A stretch of 64,000 nt of DNA from NCBI RefSeq assembly GCF_001245615.1, contig NZ_CWKH01000001.1, forward strand, positions 1,860,001-1,924,000, read 5' to 3'. A model generated the notes under the pieces. That model had not been told where the DNA came from. It searched no databases and was given only the letters and a program-made list of their open reading frames with translations. Made by a program: the position numbers and the translations under genes. Within the stretch, counting starts at the first letter, position 1; each line of letters starts with the position of its first letter. Shown here piece by piece: positions 1-64,000 of this stretch. Source of the stretch: Mycolicibacterium neworleansense. GTDB lineage: Bacteria > Actinomycetota > Actinomycetes > Mycobacteriales > Mycobacteriaceae.

Positions 1-364
1 CCTCGACCTGGCCAACGCCGGGTTGGAATCCGACAACCGCGGCCGCATCTACGTCGACGACAACTTCACCACCAAGGTGGACCACATCTACGCGGTCGGC
101 GACGTCATGGTGCCCGGCCCGGCGCACGCCGCCGCGGCGGTCATTGCCGCCGCCGCGACTGTGAGCTTCGCCATCCGGGTCGCCTGCATCATCACGATCT
201 TGCCTGATCGCGGGGATGGCCGCCGGAATGCCGGACCCACCCCGGCGCGTTCGAACGCACAAGCGGGGCGGACCGAACCCACGACCCGGGTATGCGAGAC
301 ACTAGATGGCACGGTGGTGGGCCGTCACAGCGTCCTACCGCAGCGAGGAGACGAAGCGAGATGA
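1..364 (+). pseudogene. sthA: 3' remnant of soluble pyridine nucleotide transhydrogenase (sthA), truncated
   Basis: The frame opening at base 2 encodes about 35 residues that look like the end of the NAD-binding half of a flavoprotein disulfide reductase, including the FAD-contact motif YAVGDV preceded by [10 protein letters not shown]. SthA sits immediately before the PAC2 gene in M. tuberculosis, so context supports this name. After about base 106 the reading continues as low-complexity Ala-rich sequence to a TGA at 362-364. The roughly 140-residue dimerisation domain that should follow is not recognisable in any frame. The final TGA overlaps the next start codon as ATGA, which may be chance. 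The gene appears to have lost its 3' third, or the sequence is misassembled here. The 5' part lies outside the window. Confidence 0.55.
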
Positions 365-1386
365 CCGACAGCAGCGACACCCCAGACCAGCACTACCAGC
401 CCGATCAGAGCGGCATGTACGAGCTTGAGTTCCCGGCGCCGCAGCTGTCGTCGTCGGATGGCCGCGGGCCGGTGTTGATCCATGCCCTGGAGGGGTTCTC
501 CGATGCCGGCCACGCGATCCGGCTGGCCGCCGAGCACCTCAAGGACACGCTCGACACCGAACTGGTGGCATCGTTCGCCATCGACGAGCTGCTCGACTAC
601 CGGTCGCGGCGGCCGCTGATGACGTTCAAGACCGACCATTTCACCAGCTACGAGGAACCCGAGCTGAACCTGTACGCCCTGCACGACGGGGTCGGTACGC
701 CGTTTCTGCTGCTCGCCGGCCTGGAGCCGGACCTGAGGTGGGAACGTTTCATCACCGCGGTGCGGCTGCTGTCCGAGCAGCTCGGGGTGCGCCGGGTGAT
801 CGGGCTCGGCACCATCCCGATGGCGGTGCCGCACACCCGCCCGGTCATGCTCACCGCGCACGCCAACGACAAGGAACTGATCGCCGACCACACGCCGTGG
901 GTCGGCGAGGTCCAGGTGCCGGCCAGCGTGTCCAACCTGCTCGAGTTCCGGATGGCCCAGCACGGCCATGAGGTGGTGGGCTACACCGTGCACGTGCCGC
1001 ACTACCTGGCCCAGACCGCCTATCCGCCTGCCGCCGAGGCGCTGCTCGCCGAGGTGGCCCGGACAGGTTCGCTACAACTGCCACTGGAGAAACTGTCCGA
1101 GGCCGGCGCCGAGGTCTACAGCAAGATCAACGAGCAGGTAGAAGCCAGCGCCGAGGTCGCCCAAGTGGTCACCGGGTTGGAGCGCCAGTACGATGCGTTC
1201 GTTGCCGCACAGGAGAATCGGTCCCTGCTGGCGCGTGACGAGGAACTGCCCAGCGGTGACGAGTTGGGTGCCGAGTTCGAACGGTTCCTCGCCCAGCAGG
1301 CCGGTGACAAGTACAAGGACGACAAGTACAAAGACGGACGTGACGGCTTCGGCGACGGATTCCCGAACGGCGACAACCACTCCTAG
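361..1386 (+). CDS. PAC2-family protein (Rv2714-like)
   Basis: This 341-residue protein matches the actinobacterial PAC2 (proteasome assembly chaperone 2-like) family by its ALEGFSDAG segment near residue 44, the [14 protein letters not shown] segment and the [14 protein letters not shown] loop. PAC2 proteins are related in fold to nucleoside phosphorylases, but the bacterial role is not established. The ATG at 361 is chosen because a purine-rich GAGGAG (about 344-349) precedes it and the upstream sequence is non-coding in character. The C-terminus carries a short tandem of Lys-Tyr-Lys-Asp repeats followed by a Gly/Asp-rich tail. It lies just upstream of a hydrolase gene in the same direction, as in M. 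tuberculosis. Confidence 0.8.
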
Positions 1387-1422
1387 GAGCCCGATGCCGG
1401 GCCGAGAGCGAGGTTGACCAGC

Positions 1423-2445
1423 ATGACCGAGCGCAAACCCCACCTGCGGACCGTTCGCGAGCTCACCCCGACGCTCGAATACCGCACGATCCACGGATAC
1501 CGGCGGGCCTTTCGGGTGGCCGGATCCGGCCCGGCGATCCTGCTGATTCACGGCATCGGTGACAACTCCACCACCTGGCACACCGTGCAATCGGCGCTGG
1601 CGCAGCGGTTCACCGTGATCGCCCCGGATCTGCTCGGCCATGGCAGCTCCGACAAGCCGCGCGCGGACTATTCGGTGGCGGCCTATGCCAACGGCATGCG
1701 CGACCTGCTCAGCGTCCTCGACATCGACCGGGTGACCGTGGTCGGGCATTCGCTGGGCGGCGGTGTGGCCATGCAATTCGCCTACCAGTTCCCGCAGTTG
1801 GTGGACCGCCTCATCCTGGTCGGCGCCGGTGGGGTCACCAAGGACGTCAACATGGCGTTGCGGGTGGCCTCACTCCCGATGGGCAGTGAGGCGCTGGCCC
1901 TGCTGCGGCTGCCCTTGGTGCTGCCGGCGTTGCAGCTGGCCGGCCGGGCCGCGGGCGCGGTGTTGGGCTCAACCGGCCTCGGGCACGACATTCCGGACAT
2001 GTTGCGCATCCTGGCGGATCTTCCGGAGCCGACGGCATCGTCGGCCTTCGCCCGGACCCTGCGCGCCGTTGTGGACTGGCGTGGCCAGGTCGTCACCATG
2101 CTGGACCGCTGTTATCTGACCGAATCCGTTCCCGTGCAGCTGATCTGGGGCGACTCCGACTCGGTGATCCCCGTCAGCCACGCCCGGATGGCACATTCGG
2201 CAATGCCCGGTTCCCAATTGGAGATCTTCTCCGGATCCGGGCATTTTCCGTTCCACGACGATCCCGACCGCTTCGTCGAGGTGGTCGAACGCTTCATCGA
2301 CACCACCGAACCATCGGTCTATGACCAGGATCGGCTCCGCAGCCTGCTGCGCAGCGGACGGACCGAATCGGCGATGAGCGGGCCGTTCGACACCCAGATC
2401 GCGGTGCTCGACGCGATGGACGCCGACGAGCGCAGCGCCACCTGA
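1423..2445 (+). CDS. Alpha/beta-fold hydrolase (Rv2715-like)
   Basis: A 340-residue alpha/beta hydrolase. The HGIGDNSTTW oxyanion-loop region near residue 45, the nucleophile elbow GHSLGG near 113, an acid in the segment IWGDSDSVIPV near 245 and the late histidine in GSGHFPFHD give a complete Ser-Asp-His triad. The substrate is unknown. No signal peptide is seen, so it is probably cytoplasmic. The ATG at 1423 is preferred over a TTG nine bases earlier because GCGAGG at 1408-1413 is well placed. It starts 36 bases after the PAC2 stop, so the two are likely cotranscribed. The last 50 residues extend beyond the hydrolase fold and look disordered. Confidence 0.82.
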   Translation: MTERKPHLRTVRELTPTLEYRTIHGYRRAFRVAGSGPAILLIHGIGDNSTTWHTVQSALAQRFTVIAPDLLGHGSSDKPRADYSVAAYANGMRDLLSVLDIDRVTVVGHSLGGGVAMQFAYQFPQLVDRLILVGAGGVTKDVNMALRVASLPMGSEALALLRLPLVLPALQLAGRAAGAVLGSTGLGHDIPDMLRILADLPEPTASSAFARTLRAVVDWRGQVVTMLDRCYLTESVPVQLIWGDSDSVIPVSHARMAHSAMPGSQLEIFSGSGHFPFHDDPDRFVEVVERFIDTTEPSVYDQDRLRSLLRSGRTESAMSGPFDTQIAVLDAMDADERSAT

Positions 2446-2514
2446 TCCTCTGGCCCGCACGGCTGCCCGGGCAGTCCGCCCGAGCGGCCACGGCATGCGA
2501 CGTAGCATCGGTTT

Positions 2515-3201
2515 ATGGCCATCGACGTCACCGTGTTGCGTGTGTTCACCGACTCCGAGGGCAGGTACGGCAATCCGCTCGGGGTCATCGACAACAGCAC
2601 CGTCGCCCCCGGCGACCGGCAGCGGATCGCCACCGAATTGGGTTACAGCGAAACCGTATTCATCGATCTGCCGCAGCCCGGCGGTAATTCGGCCAGTGCC
2701 CACATCTTCACCCCGGTCGCCGAGTTGCCGTTCGCCGGGCATCCGACCGTCGGCGCGTCGTGGTGGCTGCGCGAAATCGGGTTTCCGGTCCACACCCTGC
2801 GGGTGCCTGCGGGCATCCTCCAGGTCGACTATGACGGCGATCGTGCCGTCGTGAATGCCCGCTCGGAGTGGGCGCCGGAGTTCGCCATCTACGACCTGGC
2901 CTCGGTCGACGAACTGCTCGCCGCCGACCCCGACGATTTCGACGAGGCCGAGGAGAACTATCTGTGGGCCTGGATCGACAAGGAGAAGGGCACGGTGCGA
3001 TCCCGGTCGTTCGCACCGCATCTGGGCATCCCCGAGGACGAGGCCACCGGGGCGGCTGCGGTTCGGATGACCGACTATCTCAGCCGGGACCTGACGATCG
3101 TCCAGGGAAAGGGATCGGTGATCGAGACCCGCTGGAGTCCTGAGGGCTGGGTTCGCCTGGCCGGCCGCGTCGTCAACGACGGCACTTCCCAGTTGGACTG
3201 A
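2515..3201 (+). CDS. PhzF-family epimerase/isomerase-like protein (Rv2716-like)
   Basis: A 228-residue PhzF-like protein. The start [21 protein letters not shown], the acidic residue in YSETVFID (position of the family's catalytic glutamate), the [11 protein letters not shown] motif and the C-terminal [14 protein letters not shown] segment are diagnostic of the diaminopimelate-epimerase-like PhzF fold. The substrate in mycobacteria is unknown. Translation is probably leaderless: a -10 TAGCAT at 2503-2508 is followed by six bases and the ATG. It is convergent with nrdR, with a 12-base gap. In M. tuberculosis a nitrobindin-like gene (Rv2717c) lies between these two; it is absent here. Confidence 0.8.
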
Positions 3202-3213
3202 GGAGGGACCGGA

Positions 3214-3669
3214 CTACGCCTCGGCGCGGTGGGCCCGCAGCGCCTCGATCTCACGCTCGAAGTCTTCGGCCGAGGAAAACGACCGGTACACCGAGGCGAA
3301 CCTCAGGTAGGCCACCTCGTCCAGTTCACGCAGGGGACCGAGAATCGCCAGGCCGACCTCGTGGCTGGGGATCTCCGGTGTGCCCAGGCCGCGGACCGCG
3401 TCCTCGACCTTCTGCGCCAGCACGTTGAGGGCATCGTCGTCGACCTGACGGCCCTGACAGGACCGGCGCACCCCGCGGATGACCTTCTCGCGACTGAACG
3501 GCTCGGTCACCCCGCTGCGCTTCACCACGGCCAGCACGGCCGTCTCAACGGTGGTGAACCGCCGACCGCACTCAGGGCAGGACCGCCGGCGCCGGATGGC
3601 CTGACCCTCATCGGTCTCTCGGGAATCGACCACACGCGAATCAGGATGACGGCAGAACGGACAATGCAT
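3214..3669 (-). CDS. nrdR: NrdR, transcriptional repressor of ribonucleotide reductase genes
   Basis: A 151-residue NrdR. The protein begins [17 protein letters not shown] and has the four-cysteine zinc ribbon (CPFC and CPEC pairs) followed by an ATP-cone domain with the VVKRSG and REKVIRG segments. NrdR senses (d)ATP through the cone and represses nrd operons. The start at 3669 is fixed by homology of the MHCP start and by a GGAG seven bases upstream; the open frame extends further upstream but that part is not NrdR. Length is close to the family norm of about 150. It is monocistronic between chiZ and the PhzF-like gene. Confidence 0.93.
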
Positions 3670-3833
3670 TACCGCTCCTTCGTCATGCCGTCGGACAACT
3701 AGTTCGAGCGCCCTTGAGCGTACCCGCGATGCCCGCGGCAGACTCACCGCCGGGTCCAGTGGGGTGTAGGTGCTCATGCCGACGCCGGCCAGTGTGGCTG
3801 ACTGCCAGGACGATTCAGCGGACATCGCGCTGC

Positions 3834-4290
3834 TCAGCCAACCGGCGCGAGCAACGTCTGCCCGGCATCGACTGCCGCGGAATCGAGCTGGTTGAGATCA
3901 CGGATCTGCTCGACGACCCGCGCCACCGGGGCGTCCGGGGCGACCCGCCGGGCCACCTGCTGCAGCGTCTCCCCTGACTTCACCTGAACCACCGCAAGTT
4001 CGGTCGGGCTCGGCGTCTGTGCGTCGGCGCCCAGCACGCCGCCGAACTGGGCAACCAACCCCAGCCACACGGTGATGCCGGCCGCGACCAGCGCCAGCAA
4101 GACCGTTGTCAGCGGCGTGATGGGCCGGCTGCGGTGCGATGCCCGCGACATCAGCACGCCGGTTCCGCGGTAGTGGACCGAACCACCGCCGGGCCGGCCG
4201 GGCGCGGGCGGCGCGCGGCGGCGAGTTCGGCGTGACGGGGACCCGGACAGCACGGGAACGGCTTTCGGCGGGGATATCGATGATCGCCAT
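3834..4290 (-). pseudogene. chiZ: ChiZ-like SOS-induced LysM cell-wall protein, apparent frameshift
   Basis: The downstream 105 residues (from the ATG at 4151) hold one transmembrane helix (TVLLALVAAGITVWLGLVA) and a C-terminal LysM domain ending in [10 protein letters not shown], as in M. tuberculosis Rv2719c/ChiZ, a damage-induced cell-wall hydrolase linked to division arrest. The likely true start is the ATG at 4290 (protein begins MAIIDIPAES), which has a good AAAGG seven bases upstream and strong GC3 codon bias for about 35 codons. That frame then fails, and the ChiZ signature HYRGTGVLMSRASH continues in another frame. A frameshift lies within the GC-rich run at about 4165-4205. It could be a sequencing indel, a true mutation, or translation may start internally. 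Confidence 0.6.
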
Positions 4291-4357
4291 CTGACTGCCT
4301 TTCGGTGGGACGGATTCGCTCCTGTGTTCGAACATAGTCGCTCAAGTGTTCGATGGA

Positions 4358-4373
4358 TAGAACATGTGATCGA
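4358..4373 (-). promoter_or_regulatory. Probable LexA (SOS) box upstream of chiZ
   Basis: TAGAACATGTGATCGA fits the mycobacterial SOS consensus TCGAAC-N4-GTTCGA with one mismatch in each half. It lies 68 bases upstream of the proposed chiZ ATG. The surrounding 4325-4380 also contains further TTCGAAC and GTTCGA half-sites at other spacings, so LexA contact could be more extended than this one box. Confidence 0.5.
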
Positions 4374-4384
4374 ACTGTTGCCAA

Positions 4385-4407
4385 ACGATAGAACAGGGCA
4401 CCGACAA
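4385..4407 (-). promoter_or_regulatory. PafBC-type LexA-independent damage promoter for chiZ
   Basis: Read on the minus strand the segment is TTGTCGGTG, eight bases, then TATCGT. This is an exact match to the mycobacterial RecA/LexA-independent damage promoter TTGTCRGTG-N8-TANNNT that is recognised with PafBC. It sits just upstream of the LexA box, so chiZ appears to receive both damage inputs. Confidence 0.75.
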
Positions 4408-4486
4408 GTACGGCCGGGCGAAGCCCGCGCGGACCCCGGCCCGGGACCCACAGGGCCTCCACCAGCGGACAAGCCCACGACACGCG

Positions 4487-4527
4487 TCGAACACATGTTT
4501 GATTAATGTTCAAGCAGCGACTACATT
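4487..4527 (+). promoter_or_regulatory. lexA promoter with overlapping LexA box
   Basis: TCGAACACATGTTTGA at 4487-4502 matches the SOS box consensus at 15 of 16 positions. It overlaps a -35 TTGATT (4499-4504), which is followed by a 17-base spacer and a -10 TACATT (4522-4527). The -10 ends seven bases before the lexA ATG, so LexA autorepression and a leaderless transcript are both predicted. Confidence 0.75.
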
Positions 4528-4534
4528 CGGCCAC

Positions 4535-5257
4535 ATGAGCGACGACCGCAGCAGGGACGGCAGCACCGACAACCCGGCCGGATCGGACGACACGGGCCCA
4601 CGCCGGGCCGAGGGCGGCCTCACCGACCGGCAACGGACGATTCTGGACGTGATCCGCGCGTCGGTGAACAGTCGCGGTTACCCGCCCAGCATCCGAGAGA
4701 TCGGCGACGCGGTCGGCTTGACCTCGACTTCGTCGGTCGCCCACCAGTTGCGCACCCTGGAACGCAAGGGCTATCTACGACGCGACCCCAACCGGCCGCG
4801 CGCGGTCGACGTGCGGGCCGCCGACGATCCGGCGGCCGCCGCCGTGGTCTCCACCGACGTGGCCGGCTCCGATGCGCTGCCCGAACCGACCTTCGTCCCG
4901 GTGCTCGGCCGGATCGCGGCGGGCGGTCCGATCCTGGCCGAGCAGGCCGTCGAGGATGTCTTCCCGCTGCCCCGCGAACTGGTCGGCGAGGGCTCGCTGT
5001 TCCTGCTCAAGGTCGTCGGGGACTCGATGGTCGACGCCGCCATCTGCGACGGCGACTGGGTGGTGGTGCGCCAGCAGAGCGTGGCCGACAACGGGGACAT
5101 CGTGGCAGCCATGATCGACGGCGAGGCCACCGTCAAGACGTTCAAGCGGACGCGCGGTCAGGTCTGGCTCATGCCCCACAATCCGGCGTACGACCCGATC
5201 CCCGGTAACGACGCCGCGGTGCTCGGCAAGGTCGTCACCGTGATCCGCAAGATCTGA
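4535..5257 (+). CDS. lexA: LexA, SOS response repressor
   Basis: A 240-residue LexA. Residues 29-92 form the winged-helix DNA-binding domain ([12 protein letters not shown], then [21 protein letters not shown]). The self-cleavage bond is Ala129-Gly130 in GRIAAGGPI, and the catalytic dyad is Ser164 (GDSM) and Lys201 (ATVKTF). RecA-stimulated autocleavage relieves repression of SOS genes. The ATG at 4535 is chosen because the -10 TACATT ends seven bases earlier (leaderless). It gives about 28 extra, disordered N-terminal residues compared with M. tuberculosis LexA. The gene is divergent from chiZ and followed by a strong stem-loop. Confidence 0.95.
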
Positions 5258-5258
5258 C

Positions 5259-5279
5259 CGGCCGGGATCGTCCCGGCCG
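5259..5279 (+). terminator. Stem-loop terminator after lexA
   Basis: A perfect 9-bp GC-rich stem (CGGCCGGGA / TCCCGGCCG) with a 3-base loop begins two bases after the lexA stop codon. There is no U-tract, which is common for mycobacterial hairpins. Being symmetrical, it could also serve the convergent LGFP gene that ends at 5303. Confidence 0.5.
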
Positions 5280-5302
5280 CGGACGGCGGCCGGGACAAGA
5301 CT

Positions 5303-7645
5303 TCAGTCCGTTCGGACGAAACCGTTGGTACGAGCGAATTCCTCACTGGCGAACCAGATCTCGGCCACCGCGTCGTCGTACTCACTGCTGTCGGGTGCCC
5401 AGTACCGGCCGGACTTCGTGTCTGCCTTGATCGGGTAGCCCTCCGGCGCGCGGTTCGGGTCTTCCAGCGGTAGGTGGATTGCCGTGGCGCTGGGGATCTC
5501 CTCGAGTTCGATGGCCGCGTGACGCCCGCTGTGCGTCTCGCTGCTGTACGCCTCGGCCTCGGTGATGACGCGGGTCGGAGCGGTGTCGACATTGTCCTGA
5601 TCGTTCGGCGCGGCAAAGCCGCCCAGCGCCGCGAAAGCTGACGCCCCGCTCACGCCGCCCGGCGGACTGACGAGCGCCCCGGTGTCGGCCAGGTCCTCAT
5701 CCGCGAGCTCCGCTTCGATCTCGACATCGGCGTCGTCGCCCTCGGCGACCTCCTCGAAGTCCGCGTCGATGGGGGTGTCGAGGTCCTCGTCGTCGAAGTC
5801 CTCGTCATCGAAGTCATCCTCTTCGAAGTCGTCGTCCTCGAAGTCGTCATCGTCTTGATAGCCGTCGTCTTCGTAGCCGTCGAAGCCGCGGTCCGGCGCC
5901 GGGCCGGCCAGGCGCGGGGAATCCTCGGGCGGCTCATCGTCCTCACCCGGCGATCGGTACCCGCCGGCCGAACCCTGTGGAGCGGCCCACTGACTGACCG
6001 GCATGGCGATGTCGGTGGGACCGTCGTACGGGGACGCCGCAGCCCCGGACTCGTCGGCCGGTCCGGCGAATCGCGCCGTCGTGGCTTCACCGGCACCGTA
6101 AGCGCCACCCGGCCGGTAGCCGCCCACCGCCTCGCCGCCGCCCTCATCTTCGAATTCGTCGCGGTCGTACCCGCGCGATTCGTAGCGCGCCTCGTCGTAG
6201 CGGCTGTCGTCATAGCGTGAGTCCCCGGGCCCGCCGTCGTCGTAGTCATCGTCGAACGGATCGCGGTCGAAATCGTCATCACCACCGGCCCGGCGGCGGT
6301 GCCACAGCGCGGCCCCGACGATCAGACCTGCCAGCAGCAGCACCGGGACCACCGCGATCAGCCACCACCAGCTCCAGTGCCAGGTGAACGGCTTCTTGGT
6401 GTCACCGGTCGAGGGTTGCGGACCGCCGGCATGCGGCTGTCCGAGACCCGGAATCTGCAGGCCGCTCAACTCGGAGGCGAGCTTGGAGGGTTCGGTGGTG
6501 AACTTGTTGGCCTCGCGATCCCAGGAGATCGCTCCCCCGCTGAACCGCTGACTGATCACCGAACCGTCTTCGGTCTGGTCGGCCATCGGGGCGCCCAGTG
6601 CACCCTTGGCCCCGCCCAGCTTGTCCCAGGCCGCCTTCATCGCGCCTCGGACGATCACTGCGCCGTAGTCGGGGGTCCAGAAGATGACGGGTTCGTCGGC
6701 CGCGGCGAAGGTGCTGATCCGGCTGTTGGGTCCGAGGCCGCCCTCGGACTCGCTGGCGGTCGGGAAACCCAGATCGCCTTCGGGGCCGCCGACGCTTTCG
6801 TACTTCTCCAGCAGTTGACCGGTGACGGCGTTGGCCCCGGTGGCCGGACTGTAGAAGATCTTGCCGCCGGCGTAGTTCTGGCCCAGCCCGTCGTTGCCGA
6901 TCGGATATTGGTCACCGTCCTTGGCGCCCAGCGGGCCCATCGGCCCGCCCGCCGCGCGGCGAGCCGCGGCGATCGCCGCGGCCGGGTCCGAAGGGACGTC
7001 CAGACCGGCGAGCTGATCGGCCAGTTCCGGCGGCACCGTGGTGAACGCCTTGGTCTTGCGGTTCCAGGAAATCTCACCGCCGGTGAACTTCTGGGAAATC
7101 ACATCGCCGTCGAACGACTCGTCGTCGGCCGGGACGCCCAGCACTCCGGCGGACCCGCCGAGCTTGTCCCACGCGGCGTTGATCGCACCCCGGACCACCC
7201 GGGCACCGGTGGCCGGGGTCCAGAAGATGACGGGGTTGTCAGGCGCGCTCAACGTCGAGTTGCGGCTGTCGGCAGCCCGGCCCGCGCCCTCGTCGATGGT
7301 GGGGAATCCCAGATCGCCGTCGGCGGCGCCGCCCAACGACTCGTACTTCTCCAGAATCGCGCCCTGCATGAAGTGGGCGCCGGTCGCCGGCGTGAAGAAC
7401 ATCTTGCCGCCGGCGAAGTTCTGCGCGAAGCCCGAACCCACTGCGTACACGCCGCCCTGCCGCGGTCCGAGCGGCCCGCCGTCACCGCCGTTGGCTTCCC
7501 AGGCGGCGACGATCGCCGCGTCGGCATCGGACTCCGGGGTGGCCGAAGCCACCGCCGGCACCGTCAAAGCAGCGACCACGAGTGCGAGCAGGCCGACCGC
7601 CAACCGCCACACGGCCGCGTTCAGCCTCGCTCCAGGCCTAGTCAT
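5303..7645 (-). CDS. LGFP-repeat, single-pass membrane protein with acidic cytoplasmic tail (Rv2721c-like)
   Basis: A 780-residue envelope protein. An N-terminal signal/anchor (hydrophobic residues about 13-33, ending AVASA) is followed by two tandem copies of a roughly 180-residue module, each with LGFP-type repeats (DLGFPT, GVLGVPADD, GALGAPMAD, FTGGEISW and FSGGAISW). Then come a Trp-rich membrane helix near residues 430-455 (WSWWWLIAVVPVLLLAGLIV), a very acidic Asp/Glu/Gly tail of about 240 residues and a short ordered end (GRYWAPDSSEYDDAV). LGFP repeats are thought to anchor actinobacterial proteins to the mycolyl-arabinogalactan layer. The ATG at 7645 has GGGAGGGC just upstream. It is convergent with lexA. 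Confidence 0.82.
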   Translation of the reverse strand: MTRPGARLNAAVWRLAVGLLALVVAALTVPAVASATPESDADAAIVAAWEANGGDGGPLGPRQGGVYAVGSGFAQNFAGGKMFFTPATGAHFMQGAILEKYESLGGAADGDLGFPTIDEGAGRAADSRNSTLSAPDNPVIFWTPATGARVVRGAINAAWDKLGGSAGVLGVPADDESFDGDVISQKFTGGEISWNRKTKAFTTVPPELADQLAGLDVPSDPAAAIAAARRAAGGPMGPLGAKDGDQYPIGNDGLGQNYAGGKIFYSPATGANAVTGQLLEKYESVGGPEGDLGFPTASESEGGLGPNSRISTFAAADEPVIFWTPDYGAVIVRGAMKAAWDKLGGAKGALGAPMADQTEDGSVISQRFSGGAISWDREANKFTTEPSKLASELSGLQIPGLGQPHAGGPQPSTGDTKKPFTWHWSWWWLIAVVPVLLLAGLIVGAALWHRRRAGGDDDFDRDPFDDDYDDGGPGDSRYDDSRYDEARYESRGYDRDEFEDEGGGEAVGGYRPGGAYGAGEATTARFAGPADESGAAASPYDGPTDIAMPVSQWAAPQGSAGGYRSPGEDDEPPEDSPRLAGPAPDRGFDGYEDDGYQDDDDFEDDDFEEDDFDDEDFDDEDLDTPIDADFEEVAEGDDADVEIEAELADEDLADTGALVSPPGGVSGASAFAALGGFAAPNDQDNVDTAPTRVITEAEAYSSETHSGRHAAIELEEIPSATAIHLPLEDPNRAPEGYPIKADTKSGRYWAPDSSEYDDAVAEIWFASEEFARTNGFVRTD

Positions 7646-7750
7646 GCGCCCTCCCCGCTCGTTCGGCAAAGTTTCCTCAGAAGTGTCCCGCCCCGACAAC
7701 TTTGCTTCAGCAGGTGACGATAACCAAGGAACGTGGCCGATCATGGCCAA

Positions 7751-7773
7751 AAAACCCGCAATATCCGGGTGTT
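7751..7773 (-). terminator. Rho-independent-type terminator downstream of fadE20
   Basis: On the minus strand, about 50-75 bases past the fadE20 stop, ACCCG-GATATTG-CGGGT is followed directly by a run of T residues (GGGTTTTTTGG). A second CCGGGTGTT copy at 7795-7803 and a second CGCAATATC copy at 7809-7817 suggest that the hairpin segment is partly duplicated. Confidence 0.45.
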
Positions 7774-7825
7774 CTGACCCAAAATCGGGCTTTCCCGGGT
7801 GTTACCCGCGCAATATCGGGGGTGC

Positions 7826-8986
7826 CTAGACGCCCAGACTGCGTCCGATGATCTCCTTCATGATCTCGGTGGTGCCGCCGTAAATGGTCTGCACCCGAGC
7901 ATCGAGGTAGGCCCGCGCCACCGGATACTCACGCATGTAGCCGTAGCCGCCGTGCAGCTGTAGGCAGCGGTCGATGAGGTCGACCTGCTTCTCGGTGGAG
8001 TACCACTTGGCCATCGCGGCCTGCTCCACGGTGAGCTTCTCGTCGAGGTGCAACCGGATGAACTCGTCGACCATCATGCGCACCACGGTGGCCTCGGTCG
8101 CGAGTTCGGCCAGCAGGAACCGGCTGTTCTGGAAGCTGCCGATCGGCTTGCCGAATGCCTTGCGTTCCTTGGTGTACTGCACCGTCTGCTCCAGCACGGC
8201 CTCCATCGCCGCGGCAGCCATGATGGCGATCGAGATGCGCTCCTGCGGCAGGTTCTGCATCAGGTAGACGAAACCCTGACCTTCCTCACCGAGCAGGTTC
8301 TCGACCGGCACCTTGACGTCGGTGAACGACAACTCGGCGGTGTCCTGGGCCTCCAGGCCGATCTTGTCCAGGTGCCGGCCCCGTTCGAAGCCCTCCATGC
8401 CGCGCTCCACCACCAGCAGGGAGAAGCCCAGCGCGCCCTTCTCCGGGTCGGTCTGGGCGACGACGATCACCAGGTCGGAGTGGATGCCGTTGGTGATGAA
8501 CGTTTTCGATCCGTTGAGCACGTAGTGGTCGCCGTCGCGGACCGCACGGGTCTTGATGCCCTGGAGGTCGCTGCCCGTACCGGGTTCGGTCATTGCGATC
8601 GCCGTGATCAATTCACCGGTACAGAACTTGGGCAGCCAGCGCTGCTTCTGCTCCTCGTTGGCCAGGCGCAGCAGATAAGGCGCGACGACGTCGTTGTGCA
8701 GGCTGAAGCCGATGCCGCTGTAGCGGCCGGCCACGGTCTCCTCGCAGACGATCGTGTTGTACCGGAAATCGTCGTTGCCGCCGCCGCCGTACTCCTCGGG
8801 CACCGCCATGCCGAGAAAGCCCTGCTTACCCGCCTCGAGCCAGACTCCGCGGTCAACGATCTTGTCCTTCTCCCACTGGTCGTGGAAGGGCGCGACATGC
8901 TTGTCCAGGAATGCGCGGTAGGACTCGCGGAACAACTCGTGCTCCGGTTCGAACAACGTGCGGTCGTATTTCACAACACTGCCCAT
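7826..8986 (-). CDS. fadE20: Acyl-CoA dehydrogenase FadE20
   Basis: A 386-residue acyl-CoA dehydrogenase, the same length as M. tuberculosis FadE20 as remembered. Family marks are the TAIAMTEPGTGSDL flavin-binding motif, the LNGSKTFITNG segment, the QERISIAI motif and the C-terminal LHGGYGYMREYPVAR-YGGTTEIMKEIIGRSL. The active-site base is expected in the C-terminal domain near this last segment. It catalyses the first oxidation of acyl-CoA beta-oxidation with FAD; chain specificity cannot be read here. GGAGG lies eight bases before the ATG. An inverted repeat at 9030-9047 lies between it and the divergent molybdoenzyme gene. Confidence 0.9.
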   Translation of the reverse strand: MGSVVKYDRTLFEPEHELFRESYRAFLDKHVAPFHDQWEKDKIVDRGVWLEAGKQGFLGMAVPEEYGGGGNDDFRYNTIVCEETVAGRYSGIGFSLHNDVVAPYLLRLANEEQKQRWLPKFCTGELITAIAMTEPGTGSDLQGIKTRAVRDGDHYVLNGSKTFITNGIHSDLVIVVAQTDPEKGALGFSLLVVERGMEGFERGRHLDKIGLEAQDTAELSFTDVKVPVENLLGEEGQGFVYLMQNLPQERISIAIMAAAAMEAVLEQTVQYTKERKAFGKPIGSFQNSRFLLAELATEATVVRMMVDEFIRLHLDEKLTVEQAAMAKWYSTEKQVDLIDRCLQLHGGYGYMREYPVARAYLDARVQTIYGGTTEIMKEIIGRSLGV

Positions 8987-9029
8987 GGTGTGACCTCCGG
9001 TACTGGTTACGGATTTGGGGCCAACCTAT

Positions 9030-9047
9030 ACCAACCGGGTGGTTGGT
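9030..9047. promoter_or_regulatory. TetR-type operator candidate between fadE20 and bisC-like gene
   Basis: ACCAACC-GGGT-GGTTGGT is a perfect 7-bp inverted repeat with a 4-base spacer. It lies 44 bases upstream of fadE20 and 41 bases upstream of the divergent gene. Its form is typical of TetR-family operators controlling fatty-acid genes. No regulator gene is adjacent, so the binding protein must be encoded elsewhere. Confidence 0.5.
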
Positions 9048-9087
9048 CAGCTCCGGGGAGGGTGGGTAGCGCCCGTAAACTCTGGTC

Positions 9088-11376
9088 ATGCCCCGGTCCC
9101 CCATGAGCCTTGCGCACTGGGGCGCCTTCACCGCGGACGTCGCCGACGGCGACATCGCCGCCGTCACCGCACTCGGCAGTGACACCGACCCCTCACCGTT
9201 GCTCGGAAACCTCCCCGGCTCCATCCGGCACCGCTCCCGCGTCGCCGGGCCCGCGGTGCGCCGCGGCTGGCTGCGTGACGGCCCCGGTCCCAGCGCCGAA
9301 CGCGGCGCCGACGAGTACGTCGCGGTGTCGTGGGACGAGCTCACCGAACTGCTGGCCGACGAGTTGCGGCGCGTCGTCGACAGCTACGGCAACGAGGCGA
9401 TCTACGGTGGGTCCTACGGCTGGGCCAGCGCCGGACGCTTCCACCACGCCCAGAGTCAGGTCCACCGCTTCCTGAAAATGCTTGGCGGCTACACGTTTTC
9501 CCGCCATTCCTACAGCCTGGGCGCGACCGGGGTGATCATGCCGCGGGTGGTCGGGACCCATGACGACCTGTTCAAACGCTCCACCGACTGGGATGTCATC
9601 GCCGACCACACCGACCTGCTGGTCTGTTTCGGAGGTGTCGCGCTGAAGAACACCGGCATCAATCACGGTGGCACCACGGCACATCCGGCCCGCGACGCGC
9701 TGCGCCGGATGCGGGAGCGCGGCGGACAGGTCGTGTCGTTGAGCCCGCTGCGCGATGACGTCGACGGCGACTGCCGCTGGCTGGCCCCGGTGCCCGGCAC
9801 CGATGTGGCGGTGATGCTCGCCCTGGCCTATGTCCTGGCCACCGAGGGGCTGGCCGATCTGGATTTCCTGGAGACACATTGCACGGGGTATCCGCGGTTC
9901 GAGCGTTACCTGCTGGGTCGCGACGACGGTGTCGCCAAGAGCCCCCGGTGGGCGTCGGCGCTCAGCGGTCTGCCCGCCGGCGAGCTCACCGCCCTGGCCC
10001 GGCAGATGGCCGCGTCGCGCACCCTGGTCACTGTCAGCTGGTCCCTGCAGCGGATCCGGCACGGCGAGCAGGCTCCGTGGATGGGCCTGACCCTGGCCGC
10101 GATGCTCGGCCAGATCGGTGTTCCGGGAGGTGGTTTCGGGCACGGCTACGGGTCGATGAACGAGCCGGGGCTGCCGCCGCTGCGCTGCGGCCTGCCCGCC
10201 CTGCCGCAGGGGCCCAACCCGGTGCAGACGTTCATCCCCGTCGCGGCGGTCGCCGACATGTTGCTGCACCCCGGTCAGCCGTTCGATTACAACGGCATGC
10301 AATTGACCTACCCCGACATCAAGTGCGTGTACTGGGCCGGCGGCAATCCGTTCCACCATCACCAGAACATCCCGCGATTGCGCCGGGCCCTGTCGCGGGT
10401 GGACACCGTCGTGGTGCACGACCCGTACTGGACGGCGATGGCCAAGCACGCCGACATCGTGGTGCCCTCGACCACCGCCTATGAGCGCGAGGACTATTCG
10501 GGATCGCGCAACGACCCGCTGCTGGTGGCCATGCCCGCACTGGCGCGGCCGTATGCCGACTCCCGCGACGACTACACCACGTTCTCGGCACTGGCCGAAC
10601 GGCTCGGCTTCGGCCCACGGTTCACCGAGGGCCGAACGGCGCGGGAGTGGCTGGTCCACATGTACGAAAAGTGGTCAGCCGGGCTGGATTTCGAGGTTCC
10701 TGGGTTCGACGAGTTCTGGGCGGACGGGCAGCTGCGGCTGCCCACCGAACCGGGCCTGACCCTGCTGGCCGATTTCCGGGCCGATCCGGTCGGGCGCCGG
10801 CTGGCCACCCCGAGTGGTCGCATCGAGATCTTCTCGCAGGCCATCGACGGGTTCGGCTACGACGACTGCGCCGGCCACCCCCGGTGGTACGAGCCGACGG
10901 AGTGGCTGGGCGGCAAGCGTGCGCAGACCTATCCGCTGCACCTGCTGGCCAATCAGCCCGCGACCCGGCTGCACAGCCAGCTCGACGGTGGCGCCACCAG
11001 TCAGTCGTCGAAAGTCCAAGGGCGTGAACCGATCCGGATCCACCCGGATGACGCGGCCGCGCGGGGTCTGGCCGAGGGCGACGTGGTGCGGGTGTTCAAC
11101 GATCGCGGGGCCTGCCTGGCCGGGGTGGTCATCGACGACCAGTTGCGCCCGGCGGTGGTGCAATTGTCGACCGGGGCCTGGTTCGACCCGGCAGATCCGG
11201 CCGACCCGGATTCGATGTGCGTACACGGCAACCCCAACGTGCTCACCGACGATGTCGGCACCTCCGCGCTGGCGCACGGTTGCACGGGGGCGCATGTGCT
11301 GGTGCAGGTCGAGAAGTTCGATGGAACGCCGCCCCCGGTGCGGGCGCACGAACCCCCGGTGATCCGGAACCGCTGA
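9088..11376 (+). CDS. Molybdopterin oxidoreductase, biotin/methionine/TMAO sulfoxide reductase-like
   Basis: A 762-residue DMSO-reductase-family enzyme of the BisC/TorA type that lacks the N-terminal 4Fe-4S cysteines. It begins with an SLAHWGAFTADV region, has the YGGSYGWASAGRFHHAQSQVHRFL cofactor segment, where the Ser of the SYGW motif region would be expected near the molybdenum, and ends with an MGD-binding domain (QPATRLHSQLD, ARGLAEGDVVRVFNDRG). No Tat signal is present, so it is probably cytoplasmic like BisC. The likely role is reduction of biotin or methionine sulfoxide. A -10 TAAACT at 9076-9081 ends six bases before the ATG, indicating leaderless translation. The M. tuberculosis bisC maps elsewhere (Rv1442), so this position is not shared. 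Confidence 0.8.
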   Translation: MPRSPMSLAHWGAFTADVADGDIAAVTALGSDTDPSPLLGNLPGSIRHRSRVAGPAVRRGWLRDGPGPSAERGADEYVAVSWDELTELLADELRRVVDSYGNEAIYGGSYGWASAGRFHHAQSQVHRFLKMLGGYTFSRHSYSLGATGVIMPRVVGTHDDLFKRSTDWDVIADHTDLLVCFGGVALKNTGINHGGTTAHPARDALRRMRERGGQVVSLSPLRDDVDGDCRWLAPVPGTDVAVMLALAYVLATEGLADLDFLETHCTGYPRFERYLLGRDDGVAKSPRWASALSGLPAGELTALARQMAASRTLVTVSWSLQRIRHGEQAPWMGLTLAAMLGQIGVPGGGFGHGYGSMNEPGLPPLRCGLPALPQGPNPVQTFIPVAAVADMLLHPGQPFDYNGMQLTYPDIKCVYWAGGNPFHHHQNIPRLRRALSRVDTVVVHDPYWTAMAKHADIVVPSTTAYEREDYSGSRNDPLLVAMPALARPYADSRDDYTTFSALAERLGFGPRFTEGRTAREWLVHMYEKWSAGLDFEVPGFDEFWADGQLRLPTEPGLTLLADFRADPVGRRLATPSGRIEIFSQAIDGFGYDDCAGHPRWYEPTEWLGGKRAQTYPLHLLANQPATRLHSQLDGGATSQSSKVQGREPIRIHPDDAAARGLAEGDVVRVFNDRGACLAGVVIDDQLRPAVVQLSTGAWFDPADPADPDSMCVHGNPNVLTDDVGTSALAHGCTGAHVLVQVEKFDGTPPPVRAHEPPVIRNR

Positions 11377-11484
11377 AGCCGTTGGGCGGCAACCACTTCG
11401 GCCGTTTGCCCGGTAGCGGTTCCGTGACGGTGCAAAGATCCCCTCAGCGCTGACGGCGGCGTCAGCAGAAGGAGATCCGGGCCG

Positions 11485-12975
11485 ATGCGATTCTCACCCC
11501 GTTCTGCTGCCAGGTCACTGCTGGTCGGCGCCGTGGCCATATCCGGTTCGGTGGCCATCGGCCTGACACCTGTCGGCACCGCGGCGCTCGGCCTGGTGGT
11601 GGCGGCCACCCCGCTGATCGTGCCCGGCACGGGGACCCCGGATCCGCAGAACTCGAACAACTACATGAGCAACGCCGTCGCCTATTACGTACAACCCACC
11701 GGTAGTTGTGGTGCCGCCGACTGTGCCGAACCGGTGCCGGTCCCCTATATCGCCCAGTTCTGGCCGTTTCCGTTCGCCGGGTGGGGCGGCCTGGAAGGCG
11801 CCAAATGGAACGTCTCGGTCGCCAGCGGGGTCACCCGGCTGACCAGCGAACTCGTCGGGGACAACAATCCCAGTGCCGCGCACCCCGTGGTCGTCTTCGG
11901 GTATTCGCAGGGCGCCACCGTGGCCAGCATCGTCAAGGGCAATCTGGCCGATCTGACCGACGAGCAGAAACAGAATCTGAGCTTCGTCCTGATCGGCAAT
12001 CCGAACCGCCCGGACGGCGGGCTGTTCGAACGGCTGGCGATCCTGGGAACCGTGCCGATCCTCGACGCGACGTTCGGCCAGCCCACTCCGACCGACACGG
12101 GCATCCAGACCTACGACATCGCGCTGCAGTACGACGGCGTCGCCGACGCTCCGTCATGGGTGCTCAATCCGCTCGCCCTGGCCAACGCACTGGCCGGCTT
12201 CCAATACGTGCACGGCACCTACCTGGACCCCAGGGGCGACGATCCGGCCACCGCCACTCCCTACGGCTACACCCCCGAGCAGGTGCAGGCCGCCATCGAG
12301 AACGCCAAGGCGAACTGCAGTGCCGAAACGCACTGCCAGAAAGTAGACGGCAGCGACACCTACTACATCACGCTACCGGCGAAGACGCTGCCCATCATGC
12401 AGCCGTTCCTGGATCTGGGTGAGGCCACCGGCACTTCGGCCCTGGTGATCCCGCTCGTCGACCTGGCCTCGCCGATGGCGCAGACTCTGATCGAAACCGG
12501 TTACACCCGAACCGATTACAGCCAGCCCACACCCTTCCAGGTGCTGCCGCGGTTCAATCCGGTCAAGTTGGCAGGCGATCTCGTCAACGACATCCCCGAG
12601 GGCATCCAGGCAGCACTCAACCCCGGCCTCGATCCGCTGCCCGGGTGGACCGACCCGACCGAATCGGCCGACACCGCGACAGTTCAAGACAGCGACGATG
12701 TTTCGATCACCGCCGCGAGCCCGGCAACGGATATCCCGACGAAGGTGGCAGCCAAGGCACATCCCAAACCGCTGCTGCGGCTCAGCGCCGTCGCCAAACC
12801 GAAGGAGGGGCTGTCCACCCCGGCCGGCACCATCTCCCCCCAACGTCCGTCTTTGCCGAAGGCGGAGGGCATCAAGGGACATCCGGTGCGCGACTTCACC
12901 AAGTCACTCGGTAAGACCGTGCGCAAGGCACTCGGTCAGGAGGATGACGCCAAGAAGTCCGAGCCCGCCGCCTGA
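11485..12975 (+). CDS. Secreted PE-PPE-domain serine hydrolase
   Basis: A 496-residue exported protein. A signal peptide (SLLVGAVAISGSVAIGL) is followed by TPLIVPGTGTPDP and a PE-PPE domain of alpha/beta-hydrolase fold. The nucleophile elbow is GYSQGA (around residue 141), a conserved YDGVADAP segment may carry the acid and VHGTY the histidine. PE-PPE-domain proteins are mycobacterial esterases or trehalose-acyl transferases. Unlike PE/PPE proteins this one has no PE or PPE N-terminus and uses an ordinary signal peptide. The last 120 residues are Pro/Ala/Lys-rich and probably disordered. AAGGAG at 11468-11473 supports the ATG. It is convergent with hflX. Confidence 0.8.
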   Translation: MRFSPRSAARSLLVGAVAISGSVAIGLTPVGTAALGLVVAATPLIVPGTGTPDPQNSNNYMSNAVAYYVQPTGSCGAADCAEPVPVPYIAQFWPFPFAGWGGLEGAKWNVSVASGVTRLTSELVGDNNPSAAHPVVVFGYSQGATVASIVKGNLADLTDEQKQNLSFVLIGNPNRPDGGLFERLAILGTVPILDATFGQPTPTDTGIQTYDIALQYDGVADAPSWVLNPLALANALAGFQYVHGTYLDPRGDDPATATPYGYTPEQVQAAIENAKANCSAETHCQKVDGSDTYYITLPAKTLPIMQPFLDLGEATGTSALVIPLVDLASPMAQTLIETGYTRTDYSQPTPFQVLPRFNPVKLAGDLVNDIPEGIQAALNPGLDPLPGWTDPTESADTATVQDSDDVSITAASPATDIPTKVAAKAHPKPLLRLSAVAKPKEGLSTPAGTISPQRPSLPKAEGIKGHPVRDFTKSLGKTVRKALGQEDDAKKSEPAA

Positions 12976-12994
12976 CGTCCGGGCCGAGAAGCGC

Positions 12995-14404
12995 TCAGAA
13001 GGTGGCGAACTCGTTCAGGCTGGCCGCCAGCGCCATCGGCACCCGTGCCTTGATCCGGGTTCCGTCGGCGGTGTGCTCGGTGGCGTCCACCCGCCCTTCG
13101 GCGTGCACGCGCGCCACCAGTTCTCCACGGTCGTAGGGAATCGTCACGTCCACCGTCGCGTCGGTGGGCGGGATCATCTCCGCCATCCGGGACCTCAACC
13201 GGTCCAGCCCGTCACCGGTGCGCGCCGAGACGAACACCGCGTCGGGCAGGGCGCGCCGCAGCGCGGCCAGCCCGAGATCCGTGGCTGCGTCGATCTTGTT
13301 GACCACCAACAGTTCCGGCGGCTGGGCGATGTCGTATTCGGCGACCACGTCGTTGACCACCTGGCGGACCGCGTTGATCTGCGCCAGCGGATGCTCGTCA
13401 GAGCCGTCCACCACATGCACGAGCAGGTCGGCGTCGACCACCTCTTCGAGGGTGGACCGGAACGCCTCGACCAACTGGGTGGGCAGGTGCCGGACGAAGC
13501 CGACGGTATCGGTCAGCACGAACGGCCGTCCGTCGTCGAATTCGCCACGGCGGGTGGTGGGTTCGAGCGTCGCAAACAGGGCGTTCTCCACCAGTACACC
13601 GGCCCCGGTCAGTGCGTTGAGCAGGCTGGACTTGCCGGCGTTGGTATAGCCGACGATCGCCACCGAGGCGGCGTCGGAGGACAGTCGCCGGCTGCGCTGG
13701 GTGTCGCGGATCTTCTTCATGTCGCGAATCTCACGGCGCAGCTTGGCCATGCGCTCACGGATACGGCGGCGGTCGGTTTCGATCTTGGTCTCGCCGGGGC
13801 CGCGGGTTCCCACGCCCCCACCGGCCCCGCCGGCACGACCACCAGCCTGACGCGACATCGACTCACCCCAGCCGCGCAGCCGGGGCAGCATGTACTCCAT
13901 CTGGGCCAGCGACACCTGTGCCTTGCCCTCCCGGCTCGTGGCGTGCTGGGCGAAGATGTCCAGGATCAGCGCAGTGCGGTCGATGACCTTGACCTTGACC
14001 ACCTTCTCCAGCGAGTTGAGCTGCGCGGGTGACAGCTCGCCGTCGCAGATGACGGTGTCGGCGCCGGTGGCCAGCACGATCTCGCGCAGCTCCTGCGCCT
14101 TGCCCGAGCCGATGTAGGTGGACGGATCCGGCTTGTCCCGACGCTGGATGAGGCCCTCGAGCACTTCTGAGCCCGCGGTCTCGGCCAGCGCCGCCAGCTC
14201 GGTCAGGCTCGCGTCAGCATCGGCCGCGCTGCCCTCGGTCCACACCCCGACCAGGACCACACGCTCCAGCCTCAGCTGGCGGTATTCGACCTCGGTGACG
14301 TCGGTGAGTTCGGTGGACAGCCCGGCGACGCGGCGCAACGAGGCGCGGTCTTCGAGGGCCAGCTCACCGGTGCTGGGAGTGACGGGTTGTTCTGGATGAG
14401 TCAT
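12995..14404 (-). CDS. hflX: GTPase HflX
   Basis: A 469-residue HflX. The N-terminal glycine-rich helical domain carries the SRQAGGRAGGAGGG and TRGPGETKIE segments, and the GTPase domain has G1 GYTNAGKSSLLN, G3 DTVGF and G4 NKID motifs. HflX binds stalled 50S/70S ribosomes and splits them, and in mycobacteria is linked to macrolide resistance and hypoxia. The ATG at 14404 is chosen because GGAAG precedes it by seven bases. An upstream in-frame extension is less likely because it would run into the dapF remnant. In M. tuberculosis dapF is the upstream neighbour; here only its end remains. Confidence 0.92.
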   Translation of the reverse strand: MTHPEQPVTPSTGELALEDRASLRRVAGLSTELTDVTEVEYRQLRLERVVLVGVWTEGSAADADASLTELAALAETAGSEVLEGLIQRRDKPDPSTYIGSGKAQELREIVLATGADTVICDGELSPAQLNSLEKVVKVKVIDRTALILDIFAQHATSREGKAQVSLAQMEYMLPRLRGWGESMSRQAGGRAGGAGGGVGTRGPGETKIETDRRRIRERMAKLRREIRDMKKIRDTQRSRRLSSDAASVAIVGYTNAGKSSLLNALTGAGVLVENALFATLEPTTRRGEFDDGRPFVLTDTVGFVRHLPTQLVEAFRSTLEEVVDADLLVHVVDGSDEHPLAQINAVRQVVNDVVAEYDIAQPPELLVVNKIDAATDLGLAALRRALPDAVFVSARTGDGLDRLRSRMAEMIPPTDATVDVTIPYDRGELVARVHAEGRVDATEHTADGTRIKARVPMALAASLNEFATF

Positions 14405-14449
14405 ATGTACTTCCAGGGTGTCACGCGGATCGGGCCACGCGCACCCCAA

Positions 14450-14581
14450 TTACGCGTGGGCAGCGTTCCACCATTCGTCGGACAGTTCCCCGCGGGCCAC
14501 CAGCACCGAAGGTCCGCGCAGATAGCTGGTGGATTCGGTGATCGTCACGGTGACCTCCCCGCCTGGGATACGGACCCGCAG
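14450..14581 (-). pseudogene. dapF: C-terminal remnant of diaminopimelate epimerase (dapF)
   Basis: This frame encodes about 43 residues ([11 protein letters not shown], then [15 protein letters not shown]) that match the extreme C-terminus of mycobacterial DapF, where a GPSVLVA-type segment ends the second domain. It stops with TAA at 14450, just where dapF should end relative to hflX. The other roughly 245 residues, including both catalytic cysteines, are missing. At about 14580 the homology passes directly into a different gene in another frame. DapF makes meso-diaminopimelate for peptidoglycan and lysine, so an intact copy must exist elsewhere or the junction is an assembly error. Confidence 0.6.
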
Positions 14582-14909
14582 CGTGGACCTCGACGGTGGC
14601 GCCGGGCGCCGCCTGTCCGCGAATCCACCCGGTGACCAGCACACACAGCGGAAGTTCGACCGGCTCGCCCACGCCTGCGGGGCCGAGTGCCACCGGGACG
14701 TCGACGCCGTAGCCGGCGAAGGTCCCGGCACAGTCGGGTCCGTACACCTCGTCGCGGGGGCCGACACCGACCGCCAGCCAACGCGGCGGCAACGAACCCG
14801 CGGCAGTGATCACCGCCTCGCGCAACCCGGCCACCTCGGCGGCCGCCGCACCCACGAGTTCGGGCACGAGAACCGGCGTGGCGGGGACGATGGCGATGGC
14901 GCTCAGCAC
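14577..14909 (-). pseudogene. N-terminal remnant of Rv2728c-like alanine-rich protein
   Basis: The first about 111 codons ([20 protein letters not shown], then [20 protein letters not shown]) resemble the start of the conserved mycobacterial protein encoded upstream of miaA in M. tuberculosis (Rv2728c, about 230 residues). The open frame runs on through the dapF remnant in the wrong frame to 14421, giving a 162-codon chimera. The second half of the gene, all of miaA and most of dapF are missing between this part and the dapF end. Codon bias supports real coding up to about 14577. Translation starts at an ATG at 14909. Confidence 0.5.
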
Positions 14910-15146
14910 GTCACCAAACTAGTGCGCCGCCCCTGCTGCGCTGCGCGGAGTGCTCGTGAACGACGCCCACGACACCGCCGGATCCGGCCGATCGGCGGCC
15001 GCCCGGTGCAGTTTGTCGGGGCGTTGACCCGAAAGCCATGGGCACGGCACAGCACGACCTGCTTGAATAGCGGACAAGCGACAGCATCAGGCGCCGCGTC
15101 GCGCGGCAGATGCGCGGGCGAACCGCGCGGAGTACGAGGAGCGGAT
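14910..15146. other. Intergenic region between Rv2728c-like remnant and DUF349 gene
   Basis: This 237-base divergent intergenic region has no supportable gene. In M. tuberculosis small genes (Rv2729c, Rv2730) occupy this place and are not recognisable here. It contains GC-rich short inverted repeats at about 15095-15130, and the purine-rich AGTACGAGGAG that serves the downstream start. Confidence 0.4.
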
Positions 15147-16502
15147 ATGACAACCAGTGAGCCAGGCGGTGCCACCCCCCAGCCGACGTCCGGGCCCACG
15201 CCGAGGCCCACTCCTTCGTCCGTTCCGAGGCCGGGGCCGCCCCGCCCCGTCCCCCGCCCCAGCCGGGTCGCCCCGGTGGTCGCGGTGGCGCCGACCAGCG
15301 ATCCGCACCGCTTCGGACGGGTCGACGATGACGGCACAGTGTGGTTGATCAACGGATCCGGTGAGCGCGTCATCGGCTCCTGGCAGGCCGGTGACACCGA
15401 GGCGGCGTTCGCCCACTTCGGCCGGCGGTTCGACGATCTGCACACCGAGGTGGCCCTGCTGGAACGTCGGCTGTCCTCCGGCACCGGCGATGCCCGCAAG
15501 ATCAAGTCCGCGGCTGCCGCCCTGGCCGAAACCCTGCCCACTGCAGCGGTTCTCGGCGACGTCGACGCGTTGAGCGCCCGTCTGACCGCGATCCTGGAAC
15601 ATGCCGATGAGGCCGCCAAGAACGAGCGGGCCCAGCGTGACGAGCACCGCGCCGCGCAGACCGCGCGCAAAGAGGCGCTGGCCGCCGAGGCCGAGGATCT
15701 GGCCGCGAACTCCACCCAGTGGAAGTCCGCCGGTGACCGACTGCGCGAGATTCTCGACGAGTGGCGCACCATCACCGGGCTCGACCGCAAGCTCGACGAT
15801 GCGCTGTGGAAGCGCTACTCCACCGCCCGGGAGACGTTCAATCGCCGCCGCGGCTCGCACTTCGCCGAACTCGACCGCGGCCGCGTCGGGGCCCGCCAGG
15901 CCAAGGAGGCGCTGTGCGAACAGGCCGAGCAACTGGCCGGGTCGACCGATTGGGGTGCCACCGCCGCGGCCTTCCGGGACCTGCTGACCCAGTGGAAGAG
16001 CGCCGGACGCGCCGCCAAGGACCTCGACGACGCGCTGTGGCACCGGTTCAAGGCGGCCCAGGACACGTTCTTCGGAGCACGTAACGCCGCGAACGCCGAA
16101 CGCGACGCCGAGTTCAAGGCCAACGCCACCGCCAAAGAGGCGCTGCTGGCCGAGGCCGAGAAGATCGACACGACCGATCTGGACGCCGCCCGCGCCGCCT
16201 TGCGCGTCATCGGCGACAAGTGGGATGCGATCGGCAAGGTTCCCCGCGAGCGCGCGGCCGACCTGGAACGACGGCTGCGCGCCGTGGAGAAGAAGGTCCG
16301 CGATGCTCCGGCCGGTGGCGTCGATCCCGAGGCCCAGGCTCGTGCCGATCAGTTCCGCTCACGCGCCGAACAGTTCGAACGGCAGGCCGAGAAAGCCGAG
16401 GCCGCTGGCCGGGCCAAGGCTGCTGCCGAGGCCAGGGCCAGCGCCGAGCAGTGGCGTCAGTGGGCCGACGCGGCGGCAGCCGCGCTCGGAGACCGCAAGT
16501 AG
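15147..16502 (+). CDS. DUF349-domain coiled-coil protein (Rv2731-like)
   Basis: A 451-residue, mostly helical protein. A Pro/Thr/Ser-rich N-terminus of about 45 residues is followed by [16 protein letters not shown] and then repeated DUF349 units, each with a TQWKSAG or WKSAGRA-type motif followed by a DDALWKRY or DDALWHRF motif (residues about 185-350). The C-terminus is a long Ala/Glu coiled coil. DUF349 proteins are common in actinobacteria; the function is unknown. ACGAGGAG places the ATG at 15147. It is convergent with the membrane-protein gene that follows. Confidence 0.85.
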
Positions 16503-16526
16503 GACCTGCGGCCGGGCCGAGACCGG

Positions 16527-17156
16527 CTAGGCCTGGTCCGGCTGGTCAGGCTTCTCGCCGGCCGGGTCGGTCTCGGTGGCGTCGGTTTGCTTCGGGACAT
16601 CGGGCGTCGGCGGGTCGAGGATGCCGCGCTGCTGATGCTGCGCGGCTTCGCGACGACGATCCTCTTCGGCCGCCAACTGCAGTGCGGTGCGCGACCACAC
16701 CACCCGCGCCCAGTGGAAGGTCAGCACGATCACCGCCAGCCAGCCGATGATCAAGCCGATGCCGGGACCGGGGTGGCCGGCTGCGGTCTGACGCGACCAC
16801 ACCGCGAGCATCCCGAGCGCACTGGCCACCGCGGAACCGGCGAGGGCCACCCACGCCAACGCCCAGCGGCGGGTGATCAGCGCCAGCGTCGAGAATCCGA
16901 CCGAGAACACCAGGGCCAGCCAGGTGAACACCCGCGATGGCAGCGAGATGCCGTCGGCGACGGCGGTGGCATCACCGACCAGGACGTCGAAGCCCTTGCT
17001 GGAACCGGTGTGCGGCAACACGAACGACAGCAGCACCACGAACACGAGGATCGCCACCACCATCGCGCGCGGGCCCGAGTCGAACTCCCGGGTCACCTTG
17101 CGTTCGACGGCGGCGAGGTCGTCCTTGAACCGGTCGAAGTCGCTTTCGTTGCTCAA
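16527..17156 (-). CDS. Four-helix membrane protein (Rv2732c-like)
   Basis: A 209-residue protein with an N-terminal cytoplasmic helix ([20 protein letters not shown]), four predicted membrane helices ([69 protein letters not shown]) and a charged C-terminal tail rich in Asp, Pro and Glu. Function is unknown. The TTG at 17156 is preferred because it overlaps the miaB stop as TTGA and sits nine bases after AGGAGG. The ATG at 17165 is directly adjacent to that Shine-Dalgarno sequence and is poorly spaced. Translational coupling with miaB is expected. Confidence 0.78.
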
Positions 17157-18706
17157 CAGCCACATCCTCCTGAGGACGCCGAGGTCTCGGGGGCGCCGAC
17201 GCGCGGCAGTCCCAGTCCGACGCCGGTACGGGGGCGCTGCCCGGCCGCGTGGGCGTCGCCGGCGCGGGTACGTCGATGACCGGCCAGCGCGGCATCGGCG
17301 ATCAGATGGTGTGGCGCAGCGCCGGTCACGGTGGTGGTGACGATGTCGCCGGGCCGAATGTCGTTGTCGCCCGGGGTGAAGTGCACCAGCCGGCCGTCGC
17401 GGGCCCGGCCCGACATGCGGGCGGTGCTGGCGTCCTTACGCCCCTCTCCGGTGGCCACCAACAGCTCGACTTCCCGGCCGACCTGAGCCTGGTTCTCCGC
17501 CAAGGAAATTCGCTCCTGCAGCTCGATCAGCCGCTGATAGCGTTCGGTGACAACCGCTTTCGGTAGCTGATCGAGCATCACGGCAGCCGGGGTGCCGGGC
17601 CGGATCGAGTACTGGAAGGTGAAGGCGCTGGCGAACCGCGACTGTTCGACCACATCGAGGGTGGCCTGGAAATCTTCTTCGGTCTCGCCGGGGAAGCCCA
17701 CGATGAGGTCGGTGGTGATCGCCGCATCCGGGATCGCGGACCGGACCTTGTCGATGATGCCCAGGTAGCGCTCGGCCCGGTACGAGCGGCGCATCGCCTT
17801 GAGGATGCGGTCCGAGCCCGACTGCAGCGGCATGTGCAGCGTCGGGCAAACGTTGGGGGTCTGTGCCATCGCCTCGATGACGTCGTCGGTGAACTCGGCC
17901 GGATGCGGTGAGGTGAACCGGACCCGCTCGAGCCCGTCGATGTCGCCGCAGGCGCGCAGCAGCTTGGCGAACGCACTGCGGTCGCGGGGCACCTCGGGGT
18001 CGGCGAACGACACCCCGTAGGCGTTGACGTTCTGCCCCAACAGGGTGACCTCCAGCACGCCCTGGTCGGCCAGGGTCTGCACCTCGGCCAGGATGTCGCC
18101 GGGGCGCCGGTCCACTTCTTTGCCGCGCAGCGACGGAACGATGCAGAACGTGCAGGTGTTGTTGCAGCCCACCGAGATCGACACCCAGGCCGCGTATGCG
18201 GACTCGCGGGTCGCGGGCAGGGTGGACGGAAACTCCTGCAGGGCCTCGACGATCTCGACCTGGGCGGCGCGGTTGTGCCGGGCGCGCTCCAGCAGCGTCG
18301 GCAGCGACCCGATGTTGTGGGTGCCGAAGACCACGTCGACCCATGGGGCGCGGCGCAGCACCGAATCACGGTCCTTCTGCGCCAGACACCCGCCGACGGC
18401 GATCTGCATGTTCGGATCGGCCTGCTTGCGCGGGGCCAGGTGACTGAGGTTGCCGTAGAGCTTGTTGTCGGCGTTCTCCCGCACCGCGCAGGTGTTGAAC
18501 ACCACGATGTCGGCGTCGGCACCGTCTTCGGCCCGCCGGTATCCGGCGTCCTCCAGCAGGCCGGACAGCCGCTCGGAGTCATGCACGTTCATCTGGCAGC
18601 CGTACGTGCGGACCTGATAGGTGCGCGAGAGCTCACCAGAAGCCGGGTTGTGCGCTGTCGGCTCCTCGCGCGAGCGCCCGTCGGCAGCCGCTCCCCGGTT
18701 CACCAT
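17153..18706 (-). CDS. miaB: MiaB, tRNA-2-methylthio-N6-dimethylallyladenosine synthase
   Basis: A 517-residue radical-SAM methylthiotransferase. The N-terminal UPF0004 domain has three iron-sulfur cysteines ([24 protein letters not shown]). The radical-SAM domain has the CNNTCTFC motif and a C-terminal TRAM domain. It methylthiolates i6A37 in tRNAs reading UNN codons, after MiaA has added the isopentenyl group; miaA is missing from its usual place in this window. The ATG at 18706 gives a start resembling other mycobacterial MiaB proteins. A GTG at 18715 is an alternative, but its GAGG is only two bases away. The C-terminus carries a Cys/Gly tail beyond TRAM. Confidence 0.94.
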
Positions 18707-18807
18707 CGTCGTCACGGCCTCAATGGTACGGAGCCGCCCGAAACGTTAACGCGGCGGATTCACGAGATCCGGGCAGGCTGGACATTCCCTGGGTAAGGTC
18801 ACCTGCC

Positions 18808-19593
18808 ATGGGGAGCCCCGGCGCGCAGCCGCAGGTCGATGATGCAGCACCGGCAGATGTGCCGATGATCTCACTGTCGGGAGTCAACAAGCACTTCGGA
18901 GCACTGCACGTTCTCAAAGACATCAACCTCGATGTGGGCCGCGGCCAGGTGGTGGTGGTCCTCGGGCCCTCGGGTTCGGGCAAGTCCACGTTGTGCCGCA
19001 CGATCAATCGGCTGGAGACCATCGACTCCGGCAGCATCGCGGTCGACGGCGAGACGCTGCCGGCCGAGGGCCGCAAGCTGGCCCAGCTCCGCTCGGACGT
19101 CGGCATGGTGTTCCAGTCCTTCAACCTGTTCGCGCACAAGACGATCCTGGAGAACGTCACGCTCGCGCCGGTGAAGGTGCGCCGGAAGTCCAAGGCCGAA
19201 GCCCGGGAGAAGGCGATGGCCCTGCTCGACCGTGTCGGGGTGGCCAATCAGGCCGACAAGTACCCGGCGCAGCTGTCCGGCGGCCAGCAGCAACGCGTCG
19301 CGATCGCCCGGTCGCTGGCGATGAACCCGAAGGTCATGCTGTTCGACGAGCCGACCAGCGCCCTGGATCCCGAGATGATCAACGAGGTTCTGGCGGTGAT
19401 GACCTCCCTGGCCGGCGAGGGCATGACGATGGTGGTGGTCACCCACGAGATGGGGTTCGCCCGGCGTGCATCGGACCGGGTGGTGTTCATGGCCGACGGC
19501 ACCATCGTCGAGGACGCGCCGCCGGCCGAGTTCTTCGACAATCCGAAATCGGATCGCGCCAAAGATTTTCTCGGCAAAATCCTTCATCACTGA
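18808..19593 (+). CDS. gluA: Glutamate ABC transporter ATP-binding protein GluA
   Basis: A 261-residue ABC ATPase of the polar-amino-acid type. Walker A is GPSGSGKST, the signature is LSGGQQQR, Walker B is VMLFDEP and the switch histidine lies in [10 protein letters not shown]. It energises import of glutamate (or a related amino acid) with GluB, GluC and GluD encoded immediately downstream. The specific substrate is inferred from gene order, which matches the gluABCD cluster of Corynebacterium and M. smegmatis. A -10 TAAGGT at 18794-18799 ends eight bases before the ATG, consistent with a leaderless start. The cluster is absent from this position in M. tuberculosis. Confidence 0.9.
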
Positions 19594-19617
19594 CGCTGTC
19601 CCGAAAGGAACCCGAAC

Positions 19618-20427
19618 ATGCCCGTGCCGTTCAAGTTGGTCGGTGCCCTCGCGCTCGCGATCGCCCTTCCCTTCGCCGCGACAGCCTGCGGCGGGGGTGA
19701 CGACGGCAACAAGATCGTCATCGGAACCAAGTACGACCAACCCGGTCTGGGCCAAAAGAACCCGGACGGCACCATGTCGGGATTCGACGTCGATGTGGCC
19801 CGGTACGTCGCCAAGGAACTCGGCTACACCGACGACCAGATCGAATGGAAGGAAGCGCCGTCCGCCCAGCGCGAGACGCTAATCCAGAACGATCAGGTCG
19901 ACTACATCGTCGCCACCTACTCGATCACCGACGCCCGCAAGGAGAAGGTCGACTTCGCCGGGCCGTACCTGTTGACCGGGCAGAGCCTGCTGGTGCGCGC
20001 CGACAACACCGACATCACCGGTGCGGCATCGCTGGAGAACAACAAGAAGCTGTGCTCGGTGTCCGGTTCGACGCCGGCGCAGCGGATCAAGGACGAGTAC
20101 CCCAAGGTGCAGTTGCAGCAGTACGACACCTACTCGCTGTGCCTCGAGGCACTCAAGAACGGCAACATCGATGCGCTGACCACCGATGAGGTGATCCTGG
20201 CCGGGTATGCCGCGCAGAGCCCCGGGACGTTCAAGATCGTCGGCGACACCTTCTCCGAGGAGCGCTACGGCATCGGGCTGAAGAAGGGCGACACCGAGTT
20301 GCGCAACAAGATCAACGACGCGATCGAGAAGATGGAGTCCAGCGGCGCCTGGAAGGAAGCGTTCGACAAGAACCTCGGGCCGGCCGGCATCCAGGCACCG
20401 ACGCCGCCGTCGGTCGACCGCAACTGA
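19618..20427 (+). CDS. gluB: Glutamate ABC transporter substrate-binding lipoprotein GluB
   Basis: A 269-residue family 3 solute-binding protein. A signal peptide (LVGALALAIALPFA) ends at a lipobox-type ATAC, which would leave a lipidated cysteine followed by a Gly/Asp linker. The ligand-binding fold includes GTKYDQPGLGQKNPDGTMSGFDVDVARY and the SITDARKEKVDFAGPYLLTGQ motif characteristic of amino-acid binders, with the arginine that contacts the substrate carboxylate. It captures glutamate outside the membrane and delivers it to GluCD. GAAAGGA lies about ten bases before the ATG, and the gene follows gluA after 24 bases. Confidence 0.88.
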   Translation: MPVPFKLVGALALAIALPFAATACGGGDDGNKIVIGTKYDQPGLGQKNPDGTMSGFDVDVARYVAKELGYTDDQIEWKEAPSAQRETLIQNDQVDYIVATYSITDARKEKVDFAGPYLLTGQSLLVRADNTDITGAASLENNKKLCSVSGSTPAQRIKDEYPKVQLQQYDTYSLCLEALKNGNIDALTTDEVILAGYAAQSPGTFKIVGDTFSEERYGIGLKKGDTELRNKINDAIEKMESSGAWKEAFDKNLGPAGIQAPTPPSVDRN

Positions 20428-20449
20428 GCGGCGAGGTAACGCTCCGGCC

Positions 20450-21130
20450 GTGGAGATCTTCACTCAATACCGCGACGAGATATTCGCGGCGTTCTGGACC
20501 ACCATCCAGCTGACGGTGTACTCCGCGGTCGGCGCACTCATTCTGGGTACCGTGCTGGCCGCCATGCGGCTCGCGCCCGTGCCGGTGCTGAACTGGCTCG
20601 GCACCGCATACGTCAACATTGTTCGCAACACCCCACTCACCCTGATCATCGTGTTCTGCTCGCTCGGGGTGGGACAGACTCTGCAGATCACCTTCACCGA
20701 CCCGGACTCACCAACCTCCATCGTGGACACCAATTTTCGGTTGGCTGTGCTCGGATTGACGGTCTACACGGCGTCATTCGTCTGTGAAACGATCCGGTCC
20801 GGGGTCAACACGGTCCCGTTGGGTCAGGCCGAAGCTGCGCGGTCACTCGGGTTGACCTTCGGGCAGAATCTGCGATTGATCCTGCTGCCCCAGGCATTTC
20901 GGGCGGTGATCATCCCGCTGGGTTCGGTACTGATCGCGTTGACGAAGAACACCACGATCGCCTCGGCGATCGGCGTGGCCGAGGCGGCACTGTTGATGAA
21001 GGAGATGATCGAGGACACCGCCGCGGTGCTCACCATCGGCGTCATCATGGCGGCCGGATTCATCCTGCTGACGTTGCCGCTGGGCTTGTTCTTCGGGTGG
21101 TTGGGTAAGCGAATGGCGGTGGCGCGGTGA
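20450..21130 (+). CDS. gluC: Glutamate ABC transporter permease GluC
   Basis: A 226-residue permease of the HisM/HisQ type with about five membrane helices. The EAA loop that contacts the ATPase is EAARSLGLTFGQNLRLILLPQAF. The start is a GTG 22 bases after gluB. The stop codon TGA at 21128-21130 overlaps by one base the ATG of the repeat-encoded mini-ORF that separates gluC from gluD. Confidence 0.9.
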   Translation: MEIFTQYRDEIFAAFWTTIQLTVYSAVGALILGTVLAAMRLAPVPVLNWLGTAYVNIVRNTPLTLIIVFCSLGVGQTLQITFTDPDSPTSIVDTNFRLAVLGLTVYTASFVCETIRSGVNTVPLGQAEAARSLGLTFGQNLRLILLPQAFRAVIIPLGSVLIALTKNTTIASAIGVAEAALLMKEMIEDTAAVLTIGVIMAAGFILLTLPLGLFFGWLGKRMAVAR

Positions 21131-21227
21131 TGAGCGCTTGCGCGAAGAACAGACAAGCACCGATGAGCGCTTGCGCGAAGAACAGACAAACACCGATGAG
21201 CGCTTGCGCGAAGAACGGACAAGCATG
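21129..21227 (+). repeat. Three tandem copies of a 33-bp repeat at the gluC-gluD junction
   Basis: Units start at 21129, 21162 and 21195. Each begins GATGAGCGCTTGCGCGAAGA and continues with ACNGACAANCA, with only single-base differences between copies. The 33-base period is a multiple of three, so all frames stay open through the array. The arrangement recalls MIRU-type mycobacterial repeats that sit between cotranscribed genes and overlap flanking stop and start codons. Confidence 0.85.
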
Positions 21228-21228
21228 A
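21130..21228 (+). CDS. Repeat-encoded 32-residue mini-ORF bridging gluC and gluD
   Basis: The array encodes three copies of an 11-residue unit, MSACAKNRQAP, MSACAKNRQTP and a final MSACAKNGQA. The first ATG overlaps the gluC stop (TGATG), and the TGA at 21226-21228 overlaps the gluD ATG (ATGA at 21225). Every unit brings its own ATG in frame, so ribosomes could re-initiate at any copy. Whether the peptide has a function is unknown; the geometry suggests translational coupling that sets the GluC:GluD ratio. A second open frame through the repeats would add a repeated Asp-Glu-Arg-Leu-Arg-Glu-Glu extension to the GluD N-terminus. Confidence 0.55.
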   Translation: MSACAKNRQAPMSACAKNRQTPMSACAKNGQA

Positions 21229-22121
21229 CGGGCGCCTCGGTCCTGTTCGACGCCCCGGGCCCGCGGGCCCGGGTCCGTAACCACGCGTTGACCGCGCTCA
21301 CGGTCGTCGCCGCCGGCGCGGCGATTGCCTTCGTGCTGTACCAACTCTGGGCCAAGGACCAGTTCCAGGGCGCGAAGTGGAAGCCATTTCTCACCTCGAA
21401 CCTGTGGACCACCTACGTCCTACCGGGTGTGCAGGGCACGCTGACGGCGGCGGGCATCTCGATCGTGTTGGCACTCGTGCTGGGCCTGCTGCTCGGGGTC
21501 GGCCGGTTGTCGCCCATTCCCCCGCTCCGGTGGCTCTGTGCGGTGATCGTGGAGTTCTTCCGCGCGGTGCCGGTGCTGGTCATGATGATCTTCGCGTACT
21601 TCCTCTACGGGATGTACGACCTGTTCCCGTCCAAGCACATCGCGCTGGCGGGCGTGATCACCGGCCTGACGCTCTACAACGGCGCCGTGATCGCCGAAAT
21701 CGTCCGGGCCGGCGTCAACTCTCTGCCCCGCGGCCAACAAGAAGCCGCGTGGTCACTCGGGATGACGTGGACTCAGACGATGCGGCTGATCCTGTTGCCT
21801 CAGGCGATCACGGCGATGCTGCCGGTGCTGGTGTCGCAGCTGGTGGTGGTGCTCAAGGACACCGCGATCGGCTATCAGATCACCTTCGTCGAGATGGTGC
21901 GGCAGGGCACGAATATCGGGTCTGCGTATACGAACATCCTGCCCGCACTGATCGTCATCGCAATCCTGATGATCAGCGTCAACTTCGCACTGTCGGTATT
22001 GGCCACGCGGATCGAACGCCGGTTGCGCCGCTCCAGTCGTGGGCCCGCACCGTTGGAGGCCGAGGCCGTCGAGCAGGAAGGCGCACCGGGCGCGCAGGTA
22101 TTGCACACCCAACGGGACTGA
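21225..22121 (+). CDS. gluD: Glutamate ABC transporter permease GluD
   Basis: A 298-residue permease of the HisM/HisQ type with membrane helices from about residue 25 onward and an EAA loop QEAAWSLGMTWTQTMRLILLPQA. It pairs with GluC as the membrane channel. The ATG at 21225 is chosen because it gives the normal short N-terminus (MTGASVLFDAPGP) and overlaps the stop of the repeat-encoded mini-ORF. An in-frame start at 21138 would add 29 repeat-derived residues. The C-terminal 35 residues are hydrophilic. Confidence 0.88.
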   Translation: MTGASVLFDAPGPRARVRNHALTALTVVAAGAAIAFVLYQLWAKDQFQGAKWKPFLTSNLWTTYVLPGVQGTLTAAGISIVLALVLGLLLGVGRLSPIPPLRWLCAVIVEFFRAVPVLVMMIFAYFLYGMYDLFPSKHIALAGVITGLTLYNGAVIAEIVRAGVNSLPRGQQEAAWSLGMTWTQTMRLILLPQAITAMLPVLVSQLVVVLKDTAIGYQITFVEMVRQGTNIGSAYTNILPALIVIAILMISVNFALSVLATRIERRLRRSSRGPAPLEAEAVEQEGAPGAQVLHTQRD

Positions 22122-22122
22122 C

Positions 22123-22158
22123 CCGGTTATAGCGACACAATGCGGCCGCTATACCCGG
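22123..22158. terminator. Bidirectional stem-loop between gluD and recX
   Basis: CCGGTTATAGCG and CGCTATACCCGG form a 12-bp stem with one mismatch around a 12-base loop. It starts at the gluD stop and overlaps the recX stop (22149), so it could end transcription from both sides. Confidence 0.45.
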
Positions 22159-22712
22159 CGCCGCTCCCGCTCACTCGCCAGCTCCACGCTGACGACGTCG
22201 AAGGCCATCGACTGGTTGTAGCCGCGGCGGGCCAGCATGCCGACCAGCCGCCGGGTCACCTTGACGTCGCCGTCGTCGTCCGTGAGCCGTTCGCGACGCA
22301 ACTTGTCCCGGACCAGTTGCTCGGCCCGCTGCCGTTCGGCAGCCGGGTCCAAATCGGCCAGCGCCGACTCGATGACGTCGTTGTCGACACCCTTCTTACG
22401 AAGCTCGACAGCCAAGGCGCGCTTGCCTTTTCCCGCGTTGGCGTGCCGCGAGCGCACCCACTGCTCGGCGAAGTCCTCGTCGTCGATCAGCCCGACCTCG
22501 GCGAGCCGATTGAGCACCTTGGCACTGAGGTCGTCTTCGTAACCCCGTTTGGTGAGCTGTTCGGTCAACTCGGCACGGGTGCGGGCCCGCACAGTGAGCA
22601 GGCGCAGGCAGACGTTCTTCGCCTGCTCCTCGCGCTTGCGCGGATCCTGCGCCTGCTCCCCCTCGGGCCTACCCGACGGCTCAGAAATCAACCGGGGCGG
22701 GAAGGACGTCAT
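22149..22712 (-). CDS. recX: RecX, regulator of RecA
   Basis: A 187-residue RecX built of helical repeats ([73 protein letters not shown]). RecX binds in the RecA filament groove and inhibits RecA. The gene overlaps the recA 3' end by 32 bases, as is usual in mycobacteria, so it is cotranscribed with recA and damage-inducible. Confidence 0.92.
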
Positions 22713-23736
22713 CAGGCTTTGCCTCGGCCGTCACGACAGCACCGATACCGAGCTTTTCCTTGATCTTCTTCTCGATCTCGTTGGCGACATCGACGTTCTC
22801 CAACAGGAACTTGCGGGCGTTCTCCTTACCCTGACCCAGCTGCTCACCCTCATAGGTGAACCAGGACCCGGACTTGCGGATGAAGCCGTGCTCGACACCC
22901 ATGTCGATGAGTGAGCCTTCGCGGCTGATGCCGTGGCCGTACAGGATGTCGAACTCAGCCTGCTTGAACGGCGGCGACACCTTGTTCTTGACGACCTTGA
23001 CGCGGGTGCGGTTACCGACCGCGTCGGTCCCGTCCTTGAGTGTCTCGATGCGGCGCACATCCAGGCGGACCGAGGCGTAGAACTTCAAAGCCTTACCACC
23101 CGTGGTGGTTTCGGGCGAGCCGAACATCACACCGATCTTCTCGCGGAGCTGGTTGATGAAGATCGCAGTGGTACCCGAGTTGTTCAGCGCACCGGTCATC
23201 TTGCGCAGCGCCTGGCTCATCAGGCGGGCCTGCAGACCGACATGGCTGTCACCCATCTCACCCTCGATTTCGGCCCGGGGCACCAGCGCGGCCACCGAGT
23301 CGATCACCAGGATGTCCAGCGCGCCCGAGCGCACCAGCATGTCGGCGATCTCCAGCGCCTGCTCACCGGTGTCCGGCTGGCTCACCAGCAGCGAGTCGGT
23401 GTCCACACCGAGCTTCTTGGCGTACTCGGGGTCGAGGGCGTGCTCGGCGTCGATGAACGCCGCGATGCCGCCGGCGGCCTGGGCGTTGGCCACCGCGTGC
23501 AGTGCCACCGTGGTCTTACCCGAGGATTCCGGGCCGTAGATCTCGACAACGCGGCCGCGCGGCAGGCCACCGATGCCGAGCGCCACATCCAGGGAGATCG
23601 AACCGGTGGGGATCACCGAGATCGGCTGGCGCACCTCCTCGCCGAGGCGCATCACCGAGCCTTTACCGAAGTTCTTGTCGATCTGGGCCATCGCCAGTTC
23701 GAGCGCTTTTTCGCGATCAGGGGCCTGCTGCGCCAT
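22681..23736 (-). CDS. recA: RecA recombinase (intein-free)
   Basis: A 351-residue RecA with Walker A GPESSGKT (residues 68-75), Walker [13 protein letters not shown], the loop-L1 segment [10 protein letters not shown] and loop-L2 segment around [22 protein letters not shown]. It forms filaments on ssDNA, catalyses strand exchange and stimulates LexA cleavage. Unlike M. tuberculosis RecA there is no intein. GGAGAGG lies about eight bases before the ATG. Two damage-responsive elements lie upstream: a PafBC-type promoter and a LexA box. Confidence 0.97.
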
Positions 23737-23790
23737 GATGGTGCCTCTCCAAGTAGTCGTGTTGACCGGTGTTCCGATCGGTTGGCCGTG

Positions 23791-23813
23791 ACGCTAGGCC
23801 AGGGCACCGACAA
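23791..23813 (-). promoter_or_regulatory. PafBC-type (LexA-independent) recA promoter
   Basis: On the minus strand TTGTCGGTG, then CCCTGGCC, then TAGCGT: an exact match to TTGTCRGTG-N8-TANNNT, the RecA/LexA-independent damage promoter of mycobacteria. It ends about 55 bases before the recA ATG. Confidence 0.85.
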
Positions 23814-23838
23814 GTCGGTCGAACACAGCCCAGACTAG

Positions 23839-23854
23839 ACGAACATCTGTTCGA
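23839..23854 (-). promoter_or_regulatory. LexA (SOS) box of recA
   Basis: ACGAACATCTGTTCGA matches TCGAAC-N4-GTTCGA at all but one position. It lies about 25 bases upstream of the PafBC-type element, giving recA separate LexA-dependent and LexA-independent inputs as known in M. tuberculosis. Confidence 0.85.
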
Positions 23855-23884
23855 TTCAAGAAGACACGCCGGAGCGGATCGCGG

Positions 23885-24088
23885 TCAACGACGCCAGTTC
23901 GGAAAGTTGTCGAGATCCCGCAGCGTCATGACGAACCCGAAGGCGCCGACGGCGATGGCCAGGAAATATCCGATGGCGGCCGGCCATCCCGACAGGGTCG
24001 ACGCGACCAGCCAACACAGCAGAACCGCTGCGATTACCAGCAAGACACCGTAGAGCGGTGTTCGCATCGGATGGTCACCGAGCCCCAT
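23885..24088 (-). CDS. Small two-helix membrane protein
   Basis: A 67-residue protein made almost entirely of two membrane helices (GVLLVIAAVLLCWLVAST and AAIGYFLAIAVGAFGFVMTL) with a short charged end (RDLDNFPNWRR). Nothing identifies a function. The ATG at 24088 has a GGAG only two bases away; the ATG at 24067 is an alternative that removes seven residues. It lies between recA and the DUF3046 gene on the same strand, and codon bias is strong. Confidence 0.6.
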   Translation of the reverse strand: MGLGDHPMRTPLYGVLLVIAAVLLCWLVASTLSGWPAAIGYFLAIAVGAFGFVMTLRDLDNFPNWRR

Positions 24089-24156
24089 GACTCCGGTATA
24101 CGCCGAAAAAGCGCCCAGGAAAAGACGTCACCCACCGCGGATCCGTCGTCGGCAAT

Positions 24157-24351
24157 TCACCACTGGTCACGCGGAACGTCGAAGTCCGAACACAACGCCC
24201 GCCACACATCGCGCGGGTCCACGCCGTCCTCGATGGCCTGCGCGGCCGTGCGGCCGTCGAGGGCGCTGAGCACGTGGTCCACGAGCAACGAGCGACCCCG
24301 CATCGCGCCGAACTGGCCGTCTACGAGCTCATGGAATTCCGTCAACCGCAC
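24157..24351 (-). CDS. DUF3046 protein (Rv2738c-like)
   Basis: A 64-residue actinobacterial DUF3046 protein with the typical start MRLTEFHELV and the conserved GRTAAQAIEDGVDPRDVWRA segment ending in FDVPRDQW. Function is unknown, but its place beside recA is conserved. The GTG start is probably leaderless: on the minus strand a -10 TAGGTT (24358-24363) ends six bases before it. The last three bases of that box are also the stop codon of the upstream glycosyltransferase gene. Confidence 0.88.
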   Translation of the reverse strand: MRLTEFHELVDGQFGAMRGRSLLVDHVLSALDGRTAAQAIEDGVDPRDVWRALCSDFDVPRDQW

Positions 24352-24360
24352 GGGCCCAAC

Positions 24361-25533
24361 CTACCCAGTGGCCGCGACTGCGTCATGGCACACCCGTACC
24401 GGATCTGCCACCTCGCTCAGCGACGAGCCGGCGCGCTGCGCGGCCGCACGGTAGGAGGGCGACCCGAGCACGGTACCGACCGCGGCGGCCAGCGAATCCG
24501 CGGACAGCGGCCGCACCAGCCGCCCACTGCCCTGGCGCACAATACGATTGGCGATCTCCCACTGATCACCGCCGCCCGGTACCACCACCATCGGCACGCC
24601 GGCCAACAGCGCCTTGGACACAAACCCGTGCCCGCCGCCGCAGATCACCAGATCGGCATGTGACAGCAGCTCGTCCTGGCGGCCCAGGCCCACCGCGGCC
24701 CACGGAGGCACCTCGACATCGGCGCCGCCCAGCCGCGACACCACCACACGGGCACCTTCGGGCAGTATGTCGCCCGGGCGCAGCGACTCCAGGACCAGTT
24801 CGGTCATCCCCTGCGTCCCGGTGGTCGCGGTGGACGGTGCCACCATCACGACCGGCCCCGACCCCGGCGGCACGGCCAGCACCGCATCGGTCGGCTCGAA
24901 GTGCAACGGACCCACCACCACGGCCTCGGCGGGCCAATCCGGGCGCGGCACCTCCAGGGCCGGCAGGGTGGCGATCAACCGGCGCACGGGTCCGGGGTCG
25001 AGGGCCGGCAAGCCGATCTGGGCCCGCACCTCGGCCCGCTGCGCCAGGCCGGCCCGCCAGGAGCGTGCGGTCAGCGCGCGCATGACGGTGTCGCGCAGCC
25101 GTCCGCGCAGGCCGACACCGGGGGCCAACCCGCTGCCGATCGGCGGCAACCCCTTCGACGGCAGGTACAGCGGATGCGGATTGAGCTCGACCCACGGCAG
25201 CCCCAGCAGCTCGGCGGCCATCCCGCCACAGGCGGTGATCACGTCGGAGACCACGAGATCCGGGTGCAGCTCCCGAAGCACCGGAACGTTCAGGCCCGCC
25301 ATCCGCGCGGCGCGTTGGTGGATCTTGGCCCCGGCATCGGCATCGTCGTCGTCATCGGTCACATCGAGGCCGATGAGTTCGACTGCGTCGATACCGGCCG
25401 CCCGCGCGGTATCGAGCCATTCGACGCCGGTCAACAGCGTCGGGACATCCCCCGCGGCCAGGAACTTCAGACACAATGCAAGGGCCGGGAAGGCATGTCC
25501 GGGATCGGGTCCGGCGACCACAGCTACGCGCAC
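24361..25533 (-). CDS. Glycosyltransferase, MGT/UGT-like (Rv2739c-like)
   Basis: A 390-residue GT-B fold protein. The start VAVVAGPDPGHAFPALALCLKFLAAG is a typical acceptor-side Rossmann motif with the GH pair. The C-terminal donor domain contains HADLVICGGGHGFVSKALLAGVPMVVVPGGGDQWEIANRI, the signature region of MGT/UGT macrolide-type glycosyltransferases. Donor and acceptor are unknown; M. tuberculosis Rv2739c is annotated only as a transferase. The start is GTG at 25533. It is divergent from ephG with a 41-base gap. Confidence 0.8.
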   Translation of the reverse strand: MRVAVVAGPDPGHAFPALALCLKFLAAGDVPTLLTGVEWLDTARAAGIDAVELIGLDVTDDDDDADAGAKIHQRAARMAGLNVPVLRELHPDLVVSDVITACGGMAAELLGLPWVELNPHPLYLPSKGLPPIGSGLAPGVGLRGRLRDTVMRALTARSWRAGLAQRAEVRAQIGLPALDPGPVRRLIATLPALEVPRPDWPAEAVVVGPLHFEPTDAVLAVPPGSGPVVMVAPSTATTGTQGMTELVLESLRPGDILPEGARVVVSRLGGADVEVPPWAAVGLGRQDELLSHADLVICGGGHGFVSKALLAGVPMVVVPGGGDQWEIANRIVRQGSGRLVRPLSADSLAAAVGTVLGSPSYRAAAQRAGSSLSEVADPVRVCHDAVAATG

Positions 25534-25574
25534 CGGCCTACCCTGCCATAGGCCTTCCCCACTAGGCTGCGGGC

Positions 25575-26009
25575 ATGGCTGACCAATCCACCACCGCAGC
25601 TGCGTCCCAGACCGGCACGGTCGAGACCTTCCTCAACGCACTGCAGGCGCAGGACTTCGACACGGCCGAGAGCGCGCTGGCGCAGAACCTGGTGTACCAG
25701 AACGTCGGTTTTCCGACCATCTACGGACGCAACCGCGCGATGAAGCTGTTCCGGTCGATGCCGGGCCGGGTGGGCTTCGAGGTGAAGATCCACCGGATCG
25801 CCGCCGACGGTGCGGCCGTGCTGACCGAGCGCACGGACGCGCTGGTGTTCGGGCCGCTGCGCCTGCAGTTCTGGGTCTGCGGGGTGTTCGAGGTGCACGA
25901 GGGCCGAATCACGCTGTGGCGCGACTACTTCGACATGTTCGACATGCTCAAGGCGACGGTGCGCGGCCTGGTCGGCGCCGTCGTGCCGTCACTGCGCACG
26001 TCGTTGTAG
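25575..26009 (+). CDS. ephG: Limonene-1,2-epoxide hydrolase-like protein EphG
   Basis: A 144-residue LEH-family epoxide hydrolase with a single alpha+beta domain. The catalytic Asp-Arg-Asp triad of this family can be placed on the Asp of ERTDAL, the Arg of the GRNRAMK segment and the Asp of WRDYFDMFD. It hydrolyses epoxides, possibly of sterol or fatty-acid origin as proposed for Rv2740. A -10 TAGGCT at 25563-25568 ends six bases before the ATG, so it is probably leaderless. It is convergent with pspM, eight bases apart. Confidence 0.88.
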   Translation: MADQSTTAAASQTGTVETFLNALQAQDFDTAESALAQNLVYQNVGFPTIYGRNRAMKLFRSMPGRVGFEVKIHRIAADGAAVLTERTDALVFGPLRLQFWVCGVFEVHEGRITLWRDYFDMFDMLKATVRGLVGAVVPSLRTSL

Positions 26010-26016
26010 GAGCGAT

Positions 26017-26835
26017 TCAGGCGCGGCGCAGCTGACCGAGTTCGTCGAACGCCTGCGCCCAGCCGATCAGACGATCGGTGGCGCCGGTCAGCTCGCTGCG
26101 GTAGCGCTGCTGGGACAGCGGGGACGCCGCGCCCTGGCCGCTGTTCACCGTCGACACGAGTTGCGCTGCGGCAGTGACCATCTCGTTGTACTGCCGCACG
26201 CCCTGACCGAGCTGCGCGGTGAATGCGTTGATGGTCGGCACCAGGTGCTGACGCGACTGCGGGGCATTACTGATCGCCCGCTCCATCGAGACCACCTCGG
26301 TGGCGGTGGCCGCCATCGTCCGCGCGGTGTGGTTGGCCACCGCGGTGAGTTCCCGTAGTTCGTCGGCCGGGAGCATCCGACCACGCTCCAACACACCGAG
26401 TAACGAGAACATGCCCCGCTCGGAGGCCATCAGCGCCGCCATCGGTTGACGGGCCGCCGAGCCCCATGGCGGCAACCGACGCCCGGAGACCGGCCGCTGC
26501 ACCGGAAGCGGTTCCGCGCGCAGCCACCGGTAACGCAACCAGAACAACGTCGCCGGGAAAGCCGCGCCGGCCGCCAGCGCCCCGCTGATGATCAGGCCCC
26601 AGACCGGTGTGCTCCACGACGCCAGCAGCGCCGTGACCAACACCCAGAACACGCTGGACAGGGTGAAGAACACCCCGAAGCGCACCGCCCACCGCCGTTT
26701 GCGCAACAGCTTCGCGCGCGGATCGGCGGCGGCGCTGAGCTTCTCGGTCAGCGCGCCGGACAGATCGGCCGCGGTGTCGATAGCCCGCTGCGCCAACGAT
26801 CTCCAGGCGTCCGGTCGACCGGTCTTGGTAGCCAT
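26017..26835 (-). CDS. pspM: PspM, membrane partner of PspA (Rv2743c-like)
   Basis: A 272-residue protein with two adjacent membrane helices (FGVFFTLSSVFWVLVTALLA and VWGLIISGALAAGAAFPATLF) and a C-terminal helical domain. It corresponds to Rv2743c, the membrane component of the mycobacterial phage-shock-like system, which recruits PspA to the membrane. The gene follows pspA after 20 bases. The fourth gene of the M. tuberculosis operon, pspN (Rv2742c), is not present; ephG follows directly on the other strand. Confidence 0.85.
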   Translation of the reverse strand: MATKTGRPDAWRSLAQRAIDTAADLSGALTEKLSAAADPRAKLLRKRRWAVRFGVFFTLSSVFWVLVTALLASWSTPVWGLIISGALAAGAAFPATLFWLRYRWLRAEPLPVQRPVSGRRLPPWGSAARQPMAALMASERGMFSLLGVLERGRMLPADELRELTAVANHTARTMAATATEVVSMERAISNAPQSRQHLVPTINAFTAQLGQGVRQYNEMVTAAAQLVSTVNSGQGAASPLSQQRYRSELTGATDRLIGWAQAFDELGQLRRA

Positions 26836-26855
26836 GATCTAGAACACTCGAATCG

Positions 26856-27671
26856 CTATTGCCCGAGCGGATTCTCGGGCGTGGCCTGAGGCTGGTTGGT
26901 CGCCGGGGAGGCCGGCGTGGCGGGAGCGGCGTCGCCGCTGGGCAACGCGTCACCGCGCATCGAGGCGCGGATCTGCTCGAGCCGCGAATGGCCGGCCATC
27001 TGAACGCTGGCCTGCTGGACCTCCATCATGCGGCCCTGCACCGAGTTCTGGGCCAGCTCGGCCTGCCCGATGGCATTGGCGTAGCGGCGCTCGATCTTGT
27101 CGCGGACCTCGTCGAGGCTCGGGGTGTTGCCCGGCGCGGCAACCTCACTCATCGAGCGAAGCGAGGCGCTGACCTGCTCCTGCATCTTGGCCTGCTCCAG
27201 CTGCGACAGCAGCTTGGTGCGCTCGGCGATCTTCTGCTGCAGCATCATCGCGTTCTGCTCGACGGCCTTCTTCGCCTGAGCGGCGGCCTGCAGGGCCTGA
27301 TCGTGCAGACCCTTGAGGTCCTCGACGCTCTGCTCGGCGGTGACGAGCTGGGCCGCGAACGCCTCGGCGGCGTTGTTGTACTCGGTGGCCTTGGCCGCGT
27401 CACCGGCGGCCGTCGCCTGATCGGCCAGCGTCAGCGCCTGCCGGACGTTGACCTGCAGCTTTTCGATGTCGGCGAGCTGGCGGCTGAGCCGCATCTCCAG
27501 CTGGCGCTGGTTGCCGATGACCTGGGCGGCCTGCTGGGTGAGTGCCTGATGCTGCCGCTGCGCGTCCTCGATGGCCTGCTGGATCTGCACCTTCGGGTCG
27601 GCGTACTCGTCGACCTTGGAGCTGAACAGCGCCATCAGGTACTTCCACGCCTTGACGAACGGATTGGCCAT
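26856..27671 (-). CDS. pspA: PspA / 35-kDa antigen, phage-shock protein A homologue
   Basis: A 271-residue PspA/IM30-family protein, almost wholly coiled coil from about residue 25 to 225, with an amphipathic N-terminal helix ([16 protein letters not shown]) that binds stressed membranes and a Pro/Ala-rich tail. It oligomerises to protect envelope integrity and, in mycobacteria, binds and inhibits ClgR. It is the second gene of the clgR-pspA-pspM cluster. The 199-base gap to clgR holds a near-palindrome GCGAAAATTCGC at 27809-27820 that could be a regulatory site; this is only a suggestion. Confidence 0.9.
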
Positions 27672-27870
27672 GAGTTCGTTCCGCCTTATCTGTCGGGCTC
27701 GTAGGCCCTTGCCCGGGCCTGTTCAGGTTGCCGCAATTCCTCTGATGCCAACTTATCGGTTCCGGACAGGCAGCCACAGTCCCGCTGGCTGTTCGCATGG
27801 GGTGTTTTGCGAAAATTCGCGCCACGCCCCCGAGCAGCGCAATCAGGACGGCGCCGGAAGCACGCTCATC

Positions 27871-28212
27871 TCACGCAACGGCCATCGACACGGCCTGCGG
27901 AATGACCACCTTGGTGGCCATGTCGATGTGAGCGACATTGGCGTGGGCCGGCACCTGGACCGCTGCGTCGGCGTGTTCGCGCTCGGCCATGTTCTCCCCC
28001 GCATCGGTGAGAACCCGCGACAGTGGCACGTCCAGGGCGTCGCAGATGGCGCTGAGCAGTTCGCTGGAGGCCTCCTTGCGACCCCGCTCCACCTCGGACA
28101 GGTAGCCGAGGCTCACGCGCGCCGCGTCGGACACTTCGCGCAACGTGCGCCCCTGCTCGGTGCGGGCGGTACGCAGCACGTCGCCGATCACCTCACGCAG
28201 CAATGTCGTCAT
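27871..28212 (-). CDS. clgR: ClgR, XRE-family regulator of proteolysis and envelope stress
   Basis: A 113-residue regulator with an XRE-type HTH at residues about 10-65 ([29 protein letters not shown]). ClgR activates clpP, clpC and the psp genes. The protein ends in a small-residue tail (SMAVA), consistent with the known turnover of ClgR by ClpP. The ATG at 28212 has AAGGAG seven bases upstream. A SigE-type promoter lies just upstream. Confidence 0.92.
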
Positions 28213-28255
28213 CGCGCTCTCCTTCGCCTCGCCTGTCAAGGTTCGCTAAAACACC

Positions 28256-28280
28256 AACGCCGCCGGCCGCCGCAAGGTTC
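28256..28280 (-). promoter_or_regulatory. SigE-type promoter of clgR
   Basis: On the minus strand GGAAC (28276-28280), a 16-base spacer and CGTT (28256-28259) match the ECF SigE promoter consensus. It lies about 45 bases before the clgR start. SigE control of clgR is established in M. tuberculosis. Confidence 0.65.
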
Positions 28281-28306
28281 CCGACCGCACCAGCGAGAGA
28301 TTTCGG

Positions 28307-28795
28307 TTACTGGTTTTCGACCAGGAAGCGCAACCGGGCGATCGCCTCGTCGACGGCGGCGCGGCGGATATCCCAGCGTGAGCCGGACAGCGACAACTCG
28401 ATGACCTCGGTGTCGACGGGGCCGGCCAGCCCAATGAACACCGTGCCCACCGGGTGTCCGCCGTGCGGTTCCGGCCCGGCCACGCCGGTCAGGCCGACGC
28501 CCCAGGTAGCTGCGCAACGCTGCCGGGCGCCAACCGCCAGGGCCCGTGCGGTGGGAGCCGCGACCGGGCCGACCGCGTCGAGGACCTGCGGAGCCACCCC
28601 GGCCAACCAGATCTTGGTGTCCTCGTTGTAGGTGACCAGCCCGCCCTGCAGAACCGCACTGGCCCCGGACACTCCCGCCAGCGTCGCCGCCAGCAGCCCG
28701 CCGGTGAGCGACTCGGCGGTGGCCACACTCTGCGAGCGCACCGTCAGGTCGGCGACCAGGGCCCTCGCGTCGTCAGTGAGCAGCGGATCGTCCAC
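28307..28795 (-). CDS. CinA-family C-terminal domain protein (nicotinamide-nucleotide amidase-like)
   Basis: A 162-residue stand-alone CinA C-terminal (PncC-type) domain. The SVATAESLTGGLLAATLAGVSGASAVLQGGLVTYN segment carries the catalytic Ser region and the GVGLTGVAGPEP motif follows. Such proteins deamidate nicotinamide mononucleotide to nicotinic acid mononucleotide; that activity is inferred. The GTG at 28795 overlaps the pgsA3 end by 23 bases, so the two genes are coupled. Confidence 0.85.
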   Translation of the reverse strand: MDDPLLTDDARALVADLTVRSQSVATAESLTGGLLAATLAGVSGASAVLQGGLVTYNEDTKIWLAGVAPQVLDAVGPVAAPTARALAVGARQRCAATWGVGLTGVAGPEPHGGHPVGTVFIGLAGPVDTEVIELSLSGSRWDIRRAAVDEAIARLRFLVENQ

Positions 28796-29378
28796 GCGAA
28801 TCCCTGATCGCGGAGATGACGTAGTCGGCGCCGGTGAGCACGGTCAGCACGACTGCGGCCCACATGATCACCCAGGCGACGTTGAGCCAGATGGCCGGCC
28901 ACGCATGCAGCGGTAGCACGAACAGCCCGATGGCCACGGCTTGCACCAGGGTCTTGAGCTTGCCGCCACGGCTGGCCGGGATCACGCCGTGGCGCAGCAC
29001 CGCGAAACGCAGCACCGTGATTCCGATCTCACGGGTCAGCACCACGACGGTGATCCACCACGGCAGGTCGCCGAGCATCGACAGCCCGATCAGCGCTGCC
29101 CCGATCAGCGCCTTGTCGGCGATCGGATCAGCCAAAGTGCCGAACTCGGTGATCATTCCGTAACTGCGGGCCAACGCCCCGTCGAAGTGGTCGGTGATCA
29201 CCGCGACCGCGAACACCGTGAAAGCGGCGATCCGCCAGCCGGTTTCATGGCCGTCGCCGGCGAACAGAAAAACGAGGAAGACCGGAACAAGCACCATCCG
29301 CACACCGGTGAGCACGTTGGCGAGGTTGGCCACGCGCGCACGCGGGACCACCGGATCGGTAGAAGGTTGGCCCGGCAC
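28773..29378 (-). CDS. pgsA3: CDP-alcohol phosphatidyltransferase PgsA3
   Basis: A 201-residue membrane enzyme with about six helices. The CDP-alcohol phosphotransferase motif is present in full: DGALAR, eight residues, Gly, then LADPIAD. It is probably phosphatidylglycerophosphate synthase (CDP-diacylglycerol plus glycerol-3-phosphate). The GTG start at 29378 is leaderless by position: a -10 TATTCT (29385-29390 on the minus strand) ends six bases before it. It is divergent from argA with only 42 bases between start codons. Confidence 0.88.
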   Translation of the reverse strand: MPGQPSTDPVVPRARVANLANVLTGVRMVLVPVFLVFLFAGDGHETGWRIAAFTVFAVAVITDHFDGALARSYGMITEFGTLADPIADKALIGAALIGLSMLGDLPWWITVVVLTREIGITVLRFAVLRHGVIPASRGGKLKTLVQAVAIGLFVLPLHAWPAIWLNVAWVIMWAAVVLTVLTGADYVISAIRDSRGRSAAH

Positions 29379-29384
29379 CGCAAC

Positions 29385-29413
29385 AGAATATCGGTTGCCG
29401 AAACGGATACTCT
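29385..29413. promoter_or_regulatory. Face-to-back leaderless promoters of pgsA3 and argA
   Basis: The minus-strand -10 TATTCT (29385-29390) serves pgsA3 and the plus-strand -10 TACTCT (29408-29413) serves argA. Each ends six or seven bases before its GTG. The -35 regions of both promoters must overlap the opposite promoter's -10 and start, so the two polymerases would compete. Confidence 0.6.
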
Positions 29414-29420
29414 TGCGCCT

Positions 29421-29942
29421 GTGAACCCAGGCAGTGGCGAGTCGCGCAAACACCCCGTGGTGCGCCGCGCCAGCACGTCCGATGTCCCGGCGATCAAGAG
29501 TCTGGTCGACGTCTACGCGGGCAAGATCCTGCTGGAGAAGAACCTGGTCACGCTGTATGAGGCCGTCCAGGAATTCTGGGTGGCCGAACTCGACGGTGAG
29601 CTCGTCGGCTGTGGCGCGCTCCACGTGCTGTGGGCCGATCTCGGCGAGGTGCGCACCGTGGCGGTGCATCCGAAGGTCCGCGGCACCGGTGTCGGCCATG
29701 TCCTGGTCGAGCAATTGCTCGATGTGGCCCGCGATCTGCATCTGCGCCGCATCTTCGTGCTGACCTTCGAAGTCGACTTCTTCGGCAAGCACGGGTTCGA
29801 GGAGATCGAGGGCACCCCGGTGACCGCCGAGGTGTACGAGGAGATGTGCCGCTCGTACGACACCGGTGTGGCGGAGTTCCTCGACCTGTCCTACGTCAAG
29901 CCCAACACCTTGGGCAATACCCGGATGTTGTTGACGCTCTAG
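29421..29942 (+). CDS. argA: L-glutamate N-acetyltransferase ArgA (GNAT-type)
   Basis: A 173-residue GNAT acetyltransferase of the short mycobacterial ArgA (Rv2747) type. The acetyl-CoA site is VAVHPKVRGTGVGHVLVEQLL, and RIFVLTFEVDFFGKHGFEEI follows. It makes N-acetylglutamate, the first step of arginine synthesis, without the kinase-like domain of E. coli ArgA. The GTG at 29421 is chosen because the -10 TACTCT ends seven bases earlier. The stop codon is followed immediately by a long hairpin. Confidence 0.92.
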   Translation: MNPGSGESRKHPVVRRASTSDVPAIKSLVDVYAGKILLEKNLVTLYEAVQEFWVAELDGELVGCGALHVLWADLGEVRTVAVHPKVRGTGVGHVLVEQLLDVARDLHLRRIFVLTFEVDFFGKHGFEEIEGTPVTAEVYEEMCRSYDTGVAEFLDLSYVKPNTLGNTRMLLTL

Positions 29943-29995
29943 GTGATTTGTGGAGTTCTACCCGTGCTGGTCACGGGTAAAACTCCACAAATCAC
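29943..29995. terminator. Long near-perfect inverted repeat between argA and ftsK
   Basis: Two 24-base arms, beginning GTGATTTGTGGAGTT and ending AACTCCACAAATCAC, pair with a single mismatch around a 5-base loop. The hairpin fills the space between the argA stop (29942) and the ftsK stop (30000) and can act in both directions. It is unusually long and perfect for a terminator and could be a mobile palindromic repeat. Confidence 0.6.
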
Positions 29996-29999
29996 GGGT

Positions 30000-32401
30000 T
30001 CAGAACTCGTCCGGATCATCGTCGGCGTCGGCGCCGTTGGCGTCGGCCCCGCCGCGGATCAACATCAAGGTGCCGGCCAGTTCGTCGGGCTTGACGAGCA
30101 CCTCGCGCGCCTTCGAACCTTCCGACGGGCCGACGATGCCGCGGGTTTCCATCAGGTCCATCAGGCGGCCGGCCTTGGCGAAGCCGACGCGAAGCTTGCG
30201 CTGCAGCATCGAGGTGGACCCGAATTGCGAGGACACCACGAGCTCGACGGCCTGCAGGAACACGTCCATGTCGTCGCCGATGTCCGGGTCGACGTCCTTG
30301 CGCTCACCGGCCTTGGCCGCGGTGACGCCCTCGACGAACTCGGGTTCGGCCTGCGACTTGGTGGCCTCGACGACGGCGTGGATCTCCTCGTCGGTGATGA
30401 ACGCGCCCTGCATACGCAGCGGCTTGTTGGCACCCATCGGCAGGAACAGGCCATCGCCCATACCGATCAGCTTCTCGGCGCCGGGCTGGTCGAGGATGAC
30501 GCGGCTGTCGGTCAGTGACGAGGTGGCGAACGCCAGCCGGGACGGCACGTTGGTCTTGATCAGACCGGTGACGACGTCCACCGACGGTCGCTGCGTGGCC
30601 AGCACCAGGTGGATGCCGGCGGCGCGGGCCTTCTGCGTGATGCGCACGATGGCGTCCTCGACGTCACGCGGCGCGGTCATCATGAGGTCGGCGAGCTCGT
30701 CGACGATGGCCAGGATGTAGGGGTAGGGCTTGTAGACCCGCTCGCTGCCCAGCGGCGTGCTGATCTCGCCCGAACGCACCTTCTCGTTGAACACGTCGAT
30801 GTGACGCACCCGGGACGCCTTCATGTCCTGGTAGCGCTGCTCCATCTCCTCGACCAACCACGCCAGCGCGGCGGCGGCCTTCTTGGGCTCGGTGATGATG
30901 GGCGTGATGAGGTGCGGAATGCCTTCATACGGCGTGAGTTCCACCATCTTGGGGTCGATCAGGATCATCCTGACCTCCTCGGGGGTGGCCCGCGCCAGGA
31001 GCGACACCAGCATCGAATTGACGAAGCTGGACTTACCGGAGCCGGTGGAGCCGGCCACCAGCAGGTGCGGCATCTTGGCCAGGTTGGCCGAGACGAAGTC
31101 GCCTTCGATGTCCTTGCCCAGGCCGATCACCAACGGGTGGTGGTCGCGGCGCGTCGACGGCGCGGTGAGCACGTCCGAGAGCCGGACCATCTCTCGGTCG
31201 GTGTTGGGCACCTCGATGCCGACGGCGGACTTGCCGGGGATCGGAGCGAGCATGCGGACGCTCTCGGTGGCCACCGCGTAGGCGATGTTGCGGTGCAGCG
31301 CGGTGATCTTCTCGACCTTGACGCCGGGGCCGAGTTCGACCTCGTAACGCGTGACGGTCGGCCCACGGGTGCACCCGGTGACGGCGGCGTCGACCTTGAA
31401 CTGCTCGAGGACCGAGGTGATGGCGTCGGTCATCTGATCGTTGGCGGCGGTACGCAGCTTCGGCGGATCGCCGGCGATCAGCAGATCCAGCGGGGGCAGC
31501 GTGTAGGGACCCTCGACCACCCGGTCCATCACCAGGGTGTCGTCGGTCTTCGGCTTGCTCTCGGCCTTCTTGCGGCGCGGCTTGACCGCGGGCTCGGGGA
31601 TGGTCGGGGCGTCCTCCGACAGCGGGTAGTTGTCCATCGGGGTGCCGGTGGGCGCCTTGGGTGCCTCGATGGCCGGCGTCGGCCAGGCCTGGGCCGGTGT
31701 GTCGCCGCGCGAGGTGTCGTCGTCGTAGTAGCCGTCTGACAGATCGTCGTAGGCGTCGTCGTCCTCGTACTCGTCGGCGTAGTCCCCGTCGTATTCGTCG
31801 TCGTAGTCATCGTCGCGGAACACCCGGGTGCTGAACATCGTCCGCAGCGTCGATGGCACCTCGCGAATCGTCGTCCCGGTGACCAGCAGCAGGCCGAACA
31901 GCACGCCCATGAACAACAGCGGCGCGGCGATCCACTGGGTCAGTCCGTCCGAAAGCGGCCCGCCGATGGCGAAGCCGATGAATCCGGCGGCGTGCTGGCG
32001 GGCGATGGGGTCCTGGGGCGAGCCCGACCACAGGTGCCACAGGCCGAGCATCGGCAGCGCGATCATGGCCGACCCCAGGATCAGCCGGGGGCGCGACTCC
32101 GGGTCGGGCTCGGTGCGCATCAGCACGACGGCGATGGCGCCGAGGATGACGGGCACCAGTACCACCGGGCCGCCGATCAAGGTGCGCACCGCGGTGTCGA
32201 TCCACTGGCCCACCGGGCCGGCTGCGTGGAACCAGGAGCTGGCGGCCACGACGACCGCGACGCCGAGCAATGCGAGCGCCACGGCTTCATCTCGGCCGGA
32301 CGAGCCGGGCGGGCCGGCGACTGACGCCGCGAGCCACTCCGCGAGCTGGCGTTTGACCTGCTCGAACGCGCTCCGGATCGGCCGGCGGTCTTGTTAGCCA
32401 T
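30000..32401 (-). CDS. ftsK: FtsK/SpoIIIE DNA translocase, apparent frameshift near the start
   Basis: The frame from 32393 to 30000 encodes the FtsK body: four membrane helices (first [17 protein letters not shown]), an acidic Asp/Tyr-rich linker, the alpha/beta motor with Walker [11 protein letters not shown] and Walker B MILIDPK, and the C-terminal gamma winged helix ([17 protein letters not shown]). It pumps chromosomal DNA through the closing septum. The natural start is the ATG at 32401 (MANKTA), followed in the correct frame by RRPIRSAF. The two parts are in different frames, joined near 32385 next to an Arg/Ser-rich segment that is longer in other mycobacteria. The only in-frame start without a shift is GTG at 32282. 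Deletion, indel or sequencing error are all possible. Confidence 0.85.
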
Positions 32402-32559
32402 GACCGCAAGCCTAGTCGCATATGCCCCATAATCACCATCTGCCACACGGGTCACAAGACGGTATCAAATGACACTTAGCTATACGAACCGAATCGGGCC
32501 GTTTTGGCCTAGGGTGGACACTCGTCCAGTTTCGGCACTCATCGAGGAGTTCTCCACCC

Positions 32560-32874
32560 ATGCCTGTTGTCGTCGTCGCCACCATGAAGGCCAAGCCCGA
32601 GTCCGTCGATACCGTGCGCGAGGCCTGCACAAATGCCGTTGCTGCAGTACACGACGAGCCGGGCTGCCAGCTGTATTCGCTGCACGAGACCGATGGCACC
32701 TTCGTGTTCGTCGAGCAGTGGGCCGACGCCGACGCGCTCAAGGCCCACAGCACCGCACCGGCGATCGGAGCCCTGTTCGGGACCATCGGGGAACTGCTCG
32801 ACGGCGCCCCCGATATCAAGATGTTGCAGCCCGTCGTCGCGGGTGACCCGGCCAAGGGCCAGCTGCGAGCCTGA
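32560..32874 (+). CDS. Antibiotic-biosynthesis-monooxygenase-fold protein (Rv2749-like)
   Basis: A 104-residue ABM-domain (dimeric alpha/beta barrel) protein. The [20 protein letters not shown] start and [22 protein letters not shown] segment are typical. Members include quinol monooxygenases and heme-degrading enzymes; which applies is not known. GAGGAG lies about twelve bases upstream, and a -10-like TAGGGT occurs at 32511-32516. Its stop overlaps the next start (TGATG at 32872-32876), so it is coupled with the SDR gene. Confidence 0.82.
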
Positions 32875-33701
32875 TGTCCACCTCCGCTCCCCTGGCCGGG
32901 AAGGTCGCGTTCATCACCGGCGCCGCACGCGGCCAGGGGCGGGCCGAGGCCCTGCGCCTGGCCGCTGACGGGGCCGACATCATCGCGATCGATCTGTGCG
33001 AACAGATCGACTCGGTTCCCTACCCGCTGGCCACCCCTGACGATCTGGCCGCCACGGTCAAGCTCGTCGAAGAAGCGGGGGCCAGGATCGTGGCCCGGCA
33101 GGCCGATGTCCGCGATGAGGAGGCGCTGCGGGCGGTCCTGCAGACCGGAGTCGACCAGCTCGGCCGGCTAGACATCGTCGTCGCCAACGCCGGGATCGCC
33201 CCGATGCAGTCGGGGCCCGACGGGTGGCGCGACGTCATCGACGTGAACCTGACCGGGGTACACCACACGGTCGAGGCCGCGATCCCGACCATGGTTGCTC
33301 AGGGCGATGGCGGATCGATCGTGCTGATCAGTTCGGCGGCCGGCCTGATGGGTGTGGGCGGCGGCGACCGCGGTTCACTCGGCTACACCGCCGCCAAGCA
33401 CGGGGTGGTCGGCCTGATGCGGGCCTACGCCAATTTCCTGGCTCCCCACAGCATCCGGGTCAACTCGATCCATCCCACCGGCGTCGATACCCCGATGATC
33501 AACAACGAGTTCACCCGGGACTGGCTGCGTCACATCTCCGAGGAGCTCAAGGCGCCAACGGATTTCAGCAATGCCCTGCCGGTCCAGGTGGTGCAGGCCG
33601 AGGATATCGCCAACGCAGTGGCGTGGCTGGTGTCCGATCAAGCCCGCTACATCACCGGCGTGACACTTCCGGTGGATGCTGGCATCGTCAACAAGCGATG
33701 A
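32874..33701 (+). CDS. SDR-family oxidoreductase, probably mycofactocin-coupled (Rv2750-like)
   Basis: A 275-residue short-chain dehydrogenase. The cofactor motif is [11 protein letters not shown], the NAG motif is VANAGIAP, and the catalytic YTAAKHG with an upstream Ser (ISSAAG) is intact. The GARGQGR form and the insertion with [20 protein letters not shown] are typical of the mycofactocin-coupled SDR subfamily, in which NAD is not exchanged freely. The alcohol substrate is unknown. The gene overlaps the following methyltransferase start by four bases. Confidence 0.85.
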
Positions 33702-34567
33702 CCGAATCAGTCGCCGCGACCGCAGTCGGCCCGATGGTGCTGGCCGCGGTCGAACAGTACGAACCAGTGCAACGCCGGTTGGTCGACGACGATCTGGCGT
33801 TGTCGTTCCTGCCGGCCGGGCTGCGCGCGTTCACCCGGACCACACGCTGGTCTGTCGCCCGCAGACTCCTGATCCAGGCGACCGAACGCTCGGGCCCGGG
33901 CCTGTGGGCGAACCTGACCTGCCGCAAGCGCTACATCGGCGACAAGCTCACCCAGGCACTGCCGAACATCGATGCCGTGGTGATTCTGGGCGCGGGCCTG
34001 GACACCAAGGGCTACCGACTGGCCCGGCACAGCGCCGTCCCGGTGTTCGAAGTGGACCTGCCGAGCAACATCGAGCGCAAACACTCGGTGGTGCGCAGCG
34101 CACTGGGAACCGTGCCCGAGTCGGTGCACCTGGTGCCGGTGGATTTCGAAAAGGATGACCTGGCAGCCGAACTCGCCAGGCACGGTCACCTCAGTGCACA
34201 CCGCACCTTTTTCATCTGGGAAGGCGTCACACAGTATCTGAGCGCCGACGGTGTCCGATCGACATTCGAGTTCCTTCGTTCGGCGGCACCGGGCAGCCGG
34301 TTGGCGTTCACGTATGTCCGCGGCGATTTCATCGACGGCACCAACCGTTATGGGGCCGAATCGTTGTATCGCCGTTTCCGGGTCCGCAGCCGGCTGTGGC
34401 AGTTCGGCCTGACCCCGGACCAAGTGGCGGCGTTCATCGAGCCCTACGGCTGGCGGTTGATCGAGCAGGCCGGTCCCGACTACCTCACCGAGCACTACAT
34501 TTCGCCGTCCGGGCGGAACCTGACCGCTTCACAGGTGGAATGGACCGCCTACGCCGAAAAGACTTAG
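33698..34567 (+). CDS. SAM-dependent methyltransferase, TIGR00027/PPM family (Rv2751-like)
   Basis: A 289-residue methyltransferase of the leucine-carboxyl-methyltransferase-like family common in mycobacteria. The SAM-binding motif I is [15 protein letters not shown], followed by FEVDLPSN and [10 protein letters not shown]. The natural substrate is unknown. The ATG overlaps the SDR stop (ATGA), making a three-gene coupled unit with the monooxygenase-fold gene. It overlaps the convergent globin gene by four bases. Confidence 0.85.
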
Positions 34568-34971
34568 CAGGCAACCAGAGCGTCGAGCTCGGCGGCGTCG
34601 CTGCCGGCCAGCCTGCGGTGCATGGCCTTGGCGATGCGCCCGGCCTGAAGCTTGGCCCGCTCGGCATACGGACCCTTGAACAACTCGTCGACCGTCTCGG
34701 TCCACAGGGTCAACCAGCGCACGAAGTGTTCCGCCGACAACGGATGACGGGCGTGCAGCTCTCGGTGCACGATCAGGGCGCTGCCCTGGTAGAGCCCCGC
34801 CCGGAACAGCACGGTCTCCCAAAAGTCGCACATCACGGGCAGGTGGGAGCGCAGCCCTTTCGCCCGCAACTCGGCGAACGGCTCGGCGAGCACCGGATCG
34901 GAAAGCGCCTTGCCGTAGAAACGCCACAGCAGCAGCTCGACATCGTCGTGGCCCGACAGGTCTTCAACCAT
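34564..34971 (-). CDS. Group III truncated haemoglobin
   Basis: A 135-residue truncated globin of class III. Class features are LLWRFYGKALSDPVL (A/B helices), the CDFWETVLF segment, a Tyr-containing LYQGSALIVHRELHARHPLSAEHFVRWL region with the expected proximal histidine, and a C-terminal helix. Globins of this class bind haem and have been proposed to handle NO or peroxide, though their roles are unsettled. M. tuberculosis has group I and II globins (GlbN, GlbO) but this class is limited to some mycobacteria. It is divergent from a cysteine-bearing regulator, with a shared inverted repeat between them. Confidence 0.82.
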   Translation of the reverse strand: MVEDLSGHDDVELLLWRFYGKALSDPVLAEPFAELRAKGLRSHLPVMCDFWETVLFRAGLYQGSALIVHRELHARHPLSAEHFVRWLTLWTETVDELFKGPYAERAKLQAGRIAKAMHRRLAGSDAAELDALVAC

Positions 34972-35010
34972 CGGACAGATCCCCTTCCCGACCCTTGGCG
35001 AGGTCGCCCT

Positions 35011-35039
35011 AGTTTCTACAACCCCAAGTTGTATAAACT
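35011..35039. promoter_or_regulatory. Operator between the globin gene and its divergent regulator
   Basis: AGTTTCTACAAC, five bases, then GTTGTATAAACT forms a 12-bp inverted repeat with one mismatch. Its right end, TAAACT (35034-35039), is also the -10 element of the regulator gene, ending six bases before the ATG. Binding here would repress the regulator and could control the globin gene. Confidence 0.7.
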
Positions 35040-35045
35040 CTATCC

Positions 35046-35666
35046 ATGATCACCGCGGTCGGGAAGCGCCGGGCCGACGTGCTGAGCACGTTGAAGGTCT
35101 CCCCGACGCCCATGACCATCGCGCAGATCGCCGCCAGACTCGAGGTCCACACCAACACAGTGCGGTTTCACCTCGAGCACCTGGAGGAAAGCGGGCAGGT
35201 CGAACGTGTGCAACCGCACCAGCACACACCCGGGCGTCCACCGCAGCTGTACCGGGCCGTGCGCCAGATGGACCCGACCGGGCCGACGCACTACCGGATG
35301 CTTGCCGAGATCCTCGCCAACGGGTTGGCCACCGATGACGATCCCGCCGCCAAGGCCGCCGAAATGGGCCGGGCCTGGGGACGCACGCTGCCACAGCCGT
35401 CGGCCTCCCCTACTGACGCCCTGGTGCGGATGCTCGACGACATCGGCTTCGCTCCGGAGCCGCCCGACGATGGCCGACTGCGGTTGCGCCATTGCCCATT
35501 TCTCGAACTGGCCCAGATCCGCGCCTCGGTGGTGTGCCCGATCCACCTGGGTTTGATGCAGGGGGCATTGGAGAGCTGGCAGGCACCCGTTGCCGTGGAG
35601 CGGCTCGACGCATTCGTCGAACCGGATCTGTGCGTGGCCCACCTGGGCCCGAAAGGAGACAAGTGA
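35046..35666 (+). CDS. HTH transcriptional regulator with three C-terminal cysteines (SufR/DeoR-like)
   Basis: A 206-residue regulator. Residues 5-70 form a winged helix (MTIAQIAARLEVHTNTVRFHLEHLEESGQV, then PGRPPQLYR). The C-terminal domain carries Cys150, Cys164 and Cys196 (HCPFLELA, VVCPIHLG, DLCVAHL). The first pair has the C-x13-C spacing seen in iron-sulfur SufR-type sensors, so redox, NO or iron sensing is plausible but unproven. Leaderless start: -10 TAAACT ends six bases before the ATG. It is divergent from the group III globin, and its stop overlaps the start of a membrane-protein gene (TGATG). Confidence 0.8.
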   Translation: MITAVGKRRADVLSTLKVSPTPMTIAQIAARLEVHTNTVRFHLEHLEESGQVERVQPHQHTPGRPPQLYRAVRQMDPTGPTHYRMLAEILANGLATDDDPAAKAAEMGRAWGRTLPQPSASPTDALVRMLDDIGFAPEPPDDGRLRLRHCPFLELAQIRASVVCPIHLGLMQGALESWQAPVAVERLDAFVEPDLCVAHLGPKGDK

Positions 35667-36103
35667 TGAACGCCGGTCTGGCCGTCGCGGTAGCGGTCGC
35701 TTTCTGCTGGCTGGGCATGGTGCTGGCGATCTCGTTCATCGAGGCGCCGCTGAAATTCCGCGCCCCGGGCGTGACGCTGCAGATCGGACTCGGCATCGGG
35801 CGCAAGGTTTTTCGCGCGCTGAACTCGGTCGAAACCGTCTTTGCGGCGATCGTTGTCGTGATCCTGGCGGTGCAACGCCCGTCGACTGCCATCGTCGCGA
35901 CGCTCGCGGTGGCCATCGTGGCGCTGGTCGTGCAACTCATTGCGGTGCGGCCCAAGTTGACTCAGCGTTCCGACGCCGTGCTGGCCGTTGCCCCGGGTGA
36001 AGAGGCCGCGGGCCGCTCACACGCGCACTACTACTACGTCGGCTTCGAGCTCATCAAGGTCGTCGCCCTGCTCACGGGCGGGACCCTGCTATTGGCCGGC
36101 TGA
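35666..36103 (+). CDS. Small integral membrane protein
   Basis: A 145-residue protein with four predicted membrane helices (AVAVAVAFCWLGMVLAISF; VETVFAAIVVVILAV; AIVATLAVAIVALVVQLIAV; VGFELIKVVALLTGGTLLLAG). A conserved-looking loop FIEAPLKFRAPGVTLQIGLGIGRKVFRALN lies between the first two. The function is unknown. The ATG overlaps the regulator stop and is preceded by AAAGGAGA, so it is translated with the regulator and probably belongs to the same response. Confidence 0.7.
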   Translation: MNAGLAVAVAVAFCWLGMVLAISFIEAPLKFRAPGVTLQIGLGIGRKVFRALNSVETVFAAIVVVILAVQRPSTAIVATLAVAIVALVVQLIAVRPKLTQRSDAVLAVAPGEEAAGRSHAHYYYVGFELIKVVALLTGGTLLLAG

Positions 36104-36315
36104 CTCCAGGCTCGGCGTGCTGACCTCAACCACAAGTCCGTTCGACCACAATCAACAGGTATACGGATCAGATGCGGATACAGCAGTGCACGCTTCACTT
36201 CGTCCACCGTGTTCAACGGCGGATCGGACGGCGAGGCTCGAATGGCACCTGGGGTGCGGGCGGCTCACCGACCCAATCCAACGGCCGCAGCGGCGCGCCC
36301 GGTGCACCAGTTCGA

Positions 36316-37991
36316 CTAGATCTCGATGACGGTCGGAACGATCATCGGCTGGCGGCGGTAGGTCTCGCCCACCCACTTGCCGACGGTGCGCCGGACTGCC
36401 TGGGCGATGCGGGTCGGGTCCGTGACGTTATCGGCGGCAAGGCTTTCCAGCTCGCGCTCGACATTTCGGGCCACCGGCTCCAGTGCCTTGGGATCTTCGG
36501 AGAATCCGCGGGAGTGCAGGTGGGCCGGGGCGGCGGGCTTCCCGGTCTCGCGGTGGACCACCACCGTCACCGCCACGAAACCCGAAGACAGGATGAGGCG
36601 TTCGCCGAGCGTGGCGTCGCCGACGTCCCCAGTGATCAACCCATCGACGAACATCTTGCCCACGGTCACCGCACCGGAGATCGAGGCCTTGCCGGCCACC
36701 AGATCCACACTGACACCGTTCTCGGCGAGCACGATGTTCTCCGGCGGGACCCCGGTGCTGGCAGCCAGCGCGGCATTGGCGCGCATGTGCCGCCAGGTGC
36801 CGTGCACCGGCATCACATTGCGGGGACGCACCCCGTTGTAGAGGAACAGCAGCTCACCCGCGTAGGCATGGCCCGAAACGTGTACGCGTGCTTGGGCATT
36901 GGTGACCACGCGGGCACCGATCTTGGCCAGTGCGTCGATGACGCCGTAGACCGCCTCCTCATTGCCCGGGATGAGCGACGAGGACAGGATGATCAGATCA
37001 CCCGCGGTCAGCGTGATGCTGCGATGCTCGCCACGCGACATCCGTGACAGCGCTGCCATCGGCTCACCCTGGGTGCCGGTGGTGATCAGCACGACCTTCT
37101 CGGCCGGCATCATCTCGGCCGCGCCGATGTCGAGGATGTCGGAATCGGCGACGCGCAGGTAGCCCAGCTCGCGGGCGATGCCCATGTTGCGCACCATCGA
37201 ACGTCCGACGAACGAGACCCGGCGGCCGAGCGCCACCGCGGCGTCGACGATCTGTTGTACGCGATCGACGTTCGAGGCGAAGCAGGCGACGATCACCCGG
37301 CCCTCGGCCCCGCGGATCAGCCGGTGCAGCGTCGGGCCGACCTCACTCTCCGACGGGCTGACGCCCGGGTGTTCGGAATTGGTCGAGTCACACAGGAACA
37401 GGTCCACACCAGCGTCACCGAGCCGCGACATACCCGGCAGGTCGGTCGGGCGGCCGTCGAGCGGCTGCTGGTCGAGCTTGATGTCCCCGGTGTGCAACAC
37501 GGTGCCGGCGCCGGTGTGGATGGCCACGGCCAGACATCCCGGGATCGAGTGGTTGACCGCGAAGTACTCGCATTCGAAGACGCCGTGCTGGCTGCTCTGC
37601 CGTTCGGCGACCTCGACGCACACCGGCTTGATGCGGTGTTCGCGGCACTTCTCCCGGATCAGCGCGATGGTGAACTTGGAGCCGACCACCGGGATATCGG
37701 GGCGCAACTTGAGCAGGAACGGGATGGCCCCGATGTGGTCCTCGTGGGCGTGGGTGACGACGAGGGCTTCCACATCGTCGAGCCGGTCCTCGACGTGGCG
37801 CAGATCCGGCAGGATCAGGTCCACCCCGGGTTCGTCATGCCCCGGGAACAGCACCCCGCAGTCCACGATGAGCAATCTGCCCAGGTGCTCGAAGACCGTC
37901 ATGTTGCGGCCGATCTCGCTGATTCCGCCCAGCGCGGTAACTCGCAGACCGCCGGGGGCCAGGGGCTTGGGAGGCGCGAGTTCGGTGGTCA

Positions 37992-37992
<1 letters not shown>
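36316..37992 (-). CDS. rnj: Ribonuclease J
   Basis: A 558-residue metallo-beta-lactamase/beta-CASP ribonuclease. The metal site motif is VTHAHEDHIGA, with later HTGDIKLD and DSTNSEHPG segments, and the beta-CASP and C-terminal domains follow. RNase J has 5'-3' exonuclease and endonuclease activity in mRNA and rRNA processing. The start is GTG at 37992, overlapping the dapA stop by one base (TAGTG), so it is coupled to dapA, as in M. tuberculosis Rv2752c-Rv2753c. Confidence 0.95.
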
Positions 37993-38903
<911 letters not shown>

Positions 38904-38951
38904 TTACCCGGTGGTCTCAAGCCTCCGTGGCCGTGTACCCGGGCCACTCCG

Positions 38952-39704
38952 TCAAGCCTCCGTGGCCAAGGGAGACGTTGCCACCTCACTACCATCGGCC
39001 AACGTGTAAATCTCGAAATCAGAGAACACCGCGGGCGCCGCGTCGACGAGCTCGCGCAGGCAGGCGATCGCCAGCCTGCGGATCTCCACGTCGGCGTGCT
39101 CGCTGGCCCGCATCGCGATGAAATGGCGCCAGGCCCGGTAGTTGCCGCTGACCACGATGCGCGTCTCGGTGGCGTTGGGCAGCACCGCCCGGGCAGCCTG
39201 CCGGGCCTGCTTGCGCCGTAGGACGGCGTTGGGTTGATCAGCGAACTTGGCCTCCAGCCGGGCCAGCAGCTCGGTGTAGGTGGCGCGGCTCGCGTCGGCG
39301 GCCGCGGTGAAGATCTCCACCAGTTCCGGGTCGTCCTCGAACCCGGGCGGCACCACCACCTCGGCGTCGTTCTCGGGTACGTAGCGCTGCGAGAGCTGTG
39401 AGTAGGAGAAATGCCGGTGCCGGATGAGCTCGTGGGTGGCCGACCGCGAGATACCGGTGATGTAGAAGGATACCGAGGCGTGCTCGAGCACGGAGAAGTG
39501 CCCGACGTCGATGATGTGGCGGATGTAACCCTCGTTCGTCGCCGTCTTGGGGTTGGGCTTGGACCAACTCTGATAGCAGGCCCGGCCGGCGAACTCGGTG
39601 AGCGCGGGGCCACCCTCGGCGTCGGTGCTCCACGGCACGTCAGGCGGTGCCTGGAATTCCGTCTTGGCGATCAGCTGCACGCGCAGCGGCGCGATCTCGG
39701 CCAC
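38952..39704 (-). CDS. thyX: Flavin-dependent thymidylate synthase ThyX
   Basis: A 250-residue ThyX with the signature [14 protein letters not shown] (the RHR-x7-S motif), FAD/dUMP residues in [20 protein letters not shown] and the late [15 protein letters not shown] segment. It methylates dUMP using FAD, NADPH and methylene-THF without DHFR turnover. The GTG at 39704 follows a -10 TAGGGT (39711-39716) by six bases (leaderless). A 16-bp copy of the gene's last codons (TCAAGCCTCCGTGGCC on the plus strand) is repeated downstream at 38917-38932. The classical thyA is also present at 51.9 kb. Confidence 0.95.
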
Positions 39705-39857
39705 TCGCCCACCCTACTGTCGAGGGGGCTGGACCGTTGAAAGGTCCGGCGCGGATCGCCGCCACACCGATTCCACGCAAGGGCTGCCGCGCGAGCACAA
39801 CGACGACCCTGCGGTAGAAAACAGCGCCGGCTCACCGAGCCAGACCGCTCGCGCTCC

Positions 39858-39893
39858 TACAATCGCCTGATGTCAGGCGGTTCGCAGTGCTGA
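39858..39893 (+). promoter_or_regulatory. Promoter and leaderless 7-codon upstream ORF
   Basis: A strong -10 TACAAT at 39858-39863 lies six bases before ATG 39870, which opens a 7-codon frame (MSGGSQC) ending in TGA at 39891-39893. That frame overlaps the GTG (39887) of the following gene. Either this is a translated upstream ORF that feeds ribosomes to the GTG, or a single-base indel has split the true N-terminus. Confidence 0.5.
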
Positions 39894-40753
39894 TCGGCGT
39901 GGCCGCCGCGCTGTTCGCATGCGCCGGTTACGGCACAGCCTCGGTTCTGCAGTCGTATGCCGCGGGACGTTCCGGCGCCGCAGCCGACACCGCGGACAGC
40001 GGACCCACCTTGCGGTCGACGATCATCGCGATGCTGGCACCGGTCTTCATCGTCGGCATCGCGCTCGACCTTCTCGGTTTCGCGGGCAGCCTGGTATCGG
40101 CCCGGTTGATCCCCCTCTTCTTGTCGCAGACCATCATCAGCGCCAACCTCGTGGTCACCGCGGTGTTGAGCATCTTTGTGCTCCACGTCCGGCTGCATCG
40201 GCGCGACTGGACCGCGATCGCGATAGTCCTTGTGTCACTGTGCATCCTGGGGGCCACCGCCGGCCGCCTGGGCGAGCGCGATCCCGGCGCGATCATGCAT
40301 TGGGGTGTCCTCGTGGTGTCGGCCATCATTCTGGGCCTGGGCGCCGCGCTGGTCCGGCTGCTCGGGAAGAAGGCTGCCGTGCCCGCGGGCCTGATCGCCG
40401 GGGTGCTCTACGGGGCGATGGCAGTCGCGGTGCGCGTCGTCGACGGCCTCGAGCCCCTGAACGTGGCGGTGTTGCTCGCCGACCCCGCGCTGTGGGCCAT
40501 CCTGGTCGCCGGCCTCGGCGGGTTCTACCTGTTCACCGTGGCGCTGCAGGTCGGCTCGGTGAACGGCGTCGCAGCGGCGTTGGTGGTCGGCGAAACCGTG
40601 GTCCCCGGGATCGTGGGCGTGGTTCTGCTGGGCGACGTTTCGCGACCGGGGTACGGCTGGCTGGTGGCCATCGCCTTCACCGCGGCCGTCGCCGGTGCCG
40701 TAGCCCTCGCCGTCTCCAGTGCCGCCGAGTACGAGCGGGCTCGGACTTCTTGA
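39887..40753 (+). CDS. DMT/EamA-like ten-helix membrane transporter
   Basis: A 288-residue membrane protein with about nine to ten helices from the first residues (IGVAAALFACAGYGTASVLQ) to the end (LVAIAFTAAVAGAVALAVSSA). The two-fold layout and SARLIPLFLSQTIISANLVVTAVLS segment fit the drug/metabolite transporter superfamily. The substrate is unknown. The start is taken as GTG 39887, but the true start may be ATG 39870 if the seven-codon frame has been shifted. It is the first gene of the accessory stretch between thyX and dfrA. Confidence 0.7.
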   Translation: MLIGVAAALFACAGYGTASVLQSYAAGRSGAAADTADSGPTLRSTIIAMLAPVFIVGIALDLLGFAGSLVSARLIPLFLSQTIISANLVVTAVLSIFVLHVRLHRRDWTAIAIVLVSLCILGATAGRLGERDPGAIMHWGVLVVSAIILGLGAALVRLLGKKAAVPAGLIAGVLYGAMAVAVRVVDGLEPLNVAVLLADPALWAILVAGLGGFYLFTVALQVGSVNGVAAALVVGETVVPGIVGVVLLGDVSRPGYGWLVAIAFTAAVAGAVALAVSSAAEYERARTS

Positions 40754-40905
40754 GCTGGACGTCGAGATACCGTGGCCACGCTCAACTCCACGGCCGTGAG
40801 GTCGGCCGATTCGAGTAGTCGACTACTCATGGCCGGCAGCCATCTCATATCTATCGTCAGGTGCCGAGAGTCGCGGCGCGCGGTTCGGCAGATCCGGAGG
40901 TTGGC

Positions 40906-41226
40906 ATGGACCACTTGTTTTGGAATTGGCGCTTCTGCGGCAAGTGCTTTGGATTGTTCTGGGAAGAGGGTCAACACAAGGGCCACTGCAGTGAGGGAGG
41001 CGGCCATGAAGCTGCCGGTTTGAGCTTCTTCCTCCAGAGGGCGGACCAACTCGGGGAGTATCTCAATCGATCGGGAGTGTGGGAGGGCACTGGGGCGCAG
41101 GACAATTGGCGCTGGTGCCGCCACTGCTACACGATGTTCTTCGGAGGCTTCGACAAGCAGGGCAGTTGTCCGACCGGAGGTGCGCACGACAAATCCGAGA
41201 GCTACGGCTACGCACTCGAATACTGA
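40906..41226 (+). CDS. Small protein with two identical-spacing CCCH (zinc-ribbon-like) repeats
   Basis: A 106-residue protein made of two copies of one motif. Cys11, Cys14, Cys28 and His34 in the first, and Cys71, Cys74, Cys88 and His94 in the second, share the spacing C-x2-C-x13-C-x5-H. Each copy has a Trp-Arg before the first Cys, an aromatic-rich segment after the second and a Gly-Gly before the His. Zinc binding is likely. Similar single motifs occur scattered in bacterial surface or toxin proteins; this gene has no signal peptide. GGAGG lies five bases before the ATG at 40906. Function unknown. Confidence 0.7.
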   Translation: MDHLFWNWRFCGKCFGLFWEEGQHKGHCSEGGGHEAAGLSFFLQRADQLGEYLNRSGVWEGTGAQDNWRWCRHCYTMFFGGFDKQGSCPTGGAHDKSESYGYALEY

Positions 41227-41663
41227 ACTACCGCAGTCGACTTCGCTGTCATTCGACCCCCGGTGCGCCTGCCTCGGAAGCCCCATCACAGCTTCTCGCG
41301 AGCCCTCACAGGTGGGACAACTTCAGCGCCTTGTTCGAAATGGCACTCGCGGCAGAACTCCTGCCTGCCACGTTCGACGGCAATCCCGTCGATGCGCAGG
41401 CCGATTGGATTCTGTAGATACCGTTCGTCGCTTCGGGCGCGACCTTCATCTCCCCGACGAAATGGTCGCAGATCGAGGAGCAGCGACCATTTTCATCCGC
41501 CGGGGTCCCCCGATCGGCGGATCCGGAGTTGGTCCGGGCCACTGCCCGATCGACGGACAGACCACTTATCCCGATTGAACGATGCTGAGGGGGCGAATCG
41601 ATATCCCTACAGCACATCGCGTCTCCGCAACACCGAACGAAAATGATCATGAGGAGAGCCACC
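41227..41663 (+). other. Gene-poor stretch with possible pseudogene
   Basis: No intact gene is supportable here. One plus-strand frame gives protein-like sequence (NFSALFEMALAAELLPATFD) up to a TAG at 41415-41417 and continues in the same frame with IPFVASGATFISPTKWSQIE to a TGA at 41578-41580. This could be one gene broken by an in-frame stop and lacking a start. Codon bias is weaker than in neighbouring genes. A GAGGAG at about 41651-41656 serves the next gene. Confidence 0.3.
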
Positions 41664-41945
41664 ATGCACTACGAGATTCTGGACCTGGTCCGAGAACGCG
41701 CCAACGAGAAGGACTGGGATCTGATCTTCGACAGCGGCCCGAATGCGGAGTACCGCACCATGGTGTGGGAACACCCTCTGCTCAGCGCAACCGGCGTGGC
41801 GACCGAACTGGAGATCGGTTTCAGCCCGGACGGTCGCATCATCTTCTCAGAGCGACGCCTGGGCGGTGTGGCCCACAAGCGCATCAAGCCCGCCAACGCC
41901 TTCGTCTCGACCGATCTCTGCCTGGCGGCACTGCAGATGATCTGA
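41664..41945 (+). CDS. Hypothetical 93-residue protein
   Basis: A small soluble protein beginning MHYEILDLVRERANEKDWDL and containing GPNAEYRTMVWEHPLLSATG, ending STDLCLAALQMI. It is rich in charged and aromatic residues and has no membrane segment. No family is recognised. GAGGAG about eight bases before the ATG at 41664 and regular GC3 bias support translation. It lies in an accessory cluster of small unknown proteins; an immunity-type or phage-derived role could be considered but nothing shows it. Confidence 0.55.
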   Translation: MHYEILDLVRERANEKDWDLIFDSGPNAEYRTMVWEHPLLSATGVATELEIGFSPDGRIIFSERRLGGVAHKRIKPANAFVSTDLCLAALQMI

Positions 41946-42015
41946 TCCGCATCGTGCGTCAAAACCGCACGATCCGCCTCCGCACCGAGAAGTTTGCTGG
42001 CATCCTTTGTCAACT

Positions 42016-42801
42016 ATGGGCGACTTTGGGTTGTTCGGAACCTGGTTCCTGCTCGCCGTGGTGGTCATCGGCGCTGTGCTGCTGGCCATCGGCAGCGTGC
42101 TGCTGGCCAGCCGCGTCATCGCGCGTGACACGCGGCCAGAGCACAACTCGGTCCTGTCGCCGTTCCTCACCGTCGTCGGCCTGGTCTACGGCGCGCTCCT
42201 CGGCTTCACCGTGGTCGTCGGATGGCAGCAGTACCTCTCCGCCCAGACGAACGTGTCCAACGAAGCCTCGACGCTGGTAACCATGTACCGCCAAACGGTG
42301 GCCATGCCACAGCCGGAACAGACCCAGGTGCGTGAGCAACTGCGCGCATACGCGGCCGCGGTACAAGGTCCCGAATGGGGCAAGGAAGAATTCGGCCCCA
42401 TCAGCAACAACGGTCGGCACGCGCTCACCGAGATGTACCGCATCGTCGGTACTGCCAAATCGGACTCAACCGCCGCCCCGATCAACAGTCAGTTCCTCAG
42501 CCAACTGGCCACACTGACGTCGGACCGCAGTGCGCGCATCCTCAATTCGAGTCCACGGATACCTGTCCTGTTGTGGAGTGCCCTGATCTTCGGCAGCCTG
42601 GTGCTGATCACGCTGGCGAGCTTCATGCGGCTCGAGAACAACCGCGCCCACATGATCTTGGTCAGCACCGTCACCGTGCTGCTCGCGTTGCTACTCTTCC
42701 TCGTCTTCATGCTCGACCATCCGTATGGCCCGGTAGGCGTTACCCCACAACGGTTTTCGCACGCCGTGATGGTGTTCGACCTGATCGACCAGGGCACCTG
42801 A
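42016..42801 (+). CDS. DUF4239/bestrophin-like membrane protein
   Basis: A 261-residue membrane protein with two N-terminal helices (TWFLLAVVVIGAVLLAIGSVLLAS; LSPFLTVVGLVYGALLGFTVVVGW), a hydrophilic helical middle and two C-terminal helices (IPVLLWSALIFGSLVLITLASF; MILVSTVTVLLALLLFLVFML). This layout matches DUF4239, a bestrophin-like family of unknown function that may form channels. The ATG at 42016 is chosen as the first start before the first helix; TTG at 42007 is an alternative. There is no clear Shine-Dalgarno sequence. Confidence 0.7.
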   Translation: MGDFGLFGTWFLLAVVVIGAVLLAIGSVLLASRVIARDTRPEHNSVLSPFLTVVGLVYGALLGFTVVVGWQQYLSAQTNVSNEASTLVTMYRQTVAMPQPEQTQVREQLRAYAAAVQGPEWGKEEFGPISNNGRHALTEMYRIVGTAKSDSTAAPINSQFLSQLATLTSDRSARILNSSPRIPVLLWSALIFGSLVLITLASFMRLENNRAHMILVSTVTVLLALLLFLVFMLDHPYGPVGVTPQRFSHAVMVFDLIDQGT

Positions 42802-42846
42802 CCGACCGCGGGACCTCTCCGCCGGGTCGATGCGCCAAATCACCTC

Positions 42847-42876
42847 TTGACTCAATTACGTTACACATCGTAATTT
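42847..42876 (+). promoter_or_regulatory. Promoter and operator of the TetR-DUF1214-sulfotransferase operon
   Basis: -35 TTGACT (42847-42852), 18-base spacer, -10 TAATTT (42871-42876), then six bases to the GTG. An inverted repeat AATTACG-N8-CGTAATT (42854-42875) fills the spacer and overlaps the -10, so autorepression by the TetR protein is likely. Confidence 0.7.
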
Positions 42877-42882
42877 AACGGT

Positions 42883-43494
42883 GTGTCCTCGCTCACAGGC
42901 CCGGGACGGCCGCGTGACCCCCAGACCCAGCGCGACATCATGAGCGCCACGCGTGACCTGCTGGCGCGCGACGGCTACGACCAGCTGTCCATCGAGGCCA
43001 TCGCCCGCGAGGCCGGCGTCAGCCGCCCCACCATCTACCGGCGGTGGCCGTCGAAAGCCCACCTGGTCTTCGACGCCGCGTTCGAGCAACCGCCCGGCGG
43101 CGAACTGCTCTCGATGTCAGGAGATTTCGAGACCGACTTGCGCGCCTTCGCCCGCGGGGTGCTGACTTTCTGGTGTGACCCGGTGGTCGAGGCCGCCGCA
43201 CTCGGCATCCTCACCGAACGCCGCCGCGACCCAGAACTACACATCCGGACCCAACAGCTTCTCGATGAGCGAACCAAGGACGCGTTCCGCTCCCTGGTCG
43301 CCTCCGGCGTGGAGCAGGGCCGGGTCCAACCCGGTGTCGACGTCGACATGGTCTACCAGGCGTTGATCGGCACGGCGTTCTACACCGCCCACATGGAACC
43401 GGACATCGATGTCGACGACACCGCAGATCGACTGTGCTCCTTGCTGATCGATGGAGCCAGACGTACCCACCCCCAAAGGAAGGACCAACCTTGA
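42883..43494 (+). CDS. TetR-family regulator
   Basis: A 203-residue TetR protein with an N-terminal HTH (DQLSIEAIAREAGVSRPTIYRRWPSKAHLVFDAA) and a C-terminal TetR_C-type ligand domain. The GTG at 42883 lies six bases after the -10 (leaderless). The gene heads a three-gene operon and its stop overlaps the TTG start of the next gene (TTGA). Its operator is probably the inverted repeat within its own promoter. Confidence 0.85.
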   Translation: MSSLTGPGRPRDPQTQRDIMSATRDLLARDGYDQLSIEAIAREAGVSRPTIYRRWPSKAHLVFDAAFEQPPGGELLSMSGDFETDLRAFARGVLTFWCDPVVEAAALGILTERRRDPELHIRTQQLLDERTKDAFRSLVASGVEQGRVQPGVDVDMVYQALIGTAFYTAHMEPDIDVDDTADRLCSLLIDGARRTHPQRKDQP

Positions 43495-44567
43495 CCGACA
43501 CGACCGAGCTGTCCGCAGCGTTCAACGGCCTGCTCGACGAGGTGCGCGGCATCGAGCAGAAGCTGCTCAACGCCGACCCCGCCCTCAGTGAGCCCGATCT
43601 GCTCGACGGCTACCGGCTGGCATTCAGCGTGCTGCGCGTCGCCGTCGATGCGTATGTGTGGGGTGATCGCGACAAGCCGATCCTGGTCGACGTCATCAGC
43701 CCCTATCTCAAATGGGGTGGCGACAACTCCGACGCGTTCTATCAGCTCGCCCCACTGGACCCGGGCCGCACCTACCGCGTCACCGGCAACCGCGGCGATG
43801 CGGTGTACCTGTCGATGACGGTCTACGGCGGACCCGGCGAAGGCCGCTACAGCGACCGCATCGTCGGCACCATCAACAACCGTGACCTGGAGTTCGACGA
43901 GGACGGCAACTTCGAGTTCATCATGAGCCCGGACCCGCATCCGGGCGCCTGGCTCAAACTCGACCCTGATACCGAATTCGCCCTGACCCGTGACTATCTC
44001 AACGATCCGGCCACCGATCGCCGGCCGGAGTGGCGAATTGAGGCGGTCAACCCGCCGGCCCGGCGCTCCGACAGCGCCGCGGAGCTGGCCCGCCGCTTCC
44101 AGTACGCCAGAAACTGGCTGCGCGAACAGGTTTCGTTCCTGCCGACCAAGGTGGAGCCGGCCAACCAGCTGCACCCGCCGTTCCCTGTCCCCCAGAACGC
44201 CTACGGGTGGTCTGCGGCGGACGCGGCCTATGCGATGGGTTCCTACGATCTCGCGCCGGATCAGGCGCTGGTCATCGAGGGCACCTCACCCGACTGCGTG
44301 TTCTGGAACCTGTGCCTGTGGAATCCGTTCCTGCACACCTACGACTACACCCACGAGCGCGTCACGATCAACGGCGCCCACGTCGCCTACGAACCGGACG
44401 GGTCGTGGCGGATCGTCATCAGCGACAAGGACCCCGGCCACCCGAACTGGGTGTCCACGGCCGGCCGGTCCAAGGGCCTCATCTGGCTGCGCTGGTTCTT
44501 ACCCGAGGAGACCCCGGCGCACCCGCAGTGCCGGGTGGTCGACGTGGCCGAGGTAGCGACCCTGTGA
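43491..44567 (+). CDS. DUF1214-domain protein
   Basis: A 358-residue protein. The C-terminal half matches DUF1214 (PQNAYGWSAADAAYAMGSYDL, FWNLCLWNPFLHTYDYTHERV, ISDKDPGHPNWVSTAG, GLIWLRWFLPEE). Such proteins often occur with DUF1254 and in aromatic or steroid-related clusters, but the activity is unknown. Start is TTG 43491, which overlaps the TetR stop and has AAGGAAGGA upstream. Its own stop overlaps the sulfotransferase GTG (GTGA). Confidence 0.82.
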   Translation: MTDTTELSAAFNGLLDEVRGIEQKLLNADPALSEPDLLDGYRLAFSVLRVAVDAYVWGDRDKPILVDVISPYLKWGGDNSDAFYQLAPLDPGRTYRVTGNRGDAVYLSMTVYGGPGEGRYSDRIVGTINNRDLEFDEDGNFEFIMSPDPHPGAWLKLDPDTEFALTRDYLNDPATDRRPEWRIEAVNPPARRSDSAAELARRFQYARNWLREQVSFLPTKVEPANQLHPPFPVPQNAYGWSAADAAYAMGSYDLAPDQALVIEGTSPDCVFWNLCLWNPFLHTYDYTHERVTINGAHVAYEPDGSWRIVISDKDPGHPNWVSTAGRSKGLIWLRWFLPEETPAHPQCRVVDVAEVATL

Positions 44568-45811
44568 CCACCAGCATGCAGCGGCCGGCACCGATCCGGT
44601 TCGACGACCTGGCCGATCCGGTATATCCCCCGGCGGCCCAACCGATCCGCGATGGGTTGGCTGCCTACGGCGCGAGCCTGGAGCTGAGCCCTGAGGTGCT
44701 GCTCGCGGCGGCAACCGAACGGTCCGGATTGGACGATTTCGGCGACCCGGCGTTCCGGGAACGTCTCGACGTGCTCTGTACGTCGCTCCGCGACGAGGCG
44801 GGGCTGAGCGATACCGGATTGGCGATCGCGTTCGAGCAATTGGTCGGGAACCTGGTCAACCGGTTGCGGCTGGAGGCGTTGATCGCCGACCATCCCGAGA
44901 TCGAGGACATCGCGATCGAACGGCCGATCATCATCTGCGGTCTCCCCCGCACCGGCACCACGCATCTGCACAATCTGCTCGCTGCCGACCCGGCATTGCG
45001 CTATCTGCCGTACTGGGAGAGCCTCGAACCGGTTCCCGGGCCCGGCGAGAACACGCCGGAACCGCGTCGGGAGCGGTGCGGCGCCGGACTGGAACTGGTG
45101 AACACCTCGATGCCCGAGTTCCGGCGGATGCACGACATGACCGTCGAGCACGCACATGAGGAGATCCAGCTCCTGGCCAATGACATCTCCGGCATGCTGT
45201 TCGAAACCACTTATTACGTGCCGAGTTTCGCCGCTCACTACAAGGCGCACGACCAGTCGGCGTCCTACGCGTACGTCAAGCGCAGCCTGCAGGCGATGCA
45301 GTGGCTGCGCGGCGGCACTCGCTGGGTGCTGAAATCGCCGCAGCATCTGGAACAGTTCCCGACGCTGGCCGCCACCTTCCCGGACGCCACTTTCGTTGTC
45401 ACCCATCGCGATCCGGTCGAGGTGACGCTGTCGATGATGACCATGATCTGCTACGCGACGCGGATGGCGGTGACCCGTCCTGATGTGGCGAAGTTGACCC
45501 GACACTGGCTGAACCGCATCGACGACCTGCTCGACGGGTGCATCCGCGATCGCGATGCGCTGCCCGCCGGGCAATCCATCGACGTCCGATTCGACGACTT
45601 CATGGCCGACGAGCGGGCCACCCTGGCCGACATCTACCGGCTTGCCGATCAGCCCTTCGGCGACGATGTACGCGCGGCGATGAGCGACTTCCTCACCGAA
45701 CACCCACGCGGACGCTACGGGGGCGTCGTCTACGACGCGGCGGACCTGCATCTCGATCCGGTCGCCCTGGCCGAACGGTACCGGGACTATCGCGAGCGGT
45801 TCCTCGGCTAG
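44564..45811 (+). CDS. Sulfotransferase-family protein
   Basis: A 415-residue PAPS-dependent-type sulfotransferase. The 5'-phosphosulfate loop is IICGLPRTGTTHLHNLLAADP, and the 3'-phosphate site is in WVLKSPQHLEQFPTLAATFPDATFVVTHRDP. Large sulfotransferases of this type are frequent in mycobacteria and act on unknown lipids or small molecules. The GTG is translationally coupled to the DUF1214 gene. The operon suggests modification of a hydrophobic substrate sensed by the TetR protein. Confidence 0.82.
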   Translation: MTTSMQRPAPIRFDDLADPVYPPAAQPIRDGLAAYGASLELSPEVLLAAATERSGLDDFGDPAFRERLDVLCTSLRDEAGLSDTGLAIAFEQLVGNLVNRLRLEALIADHPEIEDIAIERPIIICGLPRTGTTHLHNLLAADPALRYLPYWESLEPVPGPGENTPEPRRERCGAGLELVNTSMPEFRRMHDMTVEHAHEEIQLLANDISGMLFETTYYVPSFAAHYKAHDQSASYAYVKRSLQAMQWLRGGTRWVLKSPQHLEQFPTLAATFPDATFVVTHRDPVEVTLSMMTMICYATRMAVTRPDVAKLTRHWLNRIDDLLDGCIRDRDALPAGQSIDVRFDDFMADERATLADIYRLADQPFGDDVRAAMSDFLTEHPRGRYGGVVYDAADLHLDPVALAERYRDYRERFLG

Positions 45812-45845
45812 ACCGCCGAGCCTGGCCGCCGATCAGTCGGCCAGG
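45803..45845. terminator. Paired stem-loops between sulfotransferase and gntR genes
   Basis: CTCGGC/GCCGAG (45803-45820) spans the sulfotransferase stop, and CCTGGCCG/CGGCCAGG (45821-45845) covers the end of the convergent regulator gene. Together they may end transcription from both sides. Confidence 0.35.
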
Positions 45846-46621
45846 CCTCCGGCACGCCGCATCGCGGCCCTGATGTGTTCGAAGTCGATCGCGAGGTGTG
45901 CGCGTGCCAGTGCTTCGGCGTCGTCCCCGCGACGCCCGGCGATCGCATCGATCAGCTGTTCGTGCTCCCGCAGCGCCCGTAGCTCCATCTCGCGCATGGT
46001 CGCCGACTCACCCCACAGGTGGGCCGGTGCGGCGATGCTCACAGAGGCCTCCAACTCCAGCAGCATCTGCTTGAGCACGGTGTTGCCCGCCGCGTCCATG
46101 ATCGCCAGGTGCAACGCACTGTCCGCCTGCTGGGCGGCCAAGCCGCTCTCCGCGCAGCGGTAGGCCTCGAGCCGTTCCCTCAGCACCACCAGGTCCCGGT
46201 CCGTTCGGGCCTCCGCAGCCGCACGGCATACCGCGCCATGGATTCGACAGATGGCGTCGCAGCGGTCCCGCAGTTCGTCGAGCCGCGTGGTCAGGGTGCG
46301 CCCGACGGCAGGGGTCGACGACTCCGGCCATTGCTGCAACACATAGGTGCCGCCGCCGCGGCCGCTGCGGCGTGTTTCCACCAAGCCCAGCTCGACCAGC
46401 CGGGCCAGGGCTGCACGTACCGTCATCCGGCCGACCCGCAGGGCCGCGGCAAGTTCGCGCTCGGCAGGCAGGCGGGATCCGGGCAGGTATTCGCCGATCG
46501 CCACCGCGGTGACGAGACGGTCGGTGATCTCATCCACCCGCGACGAGGGTTCGAGTTCGCGCTCGAGCAGCCCGGGCGTGGTGCCCGTGGGCTCTGTCGG
46601 CTGCGGCTCGGGATTCCCCAT
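45833..46621 (-). CDS. GntR-family regulator, FadR/VanR subgroup
   Basis: A 262-residue GntR protein. The N-terminal winged helix is PGSRLPAERELAAALRVGRMTVRAALARLVELGLVETRRSGRGGGTYV, and the helical FCD-type effector domain follows (HEQLIDAIAGRRGDDAEALARAHL near the end). The ATG at 46621 lies seven bases after a -10 TATTGT (46629-46634 on the minus strand), so it is leaderless. A perfect 29-bp palindrome lies between it and the divergent iminopeptidase gene. Confidence 0.85.
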   Translation of the reverse strand: MGNPEPQPTEPTGTTPGLLERELEPSSRVDEITDRLVTAVAIGEYLPGSRLPAERELAAALRVGRMTVRAALARLVELGLVETRRSGRGGGTYVLQQWPESSTPAVGRTLTTRLDELRDRCDAICRIHGAVCRAAAEARTDRDLVVLRERLEAYRCAESGLAAQQADSALHLAIMDAAGNTVLKQMLLELEASVSIAAPAHLWGESATMREMELRALREHEQLIDAIAGRRGDDAEALARAHLAIDFEHIRAAMRRAGGLAD

Positions 46622-46657
46622 GGGCAACACAATATCGACGTGCCAAATTAAATCCTC

Positions 46658-46686
46658 ATTAATGGTCTTGTCACAAGACCATTAAT
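46658..46686. promoter_or_regulatory. Perfect 29-bp palindromic operator
   Basis: ATTAATGGTCTTGT, one central C, then the exact complement ACAAGACCATTAAT. A 14-bp perfect inverted repeat of this size in the 70-base divergent gap is almost certainly the GntR operator. The right arm ends six bases before the iminopeptidase ATG (46692), so binding would block that gene directly. Confidence 0.8.
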
Positions 46687-46691
46687 GCTTC

Positions 46692-47621
46692 ATGCTGACC
46701 GCCATGCCTAGTTCCACCCGCACGGTGCCCTTCCGCGGTCACGAGACCTGGGTTCAGGTCACCACACCCGGAAGTGCCCGCCCCGAAGCTCTTCCGTTGT
46801 TCGTCCTACACGGCGGACCCGGCATGGCCCACAACTACGTCGCCAATATCGCGGCCCTGGCCGACGAGACCGGCCGCACCGTCATCCACTACGACCAGTT
46901 GGGCTGCGGTAACAGCACTCACCTGCCCGACGCACCCGCAGACTTCTGGACTCCACAGCTCTTCGTCGACGAGTTCCACACCGTGCGTGAAGCACTCGGA
47001 ATCGACCGCTACCACGTGCTCGGACAATCCTGGGGCGGCATGCTCGGCGCCGAGATCGCAGTGCGCGTGCCGTCGGGGCTGGCCTCGCTGTCGATCTGCA
47101 ACTCCCCCGCCTCGATGCAACTGTGGGTCGAGGGTGCCGCCGAACTTCGCGCTCAACTACCGGCGGAAGCCCGGGCGGCGCTGGAGCGACATGAGGCCGA
47201 TGGCACGGTCACCGATCCGGCATACCTGGCCGCCACGGAGGAGTTCTACCGTCGCCATGTCTGCCGGGTCGAGCCGATGCCGAAGGACTTCGCCGACACC
47301 GTGGCCCAGATGGAGGCCGAGCCGACGGTGTACCACACGATGAACGGCCCCAACGAGTTTCACGTCATCGGTACCCTGCGCGACTGGAGCATCATCGACC
47401 GGTTGCCATCGGTCACCGCCCCGACACTCGTCATCGCCGGCGAGTTCGACGAGGCCACCCCGGCGACCTGGCAGCCCTATGCCGACCTCATTCCCGACGC
47501 CCGCGCTCACGTGTTCGATGACACCAGCCACTGCACTCACCTGGAGAAACCCGAGGAGTTCCGTTCGGTGATCGCCGAGTTCCTGAATCAGCACGATCTG
47601 GCCGCTGCCGCCCGGGTCTGA
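46692..47621 (+). CDS. Proline iminopeptidase-family alpha/beta hydrolase
   Basis: A 309-residue peptidase S33-type hydrolase. The oxyanion motif HGGPGMAHNY, nucleophile elbow GQSWGG (around residue 116), acid in AGEFDEATP and histidine in DTSHCTHLEKPEEF form the triad, and YDQLGCGNS is characteristic of proline iminopeptidases. It probably releases N-terminal residues from small peptides or hydrolyses amides. The ATG at 46692 is used; 46704 is an alternative. It is followed after 46 bases by an amino-acid permease, suggesting one catabolic unit under GntR control. Confidence 0.85.
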   Translation: MLTAMPSSTRTVPFRGHETWVQVTTPGSARPEALPLFVLHGGPGMAHNYVANIAALADETGRTVIHYDQLGCGNSTHLPDAPADFWTPQLFVDEFHTVREALGIDRYHVLGQSWGGMLGAEIAVRVPSGLASLSICNSPASMQLWVEGAAELRAQLPAEARAALERHEADGTVTDPAYLAATEEFYRRHVCRVEPMPKDFADTVAQMEAEPTVYHTMNGPNEFHVIGTLRDWSIIDRLPSVTAPTLVIAGEFDEATPATWQPYADLIPDARAHVFDDTSHCTHLEKPEEFRSVIAEFLNQHDLAAAARV

Positions 47622-47667
47622 ACTACATCCCCCTCGACTCCGACCCTTCGACTCCGACAGGAACGCC

Positions 47668-49074
47668 ATGGCAACCGAAGCGGCCGCCGCCCGTCTCACC
47701 ACCGGTGAAGGGCAACGCGATCTCGAATCATTCGGCTACAAGCAAGAACTCAGCCGCTCCGTCTCCACGGCCGACTTGATCGTCTACGGCCTGGTGTTCA
47801 TGGTGCCCATCGCACCCTGGACCATCTTCGGGACGGTCTACAACAGCGCGTCGGGCATGGTGCCCCTGGTCTACCTGATCGGCCTGATCGCGATGGTGTT
47901 CACCGCACTGGCCTACTCCCAGATGGCCAAGTCGTTCCCGTTGGCAGGCTCGGTGTACGCCTACGTGGGTCGCGGTATCCACCCCGGCCTCGGCTTCTTC
48001 GCCGGCTGGGCCATCCTGCTCGACTACCTGTTGATCCCAACCCTGCTCTACGTGTTCGCCGCCGAATCGATGGTCGGGCTCTTCCCGAGCACCCCGCGCT
48101 GGGTGTGGGCGATCGTCTTCGTGGTGGTGAACACGATCATCAACCTGCTCGGTGTGGGTTCGCTGAAGATCGTCAACCGCGTATTCCTGGCCGTCGAACT
48201 GGTTTTCGTCGTGCTGTTCGTGATCATCGCGGTGCGCGCCATCAACGGTCAGTCGCTTCCCGATGTCGGATGGAGCGCACTGCCGATCTGGAACTCCGAG
48301 TTTGTCACCGCGCCGTTGATCGCGGCGGCTCTGTCGATCGCGGTGCTGAGCTTTCTCGGCTTCGACGGCATCTCGACGCTTGCCGAGGAATCGACCGGAA
48401 AGAAGAATCCGGCCGGCCGCGCGATGATCGCTGCCCTGTTCGTGGTGGCGTTCCTGTTCATCGCCCAGACCTGGCTGGCCAGCCTGCTGGCCGGAGGCCG
48501 CGAATCGTTCAGTGACGACGAGGTGGGCAACGCGTTCTTCCTGCTGGTGCAGGCGGCGTCGAGCACCGGCTGGATGAACGCGTTCTTCGTGGTCAACGTG
48601 CTCGCCGTTGGTTTCGCCAATGCGATGGCCGCCCAGGCCGCCACCAGCCGGTTGCTGTTCTCGATGAGCCGCGATCGCCAGCTGCCCGCGTTCCTGTCGA
48701 CGATCAGCTCCCGCAAGGTGCCGATCGCTGCCATCCTGATGGTCAGCGCCCTGAGCCTGGTGCTGGTGCTGTTCTTCGTCGGCCAGATCGGGTTGATCTC
48801 GTCGCTGGTGAATTTCGGTGCGCTGTTCGGCTTCTGCCTGCTGCACGCCTCGGTCATCTGGTACTACACGGTGCGCCAGAAGTCCAAGAACTACCTGCTG
48901 CACCTCGTGGTGCCGAGCATCGGCTTCCTCATCATCGGCTACGTGCTGATCAACGCCGACGCGCTGGCCAAGATCGGCGGCGTCGTGTGGCTGGTGATCG
49001 GTTCGATCATCTTCGCCACCAACATGATCCGAGGACGTGGGGTCCCTGAACTAGCTGAGGAACCGGCGACGTAA
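47668..49074 (+). CDS. APC-superfamily amino-acid permease
   Basis: A 468-residue permease with twelve predicted helices. The N-terminal ELSRSVSTADLIVYGLVFMVPIAPW and SFLGFDGISTLAEESTGKKNPAGRAM segments are typical of the APC family. It probably imports an amino acid or amine that matches the upstream iminopeptidase product; specificity cannot be read. Its 3' end overlaps the convergent DNA-glycosylase gene by 24 bases. Confidence 0.85.
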   Translation: MATEAAAARLTTGEGQRDLESFGYKQELSRSVSTADLIVYGLVFMVPIAPWTIFGTVYNSASGMVPLVYLIGLIAMVFTALAYSQMAKSFPLAGSVYAYVGRGIHPGLGFFAGWAILLDYLLIPTLLYVFAAESMVGLFPSTPRWVWAIVFVVVNTIINLLGVGSLKIVNRVFLAVELVFVVLFVIIAVRAINGQSLPDVGWSALPIWNSEFVTAPLIAAALSIAVLSFLGFDGISTLAEESTGKKNPAGRAMIAALFVVAFLFIAQTWLASLLAGGRESFSDDEVGNAFFLLVQAASSTGWMNAFFVVNVLAVGFANAMAAQAATSRLLFSMSRDRQLPAFLSTISSRKVPIAAILMVSALSLVLVLFFVGQIGLISSLVNFGALFGFCLLHASVIWYYTVRQKSKNYLLHLVVPSIGFLIIGYVLINADALAKIGGVVWLVIGSIIFATNMIRGRGVPELAEEPAT

Positions 49075-50253
49075 CGGCTCGGCGAGGTCGCCACGGCCCC
49101 CCACCTCGACCTCGCCCACCCCCAGCCACGACGCCATCGTCCTCAGCTCGACGGCCAGGGCCTCCGCCACCCGCGCGAGGTCCTGGCCGTCTTCCATGAA
49201 CGCCCCGGGCACCTGCAACGCGGCCTCGGTACGTTTGAGGTCCACCCGCGCCACCAGCTCGCCGTCGAGCAGGAAAGGCCATACGTAGTAACCGAATTGA
49301 CGTTTGGGTGCGGGCGTGTAGATCTCGATCCGGTAGTGAAAATCGAACAACCGCTCCACCCGTGGCCGGAAGAAGATCAACGGGTCGAAGGGGCACAGCA
49401 GCGCCGTCCCGCGGTCCCGGCGCGGCACCGCCTGCCCCGCACGGAGGTACGCCGGGACACCGTCGATGTCGACGGGTTCCAGCTGCCCGTCGGCAACCAG
49501 CTTGGCGATCGCCGGCTTGACCTGCCGGGCCGCCAACCGGAAGTAGTCGCGGATATCGGCCTCGGTGCCGACCCCCAGGGCGGTGGCCGCCCGCAGGGCC
49601 AGCTCACGGACCGCCTCCTCGTCATCGACCTGCCGGGCCAGCACTTCCGGTGGCAGTACCCGCTCGGTGAGGTCGTAGTGGCGGGCGAACCCGACGCGGG
49701 TCGCCGTCGTCAAAACGCCCGCCGACCACAGTGCCTCGGCCACCCATTTGGTCTCACTGCGGTCCCACCAGGGCCCCTTGCGACCGCGCGGCTCGGCTTC
49801 GAGATGGGCCTCGATCTGGCCGGCGGTGGACGGGCCCAGCTCGGCGACCGCGGCCACGATGTCCTCGGCCAGCTTGGGATTCTTCCGGACGATCTCGGTG
49901 CCCCACCGGCCGTGGGTGTACTCGCGCATCCGCCACCGCAGCAGCGGCCAGTCCTCGACCGCCATCAGTGCGGCCTCGTGCGCCCAGTACTCAACCAGCA
50001 GCCGGGGTGAGCGCGCGCTGTGCGCCCACGCCGCGCGGTCCAGCGTGTCCCGGTCATACGGTCCCAGCCGGCTGAACACCGGGGCGTAATGCGCGCGTAC
50101 GGCCACCGACACCGAATCCAGCTGCAGCACCTGGATCCGGGAGATCAGCCTGCGCAGGTGCGCACGGGTGACCGCACCGCGGGGCTTGGTTTCGTGAAAT
50201 CCCTGGGCCGCGACGGCTATGCGGCGGGCCTGCGCGCTGGTGAGAGTGGCCAC
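49051..50253 (-). CDS. AlkZ/YcaQ-type DNA glycosylase (HTH_42 family)
   Basis: A 400-residue winged-helix-repeat protein of the HTH_42 family, which includes E. coli YcaQ and Streptomyces AlkZ. The catalytic QxD motif of that family is present as Gln44-Leu-Asp46 (IQVLQLDSVSVAVRAHY). Later marks are LLVEYWAHEAALM, KGPWWDRSETKWVAEALWSAG and LCPFDPLIFFRPRVERLF. Such enzymes remove bulky or cross-linked N7-alkylpurines. The GTG at 50253 is leaderless by position: -10-like AACGAT ends six bases earlier. A TTGTCGGTG box precedes that by exactly eight bases, suggesting PafBC control. The match to the glycosylase family is from motif reading only. Confidence 0.82.
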   Translation of the reverse strand: MATLTSAQARRIAVAAQGFHETKPRGAVTRAHLRRLISRIQVLQLDSVSVAVRAHYAPVFSRLGPYDRDTLDRAAWAHSARSPRLLVEYWAHEAALMAVEDWPLLRWRMREYTHGRWGTEIVRKNPKLAEDIVAAVAELGPSTAGQIEAHLEAEPRGRKGPWWDRSETKWVAEALWSAGVLTTATRVGFARHYDLTERVLPPEVLARQVDDEEAVRELALRAATALGVGTEADIRDYFRLAARQVKPAIAKLVADGQLEPVDIDGVPAYLRAGQAVPRRDRGTALLCPFDPLIFFRPRVERLFDFHYRIEIYTPAPKRQFGYYVWPFLLDGELVARVDLKRTEAALQVPGAFMEDGQDLARVAEALAVELRTMASWLGVGEVEVGGRGDLAEPLRRRFLS

Positions 50254-50259
50254 GATGCC

Positions 50260-50282
50260 ATCGTTCCCTAGAGCACCGACAA
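50260..50282 (-). promoter_or_regulatory. PafBC-type promoter candidate of the DNA glycosylase gene
   Basis: On the minus strand TTGTCGGTG (50274-50282), eight bases, then AACGAT (50260-50265) in place of TANNNT. The -35 motif and the spacing are exact; the -10 misses only its first T. The GTG start lies six bases downstream. Confidence 0.6.
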
Positions 50283-50340
50283 GTAGCGGAGCGGATTGGA
50301 GCGAGCGCACCGACAAGTAGCGGAGCGGATTGGAGCGATA
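50273..50340. repeat. Direct 34-bp repeat in the divergent promoter region
   Basis: Two copies, starting at 50273 and 50307, read GCACCGACAAGTAGCGGAGC followed by GGATTGGAGCGA. Each contains the complement of the TTGTCGGTG damage motif, but only the copy at 50273 has a -10-like hexamer at the right distance. The last bases of the second copy contribute to the start region of the rightward gene. Confidence 0.75.
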
Positions 50341-50349
50341 CTGGTCCGC

Positions 50350-51459
50350 GTGGCGTTGGAGTGGGATGCGTTCGAGACGGAGTTGACCGTGGCCGCTGCG
50401 AATGCGGTCCGTGCGATGGTCGAGGCGGCCGGTTCGGAGACGCCGTACGCCGTGGCGTTCAGTGAGTTCTACGCCGAGACCACCGGGGTGATCTACCTAC
50501 CCAACCTGGCGCTGGCCACCGAGGAATCGGTCGAGGATCCGGACTGCCGGTTCAGCCCGCCCGACTGGGAGTACCAGGACTACGAGTGGGGTGAGACCGA
50601 TTCGCGGTGGGGTGAGCGGCTCAGCACGGCGGTCACGGGTCTGCCCCGTGCCCGATGGGAGCAGGAGTGGGGCCGGTTCGCACAGGCGATGCTGAACATC
50701 GCCGCAGGGATCCGGACCCTGCTGGTCGCCGACGGGACCCTGCCCGGCGACGCGGTGGTCTACCTCGACGACGAGGACGCGGATCTTCTGGTCCGGTCGT
50801 TGACCGCCGATGAACTACGCCGTCATTTCCCCGACTACCTGGCCGCGGCCGAGGCCGAACGCGACGTGCTGGCCATGCCGGTCCAGGAACGCGTGGGTGC
50901 CCTGGCAGCGGCGGCAGGGCTGACCGCCGGGCCGGACAATGGACTCGGCAGGGAACGCGCGACCCAACTGCTGCTGGACACCGGGGCGGCCGCGGTGCCG
51001 GCCGGACTCGCGGCCCTGGGCCACCGCGAGACCGCCTGGGCGGGCGCCAAACTTCTGGCTGACCTCAACATCGCGACGCCCGAGGTATTGGACGCGCTGT
51101 GGGCGGCGCTGCCGCTGCGCGGCAACGCGGGGCCCCCGCCGCTGGACTACACGCTGCTGGCCGCCGGGCTCGCCGACCCGGCGGTCGCGGCGATCGTGGG
51201 TGAGGATCTCAAGCCGGGTCGGGGCTACTGCACGCTCGACGCCGCGGACCTGCCCGGCGTCCGGCCCGGGCTTGAACACGCCGAGCCGTTGATCCGCCGC
51301 CACGCGGTCATCGTCCTCAGTGATCTGGTCGGGCCCATGGGTCCTGGAGACCTCGATCACGACGTGGTCAGCGCGCTGGAGGACCAGATCGATCGGCTCG
51401 CGGCCGATGACCCGGACAGCGAAGTACGCAGGCTGGCGGGCTACCGCGCCCGCACGTAG
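50350..51459 (+). CDS. Hypothetical protein with HEAT-like C-terminal half
   Basis: A 369-residue protein of unknown function. The N-terminal half ([20 protein letters not shown]; acidic [20 protein letters not shown]) resembles DUF4303-type proteins in layout. The C-terminal half is helical with repeated Leu/Ala pairs ([64 protein letters not shown]), like HEAT/armadillo repeats. The GTG at 50350 follows a GATACT -10-like element by seven bases; the open frame begins earlier inside the direct repeats. It is divergent from the DNA glycosylase and convergent with dfrA, overlapping it by 19 bases. Confidence 0.6.
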
Positions 51460-51947
51460 CTGCAGTAGCGGTACCGCAGCCCCGAGGTGCTGGTCAGCCA
51501 TTCCCCGGTGGTCTTGGTCCACGAATCGTCGAGCACCGGCGCCATCGCGTCGCCCTCGACCGGTGGGAGGTCGATGTCGATCTCGGTGACCTCACAGCGA
51601 TCCGCGAACGGGAGCGCCTGGGCATAGATCTGCGCCCCGCCGATCACCCAGCCGCGAAAGACGTCACCGAGTTCGGTGACCACCTCGGCGCCGTCGGCCA
51701 CATATCCGGCGTTGCGGGTGATGACGACGTTGCGCCGTCCCGGCAGCGGGCGGACCTTGTCCGGCAGCGACTCCCAGGTCAGCCGGCCCATCGCCACGGT
51801 CTGTCCGAGCGTGAGTTGCTTGAACCGGGCCTGGTCCTCGGGTAGGTGCCATGGGATGTCGTTGCCCCGGCCGATGACGCCGGAGGTGGACTGCGCCCAG
51901 ATCAGCGCCAGGCGCCGAAGACCGCCTGTCGAATGTGTTTCGGTCAT
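51441..51947 (-). CDS. dfrA: Dihydrofolate reductase
   Basis: A 168-residue DHFR. Family marks are [32 protein letters not shown] with the catalytic Asp replaced in context by the usual PEDQ/E region, [20 protein letters not shown] and [14 protein letters not shown]. It reduces dihydrofolate to tetrahydrofolate with NADPH. The ATG overlaps the thyA stop as ATGA (51944-51947), so the two genes are coupled, as in M. tuberculosis. Confidence 0.95.
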
Positions 51948-52744
51948 ACCGCGACGGGCGCCTTGATCGCCGGGTGCGGATCGTAATTCAGGATCGCGAC
52001 GTCTTCATAGGTGTAGTCGAAGATCGAATCACGATGTGCTAGAACGAGTTCCGGATATGGACGCGGTTCACGACTGAGCTGCAGGGCCACCTGGTCGACG
52101 TGGTTGTCATAGATGTGGCAATCGCCGCCGGTCCACACGAATTCTCCGACACCGAGCCCGGCCTGCGCGGCCATCATGTGCGTCAGCAGGGCGTAGCTGG
52201 CGATATTGAACGGCACACCCAAGAAGAGGTCGGCACTGCGCTGGTACAGCTGGCAGGACAACTTGCCGTCGGCGACGTAGAACTGGAAGAACGCGTGGCA
52301 CGGCGGCAGCGCCATCTGCGGGATCTCCCCGACGTTCCAGGCCGAGACGATGTTGCGCCGCGAGTCCGGGTCACGCTTGAGCAGGTCGAGAGAATTCGAG
52401 ATCTGGTCGACGTGCTCACCAGACGGCGTCGGCCACGACCGCCACTGCACGCCGTAAACCGGGCCGAGATCGCCTGTCCCACTAGCCCATTCATCCCAGA
52501 TGGTGACACCGCGCTCTTGCAGCCAGCGGACGTTGGAATCGCCGCGCAGGAACCACAGCAGCTCGTAGATCACCGATTTGGTGTGCACCTTCTTGGTGGT
52601 GATCAACGGGAAACCGGCGGCCAGGTCGTAACGCATCTGATGCCCGAACAGGCTGCGCGTGCCGGTTCCGGTGCGATCGGATTTCGCCACCCCCTGCTCG
52701 GTCACCTTCCGCAGCAGGTCCTCGTAGGGGGTCTGGATCGGCAC
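51944..52744 (-). CDS. thyA: Thymidylate synthase ThyA
   Basis: A 266-residue classical thymidylate synthase with the nucleophilic cysteine in [13 protein letters not shown], the [19 protein letters not shown] segment ([19 protein letters not shown]) and [11 protein letters not shown]. It methylates dUMP and yields dihydrofolate, which DfrA recycles. GTG at 52744 is leaderless by position: -10 TAAGCT (52751-52756 on the minus strand) ends six bases before it. Confidence 0.96.
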
Positions 52745-52786
52745 ACGTTCAGCTTACGTGCCGCCGCGGGGAGTAGAACGGTAGCC

Positions 52787-53536
52787 ATGCCGACCACAAA
52801 GGACACCGTCACCACACCCGACGGCAGCTGCCCCGTCACCGTCGCGACGCCGGAGGGCGAGGGCCCCTGGCCCGGGGTGGTGCTGTTTCCCGACGCCGGC
52901 GGCCTGCGCCCCACCATGGAAGAGATGGCGGTCAAGCTGTCCGGGTTCGGTTACGTCGTGCTGGTACCCGACGTCTACTACCGCACCCCAGGCTGGGGAC
53001 CCATCGACCTCAACACCGTGTTCACCGATCAGGAGCAACGCAAAAAGCTCTTCGAACTGATGGGCACTCTCACCCCGGAGATCCTGGCCGCCGACGCCGA
53101 GGCATTTTTCGACTACCTCGCCGCCCGGCCCGACGTCTCCGGCGACAAGTTCGGCACCACCGGGTACTGCATGGGCGGGCGGGCCTCCCTCATCGTCGCG
53201 ACGCGGGTCCCGGAGCGGGTCGCGGCCGCGCTGTCGTTCCACGGCGGCAGGCTGGCCGTCGAGGATGATCCCGACAGTCCTCACCTGCTGGCCGACAAGA
53301 TCCAGGCGACGGTCTACGTGGCTGCGGCCGAGAACGATGCCTCCTTCACCGAGGATGACGGCAAGAGGTTGCAGGACGCGCTGTCCGGCGCCGCAGTCGA
53401 CCACACGATCGAGTTCTATCCCGCCGCGCACGGCTTCGCGGTGCCCGATCACACGGCGGTGTACGACGAGGCAGCCGCAAAGCGGCATTGGGAGAACACC
53501 GAGCGGGTGTTCGGGGCCGCTTTCGACCCCGCTTAG
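52787..53536 (+). CDS. Dienelactone hydrolase-family protein (Rv2765-like)
   Basis: A 249-residue dienelactone-hydrolase-fold protein. The nucleophile is a cysteine in GYCMGGRA, with the histidine in FYPAAHGFAVPDH and an acid in AENDASFTE. Members hydrolyse lactones or esters; the substrate is unknown. The ATG at 52787 is preceded at seven bases by TAGAAC, a near-consensus -10. It is divergent from thyA-dfrA and followed by a CitE-like gene after 22 bases. Confidence 0.85.
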   Translation: MPTTKDTVTTPDGSCPVTVATPEGEGPWPGVVLFPDAGGLRPTMEEMAVKLSGFGYVVLVPDVYYRTPGWGPIDLNTVFTDQEQRKKLFELMGTLTPEILAADAEAFFDYLAARPDVSGDKFGTTGYCMGGRASLIVATRVPERVAAALSFHGGRLAVEDDPDSPHLLADKIQATVYVAAAENDASFTEDDGKRLQDALSGAAVDHTIEFYPAAHGFAVPDHTAVYDEAAAKRHWENTERVFGAAFDPA

Positions 53537-53558
53537 GCGGTAAGCGACGATTGACGGC

Positions 53559-54476
53559 GTGTATGACCAGCCCTTCTCCGACGAGTCCTCTTCCACCGAG
53601 CCCGGATTCCGGATCGACCCGGTACTGGCACGGAGCTGGTTGCTGGTAAACGGCGCGCAGTATGAGCGGTTCGCCCCCGCGGCCCGCTCACGCGCCGACA
53701 TCGTCGTCCTCGACATCGAGGATGCCGTCGCTCCCAAGGACAAGGTCTCCGCCCGCGAGAAGGTGACCCGTTGGCTTGCCGACGGCAACCGCGACTGGGT
53801 CCGGATCAACGGCTTCGGCACCCCGTGGTGGGCCGATGACCTGGAGATGCTGGCCGGTACCTCGGTGGGCGGCGTCATGCTCGCCATGGTGGAGTCGGTG
53901 GACCACGTCACCGAGACCGCTCGGCGGCTGCCCGAGGTGCCCATCGTCGCTCTGGTGGAGACCGCCCGCGGCCTCGAACGGATCACCGAGATCGCCTCGG
54001 CCAAGGGGGCATTCCGGCTCGCGTTCGGCATCGGCGACTTCCGGCGCGACACCGGTTTCGGCGACAACCCGGCAACGCTGGCGTACGCGCGGTCCCGGTT
54101 CACCATCGCGGCCAAGGCCGCCGGGCTCCCCGGCGCCATCGACGGCCCCACCGTGGGGTCCAGCGCACTGCGGCTGTCGGAGGCCACCGCGGTTTCGGCC
54201 GAGTTCGGCATGACCGGCAAGATCTGCCTGACACCTGACCAGTGCCCGACCGTCAACGAGGGCCTGGCTCCGTCGCAGGACGAGATCAGTTGGGCCAAGG
54301 AGTTTTTCGCCGAATTCCAGCGCGACGGCGGGGAAATCCGCAACGGGTCAGACCTGCCCCGTATCGCCCGGGCCAACAAGATTCTGGACCTGGCGCGGGC
54401 GTACGGCATCCACGAACCCGAGTACAGCGACGACCCCGATCACGTGCCGGCCCCGTCCGACACGTATCACTACTGA
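53559..54476 (+). CDS. HpcH/HpaI aldolase / CitE-like lyase
   Basis: A 305-residue TIM-barrel CitE-like protein. The SWLLVNGAQYERFAPAARSRADIVVLDIEDAVAP segment holds the metal/CoA-site acid and VALVETARGLERI and LAFGIGDFRRDTG complete the active site. Such enzymes cleave or form malyl-, citramalyl- or related CoA thioesters. The specific reaction is not readable. Start is GTG 53559. Confidence 0.82.
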   Translation: MYDQPFSDESSSTEPGFRIDPVLARSWLLVNGAQYERFAPAARSRADIVVLDIEDAVAPKDKVSAREKVTRWLADGNRDWVRINGFGTPWWADDLEMLAGTSVGGVMLAMVESVDHVTETARRLPEVPIVALVETARGLERITEIASAKGAFRLAFGIGDFRRDTGFGDNPATLAYARSRFTIAAKAAGLPGAIDGPTVGSSALRLSEATAVSAEFGMTGKICLTPDQCPTVNEGLAPSQDEISWAKEFFAEFQRDGGEIRNGSDLPRIARANKILDLARAYGIHEPEYSDDPDHVPAPSDTYHY

Positions 54477-54483
54477 GGTTGGC

Positions 54484-54948
54484 TCAGGCCTTCGGTTTGT
54501 CGTCGTTGCGGTGCAGGAAGGTGTTGATCGCGCGGGCGATGCCGCGGCCGGCGTAGATGCCGGCCGCCACCGACACGATGATCATCGCGATGAACATCAC
54601 CAGCCAGTTGCTCCGACTGTGGCTGACGTTCCACCAGATGAAGGTGAACAGCAGTGCGCAGACGAAAACGACGATGTCCCGCCAATTCCCGCGGTAGGAC
54701 ATCGCGGCTTCCCGGATCTCGCGACTGCGGTCACTCGCCTCGATCAGGCCGTCGATACGTTCGTCGATGCTGGCCTTGAGTCGCGCCTTGCGTTCGACAT
54801 CTTCGGCGGGTAACCGGTCCAAGAGATCTAGGTCCTTGGTGATCATCCCGCGGATGTCCGGTGGCTTGAGGTTGCCTGCGATCACCCCGAGCATCGCACC
54901 ACCGGCGATGGGCGCGGCTCCGAGTGCAAGTTCGGCGATCCCCGGCAT
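54484..54948 (-). CDS. Membrane protein with central coiled coil
   Basis: A 154-residue protein with a weak N-terminal hydrophobic segment (LALGAAPIAGGAMLGVIAG), a charged helix (DRLPAEDVERKARLKASIDERIDGL), and two C-terminal membrane helices (IVVFVCALLFTFIWWNV; WLVMFIAMIIVSVAAGIYAG), ending in a basic tail. The function is unknown. It lies 13 bases downstream of the flavodoxin-like gene on the same strand and converges with the CitE-like gene. Confidence 0.65.
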   Translation of the reverse strand: MPGIAELALGAAPIAGGAMLGVIAGNLKPPDIRGMITKDLDLLDRLPAEDVERKARLKASIDERIDGLIEASDRSREIREAAMSYRGNWRDIVVFVCALLFTFIWWNVSHSRSNWLVMFIAMIIVSVAAGIYAGRGIARAINTFLHRNDDKPKA

Positions 54949-54961
54949 AGCTGTCCTCTCG

Positions 54962-55413
54962 TCAGTCCATCAGTGTGGCAGCCAACGTCCCGCCCAGCTC
55001 GTAGGCCCGCTCCCGGACACCGCCGTCGACCGCACCCGTAACTTCGAGCACGGCGGCCGCTTTGACCAACGCCAGCCCCGTGGCGATCTTGTCGACCGCA
55101 CTCGCCGCACCGACGGTGTCGTTGTTGCCATGCACCCACAGCCCGTACGGACGCCCGGCCACATGATCGAGGCTCGGGTAGTACACCGTATCGAAGAAGT
55201 GCTTCAGCGCACCGCTCATATAGCCGAAATTCGCTGTGGTACCGAACAAATAGCCGTCGGCGGACAACATGTCGGAAACCGTCGCAGCTAAGGCGGGCTT
55301 CGATTCCACCGTGACGCCGGAGAGGTCCGGATCGTGTGTCCCGGCCAACACCGCCTCCAGGAGCTCACGCGTCGCCGGAGACGGCGTGTGATGCACCACC
55401 AGCAGCGTTTTGG

Positions 55414-55417
<4 letters not shown>
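54962..55417 (-). CDS. Flavodoxin-like NAD(P)H-dependent FMN reductase family protein (Rv2771c-like)
   Basis: A 151-residue flavodoxin-fold protein. KTLLVVHHTPSPATRELLEAVLAG corresponds to the FMN phosphate loop, and LFGTTANFGYMSGALKHFFDTVYY to the isoalloxazine-binding loop. It is probably an FMN-dependent reductase or flavodoxin. The gene overlaps the next upstream gene by four bases (ATGA) in the dapB cluster. Confidence 0.82.
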
Positions 55418-56762
<1,345 letters not shown>

Positions 56763-56815
56763 TCAGATATCGAATGTATGTCCGAATCATGTCGGACGCC
56801 ATCTACGGTGGAGGC

Positions 56816-57586
56816 ATGCGTCTGATCCAGCTGGTGCCGTTCGCCGTCGCCGTTCTGGCCTTCGTGGGGTGTTCCGACAACGCGGCCGCCGACGATGCCG
56901 ACCTGAACGGTCGCACGTTCATATCGCAGCAGGTGGAAGGCGAGCAGATTCCCGGCGGTGGACCGCTGACGGTCGGTTTCGACGGGAAGCAGATCAGCAC
57001 CTTCGCGGGCTGCAACCACGGTTCGGGCGCCGCCGACCTGTCCGAGGGGCGGATCACCACCCAGTTGGCGATGACCATGATGGCCTGCCCGCCGCCGGTC
57101 GGCGATGCCGACGCCTGGGTGTCAAAGTTCTTCGACGCCAAGCCAAGCTGGTCACTGTCCGGCGATACCCTCACATTGCGCACCGATGCGGCGGCCGTGA
57201 CGTTACGGGACAAGAAGGTGGCCGATCCTGATCGCCCGCTGACCGGCACCACCTGGCAGGTCACCAGCCTGGTGTCCGCGCAGGCGGTCAGTACCTCGGT
57301 CGCACTCGAACAGTCCAAACCGACGCTGACCATCGGGGTCGACGGCGCGGTGAGCGGTTCGACGGGCTGCAACCGGATCACCGGCCACGCAACCGTTTCC
57401 GGGTCTCCGGCGGTGATCGAGTTCGGTCCGCTGGCCACCACCCGAATGGCCTGCCCGCCCGAGGTGGCCGAAGTCGAACAGGCCGTGCTGCGCGTGCTCC
57501 AGGGCACGGTGCAGACCGCCATCGACGCCGACGAGCTCAAGCTGTCCGGTACCGACGGCAACGGTTTGGTACTGCGGGCGCAATGA
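56816..57586 (+). CDS. Secreted protein with two META domains, probable lipoprotein
   Basis: A 256-residue protein. The N-terminus (MRLIQLVPFAVAVLAFVGCS) is a signal peptide ending in a lipobox-like FVGC. Two META/HslJ-type domains follow, each with a CN motif (FAGCNHGSG; STGCNRITG) and a MACPP motif (MMACPPPVG; RMACPPEVA). HslJ-type proteins are linked to stress or antibiotic tolerance; the function here is unknown. The ATG at 56816 is chosen to give a normal signal peptide, although the GGAGG is very close. An upstream ATG at 56789 would add acidic residues. It converges with aldR two bases away. Confidence 0.72.
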   Translation: MRLIQLVPFAVAVLAFVGCSDNAAADDADLNGRTFISQQVEGEQIPGGGPLTVGFDGKQISTFAGCNHGSGAADLSEGRITTQLAMTMMACPPPVGDADAWVSKFFDAKPSWSLSGDTLTLRTDAAAVTLRDKKVADPDRPLTGTTWQVTSLVSAQAVSTSVALEQSKPTLTIGVDGAVSGSTGCNRITGHATVSGSPAVIEFGPLATTRMACPPEVAEVEQAVLRVLQGTVQTAIDADELKLSGTDGNGLVLRAQ

Positions 57587-57588
57587 AC

Positions 57589-58101
57589 TTACAGCGGTGA
57601 CGCCCCGCGCAGATGCTCGAAGATCAGCGAGGTCTGCGTGCCCGCGACATCGGCGTCGGCGTTGAGGTTCTCCACCACGAACGCCCGCAGATCCTCGGTA
57701 TCGCGCGCGGCCACATGAAGGATGAAGTCGTCTCCCCCGGCCAGGAAATACACGTCCATCACCTGGGGCCGGGTACGGATGTGGGCGATGAAGTTGCGGA
57801 TCTTTCCGCGCGCGTTCGACTGCAGGCTCACCGAGATCATCGCCTGCAGGCTGAGACCGACGGCGGCCGGATCGATGTCGGTATAGAAACCCCGGATCAC
57901 CCCGATGTCCTGCAACCGGCGCACCCGGCCGTGGCAGGTCGAGGCAGCGATCCCGACCGCGTCGGCCAATGCGCTGTTGGACATGCGGGCATCGGCATGC
58001 AGCGCCAAGAGGATGCGCCGGTCCACCTCGTCGAGTTCAGGCCGAACATCCTTCGGCGAACGGGTTCCACGCCCGGGCAAGTTTGACGATTCTTCAGTCA
58101 C
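57589..58101 (-). CDS. aldR: AldR, Lrp/AsnC-family regulator of ald
   Basis: A 170-residue Lrp/AsnC protein. The HTH is LDEVDRRILLALHADARMSNSALADAVGIAASTCHGRVRRL, and the RAM ligand-binding domain follows. It lies divergently next to ald, as AldR (Rv2779c) does in M. tuberculosis, where it regulates ald in response to amino acids. The GTG at 58101 is six bases from a -10 TAGAGT (58108-58113 on the minus strand), so it is leaderless. Confidence 0.9.
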   Translation of the reverse strand: MTEESSNLPGRGTRSPKDVRPELDEVDRRILLALHADARMSNSALADAVGIAASTCHGRVRRLQDIGVIRGFYTDIDPAAVGLSLQAMISVSLQSNARGKIRNFIAHIRTRPQVMDVYFLAGGDDFILHVAARDTEDLRAFVVENLNADADVAGTQTSLIFEHLRGASPL

Positions 58102-58130
58102 TTGAACACTCTAACGAATCTTTATCGGAG

Positions 58131-58145
58131 ATATTGCTCAATAAT
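58131..58145. promoter_or_regulatory. AldR-type operator candidate between aldR and ald
   Basis: ATATTGCTCAATAAT contains the perfect palindrome ATTGCTCAAT in an AT-rich block that stands out from the GC-rich background. Its position in the 94-base divergent gap fits an Lrp-family binding site. Other weak copies may lie nearby. Confidence 0.4.
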
Positions 58146-58195
58146 CGCAGTTTCTTCACACTTATGTCAGCACCCCAAACTGTGAAGGAGCGATC

Positions 58196-59311
58196 ATGCT
58201 CGTCGGCGTCCCGACCGAGATCAAGAACAACGAGTACCGAGTGGCTATCACCCCGGCAGGTGTGGCGGAGCTGACCCGCCGCGGCCACGACGTGATCATC
58301 CAGGCCGGCGCCGGCGAAGGTTCAGCCATCACCGACAACGACTTCAAGGCCGCCGGTGCCGAGATCGTCGCCACGGCCGACCAGGTCTGGGCCGACGCCG
58401 AGCTCCTGCTCAAGGTCAAGGAGCCCATCGCGGCCGAGTACTCGCGCATGCGCAAGGGCCAGACCCTGTTCACCTATCTGCACCTGGCGGCGTCCAAGGA
58501 GTGCACCGACGCACTGCTGGCCTCGGGTACCACCTCGATCGCCTACGAGACGGTGCAGACCGCTGATGGCGCGCTGCCTCTGCTGGCCCCGATGAGCGAG
58601 GTCGCCGGCCGCCTGTCCGCCCAGGTCGGCTCCTACCACCTGATGCGTACGCAGGGCGGGCGCGGGGTGCTGATGGGCGGCGTCCCGGGTGTCGCTCCGG
58701 CCGAGGTCGTCGTCATCGGCGGTGGTGTGGCCGGCTACAACGCCGCTCGCATCGCCAAGGGCATGGGCGCCCACGTCACCGTGTTCGACCTGAACATCAA
58801 CACGCTGCGCAAGATCGACAACGAGTCAGGCGGCAGCATCGAGACCCGTTACTCGTCGTCACTGGAGCTGGAAGAGGCGGTCAAGAAGGCCGACCTGGTG
58901 ATCGGCGCGGTGCTGATCCCCGGCGCCAAGGCCCCCAAATTGGTCACGAATTCGACGGTGGCCCATATGAAGCCGGGTGCAGTGCTGGTCGACATCGCCA
59001 TCGACCAGGGTGGCTGCTTCGAGGATTCGCGGCCCACCACACATGACGACCCGACGTTCGCCGTGCACGACACGGTGTTCTACTGCGTGGCCAACATGCC
59101 CGGCTCGGTGCCGCGCACCTCGACGTTCGCACTGACCAACGCCACCATGCCGTACGTGCTCAAGCTGGCCGACAAGGGCTGGCAGGCCGCTTGCGCGGCC
59201 GACCAGGCGTTGGCCAAGGGCCTTTCGACGCACGAGGGTGCGCTGCTGTCCGAGCAGGTCGCCGTCGACCTGGACATGCCGTTCACCGATCCGGCCGGCC
59301 TCCTGGTCTGA
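58196..59311 (+). CDS. ald: L-alanine dehydrogenase
   Basis: A 371-residue alanine dehydrogenase, the length of M. tuberculosis Ald as remembered. [24 protein letters not shown] is the family start; the catalytic Lys lies in [12 protein letters not shown] and the His in [11 protein letters not shown]. The NAD site is [28 protein letters not shown]. It interconverts alanine with pyruvate and ammonia and is induced by alanine and hypoxia in mycobacteria. GAAGGAG lies six bases before the ATG. A strong hairpin follows. Confidence 0.96.
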
Positions 59312-59324
59312 TCCCGTCCCTACC

Positions 59325-59358
59325 GTCGCCCGGCCGGAGTCCGCTCCGGCCGGGCGAC
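59325..59358 (+). terminator. Stem-loop terminator after ald
   Basis: GTCGCCCGGCCGGAG pairs perfectly with CTCCGGCCGGGCGAC (15 bp) around a TCCG tetraloop, 13 bases after the ald stop. There is no U-tract. Confidence 0.65.
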
Positions 59359-59382
59359 GCGCATCCGGGCGCATAGCCATTC

Positions 59383-59403
59383 TTGACACGTGTCAAGTAT
59401 GGT
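59383..59403. promoter_or_regulatory. Perfect palindromic operator and -10 of the DUF4334 gene
   Basis: TTGACACGTGTCAA (59383-59396) is a perfect 14-bp palindrome. The -10 TATGGT (59398-59403) follows at once, ending six bases before the ATG. A repressor of TetR type is likely; none is encoded next to it. Confidence 0.6.
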
Positions 59404-59409
59404 GGCGTC

Positions 59410-59961
59410 ATGTTGCAGCAGCTGTTTCCGACCGTTCCGACGACCACGACTGAGGCGCTCGACGTCTTCGACGCCGCCGAAGCCGTCGAACCGGCGTTCA
59501 TGCTCGGAACCTGGCACGGCGCCGAACTGCCCACCGGGCACCCGATGGACGGCCTGCTGGAGGCCAGCGGCTGGTGGGGCAAGCAGTTCGTCGACGGCGA
59601 GACGGTGCACCCGCTGCTGTTCCCCGCCGGTGACGGCACATCGCTGTGGGCCCTCAACCCGGCGCTGGCGTTCGGCGGGCTTGCCGTGTCGAACAAAATT
59701 CCTCTCCTGCGGAACCGGCCGATGGTCGCACCGATCGCCGCGTTGCGGCCCGTACTGCAAACCCGCGCTCCCAAGGCCAGGTTGCGCACCACTCGCTACC
59801 GCGGCGTCGACACCGCGACGATGGTCTACGACCAGCTGCCCATCAACGACGTGTTCCGACGTCTGTCCGACGACGCCGTGATCGGGGCGATGGATCTCCG
59901 GAACTCGCCGGCGCCGTACTTCTTCGTCCTGCGGCGCGACGACTCGCTACCGGTGACCTAG
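59410..59961 (+). CDS. GXWXG/DUF4334-domain protein
   Basis: A 183-residue protein with an N-terminal GXWXG domain (FMLGTWHGAELPTGHPMDGLLEASGWWGKQFVD) and a C-terminal DUF4334 domain (RLRTTRYRGVDTATMVYDQLPINDVFRRLSDDAVIGAMDL, then PYFFVLRRD). Fatty-acid-binding-like folds have been suggested for this family; the function is unknown. The ATG at 59410 is leaderless by position and controlled by the overlapping palindrome. Confidence 0.8.
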   Translation: MLQQLFPTVPTTTTEALDVFDAAEAVEPAFMLGTWHGAELPTGHPMDGLLEASGWWGKQFVDGETVHPLLFPAGDGTSLWALNPALAFGGLAVSNKIPLLRNRPMVAPIAALRPVLQTRAPKARLRTTRYRGVDTATMVYDQLPINDVFRRLSDDAVIGAMDLRNSPAPYFFVLRRDDSLPVT

Positions 59962-60086
59962 CAGCCGCGCGTACCCACGCTGTTCACCGCACATTCGACC
60001 GGTGGCTCCACGGCGGTGCTTGGATCGAAAGAGCAAGCGCTACAAGGACTTTTCCAGGACCTACATCAAGGACTTAGGAGTCACCC

Positions 60087-60557
60087 ATGGTTAACCTGCC
60101 CGTCGCGCACCAGCCCCGCCCGCTGCTGCCCGAGCTCTCGGAGTTTTTCGCCGGAATCACACCGTTCGCCAGCCTGCGACCGATCTTCGAGCGCAACCTC
60201 ATGCGCATCGAGGACGAGGTCACCGAGGACCACTACGAACTGCGCGCCGAGATCCCCGGCATCGATCCCGCCAACGACGTCCAGATCACCGTGGCCGACG
60301 GCCAGCTGACCGTGAAGGCCGAGCGTTCGGAGCGCACCGACACCACCGCCCGCTCCGAGTTCTCCTACGGTTCCTTTCTGCGTACCGTGACGCTGCCCGC
60401 CGAGGCCGACGAGGACAACATCACCGCCGGCTACGAGCGTGGCATCCTGACCGTGCGCGTACCGCTGTCGGAGAACCCCGCCGGAGCCCGCCAGATCGCG
60501 ATCCAGGACACCGAGAACGGCTCGACCGCAATCGAATCCGCCGAGCACTCAGAGTAA
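60087..60557 (+). CDS. Hsp20/alpha-crystallin small heat-shock protein
   Basis: A 156-residue Hsp20 protein of the mycobacterial Acr/HspX type. The start [20 protein letters not shown] and the alpha-crystallin domain ([41 protein letters not shown] and GILTVRVPL) are clear. It is an ATP-independent holdase. TAGGAG lies seven bases before the ATG. Direct repeats CTACAAGGACTT (60040-60051) and CTACATCAAGGACTT (60061-60075) upstream could be a regulatory site. It overlaps the convergent beta-lactamase gene by nine bases. Confidence 0.88.
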
Positions 60558-61433
60558 CGACGGCAGTACGAGCGCCGTCAGCTCACCGATGAGCGGGCGC
60601 AGGTTGTCGGCCTTCGGGTCGTCGGCCTGCGACCGCGTCATCATCGCCAACAGCAGTCGTTGACCGTCGGGCCCATACGCGATGCCGACGTCGTTGGTGC
60701 TGCCGTAATCCCCGCTGCCGGTCTTGTCCGCGGTGGTCCAGCCGTCCGGCAGGCCGGCGCGCATGCTCGACGTCTGGTTGGCCCGCATCCAATCCTCCAA
60801 CTGGCGGCGCTGGGGCGGGCTCAACGCGTCACCGGCCAGCACCGCGCGGTACCCGCCTGCCAACGCCGCCGGGGTGGAGGTATCCCTCGGATCACCGGGG
60901 ATCGCCGAGTTCAACTCGACCTCCCAGCGGTCCAACCGGGTGCGGTCATCACCGATGCTGCGGGCGAATGCGGTGATACCGGCAGGCCCGTCAATCGTTT
61001 TGAGCAGCAGGTTGCCCGCCGTGTTGTCGCTGCGCTGCAGCGCCGCCTGGCACAACTCCGCCAAGGTCATCTCGGCACCGGCATGGGTCTCGGTGACCGG
61101 CGAGTTGGGTACGATTGCCGCCGGCTCGACAAACACCCGGTTCTCCAGCGAAATCTGGCGGCGCCCGACCATCTGCAGCACACGCGCGGCGGCGTACCCC
61201 TTGAACGTCGAGCACATCGCGAACATCTCGTCGGGCCGATGAGTGAGTGTCCGCCCGGAATCCAGATTGACCGCGTACAGCCCGATCAGCGCGTTGTGCC
61301 GACGTTCCAGTTCGGCTATCTGGTCATCGATCGGCGCCGCGAACGCCGGCGCGGAGGTCCCCACACCGGCACCGACCGCCACCGCCGCCACGAGCGAACC
61401 GATAAGAACATTGCGTCGAGAGAATCCGGTCAC
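60549..61433 (-). CDS. Class A beta-lactamase with Tat signal
   Basis: A 294-residue class A serine beta-lactamase. A twin-arginine signal ([19 protein letters not shown]) ends near APAFAA. Catalytic motifs are complete: Ser75-Thr-Phe-Lys78, Ser135-Asp-Asn137, the omega-loop Glu171-Val-Glu-Leu-Asn175 and Lys237-Thr-Gly. It hydrolyses penicillins and possibly other beta-lactams in the periplasm. M. tuberculosis blaC (Rv2068c) maps elsewhere. The start is GTG 61433. It is convergent with hsp20, and pepR lies upstream on the same strand. Confidence 0.9.
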
Positions 61434-61451
61434 CGGACCCAGCGTAGCGGG

Positions 61452-62813
61452 TCAGCCGGTGAGTGATCGAAGCTGTTGCGGCAGAGTCTTTTTCGAGCAG
61501 TACGGGCCGAGCACGGCGGCACCGTAGTCGCGGGAGAGCAACTGGTGAGCGACGGCGTTGACCTCTTCGAGCGTGACCGCCTCGATCTGGGCGAGCGTGT
61601 GATCGATCGTCCGGTGCTCACCGTAATTGAGCTCGCTACGGCCGATCCGGTGCATACGTGATCCCGAATCCTCGAGGCCGAGCACCAACCCACCACGCAA
61701 CGAGCCCTTGGCGATTCGACATTCGTCGGCGGTGATCCCGTCTCTGGCAACGCCTTCCAAAACTTCGGTGGTCAACCGGACCACTTCGTCGAACCGCTCC
61801 GGCTGGCAACCGGCGTATACCGACAACGCGCCGCTGTCGGCGAAGGTGTCGACTGTCGAGTACACCGAGTAGGCCAGGCCGCGGGATTCCCGAATCTGTT
61901 GGAACAGGCGCGAACTCAAGCCTCCACCGAGTGCCGTGTTGAGCACCGACAGCGCCCACCGGTGTTCCCAGTGCCGGCCGGGGGTGCGAACGCCCAGCGA
62001 CACGTGGGTCTGCTCCCCCTCACGGTCGACGACGAGCAACGACGGCTTGCCGCCCACGCGCCCCGCCCCCTTGCGCGGAGCCACCGCGGTGCGCCCGGCT
62101 TCCAGGCGCGGACCGAAATGCTGCCGGACCAACGACACAACCACGTCGTGATCGATGTTGCCCGCCACCGCCACGATCATCCGTTCGGGCGTGTAACGAC
62201 GGACGTGGAACGAGTGCAGCTGCGCACGCGTCATCGTCTCGATCGACTCGACGCTGCCGATCACCGGACGTCCGACCGGATGATCGCCGAACATCGCCGT
62301 CAGGAACACATCTCCGAGACTGTCCTCGGGATCGTCGTCGCGCATGGCGATCTCTTCGAGGACGACGTCGCGTTCCACCTCGACGTCCTCGCTGGCACAA
62401 CGACCCCGCAACACGACGTCGGCCACCAGGTCGACCGCGAGTTCCAGGTCGGAGTCGAGCACATGTGCGTAATAGCAGGTGTGCTCGCGCGTGGTGAACG
62501 CGTTCAGCTCACCGCCGACGGCATCGACAGACTGCGCGATGTCGACTGCGGTGCGCGTCGGGGTGGCCTTGAACAGCAGGTGCTCCAGGAAGTGGGCGGC
62601 ACCCGCGACGCTTCGTCCCTCGTCGCGGGAACCGACTCCCACCCAGACCCCGACGGATGCCGAACGCACCGACGGGATGTATTCAGTGACCACCCGGAGT
62701 CCGCCGGGCAGAACCGTCCGGCGGACATGTGCGGTGTTCAGTGCAGACGCCTTGGATCGAGCTGGTTGATCAGGACTCGGCAGCGGGAGCGGCTTCGGCC
62801 GGCGCCGCGGCAC
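61452..62813 (-). CDS. pepR: M16-family zinc protease PepR
   Basis: A 453-residue M16 peptidase. The inverted zinc motif is HFLEH ([11 protein letters not shown]), with the distal glutamate in [24 protein letters not shown]; the [18 protein letters not shown] segment marks the C-terminal lobe. It resembles the mitochondrial processing peptidase beta subunit. The GTG at 62813 overlaps the gpsI stop by 44 bases, so the two are cotranscribed, as in M. tuberculosis Rv2782c-Rv2783c. Confidence 0.92.
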
Positions 62814-64000
62814 CGTCAGCGGCCTTGTCGCCGCCCTCAGCCTGCTCCTCGTCGACGAGCACCAGCGAGATCTTGCCGCGGTTGTCGATGTCGGCGATCT
62901 CGACGCGCAGCTTGTCGCCGACCTTCACCACATCCTCGACCTTGGCGATGCGCTTGCCACGGCCCAACTTGGAGATGTGGACCAGGCCGTCACGACCCGG
63001 CAGCAGCGACACGAACGCACCGAAGTCGGTGGTCTTGACGACCGTGCCGAGGAAGCGCTCGCCGATCTTGGGCAGCTGCGGGTTGGCGATGGCGTTGATC
63101 TTGTCGATCGCGGCCTGCGCGGACTCGCCGTTGCTGGCGCCGACGAACACGGTGCCGTCGTCCTCGATGGAGATCGACGCGCCGGTCTCCTCGGTGATCG
63201 AGTTGATCATCTTGCCCTTGGGCCCGATGACCTCGCCGATCTTGTCCACCGGAACCTTGATGGTGGTGATCCGCGGTGCGTAGGGGCTCATCTCGTCCGG
63301 AGCGTCGATGGCCTCGGCCATGACGTCCAGGATGGTCAGACGCGCGTCCTTGGCCTGGCTCAGTGCGCCCGCCAGCACCTTCGAGGGGATGCCGTCGAGC
63401 TTGGTGTCGAGCTGCAGGGCGGTGACGAAGTCCTTGGTGCCTGCGCACTTGAAGTCCATGTCGCCGAAGGCATCCTCGGCGCCGAGGATGTCGGTCAGCG
63501 TCACGTAGCGGGTCTCACCGTCAACCTGGTCGGAGACCAGACCCATGGCGATGCCGGCCACCGGCGCCTTGAGCGGCACACCGGCGTTCAGCAGCGACAG
63601 GGTCGAGGCACACACCGAGCCCATCGAGGTGGAGCCGTTGGAGCCCAATGCCTCCGACACCTGGCGGATCGCGTAGGGGAACTCCTCGACGCTGGGCAGC
63701 ACGGGAACCAGCGCGCGTTCGGCCAGCGCACCGTGGCCGATCTCTCGGCGCTTGGGCGAACCGACGCGACCGGTCTCACCGGTCGAGAACGGCGGGAAGT
63801 TGTAGTGGTGCATGTAGCGCTTGGTGGTCTCGGGCCCCAGCGAGTCGATCTGCTGGGCCATCTTGACCATGTCCAGCGTGGTGACACCCATGATCTGGGT
63901 CTCGCCGCGCTCGAACAACGCGCTGCCGTGCGCACGCGGGATGATGGCCACCTCGGCCGAGAGGGCGCGGATGTCGGTCACACCACGGCCGTCGATACGG
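62770..64000 (-). CDS. gpsI: Polynucleotide phosphorylase / guanosine pentaphosphate synthetase, C-terminal part
   Basis: The visible 410 residues are the second RNase-PH core ([35 protein letters not shown], with [14 protein letters not shown]), the KH domain ([28 protein letters not shown]), the S1 domain ([28 protein letters not shown]) and an Ala/Glu-rich tail. The enzyme degrades RNA with phosphate in the RNA degradosome. The N-terminal half lies beyond the right edge of the window; the open frame continues unbroken to base 64000. Confidence 0.95.

What the first reader, a model, noticed from the sequence alone, without database searches (positions are those of the whole stretch)
21128..21228. 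Triplicated 33-bp repeat forms a mini-ORF that couples gluC to gluD
Three tandem 33-bp units fill the exact gap between the two permease genes of a transporter whose other genes are closely packed. The units encode three copies of an 11-residue unit starting MSACAKN. The first ATG overlaps the gluC stop (TGATG), and the final TGA overlaps the gluD ATG (ATGA). Each unit supplies another in-frame ATG. This is the geometry known for MIRU elements in mycobacterial operons, but the unit is shorter and differs in sequence. Copy number could tune GluC:GluD translation, and variable copy number between strains would make it a phase-like control.
Basis: partly seen in the sequence, partly recalled or inferred. 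Interest (0 to 1): 0.75.

Follow-up and report, generated by a model that had tools for sequence, protein, structure and literature searches.

The report
Mobile mini-gene bridging two transporter genes
The triple repeat between two transporter genes is one copy of a short repeated element, scattered through many mycobacterial genomes, that sits where one gene's stop codon overlaps the next gene's start and carries its own start and stop, so that ribosomes can probably still pass from one gene to the next.

Summary
In detail: three 33-bp units (21129-21227) form a mini-ORF whose first ATG shares TGATG with the gluC stop and whose stop shares ATGA with the gluD start. It is one member of a dispersed family: the 17-nt core is in 98 of 148 genomes of the GTDB genus and a 19-nt form in 0 of 272 sampled genomes of 30 other genera of the family. 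Many other copies sit at stop/start overlaps, e.g. ilvB-ilvN and nuoD-nuoE; an empty/filled pair shows a 32-bp insertion. At gluC-gluD the unit is in 30 of 80 parsed junctions, 1-4 copies, with 22 filled/empty changes on the tree. A chain of overlapping stops and starts is kept in 79 of 80. It works like a MIRU by geometry, but is shorter, differs in sequence, and is largely complementary to MIRU-type repeats across 148 genus genomes (Spearman -0.77). Best reading: a second, short family of MIRU-like coupling elements. Translation of the mini-ORF and any tuning of GluC:GluD by copy number are untested.

The parts
20450..21130 (+). gluC, ABC permease; its TGA (21128-21130) is the upstream anchor
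21127..21132 (+). GTG-ATG double start of the mini-ORF; GTGA and TGATG overlaps with the gluC stop
21129..21161 (+). unit 1 (33 nt)
21162..21194 (+). unit 2 (33 nt, 97% to unit 1)
21195..21227 (+). unit 3 (33 nt, 91% to unit 1)
21130..21228 (+). mini-ORF of 32 codons, (MSACAKN...)x3, stop 21226-21228 overlapping the gluD ATG (ATGA)
   Evidence: translation in the cell not shown
21225..22121 (+). gluD, ABC permease, start ATG 21225 (MTGASVLFDA)
   Evidence: start supported by relatives without the element

Best explanation
The array is a copy of a dispersed, genus-restricted mini-element of about 32 nt (ATGAGCGCTTGCGCGAAGA plus a variable tail of about 13 nt). It sits where a gene's stop codon overlaps the next gene's start (ATGA or TGATG). 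Because it begins with its own ATGA and has a suitable length, it keeps a chain of overlaps: upstream stop, element start, element stop, downstream start. Shown: a dispersed family, the site geometry, a 32-bp empty/filled pair, repeated gain or loss and different tandem copy numbers at gluC-gluD, and a kept chain of overlaps there. Inferred: that ribosomes ending on gluC re-initiate on the mini-ORF and again on gluD; that the element is tolerated because coupling survives; that the three 33-nt copies arose by tandem duplication of one unit and are read through as one mini-ORF; and that an unknown machinery, not encoded by so short an element, moves it.
For: Dispersed, not chance: 28 hits with at most 1 mismatch in the own genome, 0 for the reversed control; exact 17-mer in 98 of 148 genus genomes, 0 control hits; 0 of 272 sampled genomes of 30 other genera of the family. 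Geometry: first unit ATG overlaps the upstream stop at +1 or -2 in 57 of 75 loci with an upstream gene call; overlapping downstream start in 44 and in-frame fusion in 6 of 70 with a downstream call. Insertion: G020 and G000 differ at ilvB-ilvN by 32 bp within TGATGAGC. Turnover: 22 filled/empty changes on 80 rows, at least 15 forced by starred branches. Chain of overlaps kept at gluC-gluD in 79 of 80, including 37 of 37 with an insert; the distance from last unit ATG to gluD start is 29, 32, 35 or 47 nt, all 2 mod 3, in 30 of 30. Tandem spacings: 3 of 96 are 1 mod 3, the class that would break the chain.
Against: 18 of 75 loci with an upstream call and 20 of 70 with a downstream call do not show the overlap geometry; in the own genome 13 of 24 distinct loci show it on both sides, fusions counted. 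Gene calls were made by my script, not by annotation. The chain is not a strict test: it survives 54% of simulated 1-nt indels and 78% of shuffles of the insert, and the rows are related. A 32-nt master copy explains much of the spacing pattern. No direct evidence of translation; no machinery found. L139 has no overlap at all (TAAGTG).
Confidence: 0.75

Rival explanations
1. Adaptive rheostat: copy number at gluC-gluD is selected to set the GluC:GluD ratio, with tandem slippage as a phase-like switch.
For: Copy number differs from 0 to 4 among related species; close pairs differ (L077 2 units, L081 0; L084 2, L085 1). For another mycobacterial tandem repeat a paper reports a link between repeat length and expression (PMC2734929, abstract and passages).
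Against: The element is generic and dispersed; presence on the gluC-gluD tree is close to random (22 changes, shuffled mean 24.4). No expression data.
Confidence: 0.12
2. The unit acts mainly as a portable ribosome-binding site for the downstream gene (purine-rich tail), and the mini-ORF is incidental.
For: 25 of 44 loci with an overlapping downstream start have GGAG, AGGA or GAGG in the tail of the last unit, 14 more a weaker GGA, GAG or AGG.
Against: 5 of 44 have none. It does not explain the frame-dependent lengths or the overlap with the upstream stop. The window's last unit has only the weak GGA.
Confidence: 0.2
3. GluD is really read from further upstream through the array as an N-terminal extension.
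For: The gluD frame is open through the array up to a TTG at 21138; at another site units are read in that frame as a protein N-terminus (L016, L154).
Against: Relatives without the element start gluD at the position of ATG 21225; where the element has another tail length gluD is reached by an overlapping stop and start.
Confidence: 0.03
4. It is a true member of the MIRU family, a shortened MIRU.
For: Same geometry. Units align to the 3' half of a MIRU-type unit better than background: 12 of 36 score 14 or more, against 1.2% of 3559 background segments ending in ATGA and 1.9% of the 533 with a ribosome-binding-site-like motif.
Against: 32-33 nt instead of 53-77; a MIRU core finds nothing in the own genome at 2 mismatches; the window's third unit does not align better than shuffles (828 of 1000 as good); units share one core, so the 36 are not independent.
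Confidence: 0.2

Closest known systems
MIRU (mycobacterial interspersed repetitive units; Supply et al. 1997, seen only as a reference; described in PMC12548453, passages; lengths from PMC4213456, passages)
   Same: Dispersed and tandem in mycobacteria; an internal ORF coupled to the downstream gene by a 4-nt overlap; insertion at start codons.
   Different: Unit of 30-33 nt as a rule against 53 and 77; other sequence and peptide (MSACAK... against MTRAGDDAERSDEEERR in the MIRU-type unit of L187); largely complementary distribution in the genus.
Translational coupling at ATGA/TGATG gene pairs by termination-reinitiation (PMC6728339, abstract and passages)
   Same: The same stop/start overlaps; subunit pairs such as ilvB-ilvN and nuoD-nuoE (domains).
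   Different: Here the coupling passes through one or more inserted mini-cistrons.
Rickettsia palindromic elements (recalled, from no call)
   Same: Short repeats that insert without destroying coding.
   Different: Those lie inside genes and are palindromic (recalled); here no RNA structure beyond shuffles and sites at gene junctions.

Membership tests
MIRU | Dispersed at many loci of a mycobacterial genome | tested here: met
   28 hits in the own genome; 98 of 148 genus genomes
MIRU | Inserted at start codons, internal ORF coupled to the downstream gene, -4 spacing (PMC12548453) | tested here: met
   Overlapping downstream start in 44 of 70 loci with a downstream call, of which -1 offset (ATGA-type) 32 and +2 (TGATG-type) 12; window and gluC-gluD relatives
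MIRU | Tandem copies that vary in number | tested here: met
   Tandem pairs in 172 of 396 genus genomes; 0-4 copies among species at gluC-gluD; variation between strains not tested in general
MIRU | Unit length 53 or 77 bp | tested here: not met
   33 nt in the window; 26-35 nt among 93 listed arrays, 32 and 33 most frequent
MIRU | MIRU sequence | tested here: inconclusive
   A MIRU core recalled from memory is absent from the own genome, but the 3' half of a MIRU-type unit resembles many units beyond background, not the window's third one
Structured (palindromic) interspersed repeats such as REP | Stable stem-loop | tested here: not met
   Fold z-scores -0.13, -0.62, +0.29 for three stretches of the window; other copies not folded

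The most novel reading that the evidence does not exclude
Mycobacteria carry two sequence-distinct families of spreading mini-cistrons, MIRU-type and this MSACAK-type, that occupy largely separate lineages. An unknown machinery targets stop/start overlaps and reproduces the overlap at both ends of the insert (left and right overlap types agree in 30 of 40 loci, Fisher p 0.003). Translational coupling sites would then be the target of a mobile element.
Probability: 0.35. Interest if true: 0.8.

Novelty: new variant of a known kind. Interest (0 to 1): 0.6.

Why it matters
It extends the MIRU idea to lineages where MIRU-type repeats are few or absent, and offers many natural insertions with orthologous empty sites. 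That makes two open questions testable: how such elements spread, and whether termination-reinitiation can be relayed through several mini-cistrons. The arrays might also serve as strain-typing markers (inference). Not found in print as far as searched: the 17-mer, two other core strings and MSACAK occur in 0 papers of the held library; among the listings and abstract starts I recognised no description of it. Supplementary files and most subscription papers were not searchable.

Tried and rejected
RNA structure: none beyond shuffles. Plasmid or phage carriage: no plasmid match; one weak phage match (28 nt, E 0.9) taken as chance. Competition between the two element families as the cause of their exclusion: on a recA tree of 30 chosen genomes (13 rich in this unit, 12 rich in MIRU-type, 5 mixed, low or with neither) the labels need 4 changes against 11.6 in shuffles, so the pattern is mainly lineage history; the tree has 7 starred of 27 inner branches. 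A plain target-site duplication: the bases before the two ATGs match more than in shuffles (mean run 1.83 against 1.27, 0 of 2000 shuffles as high), but only over 2-3 nt, and 10 of 40 loci have mixed overlap types.

Rows dropped before counts: L098 was not parsed at gluC-gluD, so 79 of 80 fetched loci plus the window were used; 10 of 92 loci were dropped by my script's duplicate filter (one search lists them); one search used the 150 pairs printed, from 24 of the 172 genomes with pairs; one search used the first 148 of the 396 genomes; one search scored the 36 loci with a suitable tail length. One search kept the best 80 of 152 matching loci.

Full report
What is there. The window holds a four-gene polar amino-acid ABC transporter (18808-22121; NCBIfam hits below the equivalog cut-offs). 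Its two permease genes are separated by three 33-nt units at 21129-21227. They encode MSACAKNRQAPMSACAKNRQTPMSACAKNGQA*. The first ATG (21130) shares TGATG with the gluC stop; the stop (21226-21228) shares ATGA with the gluD start; a GTG at 21127 is also in frame.

It is not unique to this place. GAGCGCTYGCGCGAAGA has 28 hits with at most one mismatch in the own 6.29-Mb genome and none for the reversed control. The exact 17-mer GAGCGCTTGCGCGAAGA is in 98 of 148 genomes of the GTDB genus, up to 66 copies, with 0 control hits. Tandem pairs are in 172 of 396 genus genomes. In the family, 20 of 301 genomes have ATGAGCGCTYGCGCGAAGA: 20 of the 29 drawn from the own genus and 0 of 272 from 30 other genera. 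Higher ranks were not searched. There was no plasmid match, and one weak phage match that looks like chance.

Where copies sit. For 82 distinct loci (own genome and other genus genomes; the first places that the searches returned, not a random sample) I called flanking genes by long open frames with high GC3. The upstream stop is at +1 (ATGA, 35 loci) or -2 (TGATG, 22 loci) of the first unit ATG: 57 of 75 with an upstream call. Downstream, a start codon overlaps the stop of the last unit in 44 of 70 with a downstream call; 6 are in-frame fusions and 20 have another geometry. In the own genome alone, 16 of 24 distinct loci have the upstream overlap, and 13 have both sides, fusions counted. Pfam domains of five own-genome site pairs fit ilvB-ilvN (L020), nuoD-nuoE (L022), two cysD-cysN pairs (L028, L031) and a permease pair (L032); the gene names are my recognition from these domains and the translations.

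Empty and filled sites (read by eye). At ilvB-ilvN, 29 of 30 chosen genomes gave a locus: 4 carry a unit (G000, G063, G079, G037), 25 do not and are TGATG (18), TAATG (3) or ATGA (4) overlaps. G020 (empty) and G000 (filled) differ by 32 bp within TGATGAGC. At nuoD-nuoE, 6 of 30 carry the unit (G000, G079, G002, G082, G123, G090); G142 has another insert, read as two chained mini-ORFs, and G009 a short insert without a recognisable unit; of the other 22, two (G087, G063) are TAG-GTG without overlap and the rest have RTGA at the gene end. The ten unit-bearing cases are all in genomes rich in this element; the 12 MIRU-rich genomes have none (11 of them with a locus at ilvB-ilvN).

The gluC-gluD junction. 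From 80 named loci and the window, 80 junctions were parsed; L098 was dropped. The unit (up to 4 mismatches; 27 of 30 with at most one) is present in 30: 23 with one copy, 5 with two, one (the window) with three, one with four. A tree from gluC and gluD body sequence needs 22 changes between filled and empty (shuffled mean 24.4, 82 of 500 shuffles as low; at least 15 forced by starred branches), so presence is nearly independent of descent. The nearest row, M. houstonense L073, is empty; two M. peregrinum records have 2 and 0 units. Tracing overlapping stops and starts, 42 junctions are direct overlaps, 37 pass through mini-cistrons (30 with the unit, 7 with other or eroded inserts), and one, L139 (TAAGTG), has no overlap. 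The distance from the last unit ATG to gluD is 32 (19), 29 (9), 35 (1) or 47 nt (1): 30 of 30 are 2 mod 3. Controls: a simulated 1-nt indel leaves a chain in 3858 of 7200 trials and a shuffle of the insert in 5793 of 7400. The force of the result thus lies in the lengths, and shared descent weakens it.

Spacing. Among 93 arrays from the 150 pairs listed, distinct spacings per array are 32 (62), 33 (25), 30 (3), 31 (3) and 26, 29, 35 (1 each): 3 of 96 are 1 mod 3, the class in which a unit's frame neither stops at the next ATGA nor continues in frame. A 32-nt master copy explains the bulk; 33 over 31 (25 against 3, p 3e-5) does not follow from that alone, though duplicated or related arrays are counted.

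How it probably works. Ribosomes finishing gluC re-initiate at the overlapping ATG (or GTG), read the mini-ORF, stop on TGA and re-initiate on the gluD ATG that begins one base earlier. At 33-nt spacing the units fuse into one mini-ORF; at 32-nt spacing each unit ends at the next unit's overlap. The element therefore spares the operon. This is inferred from geometry and from published coupling at such overlaps (PMC6728339, abstract and passages). Whether copy number changes GluC:GluD is open; the scattered presence argues against a conserved regulatory role.

Comparison with MIRU. A 2025 review says that MIRUs appear mobile, insert at start codons and couple an internal ORF to the downstream gene with -4 spacing (PMC12548453, passages); 77- and 53-bp units, and the statement that the senX3-regX3 MIRUs occur only in M. 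leprae and the tuberculosis complex, are in PMC4213456 (passages). A MIRU core that I recalled from memory, with up to 2 mismatches, hits 187 of 396 genus genomes and not the own one; listed tandem cases are mostly 46-57 nt apart, and L187 shows a 53-nt unit with an ORF that ends TGATG. That this is the MIRU of the literature is recalled, not tested. The string is also part of a primer designed on repeats of M. intracellulare (PMC10117815, passage). A recA tree of 30 chosen genomes shows that this mostly follows lineage. Many units resemble the 3' half of the MIRU-type unit beyond background, but the window's third unit does not; common origin is possible, not shown.

Verdict. The finding is best filed as a new, short, genus-restricted family of MIRU-like coupling elements.

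Noticed in passing
window 50273-50338: A perfect 34-bp tandem duplication (1.9 copies), sequence seen; not the unit of this report.
   Followed up: partly
window 5777-5882 and 31716-31815: Imperfect short-period tandem repeats, 15 to 33 bp and 3 to 24 bp, possibly inside coding sequence.
   Followed up: no
L111, gluC-gluD junction: A different insert of about 90 nt with terminal inverted repeats CGCGAGCAGAC / GTCTGCTCGCG; it also forms a mini-ORF that keeps the chain of overlaps.
   Followed up: partly
L016 and L154: Here the unit lies behind ATGGAT and is read in another frame (MDERLRED...), apparently as a protein N-terminus, in L154 three times over.
   Followed up: no
L226-L236 (recA of several genus genomes): RecA is split in long open frames (725-835 aa) in eleven of 30 genomes, as expected of inteins (intein nature inferred).
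   Followed up: no
L096, L126, L129: Metagenome bins titled Acidobacteria or Bifidobacterium breve carry a mycobacterial gluC-gluD stretch, probably mis-binned.
   Followed up: no
L273 (G142, nuoD-nuoE): An insert unrelated to the unit that reads as two chained mini-ORFs before nuoE (by eye).
   Followed up: no
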